Assembly (NCBI RefSeq): GCF_006274605.1
Contig: NZ_CP040846.1
Location: 1,247,041 to 1,311,040 of the forward strand
Direction of reading: 5' to 3'
From: Thermococcus indicus
GTDB taxonomy: Archaea > Methanobacteriota_B > Thermococci > Thermococcales > Thermococcaceae
DNA: 64,000 nucleotides
The notes under the pieces are model-generated. The model saw only the letters and a program-made list of their open reading frames with translations. It did not search any database and was not told the origin of the DNA. Positions 1 through 64,000 of the stretch are shown piece by piece; position 1 is the first letter of the stretch; each line of letters starts with the position of its first letter. Both the position numbers and the translations under genes were made by a program.

Positions 1-684
1 AGGGCGAAGATAGATGGCGTGGAGGTCATGGTCGGAAACGACAGGCTTTTGCACCGCTTTAACATCGAGCACGACACGTGCAGGGTTAAGGGAACGGTGG
101 CCCACGTCGTCATCAACGGAAAGTACGCCGGCTACATAATAATCTCGGACGAGATAAAGGAGGACGCCCCGCTCGCTGTGAAGGAGCTCAAGCGCCTTGG
201 CATCAGGAAGGTCGTCATGGTCACGGGGGACAGCAGAGACGTTGCCGAGGAGATAGCGAGGCAACTCGGGTTAGACGGCTTCTATGCGGAGCTCCTGCCG
301 GAGGACAAGGTGAGGGTAATAGAAGAACTTGAGGCGGAGAAAGGGGACGGAAAGGTCGTCTTCGTGGGAGACGGAATAAACGACGCCCCAGTCTTGGCCA
401 GGGCCGATGTGGGCGTTGCGATGGGCGCGCTCGGAAGCGACGCGGCAATAGAGACTGCTGACGTCGTCATAATGGACGACAAGCCGTCCAAGCTGCCGAG
501 GGGTATCAGGATAGCCAGGAAGACGCAGAGGATAGTGTGGCAGAACATAATCTTTGCCTTAGCGGTTAAACTGTCCTTCATAGGCCTCGGAATCCTCGGG
601 GAGGCGACGATGTGGGAGGCGGTATTTGCCGACGTTGGTGTCGCCCTCATAGCGGTCTTCAACGCGATGAGGATTCTGAGGTGA
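1..684 (+). CDS. Heavy-metal P1B-type ATPase, C-terminal part (Zn/Cd type)
   Basis: The frame is open from base 1, so this is the 3' end of a longer gene cut by the window edge. The visible part is the end of the ATP-hydrolysis domain and the last membrane segments of a cation-exporting P-type ATPase. It shows the TGDS loop, the hinge motif GDGINDAP, and a C-terminal hydrophobic pair with FADVG in the final segment. That aspartate, with the K near WQNIIFALAVK, is typical of the Zn/Cd/Pb-exporting P1B-2 subgroup, not the copper groups. It is one of three heavy-metal ATPases within 11 kb. The metal specificity is inferred from the membrane motifs, because the CPx segment lies outside the window. 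Confidence 0.9.
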   Translation, partial: RAKIDGVEVMVGNDRLLHRFNIEHDTCRVKGTVAHVVINGKYAGYIIISDEIKEDAPLAVKELKRLGIRKVVMVTGDSRDVAEEIARQLGLDGFYAELLPEDKVRVIEELEAEKGDGKVVFVGDGINDAPVLARADVGVAMGALGSDAAIETADVVIMDDKPSKLPRGIRIARKTQRIVWQNIIFALAVKLSFIGLGILGEATMWEAVFADVGVALIAVFNAMRILR

Positions 685-696
685 AGCTCTCTGTTT

Positions 697-1314
697 TTAT
701 CTTTCTCTCTTCAGTTCCTTCACCATTCTGTAGAACTCATAAGTCCGCCCCTCGAGTCCTACGGTGTGCTCCCTCTCAACGGAGTAGCCGAGCTTTTTGT
801 AGACGGCAATGGCGACCTTGTTTTCCCTCTCAACGTCGAGGGCTATCCTTTTTGCCCCGCTCTCCCTCGCCAGCTCCTCAGCCTTCAGCATCAGGGCCTT
901 TCCTATCTTTCTCCCGCGAAATTCTGGATAAACGGCAACGTTGCTGACGTAGTAGTCCCCTTCTTCAAGCCTGCCGGAGCCCCCTCCAGCGCTCAGAAAA
1001 GCCGGGAGCCTCTTTAGAAAGTCGAAGCCAAGGGTCTTCATCATCAGCCAGCCCGTTCTTTTCTCCTCCCTCTCTTTGGTCTTCCAGTCGTAGCTCAGGA
1101 GCATTCCGGCTATTTGGCCTTCGTAAACCGCAAAGACAACGTGCTCGTGGCTGAAGAGGTTGGCCTTTTCAATGAAGAGCCTCTCGAAGACCTCCCGGAA
1201 TTTCGGCCCGAGGAGTGCCGGAAAGTACTCCGGCGCGGAGATCTCCATAAGCCTCACGAAGTGCTCGGCCTCGGTTTTCTTCCCTTCTCCGGTCGTGAGA
1301 ATTATCTTGGTCAT
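697..1314 (-). CDS. GNAT-family N-acetyltransferase
   Basis: A 205-residue protein with the GNAT acetyl-CoA-binding region near residues 125-180: a beta strand with VSNVAVYPEFRG, then the pyrophosphate loop RGRKIGKALM, then IALDVERENKVAIAVYKKLGY. This matches RimI-like acetyltransferases that act on protein N-termini or small amines. The substrate cannot be read from sequence. The gene converges on the metal ATPase with a 12-base gap. The start ATG lies about 50 bases from the start of the next plus-strand gene, so that space must hold both promoters. Confidence 0.85.
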   Translation of the reverse strand: MTKIILTTGEGKKTEAEHFVRLMEISAPEYFPALLGPKFREVFERLFIEKANLFSHEHVVFAVYEGQIAGMLLSYDWKTKEREEKRTGWLMMKTLGFDFLKRLPAFLSAGGGSGRLEEGDYYVSNVAVYPEFRGRKIGKALMLKAEELARESGAKRIALDVERENKVAIAVYKKLGYSVEREHTVGLEGRTYEFYRMVKELKRER

Positions 1315-1367
1315 AATAATTTTTATGAGTGGTTTTCATTAATAATCATTTTGGGAGCGGTGCACCT

Positions 1368-1613
1368 ATGGCGATCAAAATGCAGGTACTCAAGAGGTTC
1401 CTCTCCACACTTTCTCTGGGCTACATTCTCTTCTTCTACTCGGAGATGATGTCCTGGACGCGGTGGAGGCTGGATGATACCTTCTTGGGACTCATAATGA
1501 CGTGGCTTGTCTATTCGGTTCTGGCCTTCTTTGTGCTGCTCATGGTGAATCGATTCAGGGTAGGGGACGTTTACTCAGTTTCCTTGTGGGGCGGTCTTTG
1601 GTTGGCTCGTTGA
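1368..1613 (+). pseudogene. Truncated integral membrane protein gene (probable frameshift)
   Basis: The ATG at 1368 opens an 81-residue hydrophobic protein with two membrane segments (residues about 8-24 and 33-55) and stops at 1611-1613. If one base near 1596 is skipped, the +1 frame continues as FGWLVDGLTRLASF and stays open to 1788. FGWL followed by an acidic-Gly pair is what I remember from intact Thermococcales membrane proteins of this kind, so a one-base insertion is likely. The family function is unknown. The downstream extension becomes Phe-rich and may be decayed. It stands at the edge of an AT-rich patch. Confidence 0.5.
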
Positions 1614-1698
1614 TGGCCTCACCAGGTTAGCGAGTTTTGGGTTCTCTTTTACTCAATTTGTTTTCGTTAATTGGAGTCATTTTTCAACGGTTAGAATC

Positions 1699-1707
1699 TT
1701 TTTTTTT
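1699..1707 (+). terminator. T-run, candidate archaeal terminator
   Basis: Nine consecutive T follow the end of the truncated membrane gene and precede the promoter of the next gene. Archaeal RNA polymerase terminates on T-rich stretches without needing a hairpin. No strong stem is visible. Confidence 0.35.
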
Positions 1708-1737
1708 CATTTTGGTTATAAATTACTATCAAAGAGA

Positions 1738-1752
1738 AAAACTTTTAAGGAC
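1738..1752 (+). promoter_or_regulatory. Promoter of secreted-protein gene
   Basis: AAAAACTTTTAAGG matches an archaeal BRE plus TATA box. A transcript starting about 25 bases downstream would carry the GGAGGTGA ribosome site at 1781-1788 and the TTG start at 1794. Confidence 0.5.
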
Positions 1753-1793
1753 TTGGATTTTATGTCCATTGAAAACTCTTGGAGGTGAGTCCC

Positions 1794-2477
1794 TTGAAGT
1801 GGCGTCCTTTGGTGGCAGTCCTCTTGGGACTGCTCCTGCTTGGAGTGACGGCTGGAAGTGCCATGGCAATGCCATTTCAGAAGGAGCCTATAAAGCCTCA
1901 GAACCAAGTTGGACTTGGAAGTGTAGTTATGACTCGCTTGGAAAGCACTAGTGGGGCAATTATAGAGAAGCACCGCCAGTACATTGGGACAGGAGCTGGT
2001 TACGCATGGTATTACAAAGTCAAGCACAACGGTAGGGGCTATATTGATGTCTCTGTATTCAAATGGGTGCCTCTCGGAGGTTATCTCACAATAACAATAA
2101 TGCCCGACATGACTACATACTCATTCAATGGGCACAATTTTAAACTATACTCAATGAAGTCTTTTGGCGTTGGTAACTACAGGTACAAAGTGGTTGTTGC
2201 AAATTACGATAGTTGGGTTAGTCTAGGTGGATGGTGGACCATGGGTGTGAAGTTTGATGCTGGGTATGGGACCCATGGGATTATAACTCTTGGAATGACA
2301 GAGTGGCCAATTCTAGACACTATACTCGAAAAATTGGGAATCAAAGGCAGGCTTACAAACAAAGGCAAAAAGTTACTAGAATTTGTTACTAAGGGTAGCA
2401 CTAGTGCATTAGTTGATATAATTGGTTTGCTTTTAAGTGGCTATAATGTGGATGTTGCAATATTCAAGGAGGTGTAA
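1794..2477 (+). CDS. Secreted protein of unknown function (possible toxin-like)
   Basis: TTG at 1794 is chosen because GGAGGTGA (1781-1788) sits six bases upstream and because it begins a classic signal peptide: two basic residues, a Leu-rich core and AMA before the mature MPFQK. The 227-residue product would be exported. The mature part is Gly/Tyr/Trp-rich with likely beta structure (residues about 40-160), then a helical basic stretch and a C-terminus ending in LLLSGYNVDVAIFKEV. The gene is followed after two bases by a small membrane protein. A copy of only its C-terminal end recurs at 2790-2870 before a second small membrane protein. Base composition is AT-rich against the neighbours. I do not recognise the family. 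Secreted effector plus membrane partner is an inference. Confidence 0.7.
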   Translation: MKWRPLVAVLLGLLLLGVTAGSAMAMPFQKEPIKPQNQVGLGSVVMTRLESTSGAIIEKHRQYIGTGAGYAWYYKVKHNGRGYIDVSVFKWVPLGGYLTITIMPDMTTYSFNGHNFKLYSMKSFGVGNYRYKVVVANYDSWVSLGGWWTMGVKFDAGYGTHGIITLGMTEWPILDTILEKLGIKGRLTNKGKKLLEFVTKGSTSALVDIIGLLLSGYNVDVAIFKEV

Positions 2478-2479
2478 AA

Positions 2480-2806
2480 ATGATTGCGTTTCTTCTTTCT
2501 TTTTTATGTGGTGTTTTAGTCTCGGCAACATTGCTAACGGCACTTGTGGGAATATTTCTTGTAAAGCTTATAGATTTGAAATACCATGTGTTCTCTACAT
2601 TCCGCGGGAATATGCTTTTCTTGGTAGGGGAATTATTTGGTGCAGGATTATGGTTTTTCATTTATGGTAATTCCTACTTTGAACAATGGCATACCATGTG
2701 GTGGGTTCCAGTGTCATTATTTGTTGCATTCTTGGTTAATACTGTGAGAACATTTTCTGGGAATCACAAAAATCTCCGGAGGGAGCCTGATGAAAAATAC
2801 ACCTAG
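2480..2806 (+). CDS. Small integral membrane protein (possible partner of the secreted protein)
   Basis: ATG 2480 follows GGAGGTG (2468-2474) with five-base spacing and starts two bases after the stop of the secreted protein, so the two are co-transcribed and probably co-translated. The 108-residue product has about three hydrophobic segments (residues 1-30, 45-65 and 75-90) and a short charged tail (KNLRREPDEKY). No domain is recognised. Its position after a secreted protein resembles immunity or membrane-anchor partners of exported peptides. That role is inferred from gene order only. Confidence 0.65.
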   Translation: MIAFLLSFLCGVLVSATLLTALVGIFLVKLIDLKYHVFSTFRGNMLFLVGELFGAGLWFFIYGNSYFEQWHTMWWVPVSLFVAFLVNTVRTFSGNHKNLRREPDEKYT

Positions 2807-2870
2807 CTCCGCAATTGCACTTCTTCTCTCAGGAGCGAACATAGATGCACTCATATTTGAGGAGGTGTGA
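2790..2870 (+). pseudogene. Relic minigene: C-terminal end of a paralogue of the secreted protein
   Basis: ATG 2790 (GGAGGG at 2778-2783 upstream) opens a 26-codon frame, MKNTPSSAIALLLSGANID followed by ALIFEEV. It aligns with the last residues of the secreted protein at 1794-2477 (SALVDIIGLLLSGYNVD, then VAIFKEV): LLLSG, N-x-D, IF and EV all match. It overlaps the end of the preceding membrane gene and leads with GGAGGTG into the next membrane gene, as the full-length copy does. A duplication of the secreted/membrane pair followed by deletion of most of the first gene explains this. It could still be translated as a short peptide. Confidence 0.6.
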
Positions 2871-2872
2871 AA

Positions 2873-3237
2873 GTGAAGATCAACAAGAACAATCTCTTTT
2901 TATATTTTTTAGGAGGGATACTGGCCGCTATAACTCCCTGGACTTCCCTGCTAATTGGAGTGGTTGTATATATCAAAAAGAATAGATATTATTCAGCGTT
3001 TAGTACAAGCGTGGCCTTTTTGCTTGGGGGGTATTTGGGGCACTTTTTGGATATCTTCTATTGGGTGGCACATTTTTGGCCTGGTGGACTTCCTCAGAGG
3101 GATTAAGCAGCATGTTAATCGGCATAAAATTGTGGGTTCCAGCATTGTTATTTGGGGTATCTGTGATTGGGATACTTAGGGCGGGTTTTCAAAAATACAA
3201 AGAAACTCGGAGGGGTACCGATGAGAATGGTCAGTAA
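2873..3237 (+). pseudogene. Small membrane protein with a frame break at a G6 run
   Basis: GTG 2873 follows GGAGGTG (2861-2867) by five bases. The frame gives about 50 residues of a two-segment membrane protein and then ends at 3106 in an out-of-character tail. Shifting by one base at the G6 run (3026-3031) restores a long hydrophobic frame (VFGALFGYLLLGG, then LWVPALLFGVSVIGIL) and a basic tail, ending at 3237. LWVPALLFGV resembles WWVPVSLFVAFL in the membrane protein at 2480-2806, so the two are probably paralogues. The break may be a mutation, a sequencing miscount of the homopolymer, or programmed slippage. Confidence 0.6.
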
Positions 3238-3688
3238 ATTGTTCCTCTGGTTTTTACTATTGTTCTTGTGGGGTATTGTTGTCTACTCTTATCAGATTGT
3301 AGGTTTTTACTGGATGATCGTTGTCCTAAATGGTGAGCTTTCGCGAATATGGTTGGCCGTGTTGGTGGCGGGATTGAGATTTGTTATCCAGTCTGCATTA
3401 CTTTTGGGAATACTTAAACTGGTCCTGAAGATTCTACCAAGCTTGGAAACCTACTTAAAATCAACCATGCCACTTGCATTAGCTGGTATTACCGGATCAA
3501 TATTGAGATTTTTCTACAATGGCTGGATTCCATTCAGGGTGATTATGGAACAGGTGGCTCTGATACTCGGGCTATTTATGGCTATGCTACTGCTAGGCAA
3601 ACGAATTAGTTCCGGGAGAAAGTCTTACTTATCTTGCGTTTTAGCTGGGCTCTTGGTATTTTTGGTCCTTATCCCGATTCCTCTTTGA
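3221..3688 (+). CDS. Integral membrane protein of unknown function
   Basis: ATG 3221 follows GGAGGGGT at about 3209-3216 and overlaps the reading frame of the preceding broken gene by 17 bases. The 155-residue product has about five hydrophobic segments (residues 6-28, 38-66, 82-98, 108-124 and 135-154) separated by short basic loops. No domain is recognised. It continues the string of small membrane genes in the AT-rich patch and is presumably in the same operon. Confidence 0.65.
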   Translation: MRMVSKLFLWFLLLFLWGIVVYSYQIVGFYWMIVVLNGELSRIWLAVLVAGLRFVIQSALLLGILKLVLKILPSLETYLKSTMPLALAGITGSILRFFYNGWIPFRVIMEQVALILGLFMAMLLLGKRISSGRKSYLSCVLAGLLVFLVLIPIPL

Positions 3689-3703
3689 CCTACGGTGGTG
3701 ATA

Positions 3704-4090
3704 ATGAAGCTCTACGGGACTGAAGTTCCTTTCATCTTATTTTTACGCTGGTGGATTGCCGAACTGGTTTTAGCACTCCTGGGGGGTTACTTTGGAAGTA
3801 ATGGGTTTCATCCCGAGTCCCTTCTTGTCACGGGTTTTTACTGGCTGGGCTTCCCGGCCCTGATGTGGCTCATGTGCTCCGCCTACAGAGATTCGGAGTA
3901 TTGCTCAAGGGAGAGCAGGGTATGGTTCGTGTTCTCTGCCGTTGTTCCTGCCTCCAACATCTTCGTGTGGGTTTTCGGGTTTTATCCGTACTCCACGGCA
4001 GTAATTTCGTTCCTCTGGACGCTCCTGCTCTTCAGGGTTGGGCTAGCGGTGGGGGCTGAAAAAACGCTTGGCCTGAATCGGGGCGAATAA
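3704..4090 (+). CDS. Integral membrane protein of unknown function
   Basis: ATG 3704 is preferred to the GTG at 3695 because GGTGGTG (3694-3700) then serves as the ribosome site. The 128-residue product has four likely membrane segments (residues about 8-30, 42-62, 76-95 and 100-120), Trp/Phe-rich, with two cysteines in one loop (MCSAYRDSEYCSRES). Its G+C content is closer to the rest of the genome than the genes just upstream. No family is recognised. It is the last gene of the small-membrane-protein string. Confidence 0.65.
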   Translation: MKLYGTEVPFILFLRWWIAELVLALLGGYFGSNGFHPESLLVTGFYWLGFPALMWLMCSAYRDSEYCSRESRVWFVFSAVVPASNIFVWVFGFYPYSTAVISFLWTLLLFRVGLAVGAEKTLGLNRGE

Positions 4091-4222
4091 AAATTGCCAG
4101 CCTCCTCAGGAGCTTTAGGGGAGCTTTCAAGGGAAAATGTAAAACAACAAAATCCATGATGCTGGCCATCTCCTACACAGGCATTGGTCTGTTTCTGAAG
4201 GCGGTTTATAAGGAACTTAGAG

Positions 4223-4244
4223 AATTACCTTAATTCTGGTAATT
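4223..4244. repeat. Inverted repeat in the leader of the DUF302 gene
   Basis: AATTACC and GGTAATT form perfect 7-base arms around an 8-base spacer, about 90 bases before the DUF302 start. It could be an operator or a weak terminator (TTTTT follows). The 4091-4333 stretch holds nothing else except the promoter region near 4276-4307. Confidence 0.45.
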
Positions 4245-4275
4245 TTTGCCCTTCCGACTTTCCATAATGTGAAGG

Positions 4276-4307
4276 ACAAGCCTCTTATCTCCTCCAGTAG
4301 AGTAAGT
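4276..4307 (+). promoter_or_regulatory. Promoter region shared with copA (copper-cluster motif)
   Basis: Bases 4281-4307 align without gaps to 8782-8808 upstream of copA. Both start CCTC and end AGTAAGT, with about 20 of 27 positions identical by eye. The related core AATAAGCCCTATA occurs at 7286-7298 and 7707-7719 before two other genes of the cluster. Confidence 0.5.
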
Positions 4308-4333
4308 GTTGACAAAGAAAAAGGTGATCCAAA

Positions 4334-4891
4334 ATGAAAGGCGAAATGAATGAAATGGAGAAAGGCGGAATGAAGGACCACGAAAAGATGGGTGGCATGA
4401 AGGGAATGAAAGGTAAAGGGAAAATGAAGGGCGGATGCAAGGGCCACGGCAAGGGAATGGGCAAAGGGCACCACGGCATGCACGGGATGAAAGGAATGGA
4501 AGAGCAAATGGAGTACTCCTACCTCCGCGAGGTAGAGACCGGCTTTGACGAGACTGTGACGAGGGTCAAGGAGGAGCTTAAGAAGGAGGGCTTTGGGGTC
4601 CTCAGCGAGGTCAGGGTTGACCGGCTTTTCAAGGAGAAGCTCGGTCTTGACATGAAGCCCTACGTTATCCTCGGCGCCTGCAACCCGAAGTTCTCAAGCC
4701 AGCTCGTAGGCATCGACATCAACAGCGGCTTGTTCCTTCCGTGCAACCTGGTAGTCTACGTGAAGGACGGAAAGACCTATGTGGGGCTTCTGCTCCCGAC
4801 GAAGGCTATGAGCATAACCGGGAACGACGAGCTGTTGAAGGTCGCCTCAGAGGTTGAGGAGATACTGAAGGGTGTTGTGGAGGTAGTTTGA
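4334..4891 (+). CDS. DUF302 protein with Met/His/Lys-rich N-terminal extension
   Basis: A 185-residue protein in two parts. Residues 1-58 are almost only Met, Lys, Gly, His and Glu, with repeated GM, KGK and HGMH units and one Cys. This type of tail binds soft metals such as Cu(I). Residues about 60-185 are a DUF302 domain (VEEILK-type helices, YVILGACNPKFSSQLV, then LLLPTKAMSI), a fold found in proteins of metal and redox stress loci with unknown activity. The start follows AAGGTGATCC. It shares a promoter motif with copA and precedes the CopB-like ATPase. A copper-buffering or chaperone role is inferred from composition and context. Confidence 0.8.
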   Translation: MKGEMNEMEKGGMKDHEKMGGMKGMKGKGKMKGGCKGHGKGMGKGHHGMHGMKGMEEQMEYSYLREVETGFDETVTRVKEELKKEGFGVLSEVRVDRLFKEKLGLDMKPYVILGACNPKFSSQLVGIDINSGLFLPCNLVVYVKDGKTYVGLLLPTKAMSITGNDELLKVASEVEEILKGVVEVV

Positions 4892-4920
4892 ACTCCCGTT
4901 TTTCAAATTTCAAATAAAGA

Positions 4921-4932
4921 ACGTTATATAGG
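4921..4932 (+). promoter_or_regulatory. TATA promoter of the CopB-like ATPase
   Basis: CGTTATATAGG is a good TATA box about 35 bases before the first candidate start codon. GGTGAG (4952-4957) is the ribosome site. It differs from the AAGCCCT-containing promoters of the other copper genes. Confidence 0.55.
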
Positions 4933-4965
4933 TTCGGATAGAAAACTCCCTGGTGAGAAATATGG

Positions 4966-7227
4966 ATGATGGAAGTATCCCTCCAAGTGGGGATGAGCGT
5001 AAGGAAGATGAAGAAGAAAAGAATGAAAAAAATACCCAACCCTCAAAGACACGATGATCATAAACATGAGCCCGTTGAAGTTCGGAGACATGGGGGAAAC
5101 TCAAAGGAGCATAAAGGCAGGCATGAGGAACACATCGAACACGAAGAGCATGAAAAACACGAGCACAAAGAACACGAGATGGCCGCCCACGAGGAACACG
5201 CGGAACATGAAGAGCACAAACACGCCCATGAAGAACACGCCGGACACGAACACGAGGGGCACGAAGGACACAAGCACTCCCATGCGGAGCACCACAGGAT
5301 GATGATGGAGGACTTCAAGAAGAGGTTCATAATTTCTGCGATACTCACGATTCCAATCCTGATTCTGTCCCCGCTGATACAGAGCTTTCTAGGATTTGAG
5401 CTGACTTTTCCGGGCGACCACTATGTCCTCTTCGGACTTTCGGCGGTGGTGTACTTCTACGGCGGCTGGCCCTTCCTGAAGGGCATAATGGACGAGCTGA
5501 AGAAAAAACTGCCCGGAATGATGACGCTGATAGCGCTGGCAATCACGGTTGCATTTTTCTACAGCGTTGCGGTGACCTTTGGCCTGCCGGGTAAGACCTT
5601 CTACTGGGAGCTGGCGACGCTTATTGACATCATGCTTCTCGGCCACTACATAGAGATGCGCTCCGTTCTCGGCGCTTCAAGGGCCCTGGAAGAGCTCATA
5701 AAGCTCATGCCGACGGAGGCCCACCTCGTGACACCCGATGGGATTAGGGACGTTCCGGTCAGCGAGCTGAAGAAGGGCGATATGGTCCTTGTCAAACCGG
5801 GTGAAAAGATACCCTCCGACGGCATCATAGTGGAGGGGGAGACCAGCATAAACGAGTCAATGCTCACAGGTGAGTCGAAGCCAGTCTATAAGAAACCGGG
5901 CGATGAAGTCATTGGAGGCTCCATAAACCTTGAGGGAGCGATAAAGGTCAGGATAGAGAAGACAGGAAAGGACACCTACCTGATGCAGGTCGTCGAGCTC
6001 GTCAGGCAGGCACAGGAGACAAGGTCAAGGACGCAGGATTTAGCTAATAGAGCAGCCTTCTACCTCACTCTCATAGCAATAACCGCCGGAACGATAACTC
6101 TCGGCACGTGGCTCTACCTCGGCAAGCCCTTCGTCTTCGCCCTTGAGAGAATGGTGACCGTCATGGTCATAACGTGCCCGCACGCTTTAGGCCTGGCGGT
6201 TCCGCTGGTCGTCTCGGTCTCGACGTCGATCTCGGCCAAGAAGGGAATCCTCATCAGGAACAGGGAGGCATTTGAAAGAGCGAAGGACGTGCAGGTCGTT
6301 GTCTTCGACAAGACCGGAACGCTGACCGAAGGCAAGTTCGAAGTGACTGACATAATAGCGCTGGACCAGCTCGGAGAGGAGGAGATCCTGAAGTATGCGG
6401 CGGCCCTGGAAGCCCAGTCCAGTCACCCGATAGCCCAGGGAATAGTCGAGAAAGCCAAGGAGCTCGGCCTTGAACCCTATGGGGTCAGCGAGTCGAAGGT
6501 TCTCCCCGGTAAGGGAGTCAGGGGAGTTATCAACGGCAAAGAAGTGTTCGTCGTGAGCCCCGGCTTCCTGAAGGAGAAGGGCCTGTGGAGCGAAGACGAG
6601 CGCGTTAAGGAAGTCCTTGAGCAGGGTAAGACCGTTGTCTTCCTGGTCCTTGATGGGGAGCTCGTTGGTGCTTTGGCCTTGGCGGATAGGATAAGGCCCG
6701 AGTCAAGGGAGGCCATTGAAAAGCTCCACGAGATGGGTATAAAGGCCTACATGCTCACGGGCGACAACGCCAAGGTCGCGAAGTGGGTGGCTGAAGAGCT
6801 CGGCTTAGATGGCTTCTTCGCCGAAGTGTTGCCCCATCAGAAGTCTGAAAAGATAGGGGAACTCCAGAAGCAGGGCTTTGTTGTGGCGATGGTGGGCGAC
6901 GGTATAAACGACGCCCCTGCTTTGATCCAGGCAGACGTCGGAATAGCCATCGGGGCAGGAACCGACGTGGCGATAGAGAGCGCCGACATAATCCTCGTCA
7001 AGAACGACCCGAGGGACGTCATAACCGGGGTGCATCTCGCGAAGGCTACCTACAAAAAGATGGTGCAGAATTTGGCATGGGCGACGGGCTACAACACCTT
7101 CGCTATTCCCTTAGCGGCGGGCGTGCTTTACAGCTACGGGATTCTTCTCAGCCCGGCCGCAGGTGCGCTGCTCATGAGCCTGAGCACGGTGATAGTGGCC
7201 ATCAACGCGAGGTTTTTGAAGGTTTAA
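4966..7227 (+). CDS. copB: CopB-like copper-exporting P1B-type ATPase with His-rich N-terminus
   Basis: A membrane pump that exports copper ions using ATP. Residues about 20-115 are a His/Glu-rich tail (dozens of His in HEEH-type repeats), the usual metal sensor of CopB-type pumps, replacing HMA domains. Then come the membrane helices, the actuator motif LTGESKP, the ion-binding motif CPH (ITCPHALGLAV), the phosphorylated aspartate in DKTGTLTEG, and [11 protein letters not shown] instead of CPC marks the CopB subgroup. Length 753 is normal. The start is uncertain: ATG 4962, better spaced from GGTGAG, opens a different frame of 31 codons, so the first 20-30 residues given here may be wrong. 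Confidence 0.92.
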   Translation: MMEVSLQVGMSVRKMKKKRMKKIPNPQRHDDHKHEPVEVRRHGGNSKEHKGRHEEHIEHEEHEKHEHKEHEMAAHEEHAEHEEHKHAHEEHAGHEHEGHEGHKHSHAEHHRMMMEDFKKRFIISAILTIPILILSPLIQSFLGFELTFPGDHYVLFGLSAVVYFYGGWPFLKGIMDELKKKLPGMMTLIALAITVAFFYSVAVTFGLPGKTFYWELATLIDIMLLGHYIEMRSVLGASRALEELIKLMPTEAHLVTPDGIRDVPVSELKKGDMVLVKPGEKIPSDGIIVEGETSINESMLTGESKPVYKKPGDEVIGGSINLEGAIKVRIEKTGKDTYLMQVVELVRQAQETRSRTQDLANRAAFYLTLIAITAGTITLGTWLYLGKPFVFALERMVTVMVITCPHALGLAVPLVVSVSTSISAKKGILIRNREAFERAKDVQVVVFDKTGTLTEGKFEVTDIIALDQLGEEEILKYAAALEAQSSHPIAQGIVEKAKELGLEPYGVSESKVLPGKGVRGVINGKEVFVVSPGFLKEKGLWSEDERVKEVLEQGKTVVFLVLDGELVGALALADRIRPESREAIEKLHEMGIKAYMLTGDNAKVAKWVAEELGLDGFFAEVLPHQKSEKIGELQKQGFVVAMVGDGINDAPALIQADVGIAIGAGTDVAIESADIILVKNDPRDVITGVHLAKATYKKMVQNLAWATGYNTFAIPLAAGVLYSYGILLSPAAGALLMSLSTVIVAINARFLKV

Positions 7228-7285
7228 ACGACCTTCACTTTATTTTTTTGTAAAAATTCCCCATAGCATCTTCCCTTTTGCCAAC

Positions 7286-7298
7286 AATAAGCCCTATA
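7286..7298 (+). promoter_or_regulatory. Copper-cluster promoter motif, copy before the SHOCT gene
   Basis: AATAAGCCCTATA, identical over 13 bases to 7707-7719 upstream of the Met-rich membrane protein and close to TCATAAGCCCTCA at 8784-8796 before copA. It probably includes the TATA region. Confidence 0.5.
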
Positions 7299-7333
7299 GC
7301 CTTTACCACATAGTAGTATTCGAGGAGATCAAA

Positions 7334-7390
7334 ATGATGTTCGAAAGCGTTGGAAACGAATTCCTGGCTCACGCCGGAGAAGGAGAATGA
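7334..7390 (+). CDS. Candidate 18-residue small protein or leader peptide
   Basis: ATG 7334 follows GAGGAGATC (7322-7330) with proper spacing. It encodes MMFESVGNEFLAHAGEGE, then TGA at 7388-7390, 12 bases before the SHOCT-protein start. The frame is the first one after the promoter motif at 7286-7298, so it would be translated first on that transcript. The amphipathic, acidic peptide has no known match that I recognise. It may be a real microprotein, a translated leader, or chance. Confidence 0.35.
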   Translation: MMFESVGNEFLAHAGEGE

Positions 7391-7402
7391 GGGTGGCACG
7401 AC

Positions 7403-7624
7403 ATGATGGGATTCGGCTACTTTGGTTGGTTCGGGGCGGTATTCATGCTCCTGTTCTGGGTGCTGATAATCGCTGGAATAGTCTGGTTCATTAAATGGCT
7501 CGTTGAGCAGAGCTCAAGCGGGAGCAAGAAGAGCGCCCTGGAGATACTCGACGAGAAGTACGCACGGGGCGAGATAGACGACGAGGAGTACGAGAGGAGA
7601 AGGAGAAGGCTCCTTGGGGAATGA
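7403..7624 (+). CDS. SHOCT-domain membrane-anchored small protein
   Basis: A 73-residue protein with one Phe/Trp-rich membrane helix (residues 5-32) followed by a linker and a C-terminal SHOCT domain: [23 protein letters not shown] is the classical short helix pair (given here only as a span, residues about 46-68). Such proteins are common next to copper-efflux and Met-rich genes in bacteria and archaea, where they may tether or regulate partners. A GGGTGG ribosome site lies at 7391-7396. It is the second frame after the promoter motif at 7286. The function in metal handling is inferred from its neighbours. Confidence 0.8.
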
Positions 7625-7706
7625 CTGCTTTTCATTATTTCATCTCCCCGGCGCAATTGATTTCTTTTCCGAAAATTTTGGGGGTTTGAATTTTCAAAAT
7701 GTTAGT

Positions 7707-7719
7707 AATAAGCCCTATA
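7707..7719 (+). promoter_or_regulatory. Copper-cluster promoter motif, copy before the Met-rich protein
   Basis: AATAAGCCCTATA, the same 13 bases as at 7286-7298. About 50 bases separate it from the start codon at 7770. Confidence 0.5.
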
Positions 7720-7769
7720 TTCAGGTGAATGAATGCATACATGGAAAACAAAATTTGAGGTGATGCGAA

Positions 7770-8111
7770 ATGGAGTGGAAGTCCCTGTTTATCGGGCTCC
7801 TCATAGGAGCGCTCATAGCCGTCCCGTTGGGAATGGCCCACAGCGGAGGGTTTGATATAGCCAGGAAAAGCGGGCCCCGGTGGGGCTTTGGTTCGATGGG
7901 CGGCTACATGTACGGCGGAATGATGGGCTACGGCATGCACGGCATGATGGACGACGAGATGTACGCGCAGATGGGGAAGTACATGGCCAGCGACAACTTC
8001 ACCGAGATGCATAAGGAGATGGAGGAGGAAATGGAGGAGCACATGGGTAGCAACTGGGCCCAGATGCACGAGTACTGCGAGAGGGTGATGGGAATAGAGG
8101 AGGACGAGTGA
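7770..8111 (+). CDS. Met-rich membrane-anchored protein, candidate copper-binding
   Basis: A 113-residue protein with an N-terminal signal or anchor helix (residues 5-24) and an outward-facing tail rich in Met, Gly, Tyr and His: GYMYGGMMGYGMHGMMDDE at about 45-63, then EMHKEMEEEMEEHMG. Met and His clusters of this kind bind Cu(I) in periplasmic copper carriers such as CusF, CopC and PcoE, though no family domain is seen here. GAGGTGATG precedes the start. The gene lies tail-to-tail with copR (four-base gap) and shares the promoter motif of the cluster. A periplasm-side copper scavenger is the likely role. Confidence 0.75.
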   Translation: MEWKSLFIGLLIGALIAVPLGMAHSGGFDIARKSGPRWGFGSMGGYMYGGMMGYGMHGMMDDEMYAQMGKYMASDNFTEMHKEMEEEMEEHMGSNWAQMHEYCERVMGIEEDE

Positions 8112-8115
8112 AGCC

Positions 8116-8706
8116 TTAATGCCTGTGCCCCTCTTTCTCTTCCTTTTGCTTGAGCTTTTCTATGTTCTCCCTTGTCTTTTTGAATTCCCTGAGACATGTC
8201 GGACAGCAGAAGAAGTAGACCCTGTTGTGATACTTGTACACGATGGGTTCCCCGACTATCTCCTTGCCGCAGTAGTCGCACTTAAAGGGAACCTTCACCT
8301 TTGGCGGATTCGTTCTCTCGATGCTCTCCAGAATTGGCATTATCTCTATGACCTCGAATCCGGCACCCTCGATGACCTTTCTCAGCTCCTCCATGTTCTC
8401 AATGGCGATTTTTATGAGGTACTTCCTGCTCGTGAAGCGGTTTATCTCGATTATCTCTTCAAACTCTTCCATTTTTTCAGGTTCCTCTGTCTTGACTATG
8501 AGGGCAACTACATTGTGCGCCCTGAGGAGCTCGGGATTGAGTTTGATGGTGTACCTCTCGATTACTTCTTCCTTCTCAAGCTTCTCGAGCCGGGACTTCA
8601 CCGTCGGCCTGCTGACGCCGAGCCTTTCAGCGAGCTCCGAGATGCTGAGCCGGGAGTTGTCCATGAGCAGGTAGATTAGCTTCAGATCAAGATCGTCTAT
8701 TTTCAT
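8116..8706 (-). CDS. copR: CopR-type copper-responsive regulator (Lrp-like HTH plus TRASH domain)
   Basis: A 196-residue regulator. Residues about 5-60 are an AsnC/Lrp-type winged helix (DDLDLKLIYLLMDNSRLS, then GVSRPTVKSRLEKLEKE). A middle ligand-type domain follows, and the C-terminus (about 150-185) is a TRASH metal-sensing motif, FKCDYCGKEIVGEP with FFCCPTCLREFKK, ending in a His-rich tail. This architecture is the known CopR of Thermococcales, a copper-sensing regulator encoded beside copA. ATG 8706 is chosen over GTG 8715 because GGTGG lies at the right distance. It is divergent from copA with a 115-base shared control region, so autoregulation and copA control are expected. Confidence 0.9.
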   Translation of the reverse strand: MKIDDLDLKLIYLLMDNSRLSISELAERLGVSRPTVKSRLEKLEKEEVIERYTIKLNPELLRAHNVVALIVKTEEPEKMEEFEEIIEINRFTSRKYLIKIAIENMEELRKVIEGAGFEVIEIMPILESIERTNPPKVKVPFKCDYCGKEIVGEPIVYKYHNRVYFFCCPTCLREFKKTRENIEKLKQKEEKEGHRH

Positions 8707-8781
8707 GCCATCCACCGATCACTTTTTGTATCTAAACTATAAAAATTCTCTGGTTTAGCTTTCCAGATTGTAAAAAATAAT

Positions 8782-8808
8782 CCTCATAAGCCCTCAAGTG
8801 TAGTAAGT
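8782..8808 (+). promoter_or_regulatory. copA promoter/operator region
   Basis: Starts CCTCATAAGCCCTC and ends GTAGTAAGT. It aligns with 4281-4307 before the DUF302 gene and contains the AAGCCCT core found before two more copper-cluster genes. It is a candidate CopR site or metal-responsive promoter. Confidence 0.5.
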
Positions 8809-8821
8809 ACCGGTGAGGAAG

Positions 8822-11221
8822 ATGGAGCTTACTTTGAAGGTCAACGGCATGACGTGTGCAATGTGTGTTAAAACCATAGAGACGGCTCTGAAGGAGCTCC
8901 CGGGGGTGAAGGAGGCAACAGCAAACCTGAATTCTGAGAGCGTCTACGTTAAATTTGATGAGTCAGAAGTCGGGCTTAACATGATCATAGCCACCATCGA
9001 GGAGCTGGGCTACGAGGTCGTTAGGGAGAGGAGGGACGCGGTAATTAAGATAGGGGGAATGACGTGCGCAATGTGCGTCAGGACGATAGAGACTGCTTTG
9101 AAAGACCTCCCCGGTGTTTTAGAGGCGAGCGTAAACCTTGGCACGGAAACCGCGAGGGTAAGCTACGATCCAAGCGTTGTGACCGTTGAAGACATAAGGA
9201 AGACCGTTGAGGACGTGGGTTACCAGTTCATCGGCGTTGAGGGCGAGGAGAGCCACGATCTTGAGGGAGAGCTACGGGAGAGGCACCTCCGTGACATGAA
9301 AAGGAAGCTCGCCGTCGCGTGGGGTATCGGAACGGCCCTCTTCGCCTCCATGCAGGCTGAGCGCTTCGGCGTGGAGATACCCTACCTCATGCCCATCCAG
9401 TTCATTCTGGCAACGATGGCCATAGTCTACGCCGGCAGGGGAATATTCAGCAAGGCCTGGGGTTCGCTCAAACATAGAAACCTGAGCATGGAGGTCATGT
9501 ACTCCCTCGGTATAGGGTCAGCTTACCTCGCGAGCGTTCTCGCGACGGCTGGGGTAATTCCGGAGGACTTCAACTTCTACGAGGCCAGCGTCCTGCTGAT
9601 GGCCTTCCTTCTGCTCGGCAGATATCTCGAAACAAGGGCCAAGGGAAGAACCAGCGAGGCCATCAAGAAGCTCATGGGCCTTCAGGCAAAGAAAGCTACC
9701 GTGATAAGGGACGGCGAGGAGCTTGAGGTTCCTATAGGCGATGTTAAAGTCGGGGACGTCGTGATAGTGAAGCCCGGCGAGAGGATTCCCGTTGACGGAG
9801 TTGTGCTCGAGGGCGAGAGCTACGTGGACGAGTCGATGATAACCGGCGAGCCGGTTCCGAATCTCAAAAGGAAAGGCGACGAGGTCATCGGGGGCACCAT
9901 AAACAGGAACTCCGTGCTCAGGATAGAGGCAAAGCGCGTCGGAAGGGACACGGTTCTGGCCCAGATAATCAGGCTTGTGGAAGAAGCTCAGAACACGAAG
10001 CCGCCGATACAGAGGCTGGCGGACACCATAGTCACCTACTTCATACCCGCGGTGCTTACAATAGCCCTGCTATCGTTCGGCTACTGGTACTTCATCGCAG
10101 GGGAGCCGGTTCTGTTCGCGTTCACGACCCTGCTGAGCGTCCTGGTGATAGCATGCCCCTGCGCCTTCGGCTTAGCAACTCCAACGGCATTGACGGTTGG
10201 AATGGGCAAGGGCGCCGAGATGGGGATACTCATCAAGAACGGCGAGGTGCTTGAGGTGGCAAGGAAAGCAACCGTCGTGCTCTTCGACAAGACCGGAACG
10301 CTGACGAAGGGACAGCCGGAAGTTACCGACGTGATAGCCTTTGATATCGACGAGAAAGAGCTTATAAGGCTCGTCGCCTCTGCTGAAAAGCGCTCCGAGC
10401 ACCCCCTCGGAGAGGCGGTGGTCAGGAAGGCACGGGAACTTGGCCTTGAGCTTGAGGAGCCGGAGGAATTCGAGGCAATAACTGGCAAAGGTGTTAGAGC
10501 AGTCGTGGGTGGAAGGGAAGTCCTGGCGGGCAACGGGAGGCTCATGGTGGAGAGCGACTACTCCCTGAATGAGGTGGAGGAAACACTCCACAGACTTGAG
10601 GACGAAGCAAAGACCGCCATAACCGTCGCCATAGACGGCAAAATAGTTGGAGTAATCGGCATAGCCGACACGATAAAGGAAGGGGCAAAGGAAGCCATCG
10701 AGGAGCTCCACAGGATGGGCAAGAAGGTCGGAATGATAACGGGCGACAACAGGAGAACGGCCGAGGCAATAGGGAAAGCCCTCGGGGTGGACTACGTTTT
10801 ATCTGAGGTTCTGCCGGGAGACAAGGCCTGGGAGGTTAAAAAGCTCCAGGAGAAGGGTGAGATAGTGATATTCGTCGGCGACGGAATAAACGACGCTCCG
10901 GCATTAGCCCAGGCGGATATAGGCATAGCAGTTGGCAACGCGACGGACATAGCGATGGAGAGCGGAGACATGGTCCTCATAAGGAACGACCCGATGGATG
11001 TGGTCAGGGCAATAAAGCTGAGCCAGAAGACGCTGGCGAAGATAAAGCAGAACATCTTCTGGGCGATGTTCTACAACACGATGCTGATTCCCTTCGCTGC
11101 TGGCCTTGCTTTCGTCCTCTTTGGAATCCAGTTCCAGCCCGAGTGGGCGGCTGGAGCCATGAGCATAAGCAGCGTGAGCGTCGTCACGAACTCGCTCCTG
11201 CTGAAGAGGGCAAGGATTTGA
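8822..11221 (+). CDS. copA: CopA Cu(I)-exporting P1B-type ATPase
   Basis: Exports Cu(I) across the membrane at the cost of ATP. Two heavy-metal-associated domains lead, each with the GMTCAMC motif (residues about 9-15 and 78-84). The membrane domain follows, with MITGEPVP, the ion channel motif CPC ([12 protein letters not shown]), the catalytic DKTGTLTKG and [13 protein letters not shown] plus two HMA domains marks the P1B-1 copper(I) group. Length 799 is normal. ATG 8822 is chosen because GGTGAG (8812-8817) then has four-base spacing; the GTG at 8813 has none. It is divergent from copR, and a thioredoxin-like gene follows directly. Confidence 0.95.
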
Positions 11222-11225
11222 GGTG

Positions 11226-11537
11226 ATGGGGTTGATAGTCGAGTATGACGGAAAGTTCAACTTCGGAAGCGGAAAGGTCGTGCTGTGGTTTTCCATCCCG
11301 GGCTGCCCGCCATGCAGGATAGTCGAGGGCTTCATGGAAGAGCTTAGCGGGGAATTTGAAGAGGTAACCGTCGTCCACATCAACGCAGGGGAATGGAACG
11401 ACCTCGTGAACCGCTTTGACGTCCTCAACGTCCCGACACTGGTTTACATCAAGGATGGGGAGGAGGTAGCCAGGCAGAACCTCATACGGAGAAAGGAGGA
11501 GGTTCTCATAAGGTTTGAGGAGCTCAGGAGGCTCTGA
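11226..11537 (+). CDS. Thioredoxin-like protein with CPPC motif
   Basis: A 103-residue thioredoxin fold with the active site GCPPC (residues about 24-28) and the cis-proline segment NVPTLVYIKDGEEVARQ. It should catalyse thiol-disulfide exchange in the cytoplasm. It starts only four bases after the copA stop, on the same ribosome site GAGGTG. The TTG at 11232 would have better spacing than this ATG, so the start is uncertain by two residues. Coupling to copA suggests that it keeps copper-binding cysteines reduced or repairs thiols during copper stress. That link is inferred from gene order. Confidence 0.85.
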   Translation: MGLIVEYDGKFNFGSGKVVLWFSIPGCPPCRIVEGFMEELSGEFEEVTVVHINAGEWNDLVNRFDVLNVPTLVYIKDGEEVARQNLIRRKEEVLIRFEELRRL

Positions 11538-11677
11538 CTGCTCCTTTACTATGCCAGACTGGAAAACAAGGAATGTTTGGAATCCTCAAAACTTTTCATA
11601 ACATTTGCTTTTTGGTGATTCAGCAGAATTAATGAAACTCCTTGAACTGCCCAAATTTACAGATCTCAAACAAAAAC

Positions 11678-11690
11678 CCATATAAATTTC
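11678..11690 (+). promoter_or_regulatory. TATA promoter of the 814-residue secreted protein
   Basis: CCCATATAAATTTC lies about 45 bases upstream of ATG 11727, with GGGGCGGTGGG as the ribosome site at 11713-11723. Confidence 0.5.
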
Positions 11691-11726
11691 AAAGTAGAAG
11701 TGTCCTAAATACGGGGCGGTGGGAAC

Positions 11727-14171
11727 ATGTCCGCTGGCAAGTCCATCCTCGCGTTGTTCCTTCTCGCACTCCTTTCGCTCCCAGCAGTATCTTCCTCAAA
11801 GGTTGCCGTTTGGTGGATCGGAGGTGCGGTACTCCATCCGAGGCTCTCCCCGGACGGGCTTTATTTCACTGATTTTGATGGAAGGGTCGGCCTGAAGACC
11901 AACGAGACGCACTTCATCTTCTGGAACCTTCCGTTCCAGCCCAACGGGATATCCGTGAGCGACCGGGTTTACGTTTCAGTGAACCTCGGCCCTCCCGCCG
12001 TTCTCGACCCCCTCGGGGATGTGGTTTACATGTGGGACTATCCGGGGGTATCGTTCGTCCACGTCTTTGCCGTTCCCGGGAGGGCGTACTACGCCGGAAA
12101 AATCAACGAGAGCGGCGGAATAGGCGTTCTTAACGGGAACGACCTCGTCTTCTACGACCTCTCATCGGCTGGAATTGTGAACGTTTACGATGCCTACGCC
12201 ACTCCCGAAGGGATATACTTCACCGCCGAGCTGAACGAGAGCCCCCGCGGCGGCATAGGCATTCTCCAGCCGGAGAACGGAACCTTCCACCTCTGGCGGT
12301 TTCCGTCCAACTATTCCTCTCTTATACCGGACGGCATCGTCCTTGGCCACGACGGCTTTCTGTATGCGGCCATAATGGATGGCGACGCGGTTGGACTGGT
12401 GAGGTTCTCGCCGAAAAACGGCAGCTTTTTCTTCAAGGAGCTGGGTGAGAGGCCCCTGCACGTGAAGGCCTTTGGAAACAGGATCCTCCTGATGGATTCA
12501 AGGGGATTTCTGGCTTTGATAGACCCTTCAGGCGTTCTCTGGACGCTCAACACCACGCTAAAGTCTGAAGTGCATTCCTTCAACACGGTCCCTCTGGGAC
12601 AGCCAACGGGGGTGAAGAACGCCACCAGGGAGGAGAGGGAGATAAGGCCCGAATACGTTGACGTAAACAAGGAACACCTTGACGGCATCGTACTCTACGA
12701 CGTCGATGAGACCCATGATTTCGGCGGCGGTTACGTCGGGCAGCCCGGGACCCTAGTTCTCATAGATGAACTCCGCCCGAAGGTTCATCTCCTCTACGAG
12801 AACGGAACCGTCAGGGCGTGGGTAACCCCCGAAGAGATATTCACAGCCCCCGTTTTTCTCTACGTCAACGAAAAGCTCGTGAGGTGGGGCGAGGAGATAG
12901 TCTGGAACGCAACGTTCCTCGCGGGACGGTACAACCTTACGGCCGTTTACTTCGACGGCGAGGACGTTTACATGAACACGACCACCGTGGTAAGCGACCT
13001 GAGACCGAGGCTCCTCTGGAGTCGGTCGCTGAAAGTTGAAGGAGGAACTGTGATCTACGGGATGGCCAGCCATCCGGGAGTGCCTGTAAACGTGTCCGGC
13101 AGGACGGTATGGACTGACGGAAGGGGCTACTTCTCCTTCTTCGTTGCGAACGCCACGGAGACCGAAAGAACCCCGGCGGGGGAGGAAGGGGAGCCCAACC
13201 ACTGGAGTATCGCCCTTCTCATATTCGCCGTTCCAATCGGAGTTGCCGGCGCGGTGCTGATTGGGAGAAGGGATAGGAAGGGCTATGCACTCCTGATAAC
13301 CGCGCTGATCCTTGCCGCGCTGTACTTCACCGTCCCAAAGGCTCCGGGAGAGGCTGAAGAAGAAAAGCCCCTAACGCTCTCCCTCGTCGTGGTCATGCCC
13401 CCCGGCTTCTACGCCTTAAACGTCACGGTAATAGTTGATGGCGAGAGCGCCGGAAGGACGAACTCGACGGGCATGCTTGAGGTTCCCATCGATTACGGGC
13501 TTCACGAGATTAGACTTCTGTCTGGAGGTGCGGAGACGAGGTTTGAGGTGGCTATGGCCGAAAACAGGACCTTGGTAGTTCCCTTCTTCCCGGGAGTAAA
13601 CGCGACGCTGACCAACGGCCCCGGCTACGCTGGTTTCTCGGCTTCGATTGGAAGCGTCACGCTCAGTTCGATGCACTCGGGGACGTACCCGACTGGACCG
13701 ATGGGGAGCGGGGCTACGGAAGAGCTCGATTCTGGCCGGTGCGACGTCTGCAAGCTTAAGGCGGCGATGGTCGGTGCCGTCGAAGGTGAGGCGTGCAAGC
13801 TCTGTTGCCTTCAGAGCAAGAACTTTGGGCCTGCGGTTGTTTTCAACTACTACTTCCACCTCGTATGGGCGGCGATAGAGCGCTTTGACTGTATAATTCC
13901 CTGGCCGCCGATGCCCAAAACGAATTCCGTCGTTGGAGGGGCGGCGATAAACAGCTATGCCGATGACCTGGAAAACAGCCTTCCAAAGCCTGGTTGGGGA
14001 AGCATACATCCCTGTCTGTCGCCTTTGGATGGCCTTGATCCCGCCGACCCAAGTACAATCTGCAGCGCCCTCGAATGCGCCGACATTAAGTTCGACTGCA
14101 ACTGCTACGTTACCTGCTTCCTCGGGCCGTTCAAGATGTGGGACGCCTTTATAAAGTGCGTTGGAGGCTGA
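11727..14171 (+). CDS. Large secreted/membrane protein: propeller-like domain, two membrane helices, Cys-rich tail
   Basis: An 814-residue protein with a signal peptide (residues 1-23). Residues about 25-300 contain repeated blades with DGL/DGR, YFTAEL, FHLWRFP and FFFKELG, resembling a Vgb-type beta-propeller. A beta-sandwich-like part follows (about 340-470). Two hydrophobic helices around residues 492-540 are separated by a basic RRDRKG turn. Then comes a PEGA-like beta domain, and a C-terminal ~140 residues with about 13 cysteines (DVC, ACKLCC, CNC). With two helices the Cys-rich tail would also face outside. I do not recognise the family. Many N-x-S/T sites suit an archaeal surface glycoprotein. 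Confidence 0.75.
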   Translation: MSAGKSILALFLLALLSLPAVSSSKVAVWWIGGAVLHPRLSPDGLYFTDFDGRVGLKTNETHFIFWNLPFQPNGISVSDRVYVSVNLGPPAVLDPLGDVVYMWDYPGVSFVHVFAVPGRAYYAGKINESGGIGVLNGNDLVFYDLSSAGIVNVYDAYATPEGIYFTAELNESPRGGIGILQPENGTFHLWRFPSNYSSLIPDGIVLGHDGFLYAAIMDGDAVGLVRFSPKNGSFFFKELGERPLHVKAFGNRILLMDSRGFLALIDPSGVLWTLNTTLKSEVHSFNTVPLGQPTGVKNATREEREIRPEYVDVNKEHLDGIVLYDVDETHDFGGGYVGQPGTLVLIDELRPKVHLLYENGTVRAWVTPEEIFTAPVFLYVNEKLVRWGEEIVWNATFLAGRYNLTAVYFDGEDVYMNTTTVVSDLRPRLLWSRSLKVEGGTVIYGMASHPGVPVNVSGRTVWTDGRGYFSFFVANATETERTPAGEEGEPNHWSIALLIFAVPIGVAGAVLIGRRDRKGYALLITALILAALYFTVPKAPGEAEEEKPLTLSLVVVMPPGFYALNVTVIVDGESAGRTNSTGMLEVPIDYGLHEIRLLSGGAETRFEVAMAENRTLVVPFFPGVNATLTNGPGYAGFSASIGSVTLSSMHSGTYPTGPMGSGATEELDSGRCDVCKLKAAMVGAVEGEACKLCCLQSKNFGPAVVFNYYFHLVWAAIERFDCIIPWPPMPKTNSVVGGAAINSYADDLENSLPKPGWGSIHPCLSPLDGLDPADPSTICSALECADIKFDCNCYVTCFLGPFKMWDAFIKCVGG

Positions 14172-14410
14172 AGGCTTTTTCTTTTTTAGCCGGAGGTTAC
14201 TTCCCGTTTTTGGAGGTGGAGCTCGTCCTCATATGGAGAAACCCCACAACGGATTGGAGCGTGCTCACGGCCTTCCTGCCAACGTACTGGACGTACAGGG
14301 TCTTCGAGGGCATAGCTCTGAACGATTACGGCGACTTTCCGGTGGCGGTGGCCGTTCACCTGGTCTGGCTCCTCTCTCTTCTCGTGCTCTTCAGGAGAAG
14401 GGTGCTATGA
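14156..14410 (+). CDS. Short hydrophobic protein, possible fragment of an ABC-2-type permease
   Basis: About 84 residues with one or two hydrophobic stretches. It ends in a Leu-rich helix followed by FRRRVL, a tail shape common at the C-terminus of ABC-2 permeases. The start is unclear: the frame overlaps the end of the upstream secreted-protein gene, and GTG 14156, TTG 14210 and GTG 14216 are all possible. It may be a remnant of a longer membrane gene, or a small partner of the upstream protein. Function unknown. Confidence 0.4.
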   Translation: MRWRLKAFSFLAGGYFPFLEVELVLIWRNPTTDWSVLTAFLPTYWTYRVFEGIALNDYGDFPVAVAVHLVWLLSLLVLFRRRVL

Positions 14411-14601
14411 ATAAGTTGATGATGGACAGGTATGTACACGCCTTTACTTTGGCTTTTTTCAATTTGTTTGGTTCGATGTAACACCGTTAGAATTACATAA
14501 TTCTACGAAAAAAAAGCAGAAATGATTACTTATAGTAAAAGGAAAAATTTATAAGAATTAGTGTGCCAACATGATATGCCGACGTTGGATAGGTGATTAA
14601 A

Positions 14602-15999
14602 ATGGCACCAAAACGAATCCTTGGGACATTGTTTGCGGCATTTTTGTTGGTTGGAACAATGGGGGTATATCTAGCAAATGCCCTCCTGCCACCAGCAATT
14701 CAGATTGCGTTGGTCGATGAAAAGGGCAAGCCCCTTACGGAGATATCAAAGGATGTTGAAGTTCAGGTTCAGATAGATGCACTGGTTCCCACGCGGGAAG
14801 TTTACAGGACTGTTTTCTATGGAGACCTTAAAAAACCAAGCCGTCTGAAGTTCTGGGACTCAGGAAATACAGTCAGAATCCCACTCTCCGATGAAAAGCT
14901 TCAGTCTGTTCTCAACGAGTGGGGAAAAGATTACCCAACTGGGATTGGCTCTTCACTGATGATTTCTGTCTGGATTCTGGATCATGAAAACGAGAAGCTG
15001 TACAGAGGCTTTGCTGTGGTTAACTACAACACCGCCAACGTTGCTAAGGGATTCACGAAGACAGTGAAAATTGACATACATAGGTTGCCCTCATCTCCCC
15101 TTGAAGCTGCTACGAAAAGTGGTGGGGTAGCACCTTTGGGGTCCAACAGACAGTTCTATTACTGGAAGACCGACTGGGGCCTCTCGTGGAGACCTTCAGA
15201 CTACATCGAAGTGCCTGCTCTGATCGTGGACAACAAGGATTCTTATTCTGGAGTTGTCACTGCAAGCGTAAACATTGTGACTGACTATTATACCAGATTT
15301 GGACTTACGATAGCCTACGGCTACAAAATCTCAGAAAAGGATACCCCAAGTCTAGACATATATGGAAATGACTTCTACACCATTGAGAACAAGTTTTACT
15401 TTTATAAAGATCTCCTTCTTGGACCAAACGAGAAAGGATACATATACATCTATGCAAAACCATACCACCTACACCAGAAGGAGTACTACTGCACTGCCAG
15501 TATAAACAACTGTGTGCCTACTGGAGAAGAGAGGATCCAGGAAGGGGTTAATGACATTGACACAAGCGGAAATGAAATTCTCGGAGGAAGCAAGTCCGGA
15601 TTGCCTGATCCCTCCATTATGAACTGGATATACAGTGGAACCGACATGAAGTATGCTACTGCTCTTGGAGTCGGGGACTCAAAAAGCATTGCTTTGCTGG
15701 TCTCGGATGCCTCTGGTTCATGCTCGGCAGATTTTGGAATTGGAATTCCAATAGGGGCGCTTGCAGTGGCATTAAGCGGTGGTTCAGTTCCTCCATGGGC
15801 TGCAGGGCTCAGTGCCGGAATGTACTATACCTCTTCAAGTTCTCTTAACATATACGGGGGAATTACAAATCATGGGCAGTGGCATAATGTTGGTCAGGAT
15901 ATTTCAGAATACATCTACCTGGGTACCAGCACTTATACGTATCATATAGGAACATGTGATACCAATGTTCCAGTTGGGATCTATATAGAAAGCAATTGA
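14602..15999 (+). CDS. Secreted protein of unknown function, AT-rich gene
   Basis: ATG 14602 follows AGGTGATT (14591-14598). The 465-residue product begins with a signal peptide (MAPKRILGTLFAAFLLVG to about residue 27). The mature part looks beta-rich and Tyr-rich. Residues about 360-410 hold a Gly/Ala-rich hydrophobic stretch (FGIGIPIGALAVALSGG, then PPWAAGLSAGMYY) that could insert in a membrane. Four or five cysteines lie in the second half (YYCTASINNC, GSCSAD, GTCDT). Base composition is AT-rich compared with flanking genes, like the 1.8-3.7 kb patch, suggesting acquisition. A TATA-like AAAATTTATAAG lies near 14545. No family is recognised. Confidence 0.7.
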   Translation: MAPKRILGTLFAAFLLVGTMGVYLANALLPPAIQIALVDEKGKPLTEISKDVEVQVQIDALVPTREVYRTVFYGDLKKPSRLKFWDSGNTVRIPLSDEKLQSVLNEWGKDYPTGIGSSLMISVWILDHENEKLYRGFAVVNYNTANVAKGFTKTVKIDIHRLPSSPLEAATKSGGVAPLGSNRQFYYWKTDWGLSWRPSDYIEVPALIVDNKDSYSGVVTASVNIVTDYYTRFGLTIAYGYKISEKDTPSLDIYGNDFYTIENKFYFYKDLLLGPNEKGYIYIYAKPYHLHQKEYYCTASINNCVPTGEERIQEGVNDIDTSGNEILGGSKSGLPDPSIMNWIYSGTDMKYATALGVGDSKSIALLVSDASGSCSADFGIGIPIGALAVALSGGSVPPWAAGLSAGMYYTSSSSLNIYGGITNHGQWHNVGQDISEYIYLGTSTYTYHIGTCDTNVPVGIYIESN

Positions 16000-16042
16000 C
16001 TCTTTATCTTTATTTTTAAAACAAACAAAAGAGTGAAGAAGC

Positions 16043-16693
16043 TCACTCAAGCTTCTTGTGGCAGAACCACCAGTCGTAGCACTCGATCTCGCCCTTGGCC
16101 TTGGCTTCCTCGCGCTCCTTGATGGCATCGACTGTCCCTGCCGGCGGAACGATGGCGCGGTCGCCGATGAGCTCGTTGTTGGGCCACTTGTGCGGCAGGG
16201 CAACGCCCTTCTCGGTGCTGGTCTTGAGGGCCTTGACGAGCCTGAGTATTTCGTCCCAGTCTCTGCCGACCTCGGCCGGGTAGTAAACGATGGCCCTGAT
16301 GACACCCTTGTCGTCAACGACGAAGACGGCCCTGGCGGTGATGGTGGCACCGCTCGGTATCATGCCGAGGGCCTCAGCGAGGTCGCCGCGGTCGTCAGCG
16401 ATGACCGGGAAGGTTATCTCCTCACCGAGGTTCTCCTTGATCCACTCCATCCACTTGAGGTGGCTGAAGACCTGATCAACGCTCAGCCCGATCGGCTCGA
16501 CGCCGAGCTTCCTGAACTCCTCGGCGCGCTTCTGCATCGCGTAGAACTCGGTCGTACAAACCGGGGTGAAGTCTGCCGGGTGGCTGAAGAGAACGAACCA
16601 CTTGCCCTTCTCAGTGAAGTAGTCGGGCAGCTTTATCCTGCCGTGGGTGGTGTTGACCTCAACCTCCGGGAACTTTTCTCCTATCACTACCAT
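16043..16693 (-). CDS. Peroxiredoxin, Prx6/thioredoxin peroxidase type
   Basis: A 216-residue peroxidase that reduces hydrogen peroxide and alkyl hydroperoxides in the cytoplasm. The peroxidatic cysteine sits in [10 protein letters not shown] (about residue 46), with the catalytic Thr and Arg neighbours present. The long C-terminal arm carries two further cysteines in [12 protein letters not shown], as in the well-studied archaeal decameric enzymes of Aeropyrum and Pyrococcus. The promoter faces left: TTTATATATTC lies about 55 bases upstream on the minus strand (near 16746-16756). It is monocistronic. Confidence 0.95.
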
Positions 16694-16912
16694 CTTCCAT
16701 CACCTCATTTTTCTATGTTTTCTTCACTATAAACCTCACTGGTTCGAATATATAAATCTTTCGGTTCGTCTAACGGGCAATTTCTTGTCGAATATCCAAA
16801 CAGTTTAAGAAGACCAAATCAGGACTGCAAAAATACCGGCCGTTAATTGCCACTTTAAAAAACACATCCAGAAATATTTGTCAAAATCTCGAAGAAAAAG
16901 TCTATTTTTGCC

Positions 16913-18835
16913 TCAAACCTTCCTGATCTCGACCCAGGTTGAATGATAAGCGGAGCCGTTACCATACCTTTCGACGGTTTCATCCCCCGTCAGGAAATTC
17001 GCGTTCCAGCCGAGAAGTCTAACCCAAAATGCCTTGTAGAGCATCACAACCCCTTGAGGAACGTCCTCCGTAAGCCGGGCCTCCGTTCTGATGCTCCCGT
17101 TGTCGTTGAATACCTCGATGGTGTCCCCGTCTTCAATGTCTCTCTCAGAGGCATCGGCAGGGTTGATGTAGAGGTAGGGGTCAATCATTCCGTGTGTGTT
17201 GTGGTACTGGCTCGTTATCGTCATTCTGTGTGTTGGGGTGAGGAGCCGGAGGGGATACTTCCCCTCGAACTTCCGGTACTCTGGAAACGGACTCAATCCT
17301 CTCCGAACTGCCCTTTGAGAGTAGAACTCGATTTTCCCGCTTGGCGTCTCCCACTCCTTTGGCTTTTCTGGAACTTTGACGAAGCCCTTGGCCTTCAGCT
17401 CCTGCCAACTCAGTCCGTTGAGTTCGAGAACCTTCTTTACGATCCCCTCGTCGCTCTCGTAGAGGTAGGGGTTGTTTATTCCAAGGGCCTTCGCCAGAAG
17501 CCTCGTTATCTCGCTGTTGCTCTTGCCGTAGAGCCTTGCAACGGGTTCGTTTAAAGCCACGTGGCGGTGGTAGTAGGAATCTGCTATGTCCAGGCGCTCA
17601 AAGAAGGTGTTCGCGGGAAGAACGACGTCGGAGTAGAGGGCCGTATCAGTCAGAAAGATGTCGTGTGTAACCACGAAAACGTCGCTTTCTCTTAAAGCCT
17701 TCCTCAGCAGGTTCTGGTTCGGCAGGCTTGCGAGGGGATTGGAGTTGTAGACGTAGAGGAACTTTACCTCGCCCCGTTCGATGTACTCCGCAAGCTTCAT
17801 CTGGGGGATTCTCCTGGCCGGTCTGGTTCGCAGAAAAGCGCCCTCGGCGTAGCTCTTGTCTATCGTCTTCATGTCGTAGATGAAGCCGAAGCGATGGCCC
17901 ACCAACGCTGGGAGAATCGAAATCGCCCTAACCGCCTCCCCACCAGCTAGGGAGCGCTGGAAGCCATAGCCGATGTGGATTATTCCCCTCTTCTCGGCGA
18001 ACTCCCTTGCGAAGGTTTCTATTTCCTCAACCCTTATCCCAGTCTCCCTGCTTACATAATCAAGCGATAATGTTTTTACATAATTCTTGAATTCTTCAAA
18101 GCCGTAAACGTTCTCGCGGACGAAGACTCTATCGTAGAGTTCCTCCTCGATTATAACCTTTGCAACTCCAAGGGCGAAGAGGACGTCGGTATCGGGCCTT
18201 ATCCGAAAGAACCTGTCGGAGCGCTTGGCCGTTTCGGTTCTCACAACGTCAACCGTCCAGATTTCGAGGCCGTGTTTTTTGGCGAAGGTGAATCCGTGCA
18301 GGTTCGTCCAGAAGGCGTTTATCCCCCAGTAGACGATGAGCTTCTGATTTTTGAGCTCCTCAGGATCCATACCGATTGCCGTTCCATAAACGTCCTTAAG
18401 CGCCTCCTGCCCTGCCCTGTCGCAGATACCGTAGTCGAGCATGGCGGTGTTGAGATAATGGAAGAGCCTCAGCGGGAAGGCGTAGTTGACAACTCCCCTA
18501 TCGCCGGCGTACTGATAAACGAGGACGCTTTCACTCCCGTGCTTTTCGATGATCTCCCTGAGCTTCGTGGCAACGAGTTCAATGGCTTCTTCCCAGCTTG
18601 TCTCCAGGAAGCTCCCGCTTCCGCGTTCGCCTGTCCTCACGAGAGGATTTTTGAGCCTGTCGTTGGCGTGGAACCATCTCGGAAGCAAAGCACCCTTCGG
18701 GCAGAGGAAGCCGGCCGTTATTGGGTGCTCAGGGTTGCCCTTAACCCTGAGCCGGCCGTCCTTCAGCTCGCTCACCATCGAGCATGTGTCGTAGCAGTCC
18801 CTCATGCAGACCGAGAACGGCATATGACATCGCAT
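16913..18835 (-). CDS. Molybdopterin (Mo/W) oxidoreductase, DMSO-reductase family
   Basis: A 640-residue catalytic subunit binding a bis-pterin Mo or W cofactor and one Fe4S4 cluster. The cluster ligands are C10, C14, C18 and C45 (CMRDCYDTC, then LCPKG). Later motifs include GICDRAG near residue 137, with a possible metal-ligand cysteine, SNPLASLPNQ, DVVLPANTFFERLD and the C-terminal pterin domain LLTPTHRMT...DGDTIEV. No twin-arginine signal is present, so it is cytoplasmic. No iron-sulfur or membrane subunit lies beside it, so electron partners are unknown. It is divergent from ribD over a short region with a palindrome. Substrate cannot be assigned. The transcript may be nearly leaderless (TTTATATACC at 18853-18862). 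Confidence 0.88.
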   Translation of the reverse strand: MRCHMPFSVCMRDCYDTCSMVSELKDGRLRVKGNPEHPITAGFLCPKGALLPRWFHANDRLKNPLVRTGERGSGSFLETSWEEAIELVATKLREIIEKHGSESVLVYQYAGDRGVVNYAFPLRLFHYLNTAMLDYGICDRAGQEALKDVYGTAIGMDPEELKNQKLIVYWGINAFWTNLHGFTFAKKHGLEIWTVDVVRTETAKRSDRFFRIRPDTDVLFALGVAKVIIEEELYDRVFVRENVYGFEEFKNYVKTLSLDYVSRETGIRVEEIETFAREFAEKRGIIHIGYGFQRSLAGGEAVRAISILPALVGHRFGFIYDMKTIDKSYAEGAFLRTRPARRIPQMKLAEYIERGEVKFLYVYNSNPLASLPNQNLLRKALRESDVFVVTHDIFLTDTALYSDVVLPANTFFERLDIADSYYHRHVALNEPVARLYGKSNSEITRLLAKALGINNPYLYESDEGIVKKVLELNGLSWQELKAKGFVKVPEKPKEWETPSGKIEFYSQRAVRRGLSPFPEYRKFEGKYPLRLLTPTHRMTITSQYHNTHGMIDPYLYINPADASERDIEDGDTIEVFNDNGSIRTEARLTEDVPQGVVMLYKAFWVRLLGWNANFLTGDETVERYGNGSAYHSTWVEIRKV

Positions 18836-18869
18836 TTAGGAACATATAATCGGGTATATAAACATTACT

Positions 18870-18889
18870 TTGTTCCAAATTAGGAACAA
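18870..18889. promoter_or_regulatory. Palindromic operator between ribD and the oxidoreductase gene
   Basis: TTGTTCC and GGAACAA are perfect 7-base arms around AAATTA. Further half-sites GGAACA occur at 18839 and 18904. The palindrome lies just upstream of both divergent TATA regions. It is a candidate site for the archaeal riboflavin regulator RbkR, by context only. Confidence 0.6.
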
Positions 18890-18921
18890 AAAGCTTAAAA
18901 TTTTGGAACAAAACTTCGACC

Positions 18922-20004
18922 ATGAGCACCGGGGATGGAAAGTTCATGCGTCTGGCACTTGAGCTGGCAAAGCGAGGAGATGGTTGGGTTAATCCAAACC
19001 CAATGGTCGGTGCTGTCATAGTGAAGGATGAAAAAATCATTGGTCTTGGATGGCACCGGAACTTTGGTGGAAGGCACGCCGAAGTTAACGCGATAGAGGA
19101 CGCCAAAAGGAAGGGCCACGACGTTAGAGGAGCGACGATGTACGTAACGCTCGAACCCTGCTCCCACTGGGGGAAGCAGCCACCCTGCGCTGACAGGATA
19201 ATCGAGGAGGGCTTCAAGCGCGTTGTGGTAGCGATGGAAGACCCCAATCCCCTCGTGGCCGGCAGGGGGATCGAGAAGATGAGGAAGGCCGGAATAGAGG
19301 TCGAGGTAGGCGTCCTAGGGAGGGAAGCAAGGAAGCTCAACGAGATTTTCATCAAGTACATAACCACCGGAACCCCCTTTGTCTCGATAAAGCTCGCCTT
19401 GACCCTTGACGGCTTCATCGCGACCGAAAACGGCTCCTCACAGTGGATTACTGGAGAAGAGGCGAGGCTGAAGGTTCAAGAGCTCAGGAAGAGGCACATG
19501 GCTATAATGGTCGGCTCTGGAACGGTTCTGGCAGACGATCCAAGGCTCAACTGCCGGCTTGAAAACTGCCCGGAGAAGGTGAAGGTAATCCTCGACCGCT
19601 CCGGAAGGGTTGCGGAAGCAATCAAGGCGGGAAGGAGGTTCAAACTCTTCGAGGACGGGAGGGCGATATTCTTCACCGAGAGGCCGGAACTCTTCGAAGG
19701 CATAGCGGAGGCCTACCCGATAACGGAACCTGGAGAAATCCTGAGGAAGCTCGGTGAGCTGGGGATAGACAGCATTCTAATCGAGGGTGGAAGGATAGCG
19801 TGCGAGTTCTTAGCTTTTGCGGACAAGTTCTACCTCTTCTACGGGCCAAAGCTCTTCGGAAACGGAATCAAGCCCTTCGAGTGCCTAAAGGTCGAGAACG
19901 CCGACTATGCCCTTCTGCTGAGGATCGAGTCCATTGAGAGGCTCGGCGAGAGCTTTCTTGTAACCGCCTATCCAGGTGATGGAGATGTTCAGCGGAATCG
20001 TTGA
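18922..20004 (+). CDS. ribD: Riboflavin biosynthesis protein RibD (deaminase/reductase)
   Basis: A bifunctional 360-residue enzyme catalysing two middle steps of riboflavin synthesis: deamination of the pyrimidine made from GTP, then NADPH reduction of its ribose chain. Residues 1-150 are the zinc deaminase with HAEVNAIE and EPCSHWGKQPPC. Residues about 150-355 are the RibG-type reductase (FVSIKLALTLDGFIA, then ILIEGG). It is the first gene of a four-gene operon, and ribE overlaps its 3' end. A fused bacterial-type RibD is unusual for archaea, where the path normally uses reductase-first enzymes, and supports ancient transfer into Thermococcales. Confidence 0.95.
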   Translation: MSTGDGKFMRLALELAKRGDGWVNPNPMVGAVIVKDEKIIGLGWHRNFGGRHAEVNAIEDAKRKGHDVRGATMYVTLEPCSHWGKQPPCADRIIEEGFKRVVVAMEDPNPLVAGRGIEKMRKAGIEVEVGVLGREARKLNEIFIKYITTGTPFVSIKLALTLDGFIATENGSSQWITGEEARLKVQELRKRHMAIMVGSGTVLADDPRLNCRLENCPEKVKVILDRSGRVAEAIKAGRRFKLFEDGRAIFFTERPELFEGIAEAYPITEPGEILRKLGELGIDSILIEGGRIACEFLAFADKFYLFYGPKLFGNGIKPFECLKVENADYALLLRIESIERLGESFLVTAYPGDGDVQRNR

Positions 20005-20542
20005 GGGGACGGGAAGGGCCCGCTACTCCTCCGGGAAGCTCTATGTCGAGTTACCCTTCGAGGTCGAACCCGGGGACAGCGTCTCCATTAACGGAGCCTG
20101 CCTAACGGTGGTCGAGTTCGATGGGAGGAGGGCGGTCTTCGACGTCGGCGAGGAGACCCTGAGGAGGACGAACTTGAGGGAAGCGCGAATTGTGAACCTA
20201 GAGAGGGCTTTGAAGCTCGGCGAAAGGCTCGACGGGCACATCGTTACGGGCCACGTGGACGGGACGATGCGCTTTTTAACTGTCAGACGCTCCGGGAACA
20301 CGACGTGGATGGCCTTCGAGATGCCACCCGAGAGATGGGGAGTGGCCGAGAAGGGCTCCATAGCCCTAAACGGAGTTTCCCTCACCGTTGCGAGGGTAGA
20401 AGCCAACCGCTTTTGGGTCCAGGTAATTCCGTACACCCTCAAAAACACCAACCTCGGTCTCCTGAGGCCTGGTGATAGGGTGAACTACGAGATTGACGTC
20501 CTGGCCAGATACGTGAAGCGCATCATGGAGGCGAGAACATGA
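19985..20542 (+). CDS. ribE: Riboflavin synthase alpha chain
   Basis: Forms riboflavin by dismutation of two 6,7-dimethyl-8-ribityllumazine molecules. The 185-residue protein has the two tandem lumazine-binding barrels: MFSGIVEGTG starts the first, and GHIVTGHVDG begins the second near residue 80, with NGVSLTVAR. ATG 19985 is chosen because bacterial-type RibE starts MFSGIVE and AGGTGA (19974-19979) is correctly spaced. It overlaps the ribD end by 20 bases and ribBA by four (ATGA), indicating translational coupling. Most archaea use an unrelated pentameric RibC, so this is a bacterial-type component. Confidence 0.95.
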   Translation: MFSGIVEGTGRARYSSGKLYVELPFEVEPGDSVSINGACLTVVEFDGRRAVFDVGEETLRRTNLREARIVNLERALKLGERLDGHIVTGHVDGTMRFLTVRRSGNTTWMAFEMPPERWGVAEKGSIALNGVSLTVARVEANRFWVQVIPYTLKNTNLGLLRPGDRVNYEIDVLARYVKRIMEART

Positions 20543-21699
20543 ACTGGGAGGAGATTAGGAAAGCGGTACTCGATGGGAAGCCGGTCGTTTTGATAGACGA
20601 CAGGAGGGAGTTCGAAGCGGATTTGATTTATCCCGCGGAGATTGCCTCGTCCGAGGTCGTCAGCTTCATGCTCTCGGCCAAGGGGCTTCTCTGCCTCACG
20701 ATGGACATGGACGAGGCTCTAAAGCGGGGCTTCTTCCCCCTCCCGAGCAAGGAGGGCGAAACGAACTTCCTGATTCCGGTCGATTACAGGGATACGTTCA
20801 CGGGGATAACCGCGGAGGAGAGGGCTTTAACCGCTCGAAAAATTGCCGAGGGGCTGGGCATCGAGGCCTTCCGCTACCCCGGTCATCTTCCGCTCCTCGG
20901 CGGGATTGGACTGAACAGGCGCCGCGGTCACACCGAGAGCTCGCTGGAGCTGATGGGGCTCCTCGGCTTCAAACGCTACGCCCTGATAGTGGAGATTCTC
21001 GACGAGAAGGGCAATTCCCACAACAGGGACTACGCGCTCAACTTCGCGAGGGAGCACGGTTTGCCTGTCCTTACAACCGACGACGTCTGGAAGGAGTTCG
21101 TGAGGAGGAAGGGACTGATTAAAGTTTACGCCAACGCGAGGCTGCCGACGCGCTACGGCGAGTTCAGAATCATAGCCTTCGACAACGAGCTGGACTTCAG
21201 GGAGCACGTGGCGATAGTGAAGGAGCCCTACGGTGAGGTTCCGCTGGTAAGGATCCACTCGAAATGCCTGACCGGGGACACCTTGACCTCTCTCAAGTGC
21301 GACTGCGGCAGTCAGCTGGCCCATGCCCTAATGATGATAGCCCAGGAGGGGGGCATATTCCTCTACATGGACCAGGAGGGCAGGGGAATAGGGCTGAAGG
21401 AGAAGATAAAGGCCTACGAGCTCCAGGATAATGGCCTCGACACGGTTGAGGCAAACGAGGCGCTCGGCCATAAGGCCGACGAGAGAACCTACGAAGCTGC
21501 GTTTCAGATGCTCCGCGCTTTGGGAGTCTCCAAGGTCAAGCTAATCACCAACAACCCGGCAAAAGCCAAAGCCCTCGAGGAGTTCGGAATCGAGGTCGTC
21601 GAGACGGTTCCGGCCCCTGGGGAGGTTACGGAGCACAACAGACCTTACCTCAGGGTGAAGGCTGAGAAGCTCGGCCACAGGCTGCCCTTCGAGGTTTAG
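20539..21699 (+). CDS. ribBA: RibBA: DHBP synthase / GTP cyclohydrolase II
   Basis: A bifunctional 386-residue enzyme that supplies both precursors. Residues about 1-200 are 3,4-dihydroxy-2-butanone 4-phosphate synthase with the acidic loop DDRREFEADL, RRGHTE and the C-terminal helix. Residues about 200-386 are GTP cyclohydrolase II with zinc cysteines in HSKCLTGDTLTSLKCDC and the catalytic DQEGRGIGL. The acidic loop differs from the bacterial DDENRENEGD but keeps the metal-binding acids. Fusion RibBA is bacterial; archaea usually use GTP cyclohydrolase III. It is translationally coupled to ribE. Confidence 0.95.
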   Translation: MNWEEIRKAVLDGKPVVLIDDRREFEADLIYPAEIASSEVVSFMLSAKGLLCLTMDMDEALKRGFFPLPSKEGETNFLIPVDYRDTFTGITAEERALTARKIAEGLGIEAFRYPGHLPLLGGIGLNRRRGHTESSLELMGLLGFKRYALIVEILDEKGNSHNRDYALNFAREHGLPVLTTDDVWKEFVRRKGLIKVYANARLPTRYGEFRIIAFDNELDFREHVAIVKEPYGEVPLVRIHSKCLTGDTLTSLKCDCGSQLAHALMMIAQEGGIFLYMDQEGRGIGLKEKIKAYELQDNGLDTVEANEALGHKADERTYEAAFQMLRALGVSKVKLITNNPAKAKALEEFGIEVVETVPAPGEVTEHNRPYLRVKAEKLGHRLPFEV

Positions 21700-21710
21700 G
21701 AGGTGATTTG

Positions 21711-22172
21711 ATGGAGGTAAAAACAATCGAAGGGGCCTTTATAGGAAAGGGCCTAAGGATTGGCATCGTTGTTGCGCGCTTCAACGACCTCCTGACCGAG
21801 GAGCTCCTTAAGGGAGCACTCGACTGCTTCGAGAGGCACGGCGTCGATAGGGTGGACGTTGTGAAGGTCCCGGGTTCCTTCGAGATACCGCTTGCCGCCA
21901 AAAAGCTCATTGAGAGTGGGGGGTACGACGCGGTTTTAGCTTTAGGCGCCGTCGTGAGGGGGGAAACCAAGCACTTCGACCTCGTCGCGAACGAGGTTGC
22001 CAAAGGCGTAGCCAAGGTCTCCCTCGACAGCGGCGTTCCCGTAATCTTCGGTGTGATAACGGTCGAGGACGAGCTCCAGGGCTTCAACAGGGCGGGGGTA
22101 AAGAGCAACAAGGGCTTCGAGTATGCGATGGCAACGCTCGAGATGGCGAACCTCATGAGGGAGCTTCGTTGA
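21711..22172 (+). CDS. ribH: 6,7-dimethyl-8-ribityllumazine synthase
   Basis: Condenses the butanone phosphate with the ribityl pyrimidine to form lumazine, the substrate of RibE. The 153-residue protein has the family motifs RFNDLLTEEL, PGSFEIPLAAKKL and GAVVRGETKHFDLV, including the catalytic His. It likely assembles as pentamers or capsids. AGGAGGTGATTTG precedes ATG 21711, 11 bases after ribBA. With ribD, ribE and ribBA it completes the riboflavin pathway from GTP and ribulose 5-phosphate apart from the unassigned phosphatase step. Confidence 0.95.
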   Translation: MEVKTIEGAFIGKGLRIGIVVARFNDLLTEELLKGALDCFERHGVDRVDVVKVPGSFEIPLAAKKLIESGGYDAVLALGAVVRGETKHFDLVANEVAKGVAKVSLDSGVPVIFGVITVEDELQGFNRAGVKSNKGFEYAMATLEMANLMRELR

Positions 22173-22272
22173 GGTTAACCCGGTTGACGTCCTTTCAAAA
22201 CCGCCGGTTGTGGCGGTCAAAAACTCTGAAGATGGTCTTTAATTTTGTGGTGTCAATCAATCCGAAGAAACC

Positions 22273-22845
22273 TCAAGGGGCGATCCTTATTCTCTCGGCC
22301 GCGTCCCTCTCGACGAGAACCTTCCCGAGGCTCCTGGGGATGACGACGAGGTCGCCGGCCCTGAACGGCCCGTATTCCCTCAGCTCGGGGTCGAGTATCT
22401 TCGGAAGGTCAATCTTGATTATGTACGCCTCGCTCGGGGCCGTTCGTTTCAAGGGCTCTGCCGGGCTCTCCGGGACCCTCTCTGGAAGTTCCTCTTCCGC
22501 GACCTCGGGAACGGCAAGTTCCTCACGCTCAATGAAGGCCCTCAGAACCGTGAATATCTTCTTCTCCTCGGCCGTCAGCTCGCCGGGTATTCCTTCAACC
22601 GCCAGATCGACGATTTTATGGAGCCGGATTTTGATTATCTCCCGCATGAGCTTCTCAGCTATTCCCAGCTGGGCAAGGTAAAGCCTCTCCTCTATGTCCT
22701 CGCCCCTCTCGCGGGAGCTCTCCGCGCTGAGCTTTAGGGCTTTAATTAGGCTGTCGAACTCGCGGTAGAATTCCCCGTCCAGCTCCGTGAGGTCCGGAGA
22801 TGAAAGTTCCTGTTCTAGCAGTTCCCTGAGCTTGACGATGTCCAC
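22273..22845 (-). CDS. GINS complex subunit Gins15 (Gins51)
   Basis: Part of the GINS complex that links the MCM helicase with GAN/RecJ-like nuclease in the archaeal replisome. The 190-residue protein has an N-terminal helical A domain (about 1-105, with FYREFDSLI and LMREIIKIRLHKIVDLA), an acidic linker, and a C-terminal small beta B domain (about 140-190, YGPFRAGDLVVIPRSLGKVLVE). The A-B order marks the Gins15/Sld5-like type as opposed to Gins23. It follows the PCNA gene by about 40 bases on the same strand, a conserved arrangement in Thermococcales. Confidence 0.88.
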   Translation of the reverse strand: MDIVKLRELLEQELSSPDLTELDGEFYREFDSLIKALKLSAESSRERGEDIEERLYLAQLGIAEKLMREIIKIRLHKIVDLAVEGIPGELTAEEKKIFTVLRAFIEREELAVPEVAEEELPERVPESPAEPLKRTAPSEAYIIKIDLPKILDPELREYGPFRAGDLVVIPRSLGKVLVERDAAERIRIAP

Positions 22846-22886
22846 GCTACCACCAGCCGGACTAAATGGAATGAGAGGGGAAGAAA

Positions 22887-23636
22887 TCAGTCCTCGACGC
22901 GCGGGGCGAGGAGGAATATCAGCCTGCCCTCGTCCCTTATCGGGTACTCCATTTGGAGGGGCATCTCGTTGCCGAACCGGATTATGACCTCGTCGGCCTT
23001 GCCGATGCCCTTTATCATGTCCGCGAGGTAGCTGATTCCGTAGGCGCTCTTGGTTTCCTCCTCAACCTCAAGGTCGAGCAGGCCTTCGTCCTCAAGGGTG
23101 AGCTTTATTTCGACCTCGTTGGTCTCTCCCTCGGCGCGCATTATGAACTCGTTCTCGGTGGCTATGAACTTCATGGCGTCGCTGACAAGGGAAGCGTCCT
23201 TGACGGCCTCCTTGAGAACCTCACCGAGGACGATGACCTTGGCGGTGAACGGCAGCTCCGGGAGGTCGAGCTCAAGCTCCTCAACCTCGATGAGCGGGAG
23301 CTTGAAGGTTCTCTTGGCGGTGCCTTCGAAGGTGACCTCGAGGAAGTTCTCGTCGCCCTTTCTGAGGATAAGGGTGTCCTTGTTCTTGCCGCGCTTGAGT
23401 ATCTTCTTGAAGTGGTCCATGTTGATTCCTATGGTTTCCTCTTCCTCGACCTCGTACTTGGAGAAGATGCTCTCCGGGAGGTTGAGGTCGATGAGAACGA
23501 CCCTGCTCGGGTCCATCGCGCGCATTCCAATTCCTTCCTCGGTTATCTTGAAGGCAGCCTCGTCGATGAGGTTGCTCGCGGTGGCTATAAGATCGGCAAA
23601 ATCCTTGGCACCATCGAAAACTATTTCGAACGGCAT
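22887..23636 (-). CDS. pcn: DNA polymerase sliding clamp PCNA
   Basis: The 249-residue ring subunit that tethers polymerases, FEN1 and ligase to DNA. Both clamp folds are present. The N-terminal MPFEIVFDGAKDFADLIA, the interdomain connecting loop rich in acids (LDLPELPF) and the C-terminal LIFLLAPRVED, the PIP-box docking tail, are all clear. Length matches Pyrococcus and Thermococcus PCNA. It lies in a minus-strand block TFS, small protein, PCNA, Gins15, which couples transcription elongation and replication genes. Confidence 0.97.
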   Translation of the reverse strand: MPFEIVFDGAKDFADLIATASNLIDEAAFKITEEGIGMRAMDPSRVVLIDLNLPESIFSKYEVEEEETIGINMDHFKKILKRGKNKDTLILRKGDENFLEVTFEGTAKRTFKLPLIEVEELELDLPELPFTAKVIVLGEVLKEAVKDASLVSDAMKFIATENEFIMRAEGETNEVEIKLTLEDEGLLDLEVEEETKSAYGISYLADMIKGIGKADEVIIRFGNEMPLQMEYPIRDEGRLIFLLAPRVED

Positions 23637-23638
23637 CT

Positions 23639-23809
23639 CTACCCCTCCTTCAGTATATCGAGCATCAACCTAACCCTCTCTTTTCCGCGGAATAAATAAG
23701 CTTTTCCGTTGTCGGTGTCGGGTGTCCTCCGGTAGGCCTCTTCAAGCTCCTTCAGGGCCTTCTCTGCGAGCTTCCTGAGGGTTTCGCGCTCAAGCTCTTT
23801 CGCATTCAC
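23639..23809 (-). CDS. Small conserved-type protein between TFS and PCNA
   Basis: GTG 23809 overlaps the TFS stop by four bases, giving a 56-residue helical, basic-acidic protein (NAKELERETLRKLAEKALK to start, LMLDILKEG to end). It stops two bases before the PCNA start, so all three are tightly co-translated. It may belong to the Thermococcaceae-restricted DUF3216 family; I am not sure of that. Function unknown. The operon position suggests a role near the replication or transcription machinery. Confidence 0.65.
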   Translation of the reverse strand: MNAKELERETLRKLAEKALKELEEAYRRTPDTDNGKAYLFRGKERVRLMLDILKEG

Positions 23810-24138
23810 TCGTAGGCCCTCCAGACGTGGCCGCACTTGGTGCACTTGTAGAATATGGTGCTCGGCTCATCGCCGGCCCTCGTCTGCATCTCCCACCAGT
23901 AGGCGGTATCGTTGCCGCACTTCGGGCAGGTGACCTTGGTGGTCGGCAGGGTCGTGACGTCCTGCTCGACGACGATGATTCCCTCGTCGGGCTTGTGCTC
24001 GACCTTCTGGGTAATCTTTGTTTTCTCCCTATCTTTCTCTTCATCAAAGGGCTCCTCATAACCGCATGAGCGGCATACCCATACCTTCCTCTTCCTGTCA
24101 GGGAGCATGAGGTTACCGCACTTTGGACAGAACTTCAT
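23806..24138 (-). CDS. tfs: Transcription elongation factor TFS
   Basis: The archaeal TFIIS-like cleavage factor that rescues backtracked RNA polymerase. The 110-residue protein has two zinc ribbons: CPKCGN with CRSCGYEE (residues 4-30), and CPKCGND with CTKCGHVWRAYE (about 70-108). The tip of the second ribbon carries the acidic pair in AGDEPSTIFYKC that enters the polymerase active site. Length and motifs are standard. A GGAGGTG ribosome site precedes it. It starts the block leading to PCNA and Gins15. Confidence 0.95.
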   Translation of the reverse strand: MKFCPKCGNLMLPDRKRKVWVCRSCGYEEPFDEEKDREKTKITQKVEHKPDEGIIVVEQDVTTLPTTKVTCPKCGNDTAYWWEMQTRAGDEPSTIFYKCTKCGHVWRAYE

Positions 24139-24297
24139 TTTTTCACCTCCTTCAGCCGAGGGTTCGGTATGTGGGAGGAGAATAAAAAGTTTTGCCAGGG
24201 GTTGGCTCAGAGGAGGCCGTTAATTTTTGTCCTGAGAACCTCGTGAATGGGGATTACGCTCACTCATTTCTCGACGGGCCTTCCAAACACGAGGTTA

Positions 24298-25689
24298 TCA
24301 TTTCAATCCTAATTTAACGTTTTCCTCGAAGTCCTCCAAGTCCCAAACCTGCCAGCCTTCATCGTTTAGCTTTTCTTTCCCTTCCACGCCCTTAGCAACG
24401 ATCCCATAACGCTTCTCCCACCCCTCAAGCCCAACCAGCTCAGCCTTCCTCTCCAACTCCTTCAAAATGCCCCGCGCCTCTCGCCCGCCAAGGTTTTTCC
24501 ACTTGACCTCAACGAAGAGCGCCTGTCTCTCCCTTTCATTCAAAGCCACCAAATCGACCTCTTCCCCCTTCCTCCACCATCTTCCAATTTTGGTGAAGCG
24601 GAAGGGAAGTTCCCCAGCCTTGTTCAGCTCGATTAAAAATTGCCGTGCAACCTCCTCAAAAATCCAGCCGAGGTACTCGTTAAGGTCGCCCATAATGATA
24701 TCCACGAGAAGCTCTCCCTGTCCGGTCTCCACCAGATCCTCGTTCGGGTGAACGTAGCGGAACCAGAAGGCGAAGTAGGGGTCGGCTATATAGTATCTCC
24801 CTCTCCGGCTCTTCCTGCTCGCCGTGACTGGAACTTCCCTCTTTACGAAGCCGAGGTCGATGAGAACGCTGAGGTACTTCCCAACGGTCCCCCTCTCAAG
24901 TCCCGTTTCGTTCATAATCTCGCCGAGCGTCGTCTTCCCCCTCGCGATGGATTCCATTATCGCGAAATAGTTCCTCGGCTCGTCGAGTTCTTCCATAAGG
25001 ACGAAGCGGGCGTCTCCGTAGAGGAAGGAATCCGGCTGGAAGTAGGATTTAAGGTTCTCCTCGATGCTCTTTGAGTCGTCAAACTCAAGGAGATAAGCTG
25101 GTGTTCCCCCGAGGATTCCATAGGCTCTAACGAACTCCTCAATCGAGTAGCGGGGCAAAAAAGCCCTCGCCCCGAAGAAGCCCAGCGGATTCACCCTCAG
25201 CTGTGCCGTCCTCCTGCCGTATATCGGGCTCTTGTAGCCGAGAAGCCTTTCCATCATCGAGACGCTTGAGCCACAGATGACGAGGTAAATCTGGCTTTTA
25301 CTCAGCTTTAAGTCCCAGTACTCCTGGAGGATTGATGGCAAAGCGGGGTTGGCCTTCACCAGATATGGGAACTCGTCGATGATGACTACCAGTCTTTTCT
25401 CGGCTTTCGTATGGAGGTATTCAAAGAATGCGTCCCAGCTCTGAAAGGGGTTCTTTTCGAGGAAACCGTCGTTAAAGTGCTCGGCTATCCTTTGGGAAAA
25501 CCGCCTGAGGTTTTCGGCCTCGCTCGTCTCTCTTGCGAGGAGGTAAATTCCACCGTTTCTTTTGAGGAACTCAAGGAGGAGTGCCGTTTTTCCGATCCTC
25601 CTTCTGCCGTAGATGACGATGAACTCAGCCTTCCCTCTTTCGAGCCTCTCTTCAAGCAGGGAAAGCTCTGCCTGCCTATTGATGAACAT
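24298..25689 (-). CDS. Archaeal AAA-type ATPase with C-terminal DUF234 nuclease-like domain
   Basis: A 463-residue member of the archaeal ATPase group (COG1672 type). Walker A YGRRRIGKTALL is at about residues 26-37 and Walker B LVVIIDEFPYL at about 100-110. A winged helix follows near 265-320 (IMNETGLERGTVGKYLSVL). The C-terminal DUF234 part has EVDLVALNE and, 15 residues later, LFVEVKWKN, a spacing that fits the PD-(D/E)xK nuclease core. The role is unknown; mobile or defence-type functions have been proposed for such proteins. The promoter carries repeated AGTAAA operators. Monocistronic. Confidence 0.85.
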   Translation of the reverse strand: MFINRQAELSLLEERLERGKAEFIVIYGRRRIGKTALLLEFLKRNGGIYLLARETSEAENLRRFSQRIAEHFNDGFLEKNPFQSWDAFFEYLHTKAEKRLVVIIDEFPYLVKANPALPSILQEYWDLKLSKSQIYLVICGSSVSMMERLLGYKSPIYGRRTAQLRVNPLGFFGARAFLPRYSIEEFVRAYGILGGTPAYLLEFDDSKSIEENLKSYFQPDSFLYGDARFVLMEELDEPRNYFAIMESIARGKTTLGEIMNETGLERGTVGKYLSVLIDLGFVKREVPVTASRKSRRGRYYIADPYFAFWFRYVHPNEDLVETGQGELLVDIIMGDLNEYLGWIFEEVARQFLIELNKAGELPFRFTKIGRWWRKGEEVDLVALNERERQALFVEVKWKNLGGREARGILKELERKAELVGLEGWEKRYGIVAKGVEGKEKLNDEGWQVWDLEDFEENVKLGLK

Positions 25690-25691
25690 AA

Positions 25692-25726
25692 TTTACTCAC
25701 CAGTAAATTACTTGCAAGTAAATTAT
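25692..25726. promoter_or_regulatory. Repeated AGTAAA operator at the ATPase promoter
   Basis: TTTACT (25692-25697) and AGTAAATTA (25702-25710) form an inverted pair, and a second AGTAAATTA lies at 25718-25726. Another TTTACT is at 25744. They overlap the minus-strand TATA (CTTTTAAATAAT, 25721-25732) of the ATPase gene. Confidence 0.55.
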
Positions 25727-25775
25727 TTAAAAGTTGTGTCCGGATTTACTGTGACTGGGCAGTTCTGCTTTCTCC

Positions 25776-26204
25776 TCAACCCTCAACCTCAAACTCCACG
25801 CTCGCGTTCCTGCATCCCAAGGGCCATCCGCAGATTTCCTTCACGAGCCTGTACCTTCCGGGAGGAAGGTCGGGATAGGGACGGGGTTCCCCTGGGGATT
25901 CGTTTTCCGGCAGGTATTTCAGGGCAACACTCTGCCTCCAGGAATGGAATGGGGACAGGTCGTGGAGCACGGCGATAAAGATAAACGGAGTTCTTACTCC
26001 AACCCAGCTCCCGTTCTCCCACCGGTAGATGAGGTAGCCCTGGCCGAAATAAATCGGGGTTAGGCCGACGTTCCTTATCGTCAGCTCCGGCTCTTCTCCG
26101 GCTGAATACGTGCGCTTATCGAGGCTTATCATGAAGTGCGGTCCGGTGAGGCCCCAGAGGAGAAGCACCAGAAGGGTTATTCCAGCTCCAGTCTTCCACC
26201 TCAT
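25776..26204 (-). CDS. Exported Ig-like-fold protein, paralogue 3
   Basis: A 142-residue protein with an N-terminal signal or anchor (GAGITLLVLLLWGLTG) and one immunoglobulin-like domain: DKRTYSAGEEPELTIRNVG, then YLIYRWENGSWVGV, then LPPGRYRLVKEICG. These motifs recur in the two genes upstream, so the three are tandem duplicates. The DK/LN-x-TY...L-I-N-G and PPGRYR pattern is typical of bacterial and archaeal Ig-like surface domains of unknown role. It overlaps the previous gene by four bases. Confidence 0.75.
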   Translation of the reverse strand: MRWKTGAGITLLVLLLWGLTGPHFMISLDKRTYSAGEEPELTIRNVGLTPIYFGQGYLIYRWENGSWVGVRTPFIFIAVLHDLSPFHSWRQSVALKYLPENESPGEPRPYPDLPPGRYRLVKEICGWPLGCRNASVEFEVEG

Positions 26205-26671
26205 TCAACCACCTCGAACTCAGCGGAGAGGGTTATCCCGTCACTCCCGCTCCCACAGCGCCCCCTGTCAATGGTCACGGTCTTCGTAATCCTGTACCTG
26301 CCGGGCGGCAACGGTTCAAGCTTCCTGGCACCGTCAGAAACGTGTGTAACAAGGGGCACGGTTTGGCTCCAGTTGCCGCCGGGAGGTATCGTGTAGCCTA
26401 TACCGGTGAACGAGAACCCGAGGTTGAGTTCTTCCCATCTTCCGTTTTCCAGGCGGTAGAGCCTGTACGAGGCACCCACGAGTAAGGTCTCGCTTCCGTT
26501 GTTGATTATCGTGAGGGTGAGGTCCTCATCCACGCGATAGGTGCCTTTGTCGAGTCGCATGACGGCGGTTCCAGCATCGGAGAGTGTGTTTTTAGCTGTC
26601 TCACGTGTTCCGGCGTAGAGAATTCCAAGAAGGAGAACGAAGACGGCGAAAACAACCAGGATCCGATTCAC
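26201..26671 (-). CDS. Exported Ig-like-fold protein, paralogue 2
   Basis: A 156-residue protein with an N-terminal hydrophobic anchor (ILVVFAVFVLLLGILYAG) and one Ig-like domain with RLDKGTYRVDEDLTLTIIN, RLYRLENGRWEELN and LPPGRYRITKTVTI. It is a clear tandem paralogue of the genes on both sides. Two cysteines are lost compared with paralogue 3. It is likely a cell-surface or pseudoperiplasmic protein. Function unknown. Confidence 0.75.
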   Translation of the reverse strand: MNRILVVFAVFVLLLGILYAGTRETAKNTLSDAGTAVMRLDKGTYRVDEDLTLTIINNGSETLLVGASYRLYRLENGRWEELNLGFSFTGIGYTIPPGGNWSQTVPLVTHVSDGARKLEPLPPGRYRITKTVTIDRGRCGSGSDGITLSAEFEVVE

Positions 26672-26684
26672 CAGCCCGCCCCCA

Positions 26685-27197
26685 TCAGCCCCTCACGTCG
26701 AACTCGGCCGAGGCTTTAATCCCTATACTCCTCTTATTCACCGGCTCTGTAACCACTACAGTTTTCTCTATTTTGTAGCGGCCCGGCTCGAGGTTGAGGT
26801 CAGCCAGGTTCACCCGCTGCTCCCAGCTTTTTCCGGGCTCTATTATGACGGCTATCTCTATGAACATTAGGTTCACCGGAACCTCCTTCCACGTTCCATT
26901 CTCCAGTCTGTAGAGGCTGAAGTGGTAGCTCGTGGTGAAGTTGACGTTTCCGTTGTTGGTTATCGTTATGACCATCGTGTCGTTGGGGGAGTAAACCGTC
27001 CTGTTGAGTTTCATGAAGTCATTCATCGGCCGGCACTCCGGTGTGGAGTTCTCGATTATCGGACAGCCTCCGGTAGGAGCGTGGGCGATGTTCCCTTCTC
27101 CGGGGCCGCTGTTGGCAGATCCTCCCCAGTAGGAAGCGAAGTAATACCCGACCGGAATCAGAAGAACTATCAGCAGGACTGGAATAATTTTCCTCAC
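26685..27197 (-). CDS. Exported Ig-like-fold protein, paralogue 1
   Basis: GTG 27197 is chosen because GGTGGTG then lies four bases upstream and because it puts the anchor (RKIIPVLLIVLLIPVGYYF) at the N-terminus of a 170-residue protein. A Gly/Asn-rich linker with two cysteines follows, then an Ig-like domain (KLNRTVYSPNDTMVITITNNG, HFSLYRLENGTWKEV, LEPGRYKIEKTV). It is the first gene of the three-paralogue operon. Several N-x-S/T sequons fit surface glycosylation. Confidence 0.75.
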   Translation of the reverse strand: MRKIIPVLLIVLLIPVGYYFASYWGGSANSGPGEGNIAHAPTGGCPIIENSTPECRPMNDFMKLNRTVYSPNDTMVITITNNGNVNFTTSYHFSLYRLENGTWKEVPVNLMFIEIAVIIEPGKSWEQRVNLADLNLEPGRYKIEKTVVVTEPVNKRSIGIKASAEFDVRG

Positions 27198-27285
27198 GCC
27201 GCACCACCAGAGGAGAGTGTGCAAAAATCCTTTTAACCCTTCCCAACGCTTCAAACGGGATTGCAGCGAAAAGGAAGAAAAGAGG

Positions 27286-28575
27286 TCACTCCCTGAGCGG
27301 GAGCCCGTGGTCGAAGGAGTAGTAAACCCTCTGGAAGTTCATCCTGAAGTAGAAGACGTCGCGCTCGACCTTCTTCGGGTCCTCCTTGTCTATGAGGACG
27401 CGCTTGATGAAGTGCGCTATCTCCTTCATGTCGTCCTCCATCATTCCAACGCGGGTCATCTCCTGGACGCCTATGCGCAGGCCGCTTGGCTTCTCGACCT
27501 TCTCGAGCGGGTCCCAGGGCAGGAGGTTCTTGTTGAGGATTATGCCGGCCTCTTCGAGGAGCGGTGCTGCCCATCCGCCAGCCGCTTCGTGGAGGTCGCT
27601 GACGTCGACGATGACCTGGTGGCTCTCGGTGTAGCCCTTGTCCTCACCGATGACCTTGAAGCCCTCCTCGGCAAGGGCCTCGGCAAGGGCCTTGGCGTTC
27701 TTGACGATCTGGGCAGCATAGCGCTCACCGTACTCAAGCATCTCCGCCGCGGTAACGGTCTTTCCAGCCATGTGGTGGAGGTGGTGGTTGCTGAGCACAC
27801 CCGGGAAGATGGCCCACTGGAGCTTGGCAATCTCCTCGGTCTCGCCAAAGCGCTTGTAGATGATGACACCGCCCTGCGGTCCCGGGAAGGTCTTGTGGGT
27901 CGAGGCGGTGATTATGTCAACGCCCTCCCTGAGCGGGTCCTGGAACTGCTTTCCGGCGATGAGACCGAGAACGTGGGCACCGTCGTACATGACGTAGGCA
28001 CCGACCTCCTTGGCAACCGGCGCAAGCTCCTTGACCGGGTGCGGGAACGGGAAGAGCGAGCCACCGAAGACGACTATCTTTGGCTCGAGCTCGCGTATGA
28101 GCTTCTCGGCCTTGTCCACGTCGATGTTGAACTCCTCGTTGTCGAAGGGCCAGGTATGGACCTCAAGGCCGCGCATTCCGGCGGCACCGAAGGGCATGTG
28201 GCTTATGTGTCCGCCGTGGCTGGTGTGGAGAACTATCGCCTTGTCACCCGGCTGGGTAAGGCCGAAGAAGACCGCCTGGTTGGCGTTGGTTCCGGAAATC
28301 GGCCTGAGGTCGGCGAAATCGCTTCCGAAGAGCTTGGTGAAGAGCTCGACACCGATGAGCTCGACCTCATCAACGTACTTGCAGCCCTGGTAGTAGCGGG
28401 CCCTGGGCCAGCCCTCGGCGTACTTGTGCATGAAACCGCTCGCCACCGCGCGGGTGACGCTCGGAGAAGTCACGTTTTCACTGGCAATGAGGTTTATCGT
28501 GTGCTTCCTCCACTTCTCGTGGTCCTCAAGGAAGTCCATAACCCTGTCGCGGTATGCTTTGTATCCTTCAGCCAT
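27286..28575 (-). CDS. glyA: Serine hydroxymethyltransferase
   Basis: A pyridoxal-phosphate enzyme that interconverts serine and glycine, transferring a one-carbon unit to the tetrahydrofolate/pterin cofactor. The 429-residue product has NLIASENVTSPSV, SGTNANQAVFFGL and the Schiff-base lysine in TASTHKTFPGPQGG. ATG 28575 (MAEGYKAYRD) is chosen to match family length; upstream in-frame codons would add an unlikely 27 residues. A GGTG-type site precedes it. Monocistronic. Confidence 0.95.
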   Translation of the reverse strand: MAEGYKAYRDRVMDFLEDHEKWRKHTINLIASENVTSPSVTRAVASGFMHKYAEGWPRARYYQGCKYVDEVELIGVELFTKLFGSDFADLRPISGTNANQAVFFGLTQPGDKAIVLHTSHGGHISHMPFGAAGMRGLEVHTWPFDNEEFNIDVDKAEKLIRELEPKIVVFGGSLFPFPHPVKELAPVAKEVGAYVMYDGAHVLGLIAGKQFQDPLREGVDIITASTHKTFPGPQGGVIIYKRFGETEEIAKLQWAIFPGVLSNHHLHHMAGKTVTAAEMLEYGERYAAQIVKNAKALAEALAEEGFKVIGEDKGYTESHQVIVDVSDLHEAAGGWAAPLLEEAGIILNKNLLPWDPLEKVEKPSGLRIGVQEMTRVGMMEDDMKEIAHFIKRVLIDKEDPKKVERDVFYFRMNFQRVYYSFDHGLPLRE

Positions 28576-28708
28576 GTGGAACACCTCGATGGGGATTTGA
28601 GCGCGGGGAATATAAATCTTACCGCATGTGTTCACGTGTACAGAAATGGGCAGCACAGTGACGGAGATGGAACGGTGATGAACCCTTTTGAATTTGAAAA
28701 AGGGAGAC

Positions 28709-29905
28709 TCAGCGGCGGAGCTTCGCCGCCACCCACATCAGGATTGGAAGCACTATAAACGCCAGCATGTCGCCGGTGTCGCCCGCGAACGCAAGCACGT
28801 CGGCGAAGTTCCTGACGCCTGCAAAGTATACCGCGGCGGGGGGAACGACGGTCAGGGCCCACGCGGCTTTTCTGTTCAGCTTCACGAACTCCTCCGTGTT
28901 GCTCTGCTGTGCCAGTGCGATGCCTATGTAGCTCGTGGTTATCGCGAGGAGAGGTATGAGGTTGCCGATGATTCTTCCGAGGTGGCCATAGAGCAGCTCG
29001 AGTCCCTGCGTGGCTATCTCCGGGGTCTCCTTTCCGAAGACCAGCAGGAAGGCTGCCATGAAGACCGCGTAGATGGCCGTCGGGATGAGGAAGGCCAGCA
29101 CGATGACCTTCTTGGTTTCCTCGTAGCTCCCGAGTCCCTTGTAAACGTCGGGGATTATCGTGTGGCAGCCGAGGGCGAAGATTGCCACACCGGTTATACT
29201 CAGTATTCCGCCCAGTTCTGTGTAGAGGCCGTTCTCAAGCTCGGCGTGGGGAACGAGCATCAGCGTGACGCCTATGAAGAGCGCCAGCATGACGTAGCTC
29301 ATTATCAATTCGGTCTTTCCACTCGCCTCGAGGCCGCGGTAAACGACGAAGGAAGCGAGGACCCAGAATATCGCCGCTCCAACCGTGTCAGTGACGCCAA
29401 AGAGGCTCGCGAAGACGCTTCCCATTCCGGCAATGTACGCCAAAATCGCCCCGAAGCTCATTATGAAGATGCTCACGTACATCAGCCAGCCGCCGGCCTT
29501 TCCGAGGGTCCTGTTGGCGATGGTGCTCATCTGCGCTCCGCCCATCTCGGCCGAGAACTTGAGAACTATGAACGCCGTAGCGAGCATCAGGAGCATAACG
29601 CCCGTGAGAACCCCCAGTGCGGGGATAAGGCCGACCTTGCTCGCCGCGTAGGGCAGGCCAAGAACGCCGGCCCCTATCTGGGTACCGACGAGTATTGCCA
29701 GCGCCTCGTTCTTTGAGATATGCGCTTTTTCCACCCGTATCGTGCTCGTCCTTATCGCCGCGACCCCCTTCCGCTTCCTCATGAGCTGTATCAGCGCGGC
29801 CCTCCTTCTCAGCTTCTTCCGTCTCGCCAGCGCCTGCCTCTCGGCGTAGTACCTTCCGTGTGATGTGGTGACCTTTTTCCTTGGGGTTCCATCCGTTATG
29901 GGCAT
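28709..29905 (-). CDS. Aromatic/neutral amino-acid permease (HAAAP-like)
   Basis: A 398-residue integral membrane transporter of the APC superfamily with about 11 helices. The family start is clear at about residue 70: EALAILVGTQIGAGVLGLPYAASK, the unwound helix 1 with the GTQIGAG substrate site. Later ALGCHTIIPDVYKGLG and AQQSNTEEFVKLNRK match the tyrosine/tryptophan permease group. A long basic N-terminal tail (about 60 residues, KKLRRRAAL and similar) faces the cytoplasm and is unusual. The substrate is inferred from family only. A GGTGAG site precedes the start. Confidence 0.85.
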   Translation of the reverse strand: MPITDGTPRKKVTTSHGRYYAERQALARRKKLRRRAALIQLMRKRKGVAAIRTSTIRVEKAHISKNEALAILVGTQIGAGVLGLPYAASKVGLIPALGVLTGVMLLMLATAFIVLKFSAEMGGAQMSTIANRTLGKAGGWLMYVSIFIMSFGAILAYIAGMGSVFASLFGVTDTVGAAIFWVLASFVVYRGLEASGKTELIMSYVMLALFIGVTLMLVPHAELENGLYTELGGILSITGVAIFALGCHTIIPDVYKGLGSYEETKKVIVLAFLIPTAIYAVFMAAFLLVFGKETPEIATQGLELLYGHLGRIIGNLIPLLAITTSYIGIALAQQSNTEEFVKLNRKAAWALTVVPPAAVYFAGVRNFADVLAFAGDTGDMLAFIVLPILMWVAAKLRR

Positions 29906-30058
29906 CCTCTCACCTCCCTGTTCCCGCGGATGTGTTCATGAATACAATTTAAACCCTCGCACGGAAACATGAAGCGTATTTCAAAGATTATTCGGACGGC
30001 AGGGGAAGGGTCCTAAACGGTGGGGAGAATTTTTAAGGATATCCGAGTAGGTGTGAAC

Positions 30059-30814
30059 ATGATAGAGGAGGCTGCCAAACTCCTGGCCCGTTCGAGGTTT
30101 GCAATTGCTTTTACGGGTGCTGGAATAAGCGCTGAGAGCGGCGTTCCTACTTTCAGGGGGTTCAACGGGCTGTGGAAAAAGCACCGGCCCGAGGAACTCG
30201 CGACGCCGGAGGCTTTTCAGAAGGACCCATACCTCGTGTGGGAGTTCTACAAGTGGAGGATGGACCTGATAAAATCGGCAAAGCCCAACAGGGCCCACTA
30301 TGCTCTGGCCGAGCTGGAGGAGATGGGCATTCTGAAGGCCGTCATAACCCAGAACGTTGACGACCTCCACCGGGAGGCAGGGACGAGAACCCTCATCGAG
30401 CTCCACGGCAACATATTCCGCGTTAGGTGCACCTCCTGCAACTATAAGGAAAACCTCAAGGGGAGCGGAAGGCTGGAGGAGTTCTTGGCAGAGAAGGACC
30501 TTCCCCGGTGCCCGGACTGTGGCTCTCTCCTGCGGCCGGACGTCGTGTGGTTCGGGGAACCCCTCCCGAGGAGAGCCCTCCACGAGGCCTTCAGGCTCGC
30601 AGAGAGGGCTGACCTCGTCCTGGTCATAGGCACCAGCGGCGTCGTTTATCCTGCCGCTTACATTCCCCAGATAGTCAAGGAAACGGGCGGAAAGGTTATC
30701 GAAATAAACCCGGATGAGAGCGGGATAACGCCCATAGCCGACGTTTTCCTCCGCTGTCCCGCCGGCGAAGCCATGGAGAAGCTGATGAGAAGGGTTAAGG
30801 GGCTGATAGGATGA
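30059..30814 (+). CDS. NAD-dependent protein deacylase (sirtuin, class III type)
   Basis: Removes acyl groups from lysines using NAD. The 251-residue protein has [15 protein letters not shown] (NAD site), [12 protein letters not shown] (catalytic His in LHGN), four zinc cysteines ([23 protein letters not shown]) and [13 protein letters not shown] near residue 64 gives the Y-x-x-R pair of class III sirtuins that prefer succinyl- or malonyl-lysine. ATG 30059 is used with AGGTGTG upstream. A targeted role on chromatin proteins such as Alba is known for some archaeal sirtuins but cannot be inferred here. It overlaps the next gene by four bases. Confidence 0.93.
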
Positions 30815-31221
30815 GCGGAAAGGTTCTGCTGGTTGGATTTCTGCCCGGGGAAGTCGAGCAACTGCGGAAAGCCGTTTCAGTTCCGGTTTTTGAGGTTCCG
30901 GAGTACTGCAGGGACTGGGTCGTGAGCGAGGTCGTTGAGAAGGCGGAGGAGCTGAGCGGCTCGAGCTACTGGCACCTGAGGAAGTTCGTGATAATGCACG
31001 ACGTCGACAACGAGACCCTGAAGGGCATCATAGGAACCGTTAAGTCCCTCGGCCTGGGCAGGGTCATCTTCGCCACGACCACCGAGACCTCGCTAACCTG
31101 GAAGCTTGAAGACCTGCTCAACGAACTTATGGCCGAGGACGAGTACTTCAAGGCCGCACGCTGGGCCCGCGAGGAGGCGAAGAAGCGGAAAGGACCATTC
31201 CTCGACATCGAGAGGAAGTGA
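30811..31221 (+). CDS. DUF3783-family protein
   Basis: A 136-residue cytoplasmic protein. Residues about 5-60 fold as a small alpha/beta unit ([15 protein letters not shown], then VPVFEVPEY), and later parts ([44 protein letters not shown]) match DUF3783, a family without known activity. It is translationally coupled to the sirtuin (ATGA overlap), so a shared process is likely. Charged C-terminus. Confidence 0.75.
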
Positions 31222-31274
31222 ACCCTCCCGAAAGGTTAAATATCTTGAACGAGTAGACTGCGGTGGGTGAAGGG

Positions 31275-32003
31275 ATGATAAAGGTCGTGTTCTTTGACCT
31301 GGACGACACGCTCGTGGACACGAGCAGGCTGGCCGAGATGGCGCGCCGAAACGCGATAGAGAACATGGTGCGTCACGGTCTCCCCGTTGACTTTGATACC
31401 GCCTACCACGAGCTCCTTGAGCTGATAAACGAGTACGGGAGCAACTTCGGCAGGCACTTCGATTACCTGCTCCGGCGCCTCGACCTGCCCAGCAATCCGA
31501 AATGGATAGCCGCCGGCGTCATAGCGTATCACAACACCAAGTTCGCCTACCTGAGAACCGTTAAGGGTGTTAGGAGGGTTCTCCTTGATCTCCAGAGGGC
31601 CGGCTACCGGCTCGGGATAATAACCGACGGCGACCCGATAAAGCAGTGGGAGAAGATTCTCCGGCTTGAGCTCGATGCCTACTTCGACGAGGTATTCATA
31701 TCGGACTACCTCGGCGTCAAGAAGCCCCACAGGAAGATATTCGAGAAGGCCCTAAGGAAGATGAAGGTGGAGCCCCGGGAGGCCGTGATGGTCGGGGACA
31801 GACTGTATTCCGATATCTACGGGGCGAAGCAGGTGGGTATGAAAACCGTGTGGTTCAGATACGGTAAATATGCCGACAGGGAGCTTGAATACCTCGAATA
31901 CGCGGATTCAACCGTGAACTCTCTGGATGAGATTCTGGATATAGTCAGGGGGCTGAACCTTGAAGAGGAAGAGCGTCCAGATAAGGAAGTTCATGCTGAT
32001 TGA
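31275..32003 (+). CDS. HAD-family hydrolase, archaeal phosphatase type
   Basis: A 242-residue haloacid-dehalogenase-fold phosphatase with motif [12 protein letters not shown], motif II IITDG, motif [15 protein letters not shown] and motif [16 protein letters not shown], so a complete active site. A helical cap lies between motifs I and II. It belongs to the archaeal group often labelled TIGR02253; the substrate is unknown. ATG 31275 has GGTGGGTGAAGGG upstream. The 3' end overlaps the next gene by 44 bases. Confidence 0.9.
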
Positions 32004-32541
32004 CTCCGCCTACAAATCAAGAATCCTCCGGGGAGACAAGGTCACAACGATACGCTACGGCGACTACGAAGCTAAACCGGGGAGCGAAATCTACCTCGTG
32101 ATAACTCCGAGCGACACGGCCATAGCGAAGGTCAGGATAACCCGCGTTGAGAAGAAGAAGGTTAAGGAGCTCACCAACGAGGATGCAAAGCTCGATGGCT
32201 TCTCCGACGTCAGGGAGCTCGTCAGGGAGCTGAGCAAAATCTACGGCGAGCTTTACGGCGACGACGAGGTCACGGTGATAGGCTTTGAAGTCATCAAGCG
32301 CTTTGACGACGGTATCCCGCTCAAGTGGCTCAAGGGCCTGAACTATCACGAGCCGGCGGAGATAGCGAGACTTTACCTTGAGAACAAAGAAAAGTTGAAC
32401 CTCAACCGCGAGACGGACTTCATAATGCGCCGCATCTACAACGAGGGCCTCGGAAGGGCCGTCAGGACCTTCGGGCCAAAGAAGGTCCAGCAGGCGCTCC
32501 TCAAGACCTACCACGCCCTCTACGCTGAGGGTGTAATCTGA
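31960..32541 (+). CDS. ASCH-domain protein
   Basis: A 193-residue protein with an ASCH/PUA-like RNA-binding fold at residues about 8-115: [23 protein letters not shown], then [22 protein letters not shown], then the conserved VTVIGFEVI. The C-terminal half is helical. ASCH domains are thought to bind RNA or modified nucleotides; no precise function is known. TTG 31960 has a purine-rich site and overlaps the HAD gene; ATG 31993 would shorten the protein by 11 residues. Both are possible. Confidence 0.75.
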
Positions 32542-32589
32542 GCCGGTGAGAGAAAAGCTTTTTTACGGCTTCGCCTTTCTTCAAACGCC

Positions 32590-33165
32590 ATGGTGAAGGT
32601 TAAGTTCGATGCCAAGTTTGCCGCGCTTACAGCGGGAGTTTTCATCGTTCTGGTTCTCCAGGCGGCCGGTTTACTCCACGGAATAAACGAATGGGTTAAT
32701 TCGAGGCTCCCCCTCGTTGATACGCCCCTGATGAACTTTCTCACGGGGTTCGGTGGCGACATATTTCTCGCGCTGTTCGGGGCATTTGCCGTAATCACCG
32801 AGTGGAGGAAGAACGGCAGGGTTTCCCGGAACACGCTCCTTTTCATTCTCGCCGTCGCGATAGGTCTAGCCGCCGTCGGTGCCCTCAAGTTCATCTTTGC
32901 AGAACCGAGGCCGAGACCCTACGGGCCGGGCATAGGGGGCTACGCCTTTCCCTCGGGTCACACCTTCCGCGCGGCGGTAATAGCGGCCTACGGCTCGGAC
33001 CGCTGGAGAAAGTACGCTCCTCTCTTCTGGGCCTACGCCGCTGGAATAGCCCTCACGAGGCTGTTCCTTCACTACCACTGGTTCGGCGATGTCCTCTTCA
33101 GCCTGCTCTTTGCCCCCTGGCTCTACCTCCTGCTCAAATCACTCCTCGGAGGGAAGTTCGAATGA
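32590..33165 (+). CDS. PAP2-family membrane phosphatase
   Basis: A 191-residue protein with about five membrane helices and the three acid phosphatase motifs: KFIFAEPRPRP (about 98-108), PSGHTF (about 120) and TRLFLHYHWFGD (about 160-171), with the catalytic histidines. It probably hydrolyses a lipid phosphate such as a polyprenyl phosphate on the outer face. TATA-like TTTTTTACGG precedes it. It overlaps the next gene (ATGA). Confidence 0.85.
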   Translation: MVKVKFDAKFAALTAGVFIVLVLQAAGLLHGINEWVNSRLPLVDTPLMNFLTGFGGDIFLALFGAFAVITEWRKNGRVSRNTLLFILAVAIGLAAVGALKFIFAEPRPRPYGPGIGGYAFPSGHTFRAAVIAAYGSDRWRKYAPLFWAYAAGIALTRLFLHYHWFGDVLFSLLFAPWLYLLLKSLLGGKFE

Positions 33166-33623
33166 ACGGCTTCCTTGAGGTTTTCCTGCTCTCCCTCGTC
33201 CCGACCTTCGAGGGGCGCTACGCGATAGTATACGGCATTGGTATGGGCTACCCACTCTGGGAAACGCTTTTAGCGGCATCCCTCGGTGTTTTGCTCCTCT
33301 CGCTGGTTCTTCCGGCGGCTCTTCCTTACATAGACAGGCTGATGCTCTGGCTTGAAAAAACAGCCCTCAGAAAGGTGGCCCACCTCTACCTCTACTACGT
33401 CGAAAGGGTTAGGAGAAAGGCCCACCCCTACGTGGAGAAGTGGGGCTTCATCGGGCTGACGATATTCGTGGCGATACCGCTCCCCGGAACGGGCGTCTGG
33501 ACCGGTGCTTTAGCCGCTTACCTCCTCGCCATAGAGAAGAGGCAGACGGTTCCGGCTCTAATCCTCGGCGGGCTTTTGAGCATGGCGATAACCCTGCTGC
33601 CGGCTTTAGGGATTTTTGGGTAA
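33162..33623 (+). CDS. Small multidrug-export-type membrane protein
   Basis: A 153-residue membrane protein of the Sm_multidrug_ex family (PF06695), named by similarity with little direct evidence. Four helices are seen, with PTFEGRYAIVYGIGMG early and FVAIPLPGTGVWTGALAAYLLAIEK later, the conserved PGTG loop of the DedA-like fold. ATG 33162 overlaps the PAP2 stop. A partner in lipid-phosphate flipping or undecaprenyl-like recycling is plausible because DedA-type proteins do this in bacteria; that is inference. Confidence 0.8.
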   Translation: MNGFLEVFLLSLVPTFEGRYAIVYGIGMGYPLWETLLAASLGVLLLSLVLPAALPYIDRLMLWLEKTALRKVAHLYLYYVERVRRKAHPYVEKWGFIGLTIFVAIPLPGTGVWTGALAAYLLAIEKRQTVPALILGGLLSMAITLLPALGIFG

Positions 33624-33633
33624 AAAGAGAAGC

Positions 33634-34914
33634 TCAGGTAAGGCTCTTTCCCCTCGTCTCCTCTCCCAGAGCCAGGACGTCCAGCGCGCCGATTATTGCA
33701 ACGACCGCTATTACGAGCACCGCCAAAGCGCTCCCACTCAGCTCCATTATCCTTCCGGCAAGGATGGGCGCGATTCCCCCGCCTATCCTCGCCATCGCTC
33801 CCGCCCAGCCGGTTCCGGTGCCCCTGACTGCAGTAGGATAGAGCTCCGGCGTGTAGGCGTAGATGGCTCCCCAGGCACCGAGGTTGAAGAAGCTGAAGGC
33901 TATCGCGCTCGCGATTATCGCCCCCTCGTTGCCAGCGCTTGCCGCGAAGTAGAAGCCGACGCCCGCTATTCCCGAGAGCAGGAGGTAGTATGAGAGGGTC
34001 TTCTTCCGGCCGATTTTTTCGAGGAGATAAGCGGCGCTCCAGTATCCGGGCAGCTGAGCTATCGCCGTGATGATGAAGTACTGGAAGCTCCGGAAAACGG
34101 TGATTCCGAGGGTGGCTGAGAGGAACTTCGGAAGCCAGATGAAGAAGCCGTAGTAGGCGAAGGCGATGCTGAACCAGGCTATCGTGAGCATGAGCGTAAC
34201 CCGTCCATACTTCCTCCAGAGGTCTCCGACCGAGGCTTTCTTTTCCCCTTTCGGGGCCTCAAGCTTGACGCTCACGCCGAGCACCTTTCTGATGGTCTCC
34301 TCGGCCTCCTTAACGCGTCCTTTGATGAGCAGGTAGCGGGGCGACTCCGGAAGCGTGAGGAGGAGCGGTAGGATGAGTAATATCGCACCGCCGAAGAGCA
34401 GTATGCTCCTCCAGTCAGCCTTTACGAGAACCGCAACGACGCCGATGATTATCGTTCCTATCGCCCAGAAGCTCTCGAGGATCGAAATCATCGCGCCCCT
34501 TATCGAGCGGGGCATGAACTCGGCGAAGTACGAGCTCGCGACCGGCAAGGAGCCACCGAGGCCGAGGCCGACGATGAAGCGGAGGACTATGAGGGTGTCC
34601 AGATTCCCTGCGAACGAGCTGACTATCGAGCCGAGGGAGAAGGTTGAGACTGCTAAGATGAGCGTCTTCTTCCGCCCAATCCTATCGGCAAGGTAGCCGA
34701 AGAGCCACGCGCCGAAGAGCATGCCGAAGAGCGCCGCCGAGCCGAGAGAGCCGAGCTTTGTCAGGCTCCCCTGGAAGGCCGGGTCGTTCTTGAGCAGGGC
34801 TATGACGAATCCTGCCGAGATGGTGTTCACCGCTATGAACGCCCATACGGTTCCGAGGATGGCCAAAAGCGTGTAGTGGAACTTATTCAACCGGGAGTTT
34901 TCGATGGCCTCCAC
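33634..34914 (-). CDS. MFS transporter, sugar/metabolite-porter type
   Basis: A 426-residue major-facilitator protein with 12 helices in two halves. The signature GYLADRIGRKKTL follows helix 2 and the repeat LEKIGRKKTLSYY follows helix 8. ESPRYLLIKGR after helix 6 is the metabolite/sugar-H+ symporter mark. Substrate unknown. GTG 34914 is preferred over GTG 34923 because GGTGAG (34925-34920) is then four bases upstream. It converges on the small export gene. Confidence 0.85.
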   Translation of the reverse strand: MEAIENSRLNKFHYTLLAILGTVWAFIAVNTISAGFVIALLKNDPAFQGSLTKLGSLGSAALFGMLFGAWLFGYLADRIGRKKTLILAVSTFSLGSIVSSFAGNLDTLIVLRFIVGLGLGGSLPVASSYFAEFMPRSIRGAMISILESFWAIGTIIIGVVAVLVKADWRSILLFGGAILLILPLLLTLPESPRYLLIKGRVKEAEETIRKVLGVSVKLEAPKGEKKASVGDLWRKYGRVTLMLTIAWFSIAFAYYGFFIWLPKFLSATLGITVFRSFQYFIITAIAQLPGYWSAAYLLEKIGRKKTLSYYLLLSGIAGVGFYFAASAGNEGAIIASAIAFSFFNLGAWGAIYAYTPELYPTAVRGTGTGWAGAMARIGGGIAPILAGRIMELSGSALAVLVIAVVAIIGALDVLALGEETRGKSLT

Positions 34915-35118
34915 AGCTCTCACCCGATTTCATTTGCATGAAGATGTTTTTAAGCGTTTTCTCGGTTGTTCCGTCCTGTTACACAGGTTTGGACAATTTC
35001 CCGGAGATTTCGGAAAGTAACGTGACTCCTGGTTCTCTGATGCTGGAGATTATGGTCTTTGCGCCATTCAAAAACCTTAAATCCTTCGGGGATTCAACTT
35101 CCCATCCCGGGTGGTGAG

Positions 35119-36318
35119 ATGAATCTGCTGGGAAGGTACAGGCTCCTTTTCATTCTCATGAACACGGGCTTCATCGGGAACCTCACGGTCATCTACTACC
35201 TTTCGAAGGGCATTACCTACGGTCAGATCGGTCTCGTGAGCGCAATCTCGGCGCTGGGCTTCTTTCTCTTTGAGGTTCCGACCGGTGTCGTGGCCGACAA
35301 GGTGAGCAGAAAGACCAGCGTGCTTATCGGAATGGCGCTCTTCTCCCTCGGAACGGTCATCCTGATTCTTCTCCAGAACTTTCCCATGCTGATAGCCTAC
35401 GCCGTCATCTCTTCCCTCGGGGCGACCTTCGTGAGCGGCAGCCTTCAGGCGTGGCTTTTCGACAATTTGAAGCACATTGGAATGGAAAAGCGCTACCGCG
35501 AGGTTATGAAGAACGTTAAAACGCTGACGCTTATTTTCTCCGCGTTCTCGATTTCAATCGGTGCCTTCCTGGCACAGCTTTACGGGTTTACCCTTCCCCT
35601 CGTCATGACTCTCATCATGGAGCTCGGCGCCCTATTGACGGCGCTCTCGATACCCGAGTACGAGTTCAAGAAGCCCGAGGTTTCATACCACCTCCACGTT
35701 CTACACTCAGCCAGGGAGCTTTTAAGGGCAGACCTTCTTCCTTTGGTTCTCATCTCAATCGCCGTGACGATGTCAATTAACCAGTTCCGGCAGTTCTTCG
35801 AGCCTTACCTAGGAGAGATACTGGCGAGAGGTCTTGAGACGACCCTCATGGGCACCCTCGGACTTCTCGGCATCGTCGAGGTTGTTATCAAAACCCTCCC
35901 CCGGCTCATTGGGATTAGACTGGGGAAGAAGTGGAGCGTGAGGGCCTACGAAGCCGCTCCCCTCGCGATTCCGGTTTTTACAGCCCTCTCAGTGCTCTTC
36001 CAGAACCCGCTCTTCATCGTCCTGCTTGGAGTCCTTGCGACAATCGTCAACACGGCCTTTGGCTTCAACGTCTCCATAGAGTTCCAGCACAGGATACCGA
36101 GCGAGAAGAGGGCGACTGTTCTGTCCCTCGAGGTGATGTTCTCCGCGGTGGTGATGGCCCTCTTCTACACCCTCTACGGGTTCGCCGTTGACAGGTTCGG
36201 GTTGAGTGAAGCCAGACTGCTGTTCGCGGTGGTTCTTTTCGGCATCGGCCTGGCTTTCAAGCTGGCCAGCCTCGGCCCGCTGAGAGAGCCACTAGAGCTG
36301 AGGTATCTGGCGGAGTAA
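35119..36318 (+). CDS. MFS transporter
   Basis: A 399-residue major-facilitator protein with 12 predicted helices. The loop signature VVADKVSRKTSVLIG lies between helices 2 and 3. The best match is drug/efflux-type MFS; no substrate is indicated. ATG 35119 follows GGTGGTGAG. It is divergent from the MFS gene at 33634-34914 with about 200 bases between, which contain a TATA-like AACCTTAAATCC at 35082-35093 and nothing else visible. Confidence 0.85.
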   Translation: MNLLGRYRLLFILMNTGFIGNLTVIYYLSKGITYGQIGLVSAISALGFFLFEVPTGVVADKVSRKTSVLIGMALFSLGTVILILLQNFPMLIAYAVISSLGATFVSGSLQAWLFDNLKHIGMEKRYREVMKNVKTLTLIFSAFSISIGAFLAQLYGFTLPLVMTLIMELGALLTALSIPEYEFKKPEVSYHLHVLHSARELLRADLLPLVLISIAVTMSINQFRQFFEPYLGEILARGLETTLMGTLGLLGIVEVVIKTLPRLIGIRLGKKWSVRAYEAAPLAIPVFTALSVLFQNPLFIVLLGVLATIVNTAFGFNVSIEFQHRIPSEKRATVLSLEVMFSAVVMALFYTLYGFAVDRFGLSEARLLFAVVLFGIGLAFKLASLGPLREPLELRYLAE

Positions 36319-36329
36319 CATTTTTGGTT

Positions 36330-37409
36330 TTACCTCTGAAAGACCCTCTTAACGACTGGATCCGGAATGTAATACTCTCCGTAACCCGTGTGCTCGAGAA
36401 AGCCATAATCAACGAGGTTTCTTAGATACTTTCGCATGTCTTTACTGTCTATTCCCCGCCCTTCCCGAAGGGAGAGGGCGTTTAAAATGTCCCTTCTCCT
36501 TGCAGTCGGCTGGGATGAAGTAATTGTCGCTACTATCTCCATTATTGCCCTGTACCTCGGACTCAGTTCATCGAGTTCCCGAAATTCTGACTCAACGTAT
36601 CCGCTGGCCTCTTCGAGAACGCTGTCTATTGCGTCCCAGTGGGAGCTACCATCGATTCGGTATGCCCCATAGTGAGTGAGCCAGCCAGGAACGCCGTCAA
36701 GGGTTCTAACTGCGGATAGAAGTTCTCTCGTTGGCACTTCAATACCGTATTCGGCAAAACCCCTCTCCAGAAATTCAAGGCTTTCGGAAGGGTTAAATCG
36801 GGGAAGCTTTATCCTGACATGGTACCGCCCGTATAGTGGGGCGCTGTAGTCTCCAAAACGGAGGAATTTCTCAAGAACGCCAACCTGAGATCCCGTTAAT
36901 ACAACTGCGATATTTTGAAGGGTGTCATATACCCACGAAAGGAGAAGGGTAAAATCGTTTCGGGCAAAGCGCAGATACTGGGCCTCGTCGAACGCTATCA
37001 CAGCAAGTTCGTGTTTTTCATTTATATCTTCAAGAGCCTCCGTTAGTTCCTCTGGTTTCGATTTAAGCCTTATACCGTAACCCCTAACGCTTATCCCCTC
37101 GATGCGGGACACTATTCTCGAAAACCTGTCCCTGCTCAGGAGTTCAAGGTCGCTTGTAATGACCTTTGAAGGGTTGTACATATTTATTGAAGCTGCCTTA
37201 CGTGAGTCAATGATTAGGTAGGGGATTTTTTTTGTACGGTAGAGTTCATTAAGGGTAGCATATAAAAAGGTGGTTTTCCCTATTCTTCTTGGTCCAGTTA
37301 TCACGAACAAACGTCTTCCGTTCTCAAGCTTTTCAATGAACTCAAGAAACTCTGCCTTCCTACCGAACACATCCTTTATGGAAGTTTTTGGTTCAACACT
37401 GAACAACAT
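36330..37409 (-). CDS. Archaeal AAA-type ATPase (short form)
   Basis: A 359-residue ATPase with Walker A GPRRIGKTTFLY (about residues 39-50), Walker B LAVIAFDEAQYLRF (about 136-149), sensor VVLTGSQVG and a C-terminal winged helix (IVATITSSQPTARRRDIL, then YLRNLVDYGFLEHTG). It belongs to the same broad archaeal ATPase group as 24298-25689 but lacks the DUF234 nuclease-like end. Two TACCCC palindromes flank its promoter. It may bind DNA and regulate its own expression, which is inference. Confidence 0.85.
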   Translation of the reverse strand: MLFSVEPKTSIKDVFGRKAEFLEFIEKLENGRRLFVITGPRRIGKTTFLYATLNELYRTKKIPYLIIDSRKAASINMYNPSKVITSDLELLSRDRFSRIVSRIEGISVRGYGIRLKSKPEELTEALEDINEKHELAVIAFDEAQYLRFARNDFTLLLSWVYDTLQNIAVVLTGSQVGVLEKFLRFGDYSAPLYGRYHVRIKLPRFNPSESLEFLERGFAEYGIEVPTRELLSAVRTLDGVPGWLTHYGAYRIDGSSHWDAIDSVLEEASGYVESEFRELDELSPRYRAIMEIVATITSSQPTARRRDILNALSLREGRGIDSKDMRKYLRNLVDYGFLEHTGYGEYYIPDPVVKRVFQR

Positions 37410-37414
37410 ATCCC

Positions 37415-37431
37415 TACCCCAAAATGGGGTG
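37415..37431. promoter_or_regulatory. Palindromic operator, copy 1, at the ATPase start site
   Basis: TACCCC-AAAAT-GGGGTG, just upstream of the ATPase start (37409), on the likely transcription start. Copy 2 is at 37489-37505 with the same 5-base spacer length. Confidence 0.6.
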
Positions 37432-37488
37432 GGGTGCTTGAATTATAAAAATCTTGCCCTTTTCAATGAAAGGGCCGAAAAAGCAGGG

Positions 37489-37505
37489 TACCCCAAAAGG
37501 GGGTA
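37489..37505. promoter_or_regulatory. Palindromic operator, copy 2
   Basis: TACCCC-AAAAG-GGGGTA, perfect 6-base arms. It lies 74 bases from copy 1, on the far side of the minus-strand TATA (TTTTTATAATT, 37442-37452). Confidence 0.6.
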
Positions 37506-37552
37506 TGAACTAAACTGTACATCATGCACCCAACAAAAAGAAAGGGAAAGCC

Positions 37553-38875
37553 TCACTTCGTAGCCCTCGTTATGCCAACGTCCTCCACGAGAACGTACGG
37601 CGTTGAAACCGGCGTGCTGACCTCCCACCAGTGGACGTGGTGGCTCTCCTTTCCGAGGGCCTTGATCCCCTCAAGGATCCTCTGGAAGTTGTCGCTGACG
37701 CGGATGTTCCTTATCGGCTTAAGCTCGCCGTTCTCGACGAGGAACATCCCATCCCTCGGAATGGTCGAGAAATCGCCGGCGACGTAGTTCTGGAATCTCG
37801 TGTACCAGACGTTGGTGATGTAGATTCCCCTCTTCACCTCGCTGAAGAGCTCCTCCTTGGTGTAGTCCCCGGGCTCAAGGACGATGTTCCACGCGTGGGG
37901 CATCATTAAGCCAGCGTTGGCCGTTGTTTCGGTTCCGTACTTCTTCGCCATGCTCGTGTTGAGGAGGAAGGTCTTGAAGGTTCCGTTTTCAATGATGGTC
38001 GTTTCCCTCGTAGGCACTCCCTCGTCGTCGAACTTTCTGCTGCCGTAACCGTTGGGCATGTTGCCGACGTCCTTTATCGTGACGATTTCATTGGCTACTT
38101 TCTGACCCAGCTTGTTCACCAGGAAGCTAAAACCGGCCTCTGCCGCGTAAGCCGATGTCATGAAGCTCATGTAGCTCAGCAGGTTCGCAAAGGCCAGCGG
38201 GTCGAAGATTACATCAAACTTTCCTTCCGGCCCCTGCTCCGGGTTCTGGGCGAGCTTTGCAATCTCGCCGGCCTTCCTTCCAGCGCTCTCGGGATCGAAC
38301 TTCTTGAGAACCCTCACCGAGTTCGTTCCGTGTCCGCTCTCAAGGTCGCCGATGAAGGCCCTAACGCTTATCTCTATCCCCGTCCCCTCGTCAAAAGCTT
38401 CAACCCCGTTGCTCGTGGTTAAGTAAAGCTTGTTGTGGTCGGTGTAGAGAACGCCGGCAACTCTCTTGGCCCCTTCCTCAAGCGCCGCATTTATAGCACT
38501 CTCAACATACTCGTTCGGCTCGTCGAGTTCGACTATGGCCTTGTCGAAGGTCTCGGGAATGTCCCTATACTCGAACGGCCCTTGGGCTATTCCGTAGTAG
38601 TCCTCCTTCGGCGCCATTCCCTTCATGTTGCTCAGAAGGGTCTTCAGAGTCCGCTCGATGTTCTCCTCGCTCAGCTCGGTGATACTCGTTCCGGCAACGC
38701 GCTTCTCAAGCTCGACGAACAGCTCCACCTTCCTCTCGTGCCAGTTTTTCGCCACCGTTATCTCGTTGTTGGCGAAGCGGACCTGCCTGCGGTTGGTCTC
38801 GTAGGCTAAAACGACAATATCGTTGAAGCCGAGCTCTTTGGCCTTCTTAAGGATGAACCCATTAACGTCGAACAT
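37553..38875 (-). CDS. PmbA/TldE-type subunit of a TldD/TldE protease (pair 1)
   Basis: A 440-residue member of the modulator-of-gyrase family. It lacks the HExxxH motif, so it is the TldE/PmbA-like partner that forms a heterodimer with TldD. Family marks include YGSRKFDDEGVPTRETTIIENG and the C-terminal AGDFSTIPRDGMFLVENGEL. ATG 38875 follows GAGGTGGTGG and lies 11 bases from the stop of its tldD partner upstream. TldD/E proteases trim unfolded peptides and some RiPP precursors in bacteria; an archaeal substrate is unknown. Confidence 0.9.
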   Translation of the reverse strand: MFDVNGFILKKAKELGFNDIVVLAYETNRRQVRFANNEITVAKNWHERKVELFVELEKRVAGTSITELSEENIERTLKTLLSNMKGMAPKEDYYGIAQGPFEYRDIPETFDKAIVELDEPNEYVESAINAALEEGAKRVAGVLYTDHNKLYLTTSNGVEAFDEGTGIEISVRAFIGDLESGHGTNSVRVLKKFDPESAGRKAGEIAKLAQNPEQGPEGKFDVIFDPLAFANLLSYMSFMTSAYAAEAGFSFLVNKLGQKVANEIVTIKDVGNMPNGYGSRKFDDEGVPTRETTIIENGTFKTFLLNTSMAKKYGTETTANAGLMMPHAWNIVLEPGDYTKEELFSEVKRGIYITNVWYTRFQNYVAGDFSTIPRDGMFLVENGELKPIRNIRVSDNFQRILEGIKALGKESHHVHWWEVSTPVSTPYVLVEDVGITRATK

Positions 38876-38885
38876 CTCCACCACC

Positions 38886-40307
38886 TCACGGCCTCCTCAG
38901 CGGTATGTCCCTGAGCCTTGCATGCGCTCCGCCCATCCAGACCGGGACGCCCTGTCCGGGCTCGCCTTTACCGCAGGTTCCCGGGAACATCTCGACCTCC
39001 CTGCCAACCGCATCGACGCTGCTCCACAGAGCTCTCGTGGTTATCTCAAGGATAGGCCTCCTGACAGGGTGCTTTATCTCGCCGTTCTCGATGAGGTAGG
39101 CCTCCCTGCCGATGTACCTCTGCTGGTAGCGCCTGTCGTCGATGTTCCACTCGTTGAACGAGACCATGTAAACGCCGAGCTTGACGTCCTCAATCAGCTC
39201 CTCGAAGGAGTGGTCACCGGGAGCGAGATAAGTGTTGGCCATCCTGACTATCGGCTCGCGGTTGTAGTTTATTGCCCTCGCGGCCGCGTTGGAGCGCTGG
39301 CCCAGCTTTGCCGCGTATTCTCTGTTCGTGAGGAACTCGGTGATTATTCCGTCCTTGATGAGGTACCTCGGCCTCGCCTTCACGCCCTCGTCGTCGTAGA
39401 GGTAGAATCCCCAGCTGTTCGGCAGGGTTGGGTCTTCGATGACGGTAACGGCTTCACTCCCGATCCTCTCGCCGAGCATGTCCGGCTTGACGAAGCTCTC
39501 TCCAGCTTGGGCCGCTTCCCTTCCGAAAATCCTGTCTGCCTCGTATGGATGGCCGACGCTCTCGTGGACGGCTATGCCTGCCACCTCCGGGCTTATGACA
39601 AGGTCAACCCTGCCTTCGGGTGGCTTCTGGCCTTCATAGATCAGCTTCTTGAGGGCCTGAACGTCCTTCACCGCCCAGTTCCACGGCTCGTCCTTCTCGA
39701 TTAGCTCCAGGCCACCGGAGAAGGCCCTCTGAACGAAGGGTGCCTGCTCCATCTGGCCGTTCTCGAAGACGACGAGGTTGTACATGACAGAAACGCGCGG
39801 GATCTTGCTCTTTACGTATGCTCCTTCGCTGTTGACGAAGATTTTCTTCCACATCTGGTCGGAGTAGCCGAGGTATCTCATCGGGACGTTTACCCCGGTT
39901 GCTTTAACCTCCTCCTCGATTTTCCTGAGGAGTTCGAGCTTCTCCTCCGGAGAAATATCCCTGAAGTCCTTCTTCATCTTGACCTTGTAGGACACCCTAT
40001 GAAAGTCCTCATCACTGAAAACTATCGGTTCCTTCCTCACCCTGGAGGCCGCCTTGGCCAGCTTGACGGCCTTCTTGACGGCCTCGCTCACGCTCTCTTT
40101 CGTGAGGACGTTGGTTGAAGCGAAGCCCATTCCTCCATCGACCAAGACCCTGATCCCTATCCCCCTGTCGGCGAGTATCTCAAGGCCTTCGGGGTTGCCG
40201 TTCTTCATAGCTAAGGAAGTGCCGTTCTTCTCCTCGAAGCGCGCTTCGGCGTAGCTAGCCCCCAGTTCGAGGGCCTTCTCAACGGCGAACTCCACGAGTT
40301 CATGCAT
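38886..40307 (-). CDS. TldD metalloprotease subunit (pair 1)
   Basis: A 473-residue catalytic subunit with the zinc motif HESVGH in AGIAVHESVGHPYEADR, the conserved DDEGVKARPRYLIKDG and late VEMFPGTCGKGEPGQGVP. It cleaves unstructured peptides together with the PmbA-type partner encoded directly downstream. ATG 40307 is preferred: GAGGTG lies six bases upstream. A short relic gene lies on the other strand beyond the promoter. Confidence 0.92.
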   Translation of the reverse strand: MHELVEFAVEKALELGASYAEARFEEKNGTSLAMKNGNPEGLEILADRGIGIRVLVDGGMGFASTNVLTKESVSEAVKKAVKLAKAASRVRKEPIVFSDEDFHRVSYKVKMKKDFRDISPEEKLELLRKIEEEVKATGVNVPMRYLGYSDQMWKKIFVNSEGAYVKSKIPRVSVMYNLVVFENGQMEQAPFVQRAFSGGLELIEKDEPWNWAVKDVQALKKLIYEGQKPPEGRVDLVISPEVAGIAVHESVGHPYEADRIFGREAAQAGESFVKPDMLGERIGSEAVTVIEDPTLPNSWGFYLYDDEGVKARPRYLIKDGIITEFLTNREYAAKLGQRSNAAARAINYNREPIVRMANTYLAPGDHSFEELIEDVKLGVYMVSFNEWNIDDRRYQQRYIGREAYLIENGEIKHPVRRPILEITTRALWSSVDAVGREVEMFPGTCGKGEPGQGVPVWMGGAHARLRDIPLRRP

Positions 40308-40370
40308 GCACATCACCTCGGTTTACTGCATAGAATAGTGCGTCCGGAAGTATAAAAGTCTTTCCGTTAA

Positions 40371-40487
40371 GATGACGGTCGAAAAGACCTTAGCGGAGAG
40401 GAGCTTAAGGAGCTTGAAAAACTTTCCAAAGAAACGCTGGAAAACGGAGTGCCTTGGGAGGAAGCCAAGAGGGAGCTTGGCCTTTGA
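40371..40487 (+). pseudogene. Relic of an antitoxin-like or small helical protein gene
   Basis: The frame 40371-40487 encodes DDGRKDLSGEELKELEKL, then SKETLENGVPWEEAKRELGL and a stop. It has no start codon, because a TAA directly precedes it. The sequence looks like the tail of a small coiled regulatory protein, such as a VapB-like antitoxin. The overlapping ATG frame at 40372 gives nonsense. It is likely the remains of a deleted gene. Confidence 0.4.
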
Positions 40488-40550
40488 GGGCCTATTTTTG
40501 GAAAAGAGTAAACGTGAGGGGACTAAGACATATCCGCCATACCCTCATTG

Positions 40551-41135
40551 CTATTTCACTCGTGGTCGCACAAAGGGGTCATCTATAAGCCTGGTTTCAA
40601 CGCCGTTCTTGGTATACCTTGCCATGACAAAGAGGCCTGATTTTGCGTTGAGTATGACAACGGGTCTGAAAGCGGCTTGGTTATGATGGGAATAGCAGAG
40701 TCCCCAGCAGGTGTACTCAATGACGAGTTGAGCCTGGGCACTAGCACCCCGTCTTTCAATCGCGGTTCTAATTGCGGCTTTGACCAGGGGGTACAGCTCG
40801 TGAGAAGGTAGTCTCTCGAATTTCTTCGAAAGTTCCTCAAGTGTTCCCTGGTGAATTTTCACAAAGGGGAACTCCCCATACAATTCACGGGAGAGTGTTT
40901 TCCCTTCCTGTCTTTTCTTGCATAATTCCAGCTCATACTCTACGAATTCCACGGGTAGATTGTATCTGAAGCTCTTTCCTCTTCGAATCCTAACGTCGTC
41001 CACGGTTAGCCCCTTCGACCGAAGCCACTCCATCAAATCCTTTTTGAGTTGATGGTCTGTTATGGTGTATCCTAACAGTTCCCTCACCAGGAGCTTTACA
41101 TCGCCAAGCGTGATTGGCCCATCTTCAGGCTTCAT
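40551..41135 (-). CDS. Hypothetical protein
   Basis: A 194-residue, charged cytoplasmic protein. Residues about 10-60 look like a small helical DNA-binding-type unit (GDVKLLVRELLGYTITDHQLKKDL). A region with AQAQLVIEYTCWGLCYSHHNQ holds two cysteines and two histidines that could bind a metal. The family is not recognised. ATG 41135 suits a TATA near 41165-41175 on the minus strand; ATG 41156 is also possible. It follows mazG-type and racemase-like genes on the same strand. Confidence 0.6.
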   Translation of the reverse strand: MKPEDGPITLGDVKLLVRELLGYTITDHQLKKDLMEWLRSKGLTVDDVRIRRGKSFRYNLPVEFVEYELELCKKRQEGKTLSRELYGEFPFVKIHQGTLEELSKKFERLPSHELYPLVKAAIRTAIERRGASAQAQLVIEYTCWGLCYSHHNQAAFRPVVILNAKSGLFVMARYTKNGVETRLIDDPFVRPRVK

Positions 41136-41170
41136 AACTAATCCCCGACGGAGCATAAAGAATTTAGAAA

Positions 41171-41473
41171 TTAAAACTTCTCCTCACACTCGCACGGCTT
41201 CTTCCCGCAGTAGGGGCAGACGCCGGGGTATTTCTTCTTCGCGGCTTCCTCCAGATCAACGCCGAGCAAGTTTGCTAAGCTCGCGAGCCAGGCTAAAACG
41301 TCCGCAAACTCTTCCTCCATAGCCTCGCGGTCCTTCTTCCTTATCGCCTCACTTAGCTCCCCCACTTCCTCCACAAACCAGAGGAACGTCCTCTCCACTC
41401 CCCTCTTCGAGTCCTTGTGGAAGTAGATTTCCTTGATCATCTCCTGAAACTCGCGTATCTCCACTTCTTTCAC
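41171..41473 (-). CDS. MazG-type nucleotide pyrophosphohydrolase
   Basis: A 100-residue all-alpha NTP pyrophosphohydrolase with EEVGELSEAIRK and EEFADVLAWLASLAN, the two acidic helix motifs that bind Mg and nucleotide. It cleans the pool of non-canonical NTPs. The C-terminus CPYCGKKPCEC is a small cysteine pair motif, often zinc-binding in archaeal members. GTG 41473 is used because the longer ORF would overlap the racemase gene and start with non-family residues. Confidence 0.85.
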   Translation of the reverse strand: MKEVEIREFQEMIKEIYFHKDSKRGVERTFLWFVEEVGELSEAIRKKDREAMEEEFADVLAWLASLANLLGVDLEEAAKKKYPGVCPYCGKKPCECEEKF

Positions 41474-41505
41474 CCGGGGGAAAGGGGAAGAAAAGGGCTT
41501 AAAAA

Positions 41506-42186
41506 TCACTCGCTTGCCACTTCGATGAGTTTTCTCATGTGAATCTCAACGGTGTCGAAGACCTCCGCCTCAACGTCGCCAGGCTTCACTATCAGCGGAA
41601 GCTCGGTGCAGCCGAGAATTACGCCCTCAACACCTTGCTCCTCTATGTAGCGGGTGATGAGGTCAATCACCCAGTCCCTGCTGGCGAAGTTCTCGAACAT
41701 CAGCTCCTCCGTGATTATCCTGTTCAGCTCGTCCATCTCTTCCTCGATCGGCGTGATGACATCAAAACCTGCCTCGCGGAGGGCGTTCTTGTAGAAGTCC
41801 GCCGTCATGGTCGTCTTGGTTCCAAGGAGGAGAACCCTCCTAACGCCCCTCCTCTTCATCTCTTCGATGAGCGCGTCTATTATGCTCACCATCGGGACGC
41901 TAACGGCTTCCTGAACGTCCGGAAAGACTATGTGCGGTGTGTTGGCGGAGAGCGATATTATCTCCGCCCCGGCCCTCTCAAGGGCCTTGGCGGCTTTGAT
42001 GAGTATCTCCTTCCTCCCTTCCCAGCCGTTCGGGTTGTGGATGAACTCTTTGAAGTTTATCGAGTAGATTATCAGCTCCGGAAAGACGTACGGCTCGAAC
42101 TTTTCCCTGCTTATCTCCAGGTATTTCTTGTAGTAATAACACGTCGCCTCGGGGCTTGTTCCGCCTATTATTCCTATCCTCTTCAT
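41506..42186 (-). CDS. Asp/Glu racemase-family protein lacking the first catalytic cysteine
   Basis: A 226-residue protein of the PLP-independent Asp/Glu racemase fold: MKRIGIIGGTSPEAT at the start and GCTELPLIV near residue 195. The first catalytic position, normally in a CNT motif, reads LSANTPH, with Ala where Cys is expected, while the second Cys in GCTE is kept. A true two-cysteine racemase at 58467-59159 in the same window has both. This copy may be a one-base enzyme, a hydrolase-like variant or inactive. ATG 42186 is clear. Confidence 0.8.
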   Translation of the reverse strand: MKRIGIIGGTSPEATCYYYKKYLEISREKFEPYVFPELIIYSINFKEFIHNPNGWEGRKEILIKAAKALERAGAEIISLSANTPHIVFPDVQEAVSVPMVSIIDALIEEMKRRGVRRVLLLGTKTTMTADFYKNALREAGFDVITPIEEEMDELNRIITEELMFENFASRDWVIDLITRYIEEQGVEGVILGCTELPLIVKPGDVEAEVFDTVEIHMRKLIEVASE

Positions 42187-42300
42187 GAGAACCACCGAAG
42201 GAGTTAGCTTAAAGAGGGATATGAACCTTTTGGTTCAAAACGAAAGGTTTGAGTGAATGGGATTCTCAAAAAGCCGGCGAAAAGAGAGAAAGACCGAAGA

Positions 42301-43107
42301 TCATTCGTTCCTCAGGTGGACGTCCAGCTGCGGGAAGGGTATCTCTATGCCCTCCTTGGTGTACAGCTCGTAGATGCCCTTTGTCAGGTCGCCCTTGACG
42401 GCCCAGTAGTCCTCGGTCTTGGCCCAGGCGCGGAGCTGGAGGTTTATTGAAGAATCCGCCAGTGCCGTTATGACCACGCTCGGCTCCGGGTCGTCGAGAA
42501 CCTGCGGATGGTTTTTCATTAGGTCCATAGCGAGCTTTATGGCCCTGTCAAGGTCTGTCCCGTAGGCGACGCCGATGTCAACATCGACCCTTCTCGTGGG
42601 CATTCTGGTGTAGTTCACTATTATGCTGCCCCAGACGAGCTTGTTGGGAATCGTTATGACCCTGTTGTCGGGGGTTTTGAGCTCGGTGCTCATAAGCCCG
42701 ATGCCGCTGACGCTTCCGGTCTGGCCGGAGACCTCAACGACTTCTCCCAGATCTATGGGCCTGAGGGCGGCGATCCATACTCCAGCCGCGAGGTTCGTTA
42801 GCGTGTCCTGCAGGCCAAAGCCCAGGATCAAGCCTACGGCCGCCGATAGGCCGAGGATAATCGGCGAAACCGAGATTCCCACCGCCCCGAGCGCCACTAT
42901 CACGACCACGATGTAGAGCAGTATCGCCAAAAACCTCCCCAGAAACTCAATCACGAGCGGGGGAAGCTTGGTTTTTTTGAGACTCCTCTTGAAGACTCCA
43001 ACGAGTATCCTTGCAACGATGTAGCCCACGACCAGGATCACCAGGGCTGACAACAGCTGGAACAGGGTAACCCCTATGTAGGGCAGGGGCTCATCCAGAG
43101 CCACCAT
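42301..43107 (-). CDS. MscS-family mechanosensitive channel
   Basis: A 268-residue channel protein with three N-terminal helices (residues about 12-100). The pore-lining helix has the Gly/Ala pattern ILGLSAAVGLILGFGLQDTLTNLAAGV. The beta domain with LGEVVEVSGQTGSVSGIGLMST and the C-terminal alpha/beta end follow. It opens on membrane tension to release ions during osmotic down-shock. Single gene; a T-rich stretch lies just downstream. Confidence 0.92.
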   Translation of the reverse strand: MVALDEPLPYIGVTLFQLLSALVILVVGYIVARILVGVFKRSLKKTKLPPLVIEFLGRFLAILLYIVVVIVALGAVGISVSPIILGLSAAVGLILGFGLQDTLTNLAAGVWIAALRPIDLGEVVEVSGQTGSVSGIGLMSTELKTPDNRVITIPNKLVWGSIIVNYTRMPTRRVDVDIGVAYGTDLDRAIKLAMDLMKNHPQVLDDPEPSVVITALADSSINLQLRAWAKTEDYWAVKGDLTKGIYELYTKEGIEIPFPQLDVHLRNE

Positions 43108-43168
43108 GCTATCACCTCGAATAGTTTTAGAAAAAATTGGATATTAAAGTAAAAAAGGCTTTCCTTTT

Positions 43169-44383
43169 TCACCCAAGAATCGATGTTATTTCATTCCAGA
43201 GCTTCTCGGCCAGCTCGCGTTTGTCCATTCTGGGCAGTCTCCTGGTGAAATCCTTACCCACAAGGATGACCTCGTTCTCCTCGCTTCCGAAGGCCTTTAG
43301 AGTGTTGGCCACGACAAGATCGCTTCCGGCCCTTTTGATCTGCCTTCTGGCAGCTTCGATGAGTTCTTCCTCATCCAAACCAGTTTCGGCTTTGAAACCG
43401 ACGAGGAATGTCTCGGGCTGAAGTTTCTTTACCCTGTCTATTATCTTCGGCGTGGGTTCGAGCTCAAGGGTCAGGAGTTTTCCGCTCTTTATCTTCACGC
43501 TGGCCTTTTCCTTAACGCGGAAGTCGCTGACCGCGGCGGCTAAAACGACGATGTCGTATTTTTTGGCCCTTAGTTCGCTCTCTATCGTTTCCAGCATCTC
43601 CTCGACGGTCTCCACTTCAATCTGGTTCTCGACAAAGCTGGGAACGCTCCCCTTTGTCCGTATCAGAGTTACCTCCGCCCCCCTGAATTCGGCTTCTTCA
43701 GCTATCGCCACACCCATCTTCCCGCTGCTCGCGTTGGTTATGTAGCGTATCGGGTCTATGTACTCCCTCGTGGCCCCGGCTGTGACCAGAACGCGCTTCC
43801 CTTCGAGTGTCTTTGGATGGAGCTTTTTGATTACGTGATAGACTATCTCATCTATCGAAGCAACTTTCGCCTTGCCCTCCTCGAACCTCGGTCCTATGAA
43901 CTCGACGCCGAGTCGCTTAAGTTTCTCGATGTTCTCAACAACAATCGGGTGCTCGTACATGGTGGAGTGCATCGCGGGGGCTATCATTATCGGCGTATGG
44001 GCGAAGGCCGTCGTCACAACGGTTGTAACTGGTGTGTCATCGATTCCACAGGCTATTTTCCCAATCGTGTTTGCAGTTGCCGGGCAGACGAGGATCAGAT
44101 CGGCCTTGTTTTCGTGCTCTCCCGCGAGCTCAACGTGCTCGATGAAGCCGGTGATTTCCGTCACGACCGGATTTCCGGTGGCGAACTCCATCGCGTAGGG
44201 GTGGACTATTTTGGTGGCGTTCTCGCTCATGACTGCGTGAACCTCGGCGCCGTGACGTATCAGCTCCCTGGCGAGCTTGACGCACTCGACGGCGGCTATG
44301 CTGCCGGGAATGGCGAGAACGATTTTTTTGCCAACGAGCTTTCGGCTTTTCGTGGCGTGGATCAGTTTAACGTGGTGAAGCAT
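43169..44383 (-). CDS. coaBC: CoaBC: phosphopantothenoylcysteine decarboxylase / phosphopantothenate-cysteine ligase
   Basis: A 404-residue bifunctional enzyme of coenzyme A synthesis. Residues about 15-185 are the FMN decarboxylase (KKIVLAIPGSIAAVE, PAMHSTMYEHP). Residues about 200-404 are the ligase (RVLVTAGATREYIDPIRYITNASSGKMG region, VLAAAVSDFRVKEKA, KIKS). Both halves are complete. Archaeal CoaBC acts after pantoate/phosphopantothenate synthase steps. Single gene with a small upstream intergenic region of 125 bases, in which I see no further feature. Confidence 0.93.
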   Translation of the reverse strand: MLHHVKLIHATKSRKLVGKKIVLAIPGSIAAVECVKLARELIRHGAEVHAVMSENATKIVHPYAMEFATGNPVVTEITGFIEHVELAGEHENKADLILVCPATANTIGKIACGIDDTPVTTVVTTAFAHTPIMIAPAMHSTMYEHPIVVENIEKLKRLGVEFIGPRFEEGKAKVASIDEIVYHVIKKLHPKTLEGKRVLVTAGATREYIDPIRYITNASSGKMGVAIAEEAEFRGAEVTLIRTKGSVPSFVENQIEVETVEEMLETIESELRAKKYDIVVLAAAVSDFRVKEKASVKIKSGKLLTLELEPTPKIIDRVKKLQPETFLVGFKAETGLDEEELIEAARRQIKRAGSDLVVANTLKAFGSEENEVILVGKDFTRRLPRMDKRELAEKLWNEITSILG

Positions 44384-44508
44384 GGAAAACCCTCCGGGTA
44401 ATTAATAGGGCTGGTGGTTAAAACCTTATCTGGAGGATCCGCCAAACTCGGCAGGATTCACAGGAGTGAACCACCCCCTTCCCGGAAGGAGGCGTCCCGC
44501 CCAGCGGG

Positions 44509-45033
44509 TTAAACGGCAGTCATCCAGTACCGTCGAACGGTATCGTTGTTTGCATCCCTTCTCAGCATGATGAAAACAGCGTTTTTGGTCACGATTCTCT
44601 TGACCACTTTTGCGTCTCCTATCCTCACCCGCCCGATTGTTAGATGGGACACCGCGTCTATGAGCTCCTGGGGAGCATTGGGTTTAATCCCTATTGTTAT
44701 GTCGCTCGGGTAAAATTTGCCGCCGGTGTACTCAAGGAGTACCACCACGGGATAAGTTCTGGACATCACTTCAACGTTAATCAGGAACGCCTCGTGGATG
44801 TACATGTGTCCCTCTTTTGCTTCAACCACGCTTACTTCCAGGGAGATTGGGAGGGCGATAGTTAACCTGAGGAGATACTCACATAACTCCTCCCTCGGAA
44901 CGGATAGTCGCACCACCACACTGTTTCTTTCCTCACTATAATACACCCACTCCAACGAAACCTCGCTTTCAAGTATTGTGTCCATGATGGTATTAAGGAG
45001 TTCTACTGGAACCTCAAATTCGAGCGATAGCAT
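44509..45033 (-). CDS. Hypothetical protein
   Basis: A 174-residue protein, probably cytoplasmic, with alternating beta strands: LSLEFEVPVELLNTIMDT, then RNSVVVRLSVPREELCEYL, then PVVVLLEYTGGK and DAKVVKRIVTKNAVFIMLRR. It has no membrane segment and no known motif. The start and a TATA-like region (about 45085-45100 on the minus strand) are reasonable. Function unknown. Confidence 0.6.
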   Translation of the reverse strand: MLSLEFEVPVELLNTIMDTILESEVSLEWVYYSEERNSVVVRLSVPREELCEYLLRLTIALPISLEVSVVEAKEGHMYIHEAFLINVEVMSRTYPVVVLLEYTGGKFYPSDITIGIKPNAPQELIDAVSHLTIGRVRIGDAKVVKRIVTKNAVFIMLRRDANNDTVRRYWMTAV

Positions 45034-45233
45034 GCCCGAACCCCCATTGACTTTAACGTAGGGTTCTATTCAGGAGTTAGTACTTTAATCCTTTATTAAG
45101 TTATTGGGTATCACTCTCAGGACAGCGATGGTCAGGACGGGACTGCAATGTTATATTGAACCCACCTCACCACGGAGTTTTGAAGTTTACGGTCCAAGAA
45201 AATTGCGGTCCCCAAAACGAGATACCGGACATA

Positions 45234-45987
<754 letters not shown>

Positions 45988-46860
45988 CTTCCCACCCCTG
46001 AGATTTTCAATTTCTGCCTTTCCTCCCAGCATGCATCCAATAATCCCTACTTAAGATTTTGGGAAGGCTTTTCTGCCGGAGTGGGCCGCGGTGGCGGCAA
46101 TACCCTTAAATAATTTCCCGCCGCCCTATGTGATGTGACCGCCATGTCGGGCGTCCCCAGCTTTGAGTTTGGAATAGAGACAATCGCCCTCGCCTCGCTG
46201 GTGGTTCTCCTCTCTGGAATACTGGCGATGCTCATCAGCCGGAAGACGAAGTTCCCCTACACGCCGCTCCTCGTTCTTCTTGGAGTCCTCGTGGGGCCGG
46301 TTCTGACCCTGATCCTCCCCCAGACGGCCAGGTTGCTCTTCTACTACGTCCGCGCCTTTGGGCTCTTCCTCCTCTTCGCGGCGGGATTTGACCTCAAGCT
46401 CCACGTTTTGAAGAGGCACAAGCTGGTGATAGGTCTCCTCGACACGGTTGGCCTCCTGGGAACTGCCATCTTAGCCGGCTGGTTTTTCTCGTGGGCCTTC
46501 GGCGTTCCCTTCCCGGTCGGCTTCCTCTTCGGGGCGGTGGTTTCGGGCACCGACCCGGCGACGCTGATACCGCTCTTCCAGGAGCATGAAGTCCCTAAGG
46601 ATATGGAGACGATAATCATCACCGAGGCCATATTCAACGGCCCCCTCGCGATAATACTCACGATGGTGGCCCTGTTCCTCATAATCCCGGAGATTCCCGG
46701 CTACGCCCCGGTCGAGCCCGTCTTGCAAGGTGCCGGTCTCTACGCTGCTGCCATCTTCTACTTCCTCTACCAGATATTCGTCTCCGCACTCATTGGGGCG
46801 GTTATAGCCTACGTAGCATACCAGGCCATAGTACGATTCAGCCTCTACAGAAGCTCTTAC

Positions 46861-48325
46861 TTTTTTCTTTTGAAAGCCTCGTCCTTTAGGGCGGGGATGC
46901 AGTAAACAACCCAACGGCCATTAAACAGGAAAGCAATCTTTTTTAAAGCCTAAAATTAATACCATACTTTGGAATGAAGCGAACAATAACAGTAAAACTC
47001 CAGCCGTCAAAGGAGCAGGCAAAAATCCTCTTCGAGTTAGCCGACACTGGAGCCAAAGTCTGGAACAGAGTAAACTTTCTCAGACGACAACAATACTTCA
47101 AAGAGCAAATCGTGGACTTCAACACAACTGAGAAGACTGTTTACGAGGAGTTTAAGCGAGAAATCGGTTCGGCAACCGTTCAACAAATAGCGAGAAAAAA
47201 CGCTGAAGCTTGGCGTTCGTTCTTCTCACTCCTCCGCAAAAAGCGGAATGGTGAACTTTCCTCTTGGCTCAAGCCAAAACCACCGAACTACTTGAAGGAA
47301 GAGGAGAGGAGAAAGCCCTTAATCGTCCTGAGAAACGACCAATACAAGATTGAGGGAAACAAACTAATTCTAAAAGGCCTCGGCAAGTTCAAACGCTTGG
47401 AAATCCAATTCAAGGGAAGAATACACCTGAAGGGCAAGCAAGGACGCTTAGAAATCACTTACGACCCCGTAAAGCGGAAGTGGTATGCTCACGTGAGTTT
47501 CACGGTGGAGGAAAAACTTGAAAATAATGAATGGGTGAGCGTTCCGAGAACTCCGAAAGGAAACCTTTCTGCTGGAATTGATTTAGGAGTGAATAACTTA
47601 ATGGCCGTTTATGTCGAGAATGGAGAAGGCTTCCTTGTGAATGGAAGACCGCTCAAGAGCATTGACTTCTACTGGCGGGGGAGGATTGCCGAGTACCAGT
47701 CAAAACTCAACAAATCCGGGGCTGAGACGAGTAGAAAACTCAAAAGAATGCACGAGAAGGCCAAACTTCAGGCAAAGCACTACATCAATACCGTCGTGAG
47801 ACAAACGGTTAGGAGGCTTTACGAGTTGGGAGTTAGCAGAATTGTCGTTGGTTATCCAAAGGGGATAGCTCGGAATTCTGACAAGGGTAAAAAGCAGAAT
47901 TTTCTCCTCTCTCATGTCTGGCGGTTTAATACCGTGATTAAACGCCTGACTGAGGTTGCTGAGGAGTATGGTATTCGAGTTTTGGTTGTTGGTGAGGCTT
48001 TGACCTCGAAAACTTGTCCCGTTTGCGGGAAGCCCCATGAGGGGGCTCGCTTTGTTAGGGGATTATTTAAGTGTCCCGCAACGGGGCTTGTGTTTAATGC
48101 AGATTTAGTTGGTGCTTTCAACATTTTGAGAAAGGTTGTGGAAACTATAACCCCGAACTTGGGTGGTTTGTATGCTCAAGGGAGGGGTAACTGGCCTAAG
48201 ACCGGGCCAGAGGGGTTGAAAACCCACTTTTTAGTGGGTTTGAATGAGACCCCTCAAACCTCCCCGTCAATGGCAAGGGGTTAATTCGTTGGAACCCTCG
48301 CCCTTCAGGGCGGGGAGGAGGTCAG
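46861..48325 (+). mobile_element. IS200/IS605-group element carrying only tnpB
   Basis: The 1465-bp element is inserted after TTAC (46857-46860) and ends in TCAG (48322-48325). Both sides are fixed by restoration of the antiporter reading frame. No target duplication is seen, as expected for this group. The left end has a hairpin (GCCTC...GGGCGGGG, 46877-46896). The right end has the related hairpin CCTCGCCC-TTCA-GGGCGGGG (48296-48315). No tnpA is present, so movement would need a TnpA supplied elsewhere. Confidence 0.88.
46974..48284 (+). CDS. tnpB: TnpB RNA-guided nuclease (IS605 OrfB type)
   Basis: A 436-residue protein. The N-terminal helix-turn-helix and wedge part has TVKLQPSKEQAKILFELAD. 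The RuvC active site has GIDLGVNNLMAVYV (Asp), VLVVGEALTSKTCPVCG (Glu) and FNADLVGAFNIL (Asp), so the catalytic triad is intact. Zinc ribbon: CPVC is present, but the second pair is CPATG, keeping one Cys. TnpB proteins use a right-end RNA (omega RNA) to cut DNA next to the TAM at the left end of the element. Here the TAM would be TTAC. Full length, no breaks. Confidence 0.9.
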   Translation: MKRTITVKLQPSKEQAKILFELADTGAKVWNRVNFLRRQQYFKEQIVDFNTTEKTVYEEFKREIGSATVQQIARKNAEAWRSFFSLLRKKRNGELSSWLKPKPPNYLKEEERRKPLIVLRNDQYKIEGNKLILKGLGKFKRLEIQFKGRIHLKGKQGRLEITYDPVKRKWYAHVSFTVEEKLENNEWVSVPRTPKGNLSAGIDLGVNNLMAVYVENGEGFLVNGRPLKSIDFYWRGRIAEYQSKLNKSGAETSRKLKRMHEKAKLQAKHYINTVVRQTVRRLYELGVSRIVVGYPKGIARNSDKGKKQNFLLSHVWRFNTVIKRLTEVAEEYGIRVLVVGEALTSKTCPVCGKPHEGARFVRGLFKCPATGLVFNADLVGAFNILRKVVETITPNLGGLYAQGRGNWPKTGPEGLKTHFLVGLNETPQTSPSMARG

Positions 48326-48345
48326 ACCCAGATACTCGGTCTGGC
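48221..48345 (+). ncRNA. Candidate omega (re)RNA with guide for TnpB
   Basis: Omega RNAs arise from the 3' end of tnpB and run past the right end of the element. Here AACCCAC-TTTTTA-GTGGGTT (48221-48240) and CCTCGCCC-TTCA-GGGCGGGG (48296-48315) form hairpins, followed by TCAG and then the flank ACCCAGATACTCGGTCTGGC as guide (48326-48345). The boundaries are inferred. The guide matches the uninterrupted antiporter sequence after TTAC. Confidence 0.5.
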
Positions 48346-48891
48346 GATGGCCTTCGGCGGATACGTTGCCGGGGAGTTCATCGGTGCCTCTGGATTCCTC
48401 GTCGTCACAATAATCGGCCTCATCCTCGGGAATCACCGCGATTTCTTCAAGAGGGAGAGCAGCAAGGTGGACGATGCCGTGGAGAGGAACATGGAGTTCA
48501 ACGACGTCCTCTCGACCTTCTCGGTGATATTCATCTTCGTGCTCCTCGGCGCAAGCCTCGACCTCACGGACCTGCAGTGGGGGACGATAGCTACCTCGCT
48601 CCTGTGGCGCTGTTCGTGATATTCGTCGCCAGACCGCTGGCTTCCCTCGTTGTTCTTCCCTTCACGGGCTTCAAACGGTTCCTCTTCATCTCCCTGGAGG
48701 GACCGAAGGGTGCCGTAGCGGCGAGCATGGCGATACTGCCGGTCGTCCTCGGCAGGGTCTACAACAGTCCCGAGATGATTGCGTGGGGAGAGCTGATACT
48801 GAGCGCCGGGCTGATGACGGTTCTGCTCTCGATGCTGCTGGAGTCGGCATGGGTATCGCTCCTCAGGGAGAGGCTCCTGGATTAGTCTTAC

Positions 48892-48937
48892 ATTTCTCTT
48901 TTGAAAGCCTCACCCTTCGGGGCAGGGAGGAGGTCAG
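48892..48937 (+). mobile_element. 46-base mini-element with TnpB-element ends
   Basis: Sits after TTAC (48888-48891) and ends in GGTCAG. Its left half (CTCTTTTGAAAGCCTC) matches the left end of the TnpB element at about 46864-46880. Its right half (GGGAGGAGGTCAG) matches the right end at 48313-48325. A hairpin joins them. It is the smallest possible left-end/right-end element and lies two bases after the antiporter stop codon. Confidence 0.75.
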
Positions 48938-48972
48938 CTCGACGTGTCTCCGATTGGGCCCATTCACACCGC

Positions 48973-49839
48973 TCAGAGGAAGCGCTCCATGAAATCCAGC
49001 ACGGCTAAGGCCCTGTACGTGTTCTGGAAGTTCGAGATGCCGAGCTCCAGAGAGCGCCTGAAGCCGCCGTTGGGATTCTGCAGCTGGCGTATGAACCAGA
49101 CGTGCCTCCTTGGGCAGCTTGGGGTTTCACCTTGAAGTTCCAGCCCCCTGGCCGCGTAGAAGGTCGGTTCAAGGTACGGGGGCAGGCTGTACGGAACCTC
49201 CGTGAAGCCGCCCCAGTCGCCGCAGAGCTCGCAGTTCCGGAAGTGAGGACTCTTAGGCGGCCTGTAGCCCAGGGTGCGGAGCGTGTAGAGCGCCTGGTAG
49301 GTCATCGTCGTCGTGGGGCCCTTGACGCCGTAACCGTTGCCGTTTCTGAACTTCATAACGAATGCCCTTATGGCTTCCTTTTCGTCGGGGCTGAACTCAT
49401 ATCCTATGGCCTTGAACGCTTTGACCACCCAGTACGTCGCCTCTAAGGGTGTCGCCGTTCCAAATTCCTCGCTTCCGCCGAGACCGACGGCGAATTTGCC
49501 CTCCAGTGGGCTGTACTTGATAAAAACGATGTCCAGATGCTCCATCGCAACGTCCTTAGCTCCAAGTATGGCCAGGCCTTCGAGGGCCATCGCTATCGCA
49601 ACAACCGCCGTCTGGGGCTGTATCGCCCTCTCCAGGAACCCGATTGTTTTTTCCTTCTCCGAAATCTCGAGCCTGAGAAGGTCGTAAATCTTGACCGCGT
49701 AATACGTATCGTTGACGTTGGTATCGTTGAGGACGCTGACGAAGCAGTAACCGCCGTCCTCGTGGCGTCTTTCCTCTATGTACCTGATGAGCGAATCAGC
49801 GTTAATGAACCGTCCAATTTCATAAAGCTTCGAGCCCAT
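48973..49839 (-). CDS. Prenyltransferase/squalene-cyclase-repeat protein under a fluoride riboswitch
   Basis: A 288-residue protein with the alpha/alpha toroid repeats of prenyltransferase beta subunits and terpenoid cyclases: HEDGGYCFVSV, LEATYWVVKAFKAIGY, GNGYGVKGPTTTMTYQALYTLRTLGY, EPTFYAARGLELQG and NPNGGFRRSLELGISNFQNTYRALAVLDF. Some zinc-type residues (CELCGDWGG, EVPYSL) are present, but a full catalytic D/C/H triad cannot be confirmed by eye. A typical terpene-cyclase DxDD is not seen. RBS TTGAGGAGGCGGTAGG precedes ATG 49839. The leader contains a fluoride riboswitch, so it should be expressed under fluoride stress. The biochemical role is unknown. Confidence 0.8.
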   Translation of the reverse strand: MGSKLYEIGRFINADSLIRYIEERRHEDGGYCFVSVLNDTNVNDTYYAVKIYDLLRLEISEKEKTIGFLERAIQPQTAVVAIAMALEGLAILGAKDVAMEHLDIVFIKYSPLEGKFAVGLGGSEEFGTATPLEATYWVVKAFKAIGYEFSPDEKEAIRAFVMKFRNGNGYGVKGPTTTMTYQALYTLRTLGYRPPKSPHFRNCELCGDWGGFTEVPYSLPPYLEPTFYAARGLELQGETPSCPRRHVWFIRQLQNPNGGFRRSLELGISNFQNTYRALAVLDFMERFL

Positions 49840-49870
49840 CCTACCGCCTCCTCAAGATTTTGACGGAGAA

Positions 49871-49930
49871 CAGGCGTCATCAGCCCTTGGCGGGCGGTTC
49901 GGCTCGAAGCCCGGGCGGACGCCATCGCCC
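49871..49930 (-). promoter_or_regulatory. Fluoride riboswitch (crcB motif)
   Basis: Read on the minus strand from 49930 it starts GGGCGATGGCGTCCGCCC and ends GCCCGCCAAGGGCTGATGACGCCTG. It carries the conserved GGCGATG and CTGATG, the pseudoknot GGGCG/CGCCC, the stem GGCGTC/GACGCC and the GCCC/GGGC hairpin of the crcB RNA class. An extra small hairpin (GGCTTCGAGCC) is inserted before GAAC. A TATA (TTTTTAAT, 49951-49958) puts the transcription start near 49930. The gene at 48973-49839 starts 31 bases downstream. Confidence 0.85.
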
Positions 49931-50033
49931 ACGTGACCCTTCAGATGGTGATTAAAAACCTTTGTGGTGCAACGGGCTAATCACCTAAAAGCTTAATAAG
50001 CTGGAGCGGGATTTTTTAACCCGTGATGAAATC

Positions 50034-50729
50034 ATGGAGTTCATAGCCTTCACATACGTCGGCAACTTCATAAGTGATGGCCTGATAAAAGAGGTTGTCT
50101 TTGACGTATTCGACGGGGCTAACAGGTTCTTTGAAGAGAACAATCTCCCCCTGAGGTTCCTCTACGTGGGAAAGCTCAAGCTCGAGCCTGGTTATCTGAT
50201 AGACATATACACCCCCGAAGGGAAAATCCGGGCCTATCCCCTTGAGGCCCTCGTCGATGTGCTCCATGCCAAGCTCATCCACGAGATTGAGGAGCGACCG
50301 GATATCAGGATGGATAAGATGTTCGCCCTCACCACGTTTCCCCTGGTTTCCCGCAATCCGTACTTCGACTTCTACGAGAAGTTCCTTGGAATTCATGAAA
50401 CGAGACTCGGCCTCAGGATGATGGTGCTTTCGATGAAGCCGTTCGAGCCGCCCGAACTCTCCCGGCTGCTGAAAAAGGCGGGTGTGGAAAACGGTCCGGA
50501 GAAGGAATCGCAGGGTCATCTGAAGGCTTCGCTGGAGCTCTTCAAGGCGAGGCTTCTTAAAGGGGTTCTCCACGAGGTGGGCCACGGTTTCGGGCTGGAG
50601 CACTGTACCAATCAGTGTGTCATGAACCCGCCCGCCAGTATGGAAGAATGGGATTTAAGGGTACCCGGCTACTGCAGAAAGTGCCTCCTCAAGTTGAAGT
50701 CGAACCTTTCTCAAGACCATCGACAGTGA
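50034..50729 (+). CDS. amzA: Archaemetzincin zinc protease
   Basis: A 231-residue metalloprotease of the archaemetzincin family. It has the extended zinc motif HEVGHGFGLEH followed by CTNQCVMNP and a CxxC pair (YCRKC) downstream, giving the family's second, structural zinc site. Residues 1-170 form the substrate-binding alpha/beta part. No signal peptide, so it acts in the cytoplasm on peptides. The physiological substrate is unknown. TATA-like CTTAATAAG lies at 49991-49999. Confidence 0.93.
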   Translation: MEFIAFTYVGNFISDGLIKEVVFDVFDGANRFFEENNLPLRFLYVGKLKLEPGYLIDIYTPEGKIRAYPLEALVDVLHAKLIHEIEERPDIRMDKMFALTTFPLVSRNPYFDFYEKFLGIHETRLGLRMMVLSMKPFEPPELSRLLKKAGVENGPEKESQGHLKASLELFKARLLKGVLHEVGHGFGLEHCTNQCVMNPPASMEEWDLRVPGYCRKCLLKLKSNLSQDHRQ

Positions 50730-50758
50730 ATCCCGACCTTGAATGTCCGGCTTATTCC

Positions 50759-51223
50759 TTATTTCCCTCCGCTCACCAGCTTCCTTGCCTCTTCCAGCAC
50801 CTTTGCCGCATGGCCCTTCGCACGAACGTTGGTCTTCTGCCAAACGATTTCTCCGCGAGGGTTGAATATGAACGTGCTCCGTATAACACCCTCGTACTCC
50901 CTTCCGTAGCTCTTCTTCCTTCCCCAGGCACCGAGGGCCCGTATCAGCTCCGCGTCAGGGTCGCTGAGAAGGGTCACCTTTAATCCGTGCTTTTCCTTGA
51001 AGCTCAGGTGTCTCTTAACCGAGTCTTTTGATACGCCGGCAACCTGGAAGCCAAGCCTCTCAAACTCCGGAAGGAGCTCGGTGAATTCCCTTGCTTCTGT
51101 TGTACAGCCGGGTGTGTTGTCCTTTGGATAGACATAGACGACGGTCCATTTTCCGCCGATGACATCCCGGAGGGTTACCTCCCTCCCGTTCTCATCGAAA
51201 ACCCGGATATCGAGGAGGTTCAT
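50759..51223 (-). CDS. Peroxiredoxin PrxQ/BCP type
   Basis: A 154-residue thiol peroxidase. The peroxidatic cysteine is in NTPGCTTEAREF (about residue 42); no resolving Cys five residues later is present, so a 1-Cys or external-thiol mode is likely. The fold marks VYVYPKDNTPG, VSKDSVKRHLSFKEKHG and LGAWGRKKSYGREYEGVIRSTFIF match BCP. Together with the Prx6-type enzyme at 16043 it gives the window two peroxide defences. The promoter is at about 51240-51260 on the minus strand. Confidence 0.93.
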   Translation of the reverse strand: MNLLDIRVFDENGREVTLRDVIGGKWTVVYVYPKDNTPGCTTEAREFTELLPEFERLGFQVAGVSKDSVKRHLSFKEKHGLKVTLLSDPDAELIRALGAWGRKKSYGREYEGVIRSTFIFNPRGEIVWQKTNVRAKGHAAKVLEEARKLVSGGK

Positions 51224-51317
51224 ATAATCACCGATGAAATTAGGATATCCTAAATCTTAAGCCTTTTGGCAAAGGTTATTAGGAGTCGTAAAAAATTAAA
51301 CGGATGGGTGAGAGGAC

Positions 51318-52754
51318 ATGAGGCTTCCATCTCACAAGACGAAGATCGTGGCCACCATCGGGCCCGCGTCCCTCAAGAGCGAAACGATCGAGGCGATGAT
51401 AAAGGCAGGAATGGGCGTGGCGCGTATAAACTTCGCCCACGGGGACCTGGAGCAGCACGCCCGCACCATTGAGCTGGTGAGGAAGGCAGCCAGAAGGCTG
51501 AACCGTCCCGTGGCGATCCTTGGCGATCTTCCGGGGGTGAAAATCCGCGTCGGCGAGATCGCCCGGGGTTCCGTGACTCTCAGAAGGTGGCAGACGGTAA
51601 CGCTCACCACCCGGGACGTGGTCGGCAACGAGGGCCTCATTCCGGTCCAGTTCAAGGACTTTCCAAAGATGGTTTCCCGGGGAGACGTCATCTACCTGAG
51701 CGACGGTTTTATCGCCCTCCGCGTGGAGGAAGTCCGCGGTACAGACGTGGTCTGTAAAGTCCTTGTTGGGGGAACCCTCTTTTCCCACAAGGGCATAAAC
51801 GTTCCGAAGGCAAGGATCGCAATAGACGCGGTGACCGAGAGTGACCTCCGGTTCATAGAGTTCGCCATTGAACACGGCGTCGATGCGATAGGCATAAGCT
51901 TCGTCGGCTCTGCCTATGACGTCCTCAAGGTGAGGCGCTTTGTTGAGGAAAAGGGCGGCAGGATGTTTATCATTGCGAAGATAGAGCGGCCGGATGCCGT
52001 CAGGAACTTCGACGAGATCCTCCGGGCCGCCGATGGCATAATGATAGCGCGCGGCGACCTTGGGGTTGAGATGCCCATAGAAAAACTGCCCATCCTCCAG
52101 AAGAAGCTCATCCACAAAGCAAACTGTGCGGGCAAGCCGGCCATTACCGCGACTCAGATGCTCGAGAGCATGACCGAGGAGAAGCTCCCCACGAGGGCCG
52201 AAGTCACCGACGTCGCCAACGCCATCCTCGACGGTACGGACGCGGTGATGCTCTCGGAGGAAACGGCGGTCGGCAGATATCCAGTCGATGCCGTGAGGAT
52301 GATGGCCAGGATAGCCAAGACGATCGAGGCGTACAGGGATTCCCTCTGGTCCGCGCGCATAGTGGAGTGGAAGATGAGCGAGTGGAAGGGCAGGATGCCC
52401 AGGAAAGGCACCATAAAGGACACGATAGCGAGGAGCATCATTGAGGCCCTGAACTCTATGGACATCAAGCACATCCTCACCCCGACGAGGACGGGCGAGA
52501 CCGCGAGGCTCATCTCGCGCTTCAAGCCTAAGCAGTGGGTTCTCGCCTTCGTGAAAGACGAGTGGGTCGGCAACACGCTGATGTTCTCCTACGGCGTCTA
52601 CCCATTCGTCGTGGAGGAGACCAGCGAGGACGAGATACTGCGCCTGATAAGCGGCCTCGGCCTCGTCAAGGAGAACGACACGATCCTGCTAACAAAGGGA
52701 ACCCCGATAGGGAAGACAGCAGGAACGAACACCATAAGGATATTCTCCGTTTAG
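51318..52754 (+). CDS. pyk: Pyruvate kinase
   Basis: Converts phosphoenolpyruvate and ADP to pyruvate and ATP in the glycolytic pathway. The 478-residue protein has HKTKIVATIGPAS, the ARINFAHG substrate loop, the catalytic lysine region MFIIAKIERPDAV, MIARGDLGVEMP and SEETAVGRYPVDAVRMMA, then the C-terminal regulatory domain. Length is normal. ATG 51318 follows GGGTGAGAGGAC. It runs opposite to prxQ with a shared intergenic region of about 95 bases. Confidence 0.95.
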   Translation: MRLPSHKTKIVATIGPASLKSETIEAMIKAGMGVARINFAHGDLEQHARTIELVRKAARRLNRPVAILGDLPGVKIRVGEIARGSVTLRRWQTVTLTTRDVVGNEGLIPVQFKDFPKMVSRGDVIYLSDGFIALRVEEVRGTDVVCKVLVGGTLFSHKGINVPKARIAIDAVTESDLRFIEFAIEHGVDAIGISFVGSAYDVLKVRRFVEEKGGRMFIIAKIERPDAVRNFDEILRAADGIMIARGDLGVEMPIEKLPILQKKLIHKANCAGKPAITATQMLESMTEEKLPTRAEVTDVANAILDGTDAVMLSEETAVGRYPVDAVRMMARIAKTIEAYRDSLWSARIVEWKMSEWKGRMPRKGTIKDTIARSIIEALNSMDIKHILTPTRTGETARLISRFKPKQWVLAFVKDEWVGNTLMFSYGVYPFVVEETSEDEILRLISGLGLVKENDTILLTKGTPIGKTAGTNTIRIFSV

Positions 52755-52819
52755 CTTTTCCTTCTTTTAGTCCGCTTTCCAGAGGGGCAAGCTTTCGGGA
52801 GAAAAAAGAAAATGGTTTG

Positions 52820-54145
52820 TCACTTCCCCGCTATCTTCACGTTCTCGAACTTCACAAAGGGCGTTATGATAGTTGTCATGAAGGGCATTACGGTCTGCTC
52901 CTTTGAAACTTCACTCGCCCCCTTCAGCAGTTCGTAGACGTTGCCCGCAATGAGGAAGACGCTGGAACCGACGACTTCTCCGTCCTCGATGAGGAATGCC
53001 GGGTTTGCTGTTACCGCGAAGTTTCCGTTGTCGGGGTTGCTCGAGTGGGCGCCCTGGAAGCCGTCGACGAAGTAGCCGTGCTCGATTTCCGCTATGATAT
53101 CCTCCAGCGAGCGCTTTCCGTTCTCGATGACCATGCTGTGGAACCCGATGTTTATTCCCCCGCTGTTCAGGTCGCGCTTGCCGTTTCCGGTGCTCTCGGT
53201 GCCGTGGACCTTCGCCCAGTAGTTGTCCCAGACGAAGCCCTTGAAGGTTCCCTTCTCGATAAGGACGTTCTTCCTCGTCGGGACTCCCTCTCCGTCCGCC
53301 ACCACCGGCTGTATGGAGAGCTCGTGGAACGGGTCGTCGTATATCGTGAGCACGTCGCTGGCTATCCTCTCCCCGATCTTTCCTGCAAGGGGTGTCGTCT
53401 CCTTAACCAGGCGCTCACCGCTGAAGGCCGGGAAGAGCGCAAAGCTGAAGAGCCCCGCTATCGCCCAGGGGCCGAGTATTATCGGAACCTCCTCGTTTTT
53501 GCTTGCCTTGACGTTGTAGGCCCACTTGACCTTCTGGACAGCCCTTTCGACGACCCCGTCAACGTCCAGGTTGAGGTCTCTCCTGGCGTCGAAGTCGAAG
53601 ATTCCGGGGGTGACGGTGCCCCCCTTCCTTCCCACCAGCTCGAGGAAGAAAAAGGCTGCACCACCTTCCTGGAAGACGTCTATTCCGTAGGAGTTGACGA
53701 TGTGGCGCTCCTCCCATGAAACGCCGCCCTCTCCGCCAGCCACGATGACGTTCTCGTCCTTCTCGCGGGCGAGCTTTATGCCGCGGACGAGCATCTCAAC
53801 GAGCTCATCGGGGGAGGCATCCTTCAGATCGTAGTTGGGCTTCGGCTTCTCCCGGTATTTACCCGGCTCGGGCAGGGAGACCCACTTCTCGTCCCTGCTG
53901 TTCAGCTTTGCCATCTTCGCCGCCTGCTCTATGGCCTCCCTTATCCTGGCCGGCTCGTCGCTATCTATTATGGCCAGTCCGAGGCGCCCCTCCTTTATTC
54001 CGCGGAGTATCGTGACCGCGCCGCTCCTAGTGGAGGCCATCGAAATCTCGTTGAGCTCGACGTTGGCGCTCACATCCTTGGAGCGGTAAACGGCAATCTC
54101 AAGCTCGTCGAAAAACTTCTCGCCGTACCTTATGAGTTCTTCCAT
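52820..54145 (-). CDS. PmbA/TldE-type subunit (pair 2)
   Basis: A 441-residue PmbA-like protein (start MEELIRYGEKFFDELEIAVYR) without HExxxH. Family marks are GEGVPTRKNVLIEKGTFKGFVWDN and NFAVTANPAFLIEDGEV. It pairs with the TldD protein at 54637-56004, but two small genes now lie between them. ATG 54145 follows GGAGGGTTGACT and overlaps the DUF2283 gene stop. A second complete TldD/TldE pair lies 12 kb away (37553-40307). Confidence 0.9.
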   Translation of the reverse strand: MEELIRYGEKFFDELEIAVYRSKDVSANVELNEISMASTRSGAVTILRGIKEGRLGLAIIDSDEPARIREAIEQAAKMAKLNSRDEKWVSLPEPGKYREKPKPNYDLKDASPDELVEMLVRGIKLAREKDENVIVAGGEGGVSWEERHIVNSYGIDVFQEGGAAFFFLELVGRKGGTVTPGIFDFDARRDLNLDVDGVVERAVQKVKWAYNVKASKNEEVPIILGPWAIAGLFSFALFPAFSGERLVKETTPLAGKIGERIASDVLTIYDDPFHELSIQPVVADGEGVPTRKNVLIEKGTFKGFVWDNYWAKVHGTESTGNGKRDLNSGGINIGFHSMVIENGKRSLEDIIAEIEHGYFVDGFQGAHSSNPDNGNFAVTANPAFLIEDGEVVGSSVFLIAGNVYELLKGASEVSKEQTVMPFMTTIITPFVKFENVKIAGK

Positions 54146-54147
54146 AG

Positions 54148-54375
54148 TCAACCCTCCACTTCCGCCGTCTTAAACTCGATGCCTAGCTCCTTTATGCGTT
54201 TGAACATTTCCCCCAGCAAAATCTCGCGGGCACGCCATATCTCTATGCCTACAATATTGCCATTCTTGTCGTAGTCTACAAGAAGGTCATGATCCAGTTC
54301 CACGGTTTCTGTTGCCTCTCCCGGGGAGATCTCAATATAGAGTATATCCCCGCTTGGATCATAACGAATCTTCAT
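54148..54375 (-). CDS. DUF2283 protein, probable antitoxin
   Basis: A 75-residue DUF2283 protein: KIRYDPSGDILYIEISPGEATETVELD, residues about 2-28, then DLLVDYDKNGNIVGIEIWRA. This fold is known from small antitoxin-like proteins, often beside DUF4258 toxins. It starts at 54375, overlapping the DUF4258 stop by four bases, so the two are translationally coupled. It also lies three bases before the PmbA start. Confidence 0.8.
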   Translation of the reverse strand: MKIRYDPSGDILYIEISPGEATETVELDHDLLVDYDKNGNIVGIEIWRAREILLGEMFKRIKELGIEFKTAEVEG

Positions 54376-54644
54376 ACTTCAACCCACCTACCACCTTTTA
54401 GACGGTTTTCTATTTGAGTCTTCCTGGAAACTTCATAAACGGTTACTATCTCAACGTTCTTTCCGTGGACATCATACACCACTATCAACCACTTGTTGTT
54501 CTTCGTCATTGCTATAAAATGGCCAGTCATTGTATCCAATGCTCTAGCATTGGGCGCTTCTACAGTTCTCATGACGTCCTCGGCTTTAATGTTTCGCTTC
54601 GCCATCGCCCTAAGGGCATGCTCTGTGAACCGCACGTTAACCAA
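54372..54644 (-). CDS. DUF4258 protein, probable toxin
   Basis: A 90-residue DUF4258 protein (RFTEHALRAMAKRNIKAEDVMRTVEAP, residues about 5-31, then WLIVVYDVHGKNVEIVTVYE). DUF4258 members resemble RelE/ParE-like or BrnT-type toxins. With DUF2283 it forms a toxin-antitoxin-like pair. It starts inside the last bases of the tldD gene (8-base overlap) and lies between tldD and pmbA of pair 2. Confidence 0.8.
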   Translation of the reverse strand: MVNVRFTEHALRAMAKRNIKAEDVMRTVEAPNARALDTMTGHFIAMTKNNKWLIVVYDVHGKNVEIVTVYEVSRKTQIENRLKGGRWVEV

Positions 54645-56004
54645 TAATTATCCCTCCGTCAAAGCGCATGTGCGGCCCACCGGAGCTAACAAAGGCCGTC
54701 TGTCCCTTTCCGCAGAATCCGACCTCAAGGCCGAAGTCCTTTCCTACGGCGCTTATCTTCTTCAGCGCCTCTATGGCAACGCCGGTGATCGAGGTGTCCC
54801 TTATCGACTCGGCGATTTCACCGTTTCTGATGACGTAGCCCTCCTGGACACCGACCTGGAAGGCGCTGTTGAGCTGGGCCTGGCCGCCGCGGAAGTCAAC
54901 GACGTAGTAGCCGAACTTGATGTCCTCGATGAGCTCCTCGAAGCTGTGGTCGCCGGGTTCGAATATAGTGTTCCTCATCCTGATTATCGGGGCATAGCGG
55001 TAGCTCTCGGCTCTGGCATGGCCGTTCGGCTCCATGCCCCACTTTGCCGCGTACTCGCGGTTGAGCATTATCTCCTTGAGGATGCCGTCCTCGATGATGC
55101 GTATGTCCCTCACCGGAACGCCCTCATCGTCGTACTTGTCGTTTCCAAAGCCACCCTCAACGTAGCGCTCACTCATCGTGACGTATTCAGGAGCAATCTG
55201 CTTGCCGATGAGGTCCTTGAAGGGCGAGTTTATCGTGAGGTCTGCCTCGGCAAGGTGGCCTAAAGCCTCGTGCGCTATGATGCCAACCACTATCGGGCCG
55301 GCCACGATTGGGAACTCGCCGCGCTTCGGGGCAACGCCCTTGAGCTGGCTGTGCATCTTTCTCAGCAGTCTCTCGGTGACCTTTTCGTTGGGCTCGTGCT
55401 CGGTCATGAGTTCCCAGCCGTAGTCCACCGCACCTATGCTGTCCCTGGCCATGGCCAGCTTTCCGTCCGCCTTTCCGGTGACGTAGGTTCCCTGGTAGAG
55501 GTAGTTGTAGTCCCACTCTATGCGTGTTCCCTCACTGGTGAGGAGGATTTTTTGTCCACCGCCGTCCTCGTAGCGGACATTGACGCTCTTGACGGCCTCG
55601 TCCTCTTTGAGGAGCCTCTCCAGCTCCCTCAGGTGTGCGACCTTCTCCTCTATGTCAACTTCCGCCGGCTTGACCCTCATCCTGCTCTTCACGAAGTCCT
55701 CGACCGGCTTTATCTCGGCCAGCTCTATCTTTTCCCTCTTGGTCTCGGCGGCCGCTTTTGCCAGCTTGTAGGCCTCCTCGATTTTCCTCTCGAGGTTCGA
55801 GAGGTCGCTGGTTGAGGCGAACCCCCAGGCCCCATCGGCCAGAACCCTGATGGCAACACCCCTGTTCAGCTTTCCCGTAAAGCTGGTAAAAACGCCGTCT
55901 TTGAGGGCGAGTGTCGTCTTTCTGAGGTCCTCATAGCGGAGCTCCACGTAGTCTGCTTTCAGGTTTTCCTCCGCCCATCGGAGGGCCTTCTCCAGTTTCT
56001 CCAT
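54637..56004 (-). CDS. TldD metalloprotease subunit (pair 2)
   Basis: A 455-residue TldD with the zinc motif HEALGH in VGIIAHEALGHLAEAD, DDEGVPVRDIRIIEDG and GLEVGFCGKGQTAFVSSGGP. It has more classical TldD features than pair 1. The partner PmbA-type gene follows after the inserted toxin-antitoxin-like pair. The promoter lies near 56040-56060 on the minus strand (ACTTTTATAG). The wider 56005-56212 stretch holds this promoter and, on the plus strand, a TATA (GTTATATATT, 56161-56170); nothing else is visible. Confidence 0.92.
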   Translation of the reverse strand: MEKLEKALRWAEENLKADYVELRYEDLRKTTLALKDGVFTSFTGKLNRGVAIRVLADGAWGFASTSDLSNLERKIEEAYKLAKAAAETKREKIELAEIKPVEDFVKSRMRVKPAEVDIEEKVAHLRELERLLKEDEAVKSVNVRYEDGGGQKILLTSEGTRIEWDYNYLYQGTYVTGKADGKLAMARDSIGAVDYGWELMTEHEPNEKVTERLLRKMHSQLKGVAPKRGEFPIVAGPIVVGIIAHEALGHLAEADLTINSPFKDLIGKQIAPEYVTMSERYVEGGFGNDKYDDEGVPVRDIRIIEDGILKEIMLNREYAAKWGMEPNGHARAESYRYAPIIRMRNTIFEPGDHSFEELIEDIKFGYYVVDFRGGQAQLNSAFQVGVQEGYVIRNGEIAESIRDTSITGVAIEALKKISAVGKDFGLEVGFCGKGQTAFVSSGGPHMRFDGGIIIG

Positions 56005-56212
56005 TAGCCATCACCGCCTGTAGTTGTCCATCAGTGTCTGGGTCCCGGAACTATAAAAGTCTTTTGAACATTTCGATGGAAGTCGAAAGGATAGGTATTA
56101 CTCGGTTATAGGACAAATGCATAACAACGTTCATTGCTAATTTCTTTTCCGAACGAAAGTGTTATATATTATGAGTGTAAAAAAATCAATGCAAGAGCCC
56201 GTTGGGGGGTCG

Positions 56213-56364
56213 ATGCGGAGGCGTGCACTGCTGGCCATGTTTGTGGTTTTGCTGTTGATTGGAGCCTACGAGCTTGCATCGTAATCGAATGCCAATGGTG
56301 CATGCAGAACAACTGCTTGGAACGGGGTTCCGAATGCCAGGGAGGATGGGTTCCCGGGCCGTAG
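56213..56364 (+). pseudogene. Cys-rich secreted peptide gene with probable frame break
   Basis: ATG 56213, after TTGGGGGGTCG, opens a signal peptide (MRRRALLAMFVVLLLIGAY) but stops at 56282-56284. The −1 frame that takes over near 56275 encodes CIVIECQWCMQNNCLERGSEC, residues with five cysteines, and ends at 56364. Joining them would give a 51-residue secreted Cys-rich peptide. TATA GTTATATATT (56161-56170) fits. So the gene is either newly broken or carries a sequencing error. The family is not recognised. Confidence 0.45.
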
Positions 56365-56374
56365 GTGGGATACC

Positions 56375-56746
56375 ATGAAGGCTGAAGAAACCGCCATTAT
56401 TCCATTTATCCTGATTTGTATAGGTCTGATGCTGTCGCTACTTTGGGGAGGAAATAGCGGCTCACTCAAGGAAAATGTGGAGCTTTCTTTTTATATCATT
56501 CTCGCAATTCCGGTAGCGCTAGCAATATGGAGGGTAATACACGAGGTATGGAAACACACATCCAACGCAGTAGTTTCCTGCCTGCTGGGAATTGCGGTTT
56601 TTATGGGGTTTGGCATCGCCTACGGAATCCTGACGTTCGGCAGAGTTGATAAGCAAGGTCTCCTTGCGGGTCTGGTTATTGGAACGATCGCCGTTATTTC
56701 CGAATACTGGAAAAAGAAAAGCAGTGTTATCAATACCAGCAGCTAA
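56375..56746 (+). CDS. Integral membrane protein of unknown function
   Basis: A 123-residue protein with four helices (residues about 7-24, 35-52, 62-82 and 92-110). The start is preceded by GGTGGGATACC. It follows the Cys-rich peptide reading frame by ten bases, and the two look like one transcription unit: a secreted peptide plus a membrane partner, as at 1.8-3.7 kb. No domain is recognised. Confidence 0.6.
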   Translation: MKAEETAIIPFILICIGLMLSLLWGGNSGSLKENVELSFYIILAIPVALAIWRVIHEVWKHTSNAVVSCLLGIAVFMGFGIAYGILTFGRVDKQGLLAGLVIGTIAVISEYWKKKSSVINTSS

Positions 56747-56814
56747 CCAGAACGTCTCCGGAGACGTAAAGAGACTTTCCGCACTCCCACGCGAGAAAAT
56801 GGTGGGTGTCACAA

Positions 56815-57024
56815 ATGCGAACCGATAACGCCCGGGCCATGATTGAGGCGTACCGCAGGAACTATTCGCCTTCATTCCAGTCTTTCCTTAAAAGACTGAC
56901 GGGCTATCTTGCAGCGGCGGCGGTCATATATCTTTATGGCAGGGAAGAAACGGCGTTGTTGGTTCTTCTGGCTCTCCTCGTTGTGGACGTACTTCTGACT
57001 GCGGGCCTTTCCAGGGAGAGTTAG
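56815..57024 (+). CDS. Small membrane protein of unknown function
   Basis: ATG 56815 follows GGTGGGTG by six bases. The 69-residue protein has a basic N-terminus (NARAMIEAYRRNY) and two adjacent hydrophobic helices (GYLAAAAVIYLYG and LLVLLALLVVDVLLTAG). It is unlike known families. It may be a tail-anchored or hairpin membrane protein. Confidence 0.6.
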   Translation: MRTDNARAMIEAYRRNYSPSFQSFLKRLTGYLAAAAVIYLYGREETALLVLLALLVVDVLLTAGLSRES

Positions 57025-57058
57025 CAACCTTTTTATCTTTGACTTTGAATCTTTTCCC

Positions 57059-57412
57059 ATGAAGGCCGAAATCAAGAACCTCATAGACAGGGGCACATAC
57101 AGAAAGCTCCCGCTCTTCGAGGGAGAACTGCCCGAAGACTCTTACGCCCAGATAGTCGAGGTCAAGCCGGGGCAGACGGTCAAGAAGCACTACCACCTCC
57201 ACCAGTACGAGCTGTTCTACGTAATTGATGGCGAGGCAAGGCTCGGCATCGGTGAGACTGAATACTTCGCAAAACCCGGGGACATCTTTCTGGTAAAGCC
57301 AAAAACCGTTCACTGGGTGGTCAACGAGCGTGACGAGCCTTTCAGGCTCTTCGTGGTGAAGCTGAACTACCGCGGGGATGACTCAATATGGATTGAAAAT
57401 GAAATTAAATAG
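57059..57412 (+). CDS. Cupin-domain protein
   Basis: A 117-residue single cupin barrel with the metal motif 1 HYHLHQYELFYVIDGEARLGIG (GxHxHxxxxE type) and motif 2 FAKPGDIFLVKPKTVHWVVN (PxGxxHxxxN). It resembles the mannose-6-phosphate isomerase/phosphomannose-type cupins. Possible roles are sugar-phosphate isomerisation or ligand sensing; which cannot be told. TATA TTTTTATC is near 57031. It overlaps the convergent gene by eight bases. Confidence 0.85.
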   Translation: MKAEIKNLIDRGTYRKLPLFEGELPEDSYAQIVEVKPGQTVKKHYHLHQYELFYVIDGEARLGIGETEYFAKPGDIFLVKPKTVHWVVNERDEPFRLFVVKLNYRGDDSIWIENEIK

Positions 57413-58154
57413 ACTTTACGAACTCCAGAACCTCATCCTGTCCCACGGATTTGTGGAACGTAATCCGCAGGAACACAAAGCTGGACTCCAGTTTCCGTTC
57501 TATTCTTTTTTCTGAGCCCTCTATGCTTTCCACGATTTCCCTTGGAGTTGGCACGTGTAGTACGATAACCGCGCTGTTCTCCTTGTCCACCTTTGCGGTA
57601 ACGCTCTCCGAAACTACAAGCCTGGTGGCTTTTGCAAATTTTGCAGCCACGGCCCCGACTATCAAACCGAGTACTCCAATCACCCCCGCGCCTTCTGAGG
57701 ATGAAGCAAGCCCGTAGAACAGCAAAAGCGCTCCAAGACCAAGGATGGCCCAGACCCATGATGGGGTGCTCTCCCTTTCCTCTGCCTGATAGCTGGTCGA
57801 ACTCGAGATGGATGAACTTAGAGAAAAGCTGTGGACTTCACCCTTCGGCAATGAGTGAACCACACTGCCATAGCTGACCTTACCCCACACCTTGGCTGAC
57901 CTCGAAGAACTTACAGAGCTTCCCGGGAATATTTTCACCGACGAATCAATCCCCGTGCTGACCAAGAGAAGTCTCCTGTCTGTGTTCACGAGGTAAACAT
58001 CACTGAAACTCTCACTTATTGGTTCTCCAATCGTTGCGAGCGTCGGGTCTCCATTACGGCTTATCTCAACGGAGCTGGCTGGAATTATCGGCCCCCGTAC
58101 GCTTTCATCGGGTAGGAGGGCCTTTTTAATGGCTTTCATAACCAACTCCGACAT
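57405..58154 (-). CDS. Membrane protein with PH-like region, unknown function
   Basis: A 249-residue protein. Residues about 50-110 look like a PH/GRAM-type beta unit (SDVYLVNTDRRLLLVSTG, then VWGKVSYGSVVHSLPKGEVHSFSL). A Ser-rich loop and two membrane helices (about 135-175) follow, and then a second beta unit (ARLVVSESVTAKVDKENSAVIVLHVPTP) and a helical end. It converges with the cupin gene (eight-base overlap) and is directly preceded by a small cytoplasmic protein gene with one shared base. Function unknown. Confidence 0.65.
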   Translation of the reverse strand: MSELVMKAIKKALLPDESVRGPIIPASSVEISRNGDPTLATIGEPISESFSDVYLVNTDRRLLLVSTGIDSSVKIFPGSSVSSSRSAKVWGKVSYGSVVHSLPKGEVHSFSLSSSISSSTSYQAEERESTPSWVWAILGLGALLLFYGLASSSEGAGVIGVLGLIVGAVAAKFAKATRLVVSESVTAKVDKENSAVIVLHVPTPREIVESIEGSEKRIERKLESSFVFLRITFHKSVGQDEVLEFVKSI

Positions 58155-58387
58155 CAGACGCCCCCCGATTGTTTTATAACTTCATCTATCATCGTTAGCA
58201 TGACTTTAACGAAATCATCAGCAACCCTACGAGCGTTCTCTTCCTTGAAGCCCCTGTTGACAAGCTGGGAGATTATGGCCCCTCTGTATCTGTCCGATAT
58301 CTCCATCTTCTGGTGGGCGATGCTTGTTTTCTTGGAAAGCTTTTCATCCTGCTCACTGCTTACCAGATCAAAACGTACCGTGGCCAT
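58154..58387 (-). CDS. Small cytoplasmic protein of unknown function
   Basis: A 77-residue helical, charged protein (SKKTSIAHQKMEISDRYRGA, then EENARRVADDFVKVMLTMI). It ends at the first base of the PH-like gene, so the two form an operon on the minus strand. TATA-like ATTTAAATATT lies near 58420-58430 and could serve both directions with the divergent racemase gene. No family is recognised. Confidence 0.6.
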   Translation of the reverse strand: MATVRFDLVSSEQDEKLSKKTSIAHQKMEISDRYRGAIISQLVNRGFKEENARRVADDFVKVMLTMIDEVIKQSGGV

Positions 58388-58466
58388 ATAACCCCACCGG
58401 GTTTCCAGGTACCTCCGGAAATATTTAAATTTTTAGGACCAACACATGTTTGTGGTGAATGAACGT

Positions 58467-59159
58467 ATGACGGAAACCCGGATCATCGGCATCCTCGGCG
58501 GAATGGGGCCTTTGGCTACGGCCGAGCTATTCAGGCGAATAGTCGAGAAGACTCCCGCAAAGCGCGACCAGGACCACCCCAGGATAATCATCTACAACGA
58601 CCCCAAAATACCGGACAGAACGTCTTTCATCCTGGGGAACGGGGAAGACCCGAGACCTGCCCTGGTAGAGGGAGCCAGAAAGCTCGAGAGCTGGGGGGCG
58701 GACTTCATAATAATGCCCTGCAACACCGCTCATTTCTTCGCCGAGACCATCCAGAGGGCAGTAAAGATTCCGCTCGTCAGCATGATCGAGGCGACGGCGG
58801 ATGAGATAGAGAACCTCGGCCTGCGCAGGGTCGGCCTCCTAGCAACAGACGGCACCATAAAGGGGCTCGTTTACCACCGCGCGCTCCTCGGCAGGGGCGT
58901 TGGAATCGCCGTCCCAGGAAAGAACGACCAGGAGAAAGTTATGCGGGCTATCTACAAAGGTGTGAAGGCAGGAAACCGTGAGCTTGGAAGGGAGCTTCTA
59001 TTGGAGGTGGCCAGGAGGCTCGAGCGCAGGGTCGATGGGATAATAGCCGGCTGCACGGAGGTCAGCGTCGCCCTGAGACCGGAGGACCTGAACGTCCCCC
59101 TGATCGACCCGCTCGACGTGATAGCCGAGAAGGCGGTAAAGCTCGCCCTCGGGCTTTAA
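58467..59159 (+). CDS. Aspartate racemase-family protein (two-cysteine type)
   Basis: A 230-residue PLP-independent racemase: [15 protein letters not shown] (start), MPCNTAHFF with the first catalytic Cys (about residue 81) and GCTEVSVAL with the second (about 195). Both acid-base cysteines are intact, matching the known Pyrococcus enzyme, so D-aspartate formation is likely. ATG 58467 with GGTGA upstream is preferred over ATG 58446. Confidence 0.9.
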
Positions 59160-59160
59160 C

Positions 59161-60143
59161 CTAAATCCACCCTTTTCTTCTGAAGTATGCGAGCATGCCG
59201 AGGGCAATTCCGAGCATGACCGTCAGAACGGCCGGGTAGCTGTAGCGCCAGGCCAGCTCCGGCATGTAGCGGAAGTTCATGCCGTAGAGGCCGGTTATGA
59301 AGGTCAGCGGGATGAACACCGTCGAGACGACGGTTAGTATGCGGATTATTTCGTTGGTCTTCATCGAGATCGTTGAGTAGTAGAGCTCGACGAGGCTGTT
59401 GGCGAGTTCTCGTTGCCCCTCCAGGATCTCGAGAACTTCGAGAACGTGGTCGTGGAGTTCGTCTATGAAGGGCTTGGTGTCCTCGCTGAAGAAATCCCCG
59501 CCCTCGAGCCTCAGCTTCCTGAACGCCTCCAGAAGGGAAATATCGTGCGGCGCATGAAGAGTATCTCCCGCCTTATTCCGTGTATCCTGCGCAGGACGCC
59601 CTCGTCCGCCCTTGAGAGTATCCTGGCTTCAAGCTCCTCCATCTGGGAGCTTATGCGCTCGATTATCGGCACGTAGTTTTCCACTATCGCCTCAAGAATA
59701 GCGAAGAGCAGAAAATCGGCACCGTGTTCGCGGAAGAGTCCCTCCCCCTTACGGATGCCTTCCCGTATCGGGTCGAAAACGTCCCCTGGAGTCTCCTGGA
59801 TGGTTATCACGAGGTTGCCCTTTAGGAGGATGCCCATCCTCTCCCTCTTCAGCCCGCCCTCTATCCCATAGACCTGGTGGAGGAGGAGAAAGAGGTAGTC
59901 CGGGAACACCATCACCCTCGCCCTGCCGCTCGCCCGCCTCAACGTCTTCATCGGCGTTTCGTGGATTCCCAGCGCCTTCCTCAGTTCGGGCACGAGGGAG
60001 ACTGTATCCACGTTCACCCACACGACATCATAGCCGCCTATGGAGAGGGCCTCCTCGATGCTCTCCGCCTTTCTGCTGAGGAACCTGTCCCGTGAGTACG
60101 CGATGACCGTTATCCTGGGCTTTTCTCCGGCTTCCCCGGCCAT
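59161..60143 (-). pseudogene. CorA-type Mg/Co transporter gene with a one-base frame break
   Basis: The N-terminal frame (60143 down to 59511) gives the soluble funnel domain (ITVIAYSRDRFLSRKAESI, then NYVPIIERISSQMEELEARIL). The C-terminal frame (59537 down to 59161) gives helix 7, the final membrane helices and the hallmark GMN (YGMNFRYMP). They join if one C is added in the CCC of ATATTTCCC-TTCTGG near 59535-59537, reading IFPLLEAFRKLRLEGGDF. As read, the protein is split. The cause may be mutation or a homopolymer error. If intact it imports Mg2+. Confidence 0.85.
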
Positions 60144-60272
60144 GCTATCACCTCAGATGGGCACGAACATATATCCATGGGTTTCCACCAAAAGAATTGG
60201 TGCAGAGGGGGAGTTATAGTTTTCGGGCGAAACCCCTTAAAACCCTCGCGCGAAGTTAGGGCGGTGGTGAGC

Positions 60273-61466
60273 ATGGAGATAGGTGTTGTTGGAAAGCCAA
60301 ACGTTGGGAAATCAACCTTTTTCTCTGCCGCGACCCTCGTTGACGTTGACATCGCCAATTATCCGTTCACTACGATAGACGCGAACGTTGGGGTCACCTA
60401 CGCGATAACCGAACACCCCTGCAAGGAACTTGGCTGCCAGCCAAACCCACAGAACTACGAGTACCGGGACGGAAAGGCGCTCATCCCGATAAAGATGATT
60501 GACGTTGCTGGGCTGGTTCCCGGGGCTCACGAGGGGCGTGGACTGGGCAACAAGTTCCTCGATGACCTCAGAATGGCCTCGGCTTTAATCCACGTCGTCG
60601 ATGTTACCGGAAAGACCGACGCCGAGGGCCAGCCGACCGACCACCACGACCCCGTGGAGGACATAGAGTTCCTTGAGAGGGAGATAGACTACTGGATCTA
60701 CGGCATCCTCCACAAGAACTGGGAGAAGTTCGCGAAGAGGATAAAGCTCCAGCACATCAAGCTCGCCCAGGCCATAGCAGACCAGCTGACGGGAATCGGG
60801 GTGAGCGAGGAGGATGCCTTCGAGGCCATTCACAAGCTCGGCCTGGACAACGACCCGACCAAGTGGAGCGATGAGGACTTACTGGCCTTCGTCCGCGAGC
60901 TGAGGAAGATAAACAAACCGATAATAATTGCCGCCAACAAGGCCGACGCTGCTGCTGACGCCCAGATAGAGCGCCTGATAAAGAAGGGGAAGAGCAGGGG
61001 TTACATAGTCGTTCCGACGAGTGCCGCGGCGGAGCTGACGCTGAGAAAGGCTGCCAAGGCGGGCTTCATCGACTACGTCCCAGGTTCAAGCGACTTCAAA
61101 ATCCTCAAGCCGATGAGTGGAAAGCAGGAGAAGGCGCTCATGCTCATAAAGGAGAAGGTTCTCGACCGCTTTGGCTCCACGGGGGTCCAGGAGGTAATAA
61201 ACCGGGCAACGTTTGAGCTCCTAAGGCTCATCCCCGTCTACCCCGTGGAGGACGAGCACAAGCTTACGGACCAGTTTGGAAACGTCCTGCCCCACGTCCA
61301 CCTGCTTCCGAAGGGTTCAACCCCCAGGGCCTTGGCATACAAGGTTCACACCGACCTCGGGGAGACCTTCCTCTACGCGGTGAACGCGAGAACCCACAGG
61401 CGGGTTGGGGAAGACTACGAGCTGGAGTTCAACGACATAATCAAGATAGTCGCCACCGCGCGCTGA
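60273..61466 (+). CDS. YchF/Obg-type NTPase with TGS domain
   Basis: A 397-residue GTPase-fold protein with the P-loop GKPNVGKSTFF, switch/G3 DVAGLVPGAHEG, G4 NKAD and a C-terminal TGS domain (LLRLIPVYPVEDEHKLTDQFGN...AYKVHTDLGETF). In the YchF group ATP is often preferred to GTP. It associates with ribosomes and stress responses in known cases. ATG 60273 follows GCGGTGGTGAGC. It is a common single-copy gene in archaea. Confidence 0.92.
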   Translation: MEIGVVGKPNVGKSTFFSAATLVDVDIANYPFTTIDANVGVTYAITEHPCKELGCQPNPQNYEYRDGKALIPIKMIDVAGLVPGAHEGRGLGNKFLDDLRMASALIHVVDVTGKTDAEGQPTDHHDPVEDIEFLEREIDYWIYGILHKNWEKFAKRIKLQHIKLAQAIADQLTGIGVSEEDAFEAIHKLGLDNDPTKWSDEDLLAFVRELRKINKPIIIAANKADAAADAQIERLIKKGKSRGYIVVPTSAAAELTLRKAAKAGFIDYVPGSSDFKILKPMSGKQEKALMLIKEKVLDRFGSTGVQEVINRATFELLRLIPVYPVEDEHKLTDQFGNVLPHVHLLPKGSTPRALAYKVHTDLGETFLYAVNARTHRRVGEDYELEFNDIIKIVATAR

Positions 61467-61483
61467 GCCAGAAGAGTTTTCTT

Positions 61484-62014
61484 TTAGATTTCTTCTTGTC
61501 CTCCCTTCTTCATCTTCTCTCTGATCAGCTCCTGATATAGCCTCGGCTCCACGTCCTTCTCAGTCAGGCCGAGCCTTTCAGCCACTTCCCAGATCACGCG
61601 CTTTGCCTTCTCGACATCATCGGAGATGACCTCTATATCGAGAAATGCCCCAAGCCCCTCGACCTCGCTCAGCTCGAAGGTGACGGTGCCCAGCTTGTAG
61701 ACGAGGCGGCGCTTTCTAACAACAATGTCCTCCCTGTAACCGAGCCGTTTGAGAATTTCAACGGTGGTTCCGAAGTCCGAGACCTCGACCTCTAGCTCAT
61801 CGAACTCCTCGTTTCGCCCGGGGTCCGCTATGCGCTTGTAGGTTAGAAAGGACTTCCCGAGGTTCGAGATTCTCCGAACCCGAAGAAGCTCATGTGGAGG
61901 AAGGGAGAAATAGAGATCCTCCTGGATTTCCTCCCGCACGAAGTCCGCACCCAGGGATTCTATGGCGGCCCTGGTCTGATTGAAGTCGATGCGAAACTTT
62001 ACCTCGATTTCCAT
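61484..62014 (-). CDS. CYTH-fold protein (class IV adenylate cyclase-like)
   Basis: A 176-residue CYTH/TTM fold protein with the ExExK start ([10 protein letters not shown]) and repeated basic/acidic strands (FLTYKRI, DELEVEV, FELSEVEGLGAFLDIEVIS). CYTH proteins bind triphosphates: adenylate cyclase, thiamine triphosphatase or polyphosphate hydrolases. It starts at 62014, sharing one base with the end of the Lrp-family gene, so they form one operon with ubiX. Function in archaea is open. Confidence 0.85.
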   Translation of the reverse strand: MEIEVKFRIDFNQTRAAIESLGADFVREEIQEDLYFSLPPHELLRVRRISNLGKSFLTYKRIADPGRNEEFDELEVEVSDFGTTVEILKRLGYREDIVVRKRRLVYKLGTVTFELSEVEGLGAFLDIEVISDDVEKAKRVIWEVAERLGLTEKDVEPRLYQELIREKMKKGGQEEI

Positions 62015-62496
62015 CAGACGCTCACCAGGAAACCCGCTAAGCTGTCCCCCTTGATGAATTCGTTCACGGGAAACACTTCCACCCTCTTTAGTGTGGGCAT
62101 GACCTTTATCGTCTCTTCCACGAATTTGTCAATCTGCTCCCGGTTTTCACCGCCGATTATAGCCAGAACCCCGTCCTTATCACTCCGCGCAACAGCTAGC
62201 ACGTTGGGGAGCAGGGACAGGGTTTTCATGAGGTACTGGATGTACCTTTCCAGAAAATCCTCGATAATGGGAGTCTCGGCCTGGACATAGACAATGGCAA
62301 GGGTTTTGGGCCGCAGCTGCTCGCCGAGCACTATGGTGTATTTCTCAATAAAGCTCCTCTCCTGGAGTTTCTTTATCCTGAAGTGTATGGTGGATTCCGG
62401 ACGATTTAACCTCTCTGCTATTTCAGATATCGTAAGCCTCGCGTCCTCTTTAAGCAGACGGAGTATCGCTCTGTCGAGGTCATCCAGCTGAACCAT
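62014..62496 (-). CDS. Lrp/AsnC-family transcription regulator
   Basis: A 160-residue regulator: N-terminal winged helix [20 protein letters not shown] and [19 protein letters not shown], then the RAM-type ligand domain ([16 protein letters not shown]...[16 protein letters not shown]). ATG 62496 is preferred because GGTGGGG is seven bases upstream. It overlaps the ubiX 3' end by 17 bases and the CYTH gene by one, so the three genes are co-expressed. The ligand is unknown. Confidence 0.9.
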
Positions 62497-63031
62497 TCTC
62501 ATTCCCCCACCGAGGGTAGATTTGATTATCGATCCCAAGAACATCTAGGATTTTTCCTATTATAAAGTTTGTTATATCGTCCAAAGTTTTGGGTTTTGTA
62601 TAAAATCCTGGGGATGCTGGCATCACCACTGCCCCTGCTTGGGTAACCCTCACCATGTTTTGCAGATGTATCAAGTTCAACGGCGTCTCCCTGACGAGCA
62701 GGATGAGCTTTCTCCTCTCCTTCAGCGCCACGTCCGCCGCCCGAGCGATTAGATTGTCAGCGTAGCCGTTCGCTATTGCCGAAAGGGTCTTCATCGAGCA
62801 CGGGGCTATCACCATGGCGTCGAAGGGATGTGAGCCGGACGCTATGGGGGCAAAAAGGTCGTCATCCATATAATCTGGCTTGAAATCGGCCCCCGTCTCG
62901 TGCCGGAGTACGGCGAGGCCCGTCTTCGAGGCAACCGTGATGACCTCGTGTCCCTTTTCTCTGAGCACATCGATGAGCCTGAGCCCGTAGACCGCGCCGC
63001 TGGCCCCTGTTATCGCGACTACCACCTTCAT
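62480..63031 (-). CDS. ubiX: UbiX flavin prenyltransferase
   Basis: A 183-residue flavoprotein that prenylates FMN to make the cofactor of UbiD decarboxylases. Marks: [63 protein letters not shown] and [10 protein letters not shown]. Length is standard. The substrate is dimethylallyl phosphate in most UbiX. No UbiD lies in the window. TATA near 63090 serves the divergent dacZ-like gene; the ubiX promoter is on the other side of the short gap. Confidence 0.92.
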
Positions 63032-63136
63032 CTCTCACACCGATAAAACTACGTGCCGCCCGTTTTAACGTTTTCTGGACGCTCCGGGGCGGTAAGTTTT
63101 TATGTTCTCACGAATATCTCAGGACGGTTGGTGAGC

Positions 63137-63940
63137 ATGGGGCGGGAGATTCCTGAAGTTTTAATAAACAGCGCGATAGGAATCGTGAGGGAGCTTGGGG
63201 GCAAGGCCCTCGTCATTCTCGAGGATATCGACCCCGAGAGGCTTCGGGACGCGGGTGTTACAATAGTCATAGTCGGTTCCTCCTTTGACGTTGAGGAGGA
63301 GAAAGTCAAGCGGGTCTCGATACCCCAGAACCTCGACCTGAACAACATCCTGAACCTCATATCCGCGTTTCTGATAGAACACGACATCCTTGGGGAGGGC
63401 GACTCCTTCGTCTACGTCACCCGGGAGATGATAGGGATAAAGACCGTCAAAAAAAGCATATCCGCCATGAGGGGATTTTTTGCCCAGAATCAGAGCGTGC
63501 TCCAGCGGCTGCTTGAGATAACCATAGAACTGAGTGTGGAAGGCCGCGAGGGAACGCCCGTCGGGACGATATTCGTCATCGGCGACACCAGGCGCGTTCT
63601 CAGGCACTCCCATCAGCTCATCCCGAACCCGTTCAAGGGGCACAGGGTCAACGTTCTGGACAGGGACAGCAAGGAGATAATCAAGGAGTTCGCCCAGCTG
63701 GACGGGGCGTTTATAGTCCGCGACGACGGCAGGATCGCGGCCGCCGGCCGCTACCTGGAGGTCGAGCCGAAGGTCATAGACCTCATGCTTCCGCCAGGCC
63801 TGGGGAGCAGACACATAGCGGCCGCGGGAATAACGAAGCTCACCAAGGCGATGGCGATAAGCCTCTCCGAGAGCGGCACGATAAGAATATTCAAAAACGG
63901 CCTCATGCTCCTGGAGTACAACCCGAGGATAAGGTACTGA
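63137..63940 (+). CDS. dacZ: Diadenylate cyclase DacZ (c-di-AMP synthase)
   Basis: A 267-residue protein. The C-terminal DAC domain (about 120-267) has DGAFIVRDDGRI and GSRHIAAAGITK, the DGA and RHx motifs that bind ATP in DisA_N-type diadenylate cyclases. The N-terminal alpha/beta part (residues 1-110) is the archaeal DacZ-type extension. It makes cyclic di-AMP, which controls osmolyte and potassium transport and growth. ATG 63137 follows GGTTGGTGAGC. TATA TTTTTATG at about 63094-63101. Confidence 0.92.
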   Translation: MGREIPEVLINSAIGIVRELGGKALVILEDIDPERLRDAGVTIVIVGSSFDVEEEKVKRVSIPQNLDLNNILNLISAFLIEHDILGEGDSFVYVTREMIGIKTVKKSISAMRGFFAQNQSVLQRLLEITIELSVEGREGTPVGTIFVIGDTRRVLRHSHQLIPNPFKGHRVNVLDRDSKEIIKEFAQLDGAFIVRDDGRIAAAGRYLEVEPKVIDLMLPPGLGSRHIAAAGITKLTKAMAISLSESGTIRIFKNGLMLLEYNPRIRY

Positions 63941-64000
63941 CCTGGCGTCATCACGTTCTTCTGCCCCATTTCAGGCCTTTTTCTCCTAACCAGGGCCTTT

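Follow-up and report, generated by a model that had tools for sequence, protein, structure and literature searches.

In translational riboswitches that sequester the Shine-Dalgarno (SD) sequence, binding of the ligand frees the ribosome-binding site. In Thermococcus kodakarensis, the fluoride riboswitch was reportedly used as an inducible system by Speed et al. in 2018. The primary transcriptome of this archaeon, published in 2014, included an 86-nt crcB RNA that was "surprisingly" located before TK0513 and not before TK0514 (crcB), the latter having a separate start site (PMC4247193). According to a citation in PMC8241225, a fluoride response of T. kodakarensis has also been reported.

Here we describe the fluoride riboswitch of Thermococcus indicus, located in a 64,000-nt stretch of genomic DNA (the window) ahead of a gene for a PF00432 toroid protein that we name tor. 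The gene TK0513 is most likely the tor orthologue; the riboswitches of the two species belong to the same aptamer class, above the cut-off, and most likely to the same locus (TK0513/TK0514). The author of an earlier note on this DNA, who knew of no such member of the class, had overlooked the 2014 report of one before a gene other than crcB. The present analysis goes beyond that report by describing an insertion that is specific to the order and antisense to the start codons, and by a clade-wide survey, and the T. indicus locus differs in that crcB is displaced. As in SD-sequestering translational riboswitches, the ligand would free the ribosome-binding site in the tor leader, but the sequestering strand sits inside the aptamer and its target runs through codon 4, so that the coding sequence would be part of the switch. 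The CrcB/Fluc operons with DUF190 have a counterpart in the crcB-DUF190 pair of the Thermococcales, where, however, the riboswitch heads tor (often with DUF6062, coiled-coil and RHH genes) instead of crcB.

The fluoride riboswitch and its pairing with tor

In the covariance search that the earlier note had proposed, RF01734 (the Rfam Fluoride model) matched 49938..49864 on the minus strand over its full length (1-64) with an E-value of 2.6e-10 and 48.3 bits, well over the gathering cut-off of 34 bits. A search of the T. indicus genome found no further copy. The main features are as follows.

49951..49958, minus strand: TATA-like box TTTTTAAT, read from the sequence, centred 25 nt ahead of P1
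49864..49938, minus strand: fluoride riboswitch aptamer RF01734 (cmscan, 48.3 bits)
49913..49930, minus strand: P1 hairpin and loop GGGCGATGGCGTCCGCCC, the loop carrying the 5' pseudoknot strand GGCGUC (49923-49918)
49873..49886, minus strand: P3 3' strand and 3' pseudoknot strand GACGCC (49878-49873), GGGCTGATGACGCC
48973..49839, minus strand: tor, encoding a 288-aa alpha/alpha-toroid protein (PF00432, E-value 2.4e-11; AF2/Foldseek)

Both crcB-class motifs quoted in the note were present on the minus strand (49930-49913 and 49886-49873), and its TATA 25 bases ahead was found at 49958-49951; its coordinates pointed to the right locus but were about 7 nt too short on either side. The pseudoknot strand of the P1 loop pairs with the 3' strand, and this pairing covaries across the order, being GGCGUC/GACGCC in 73 leaders and GGCGCC/GGCGCC in 7. 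A TATA-like box 23-27 nt ahead of P1 was observed in 72 of 81 leaders compared with 13% of shuffles, and the transcript of the window is predicted to start at approximately 49930. The gap between the aptamer match and the tor start is 24 nt. We infer that the window copy binds fluoride.

Among 94 Thermococcales genomes surveyed, 88 carried the fluoride riboswitch and 90 carried tor, and in all 88 riboswitch-bearing genomes one copy was located 10-44 nt ahead of the tor start. Nearly all homologues in other Thermococcales, which the earlier note had suggested checking, are riboswitch-led as well. The exceptions were of different kinds. In G080, the riboswitch is gone and tor is broken while crcB is retained, a joint loss that speaks for the proposed control of tor. 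G076 has a broken tor still preceded by the riboswitch. In G012, tor is intact, crcB has no match and the aptamer is reduced to the 3' end GATGGCGCCTATTCT, a decapitated riboswitch. The pairing of riboswitch and tor is real, clade-wide and in part known since 2014. Since tor is the constant partner of the riboswitch in 88 genomes, a role of Tor in the fluoride response, as the earlier note had proposed for the toroid protein, is the best reading. Outside the Thermococcales (loci L152 and L153), the fluoride riboswitch was seen ahead of a dynamin-like GTPase gene in G099 and directly ahead of crcB in G110.

Antisense between the aptamer and the start of tor

Between P1 and P3, the aptamers of tor leaders contain an insertion that is complementary to the start region of the gene, a feature that the earlier note had missed. 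The elements concerned are these.

49901..49912, minus strand: order-specific aptamer insertion GGGCUUCGAGCC(C), a P2 hairpin in the aptamer fold
49909-49901, minus strand: CUUCGAGCC, the part of the insertion antisense to tor codons 2-4
49893..49898, minus strand: ACCGCC, which overlaps the 5' strand of P3 and is the complement of GGCGGU in the extended SD
49843..49851, minus strand: extended SD GGAGGCGGU, read from the sequence and conserved in most leaders
49828..49839, minus strand: AUGGGCUCGAAG, start codon plus codons 2-4, the predicted pairing partner of the insertion when fluoride is absent

We consider it likely that these elements form a fluoride riboswitch of the translational ON type that controls tor, with the switching direction and in vivo mechanism that we infer here. 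Without fluoride, the aptamer-internal CUUCGAGCC..GAACCGCC would pair at the start of tor, both with GGCGGU in the extended SD and with GGCUCGAAG in codons 2-4, and the SD and AUG would be hidden by this start helix. With fluoride, the pseudoknot, P2 and P3 would hold the antisense segment within the aptamer, the start site would be freed and Tor would be made.

The SD and start of tor have a complementary segment within the aptamer, pairing with which excludes the aptamer fold, and CUUCGAGCC agrees with the reverse complement of GGCUCGAAG at every base. The 9-bp perfect match of the window was reached by 51 out of 20,000 shuffles. Across 81 leaders, the insertion/start duplex had a mean energy of -29.0 kcal/mol compared with -17.2 kcal/mol for shuffled insertions, and pairing was kept in 72-78 of the leaders at nine of ten positions, the tenth being a one-base gap in 30 leaders. 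Several observations count against the helix. The changes in it were mostly one-sided (G-U) with few double compensations, and L129 and L130 kept the codons while losing most of the helix, contrary to a strict rule. In addition, the score of the start window was equalled or exceeded by another 26-nt gene window in 30 of the 81 leaders; GC-rich segments pair easily.

The strongest support for the proposed start antisense comes from constraint on the tor coding sequence. Synonymous entropy was computed on 84 distinct tor genes, covering 109 four- and six-fold and 73 two-fold codon columns. Codons 2 and 3 had the lowest values of the 109 columns (0.00 and 0.26 bits; median 1.83), codon 2 always being GGC where it encodes Gly and codon 3 being TCG in 79 out of 82. 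Codon 4 had the lowest entropy of the 73 two-fold columns and was always AAG where it encodes Lys, while codon 5 was ordinary (1.63 bits); the synonymous constraint stops where the complementarity stops. The insertion and the ATGGGC codons co-occurred in 78 of 78 leaders, and the three lineages without the insertion, which share only about 70% identity, all lacked the ATGGGC codons too: insertion and codons were lost together three times. Constraint and co-loss are what selection on complementarity would leave, the few double compensations notwithstanding.

A rather unlikely alternative is that the switch hides only the SD, for example by the CUCC..GGAG hairpin predicted in the window (49868-49848), or acts at transcription, and that codons 2-4 are conserved for initiation efficiency or the N-terminal peptide. 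Early codons are indeed often specially constrained, but the constraint on codons 2-4 lies far above that of any other tor codon, halts exactly at the end of the complementarity and is gone where the insertion is missing, and many leaders have no CUCC beside the SD.

The energetics fit the antisense model. At 80 °C, the predicted probability of the start helix exceeded 0.5 in all 58 leaders tested. The sequestered state surpassed the aptamer fold in stability by a mean of 8.4 kcal/mol, the latter being scored without pseudoknot, Mg and fluoride. These energies are rough; they would be compatible with a leader that is OFF by default and that fluoride could switch. A cruder test, in which the pseudoknot strands were blocked during folding, brought the mean accessibility of the SD at 37 °C from 0.36 to just 0.44, and in view of this small change it was replaced by the explicit two-state comparison.

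Fifteen Thermococcales genomes contained a second, shorter riboswitch copy (L062-L076), which at the 14 loci with an assignable gene precedes HyfC-like (formate-hydrogenlyase-type) membrane genes. The tor-type insertion is absent from these hyf-like riboswitches. Their start region GACGCC-nnUGAA-CCCGGAA instead has its antisense partner on the opposite side of the aptamer, in UUCCGGG-cga(u/a)-GGCGUC, with duplex energies of -25 to -28 kcal/mol in the 15 leaders, and in 12 of the 14 leaders scannable over at least 120 gene windows the start window was unmatched by any other. As the antisense pairing involves different sequences, the same design thus appears twice, and the hyf-like form would be an independent solution. 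In many of these second riboswitches, GAAGG replaces the usual GAUGG of the aptamer loop.

In the Pyrococcus-like leaders L082-L088, a covarying stem with the core AUGArCCGAAACCGGyAACGGrAGUAGG was seen approximately 20-75 nt upstream of the aptamer. It had no match in Rfam, near-copies (CTGAACCGAAACCGG..) are scattered through other Thermococcales genomes, and it may be a transposon-derived RNA.

The tor neighbourhood and the displaced crcB

In most relatives, the gene order is riboswitch, tor, DUF6062 (PF19538), a short coiled coil, RHH (PF01402), crcB and DUF190, and we propose that tor was ancestrally clustered with the genes for DUF6062, the RHH protein, CrcB and DUF190. All 55 DUF6062 genes of the order are directly behind tor. 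In 73 genomes, crcB follows tor on the same strand at a distance of up to about 3 kb; the gap is 47-98 nt in 13 of the genomes (87 nt in G023), and in these a riboswitch-led transcript likely includes crcB. The window is arranged differently.

46135..48885, plus strand: broken cation/proton antiporter gene (tblastn with the intact L115 antiporter; the pieces flank TnpB)
46974..48284, plus strand: open reading frame for a TnpB-like transposon protein inside the antiporter gene
45616..46032, minus strand: crcB fluoride channel gene (PF02537, E-value 6.8e-28), the true start perhaps internal
45234..45629, minus strand: DUF190 (P-II-like) gene overlapping crcB (PF02641, E-value 4.2e-38)

The DUF6062, coiled-coil and RHH genes are missing, and the opposed antiporter gene fills their place between tor and crcB, so the riboswitch-led transcript does not extend to crcB. 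The three middle genes were lost, and it is owing to this loss that tor is the single downstream gene in the window. The earlier note was correct on that single gene and on "not a channel" as far as the window transcript goes, but it missed both the loss and the ancestral link to crcB.

A few further features of the neighbourhood were recorded. Besides the TnpB split, the antiporter gene probably has a frameshift near 48604. Weak HgcC (RF00062) matches below the cut-off were seen at 48190-48337 (the TnpB 3' end) and 46835-46919 (near the upstream end of the element). The DUF6062 proteins of L096, L115 and L079 contain CxxC and C..H motifs in pairs, reminiscent of a metal-binding protein. A Foldseek search of the PDB with the DUF6062 AF2 model gave no match below an E-value of 0.9, and on plasmids DUF6062 had a single distant match, in Thermomicrobium roseum, with no fluoride context.

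The close spacing of tor and crcB on one strand, and the riboswitch immediately before crcB in G110, would suit a scheme in which crcB is the selected target and tor a passenger or leader cistron, relevant only through read-through into crcB. We regard this as improbable. In the Pyrococcus-like genomes of group g3, tor, coiled coil and RHH follow the riboswitch although crcB-DUF190 is elsewhere without one, and no second riboswitch before crcB was found at an E-value of at most 1 in the window or in the genomes with crcB elsewhere. An opposed gene parts tor and crcB in the window, TK0514 has its own transcription start (PMC4247193), and Tor is highly conserved, identity reaching 97% or more in 111 of its 288 columns.

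Tor as a candidate fluoride effector

The note had described a downstream gene with prenyltransferase/squalene-cyclase repeats, and the open reading frame was there: PF00432 scored 44 bits against a cut-off of 26.5. The AlphaFold2 model (pLDDT 90.4, pTM 0.90) is an alpha/alpha-toroid, for which the top Foldseek matches were squalene-hopene cyclases and FTase/RabGGTase beta subunits, mostly with TM-scores of 0.6-0.7 but at only 11-18% identity (Foldseek E-value 8e-6). Tor thus shares the fold and the GG[FY] repeats of the PF00432 family but is without its recognisable catalytic motifs. The DxDD acid motif and QW repeats of class II terpene/squalene cyclases, as well as DDTA, were found in 0 of 84 Tor proteins, and the zinc-ligand DxC of prenyltransferase beta subunits in only 3, the window Tor not among them, although H246 is conserved. 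Therefore, we do not file Tor as a terpene cyclase or protein prenyltransferase. Tor orthologues were found only in the Thermococcales: there were none beyond the order in the class and phylum genomes, genome_contigs and plasmids searched, and the only other matches were weak PF00432-like ones inside it.

Approximately half of the conserved Tor residues are polar. The loop at about 118-128 (GLGGSEEFG) is conserved yet of low confidence in the model, as would be expected of a mobile lid. Our tentative guess is that the toroid cavity receives a polar ligand, which Tor would either bind or act on as an enzyme, and that Tor is not a terpene cyclase. That Tor is a prenyltransferase or terpene cyclase altering membrane lipids or isoprenoids under fluoride, a change that the note had tentatively suggested, is compatible with its PF00432 membership and best structural matches, the fold alone not deciding against it, but is made very doubtful by the missing DxDD, DDTA and QW in all 84 proteins, the absence of DxC in 81, the low structural identity and the polar conservation.

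Under the translational switch that we prefer, Tor would be the constant effector in the fluoride response of the Thermococcales and the first to be made. The wider proposal, that an expression platform within the open reading frame arose in two ways (tor and hyf-like) and that Tor is a new fluoride effector, regulated even without a linked crcB, we hold to be evenly balanced; as far as could be checked, an antisense platform embedded in an open reading frame is undescribed. If true, an uncharacterised conserved protein would be the main fluoride-induced product of a whole archaeal order, which would indicate fluoride defence beyond export. It would also mean an archaeal riboswitch with its expression platform in the coding sequence and the N-terminal codons fixed accordingly, and users of the switch as an inducible system would have to keep the first codons, as these would be part of the platform.
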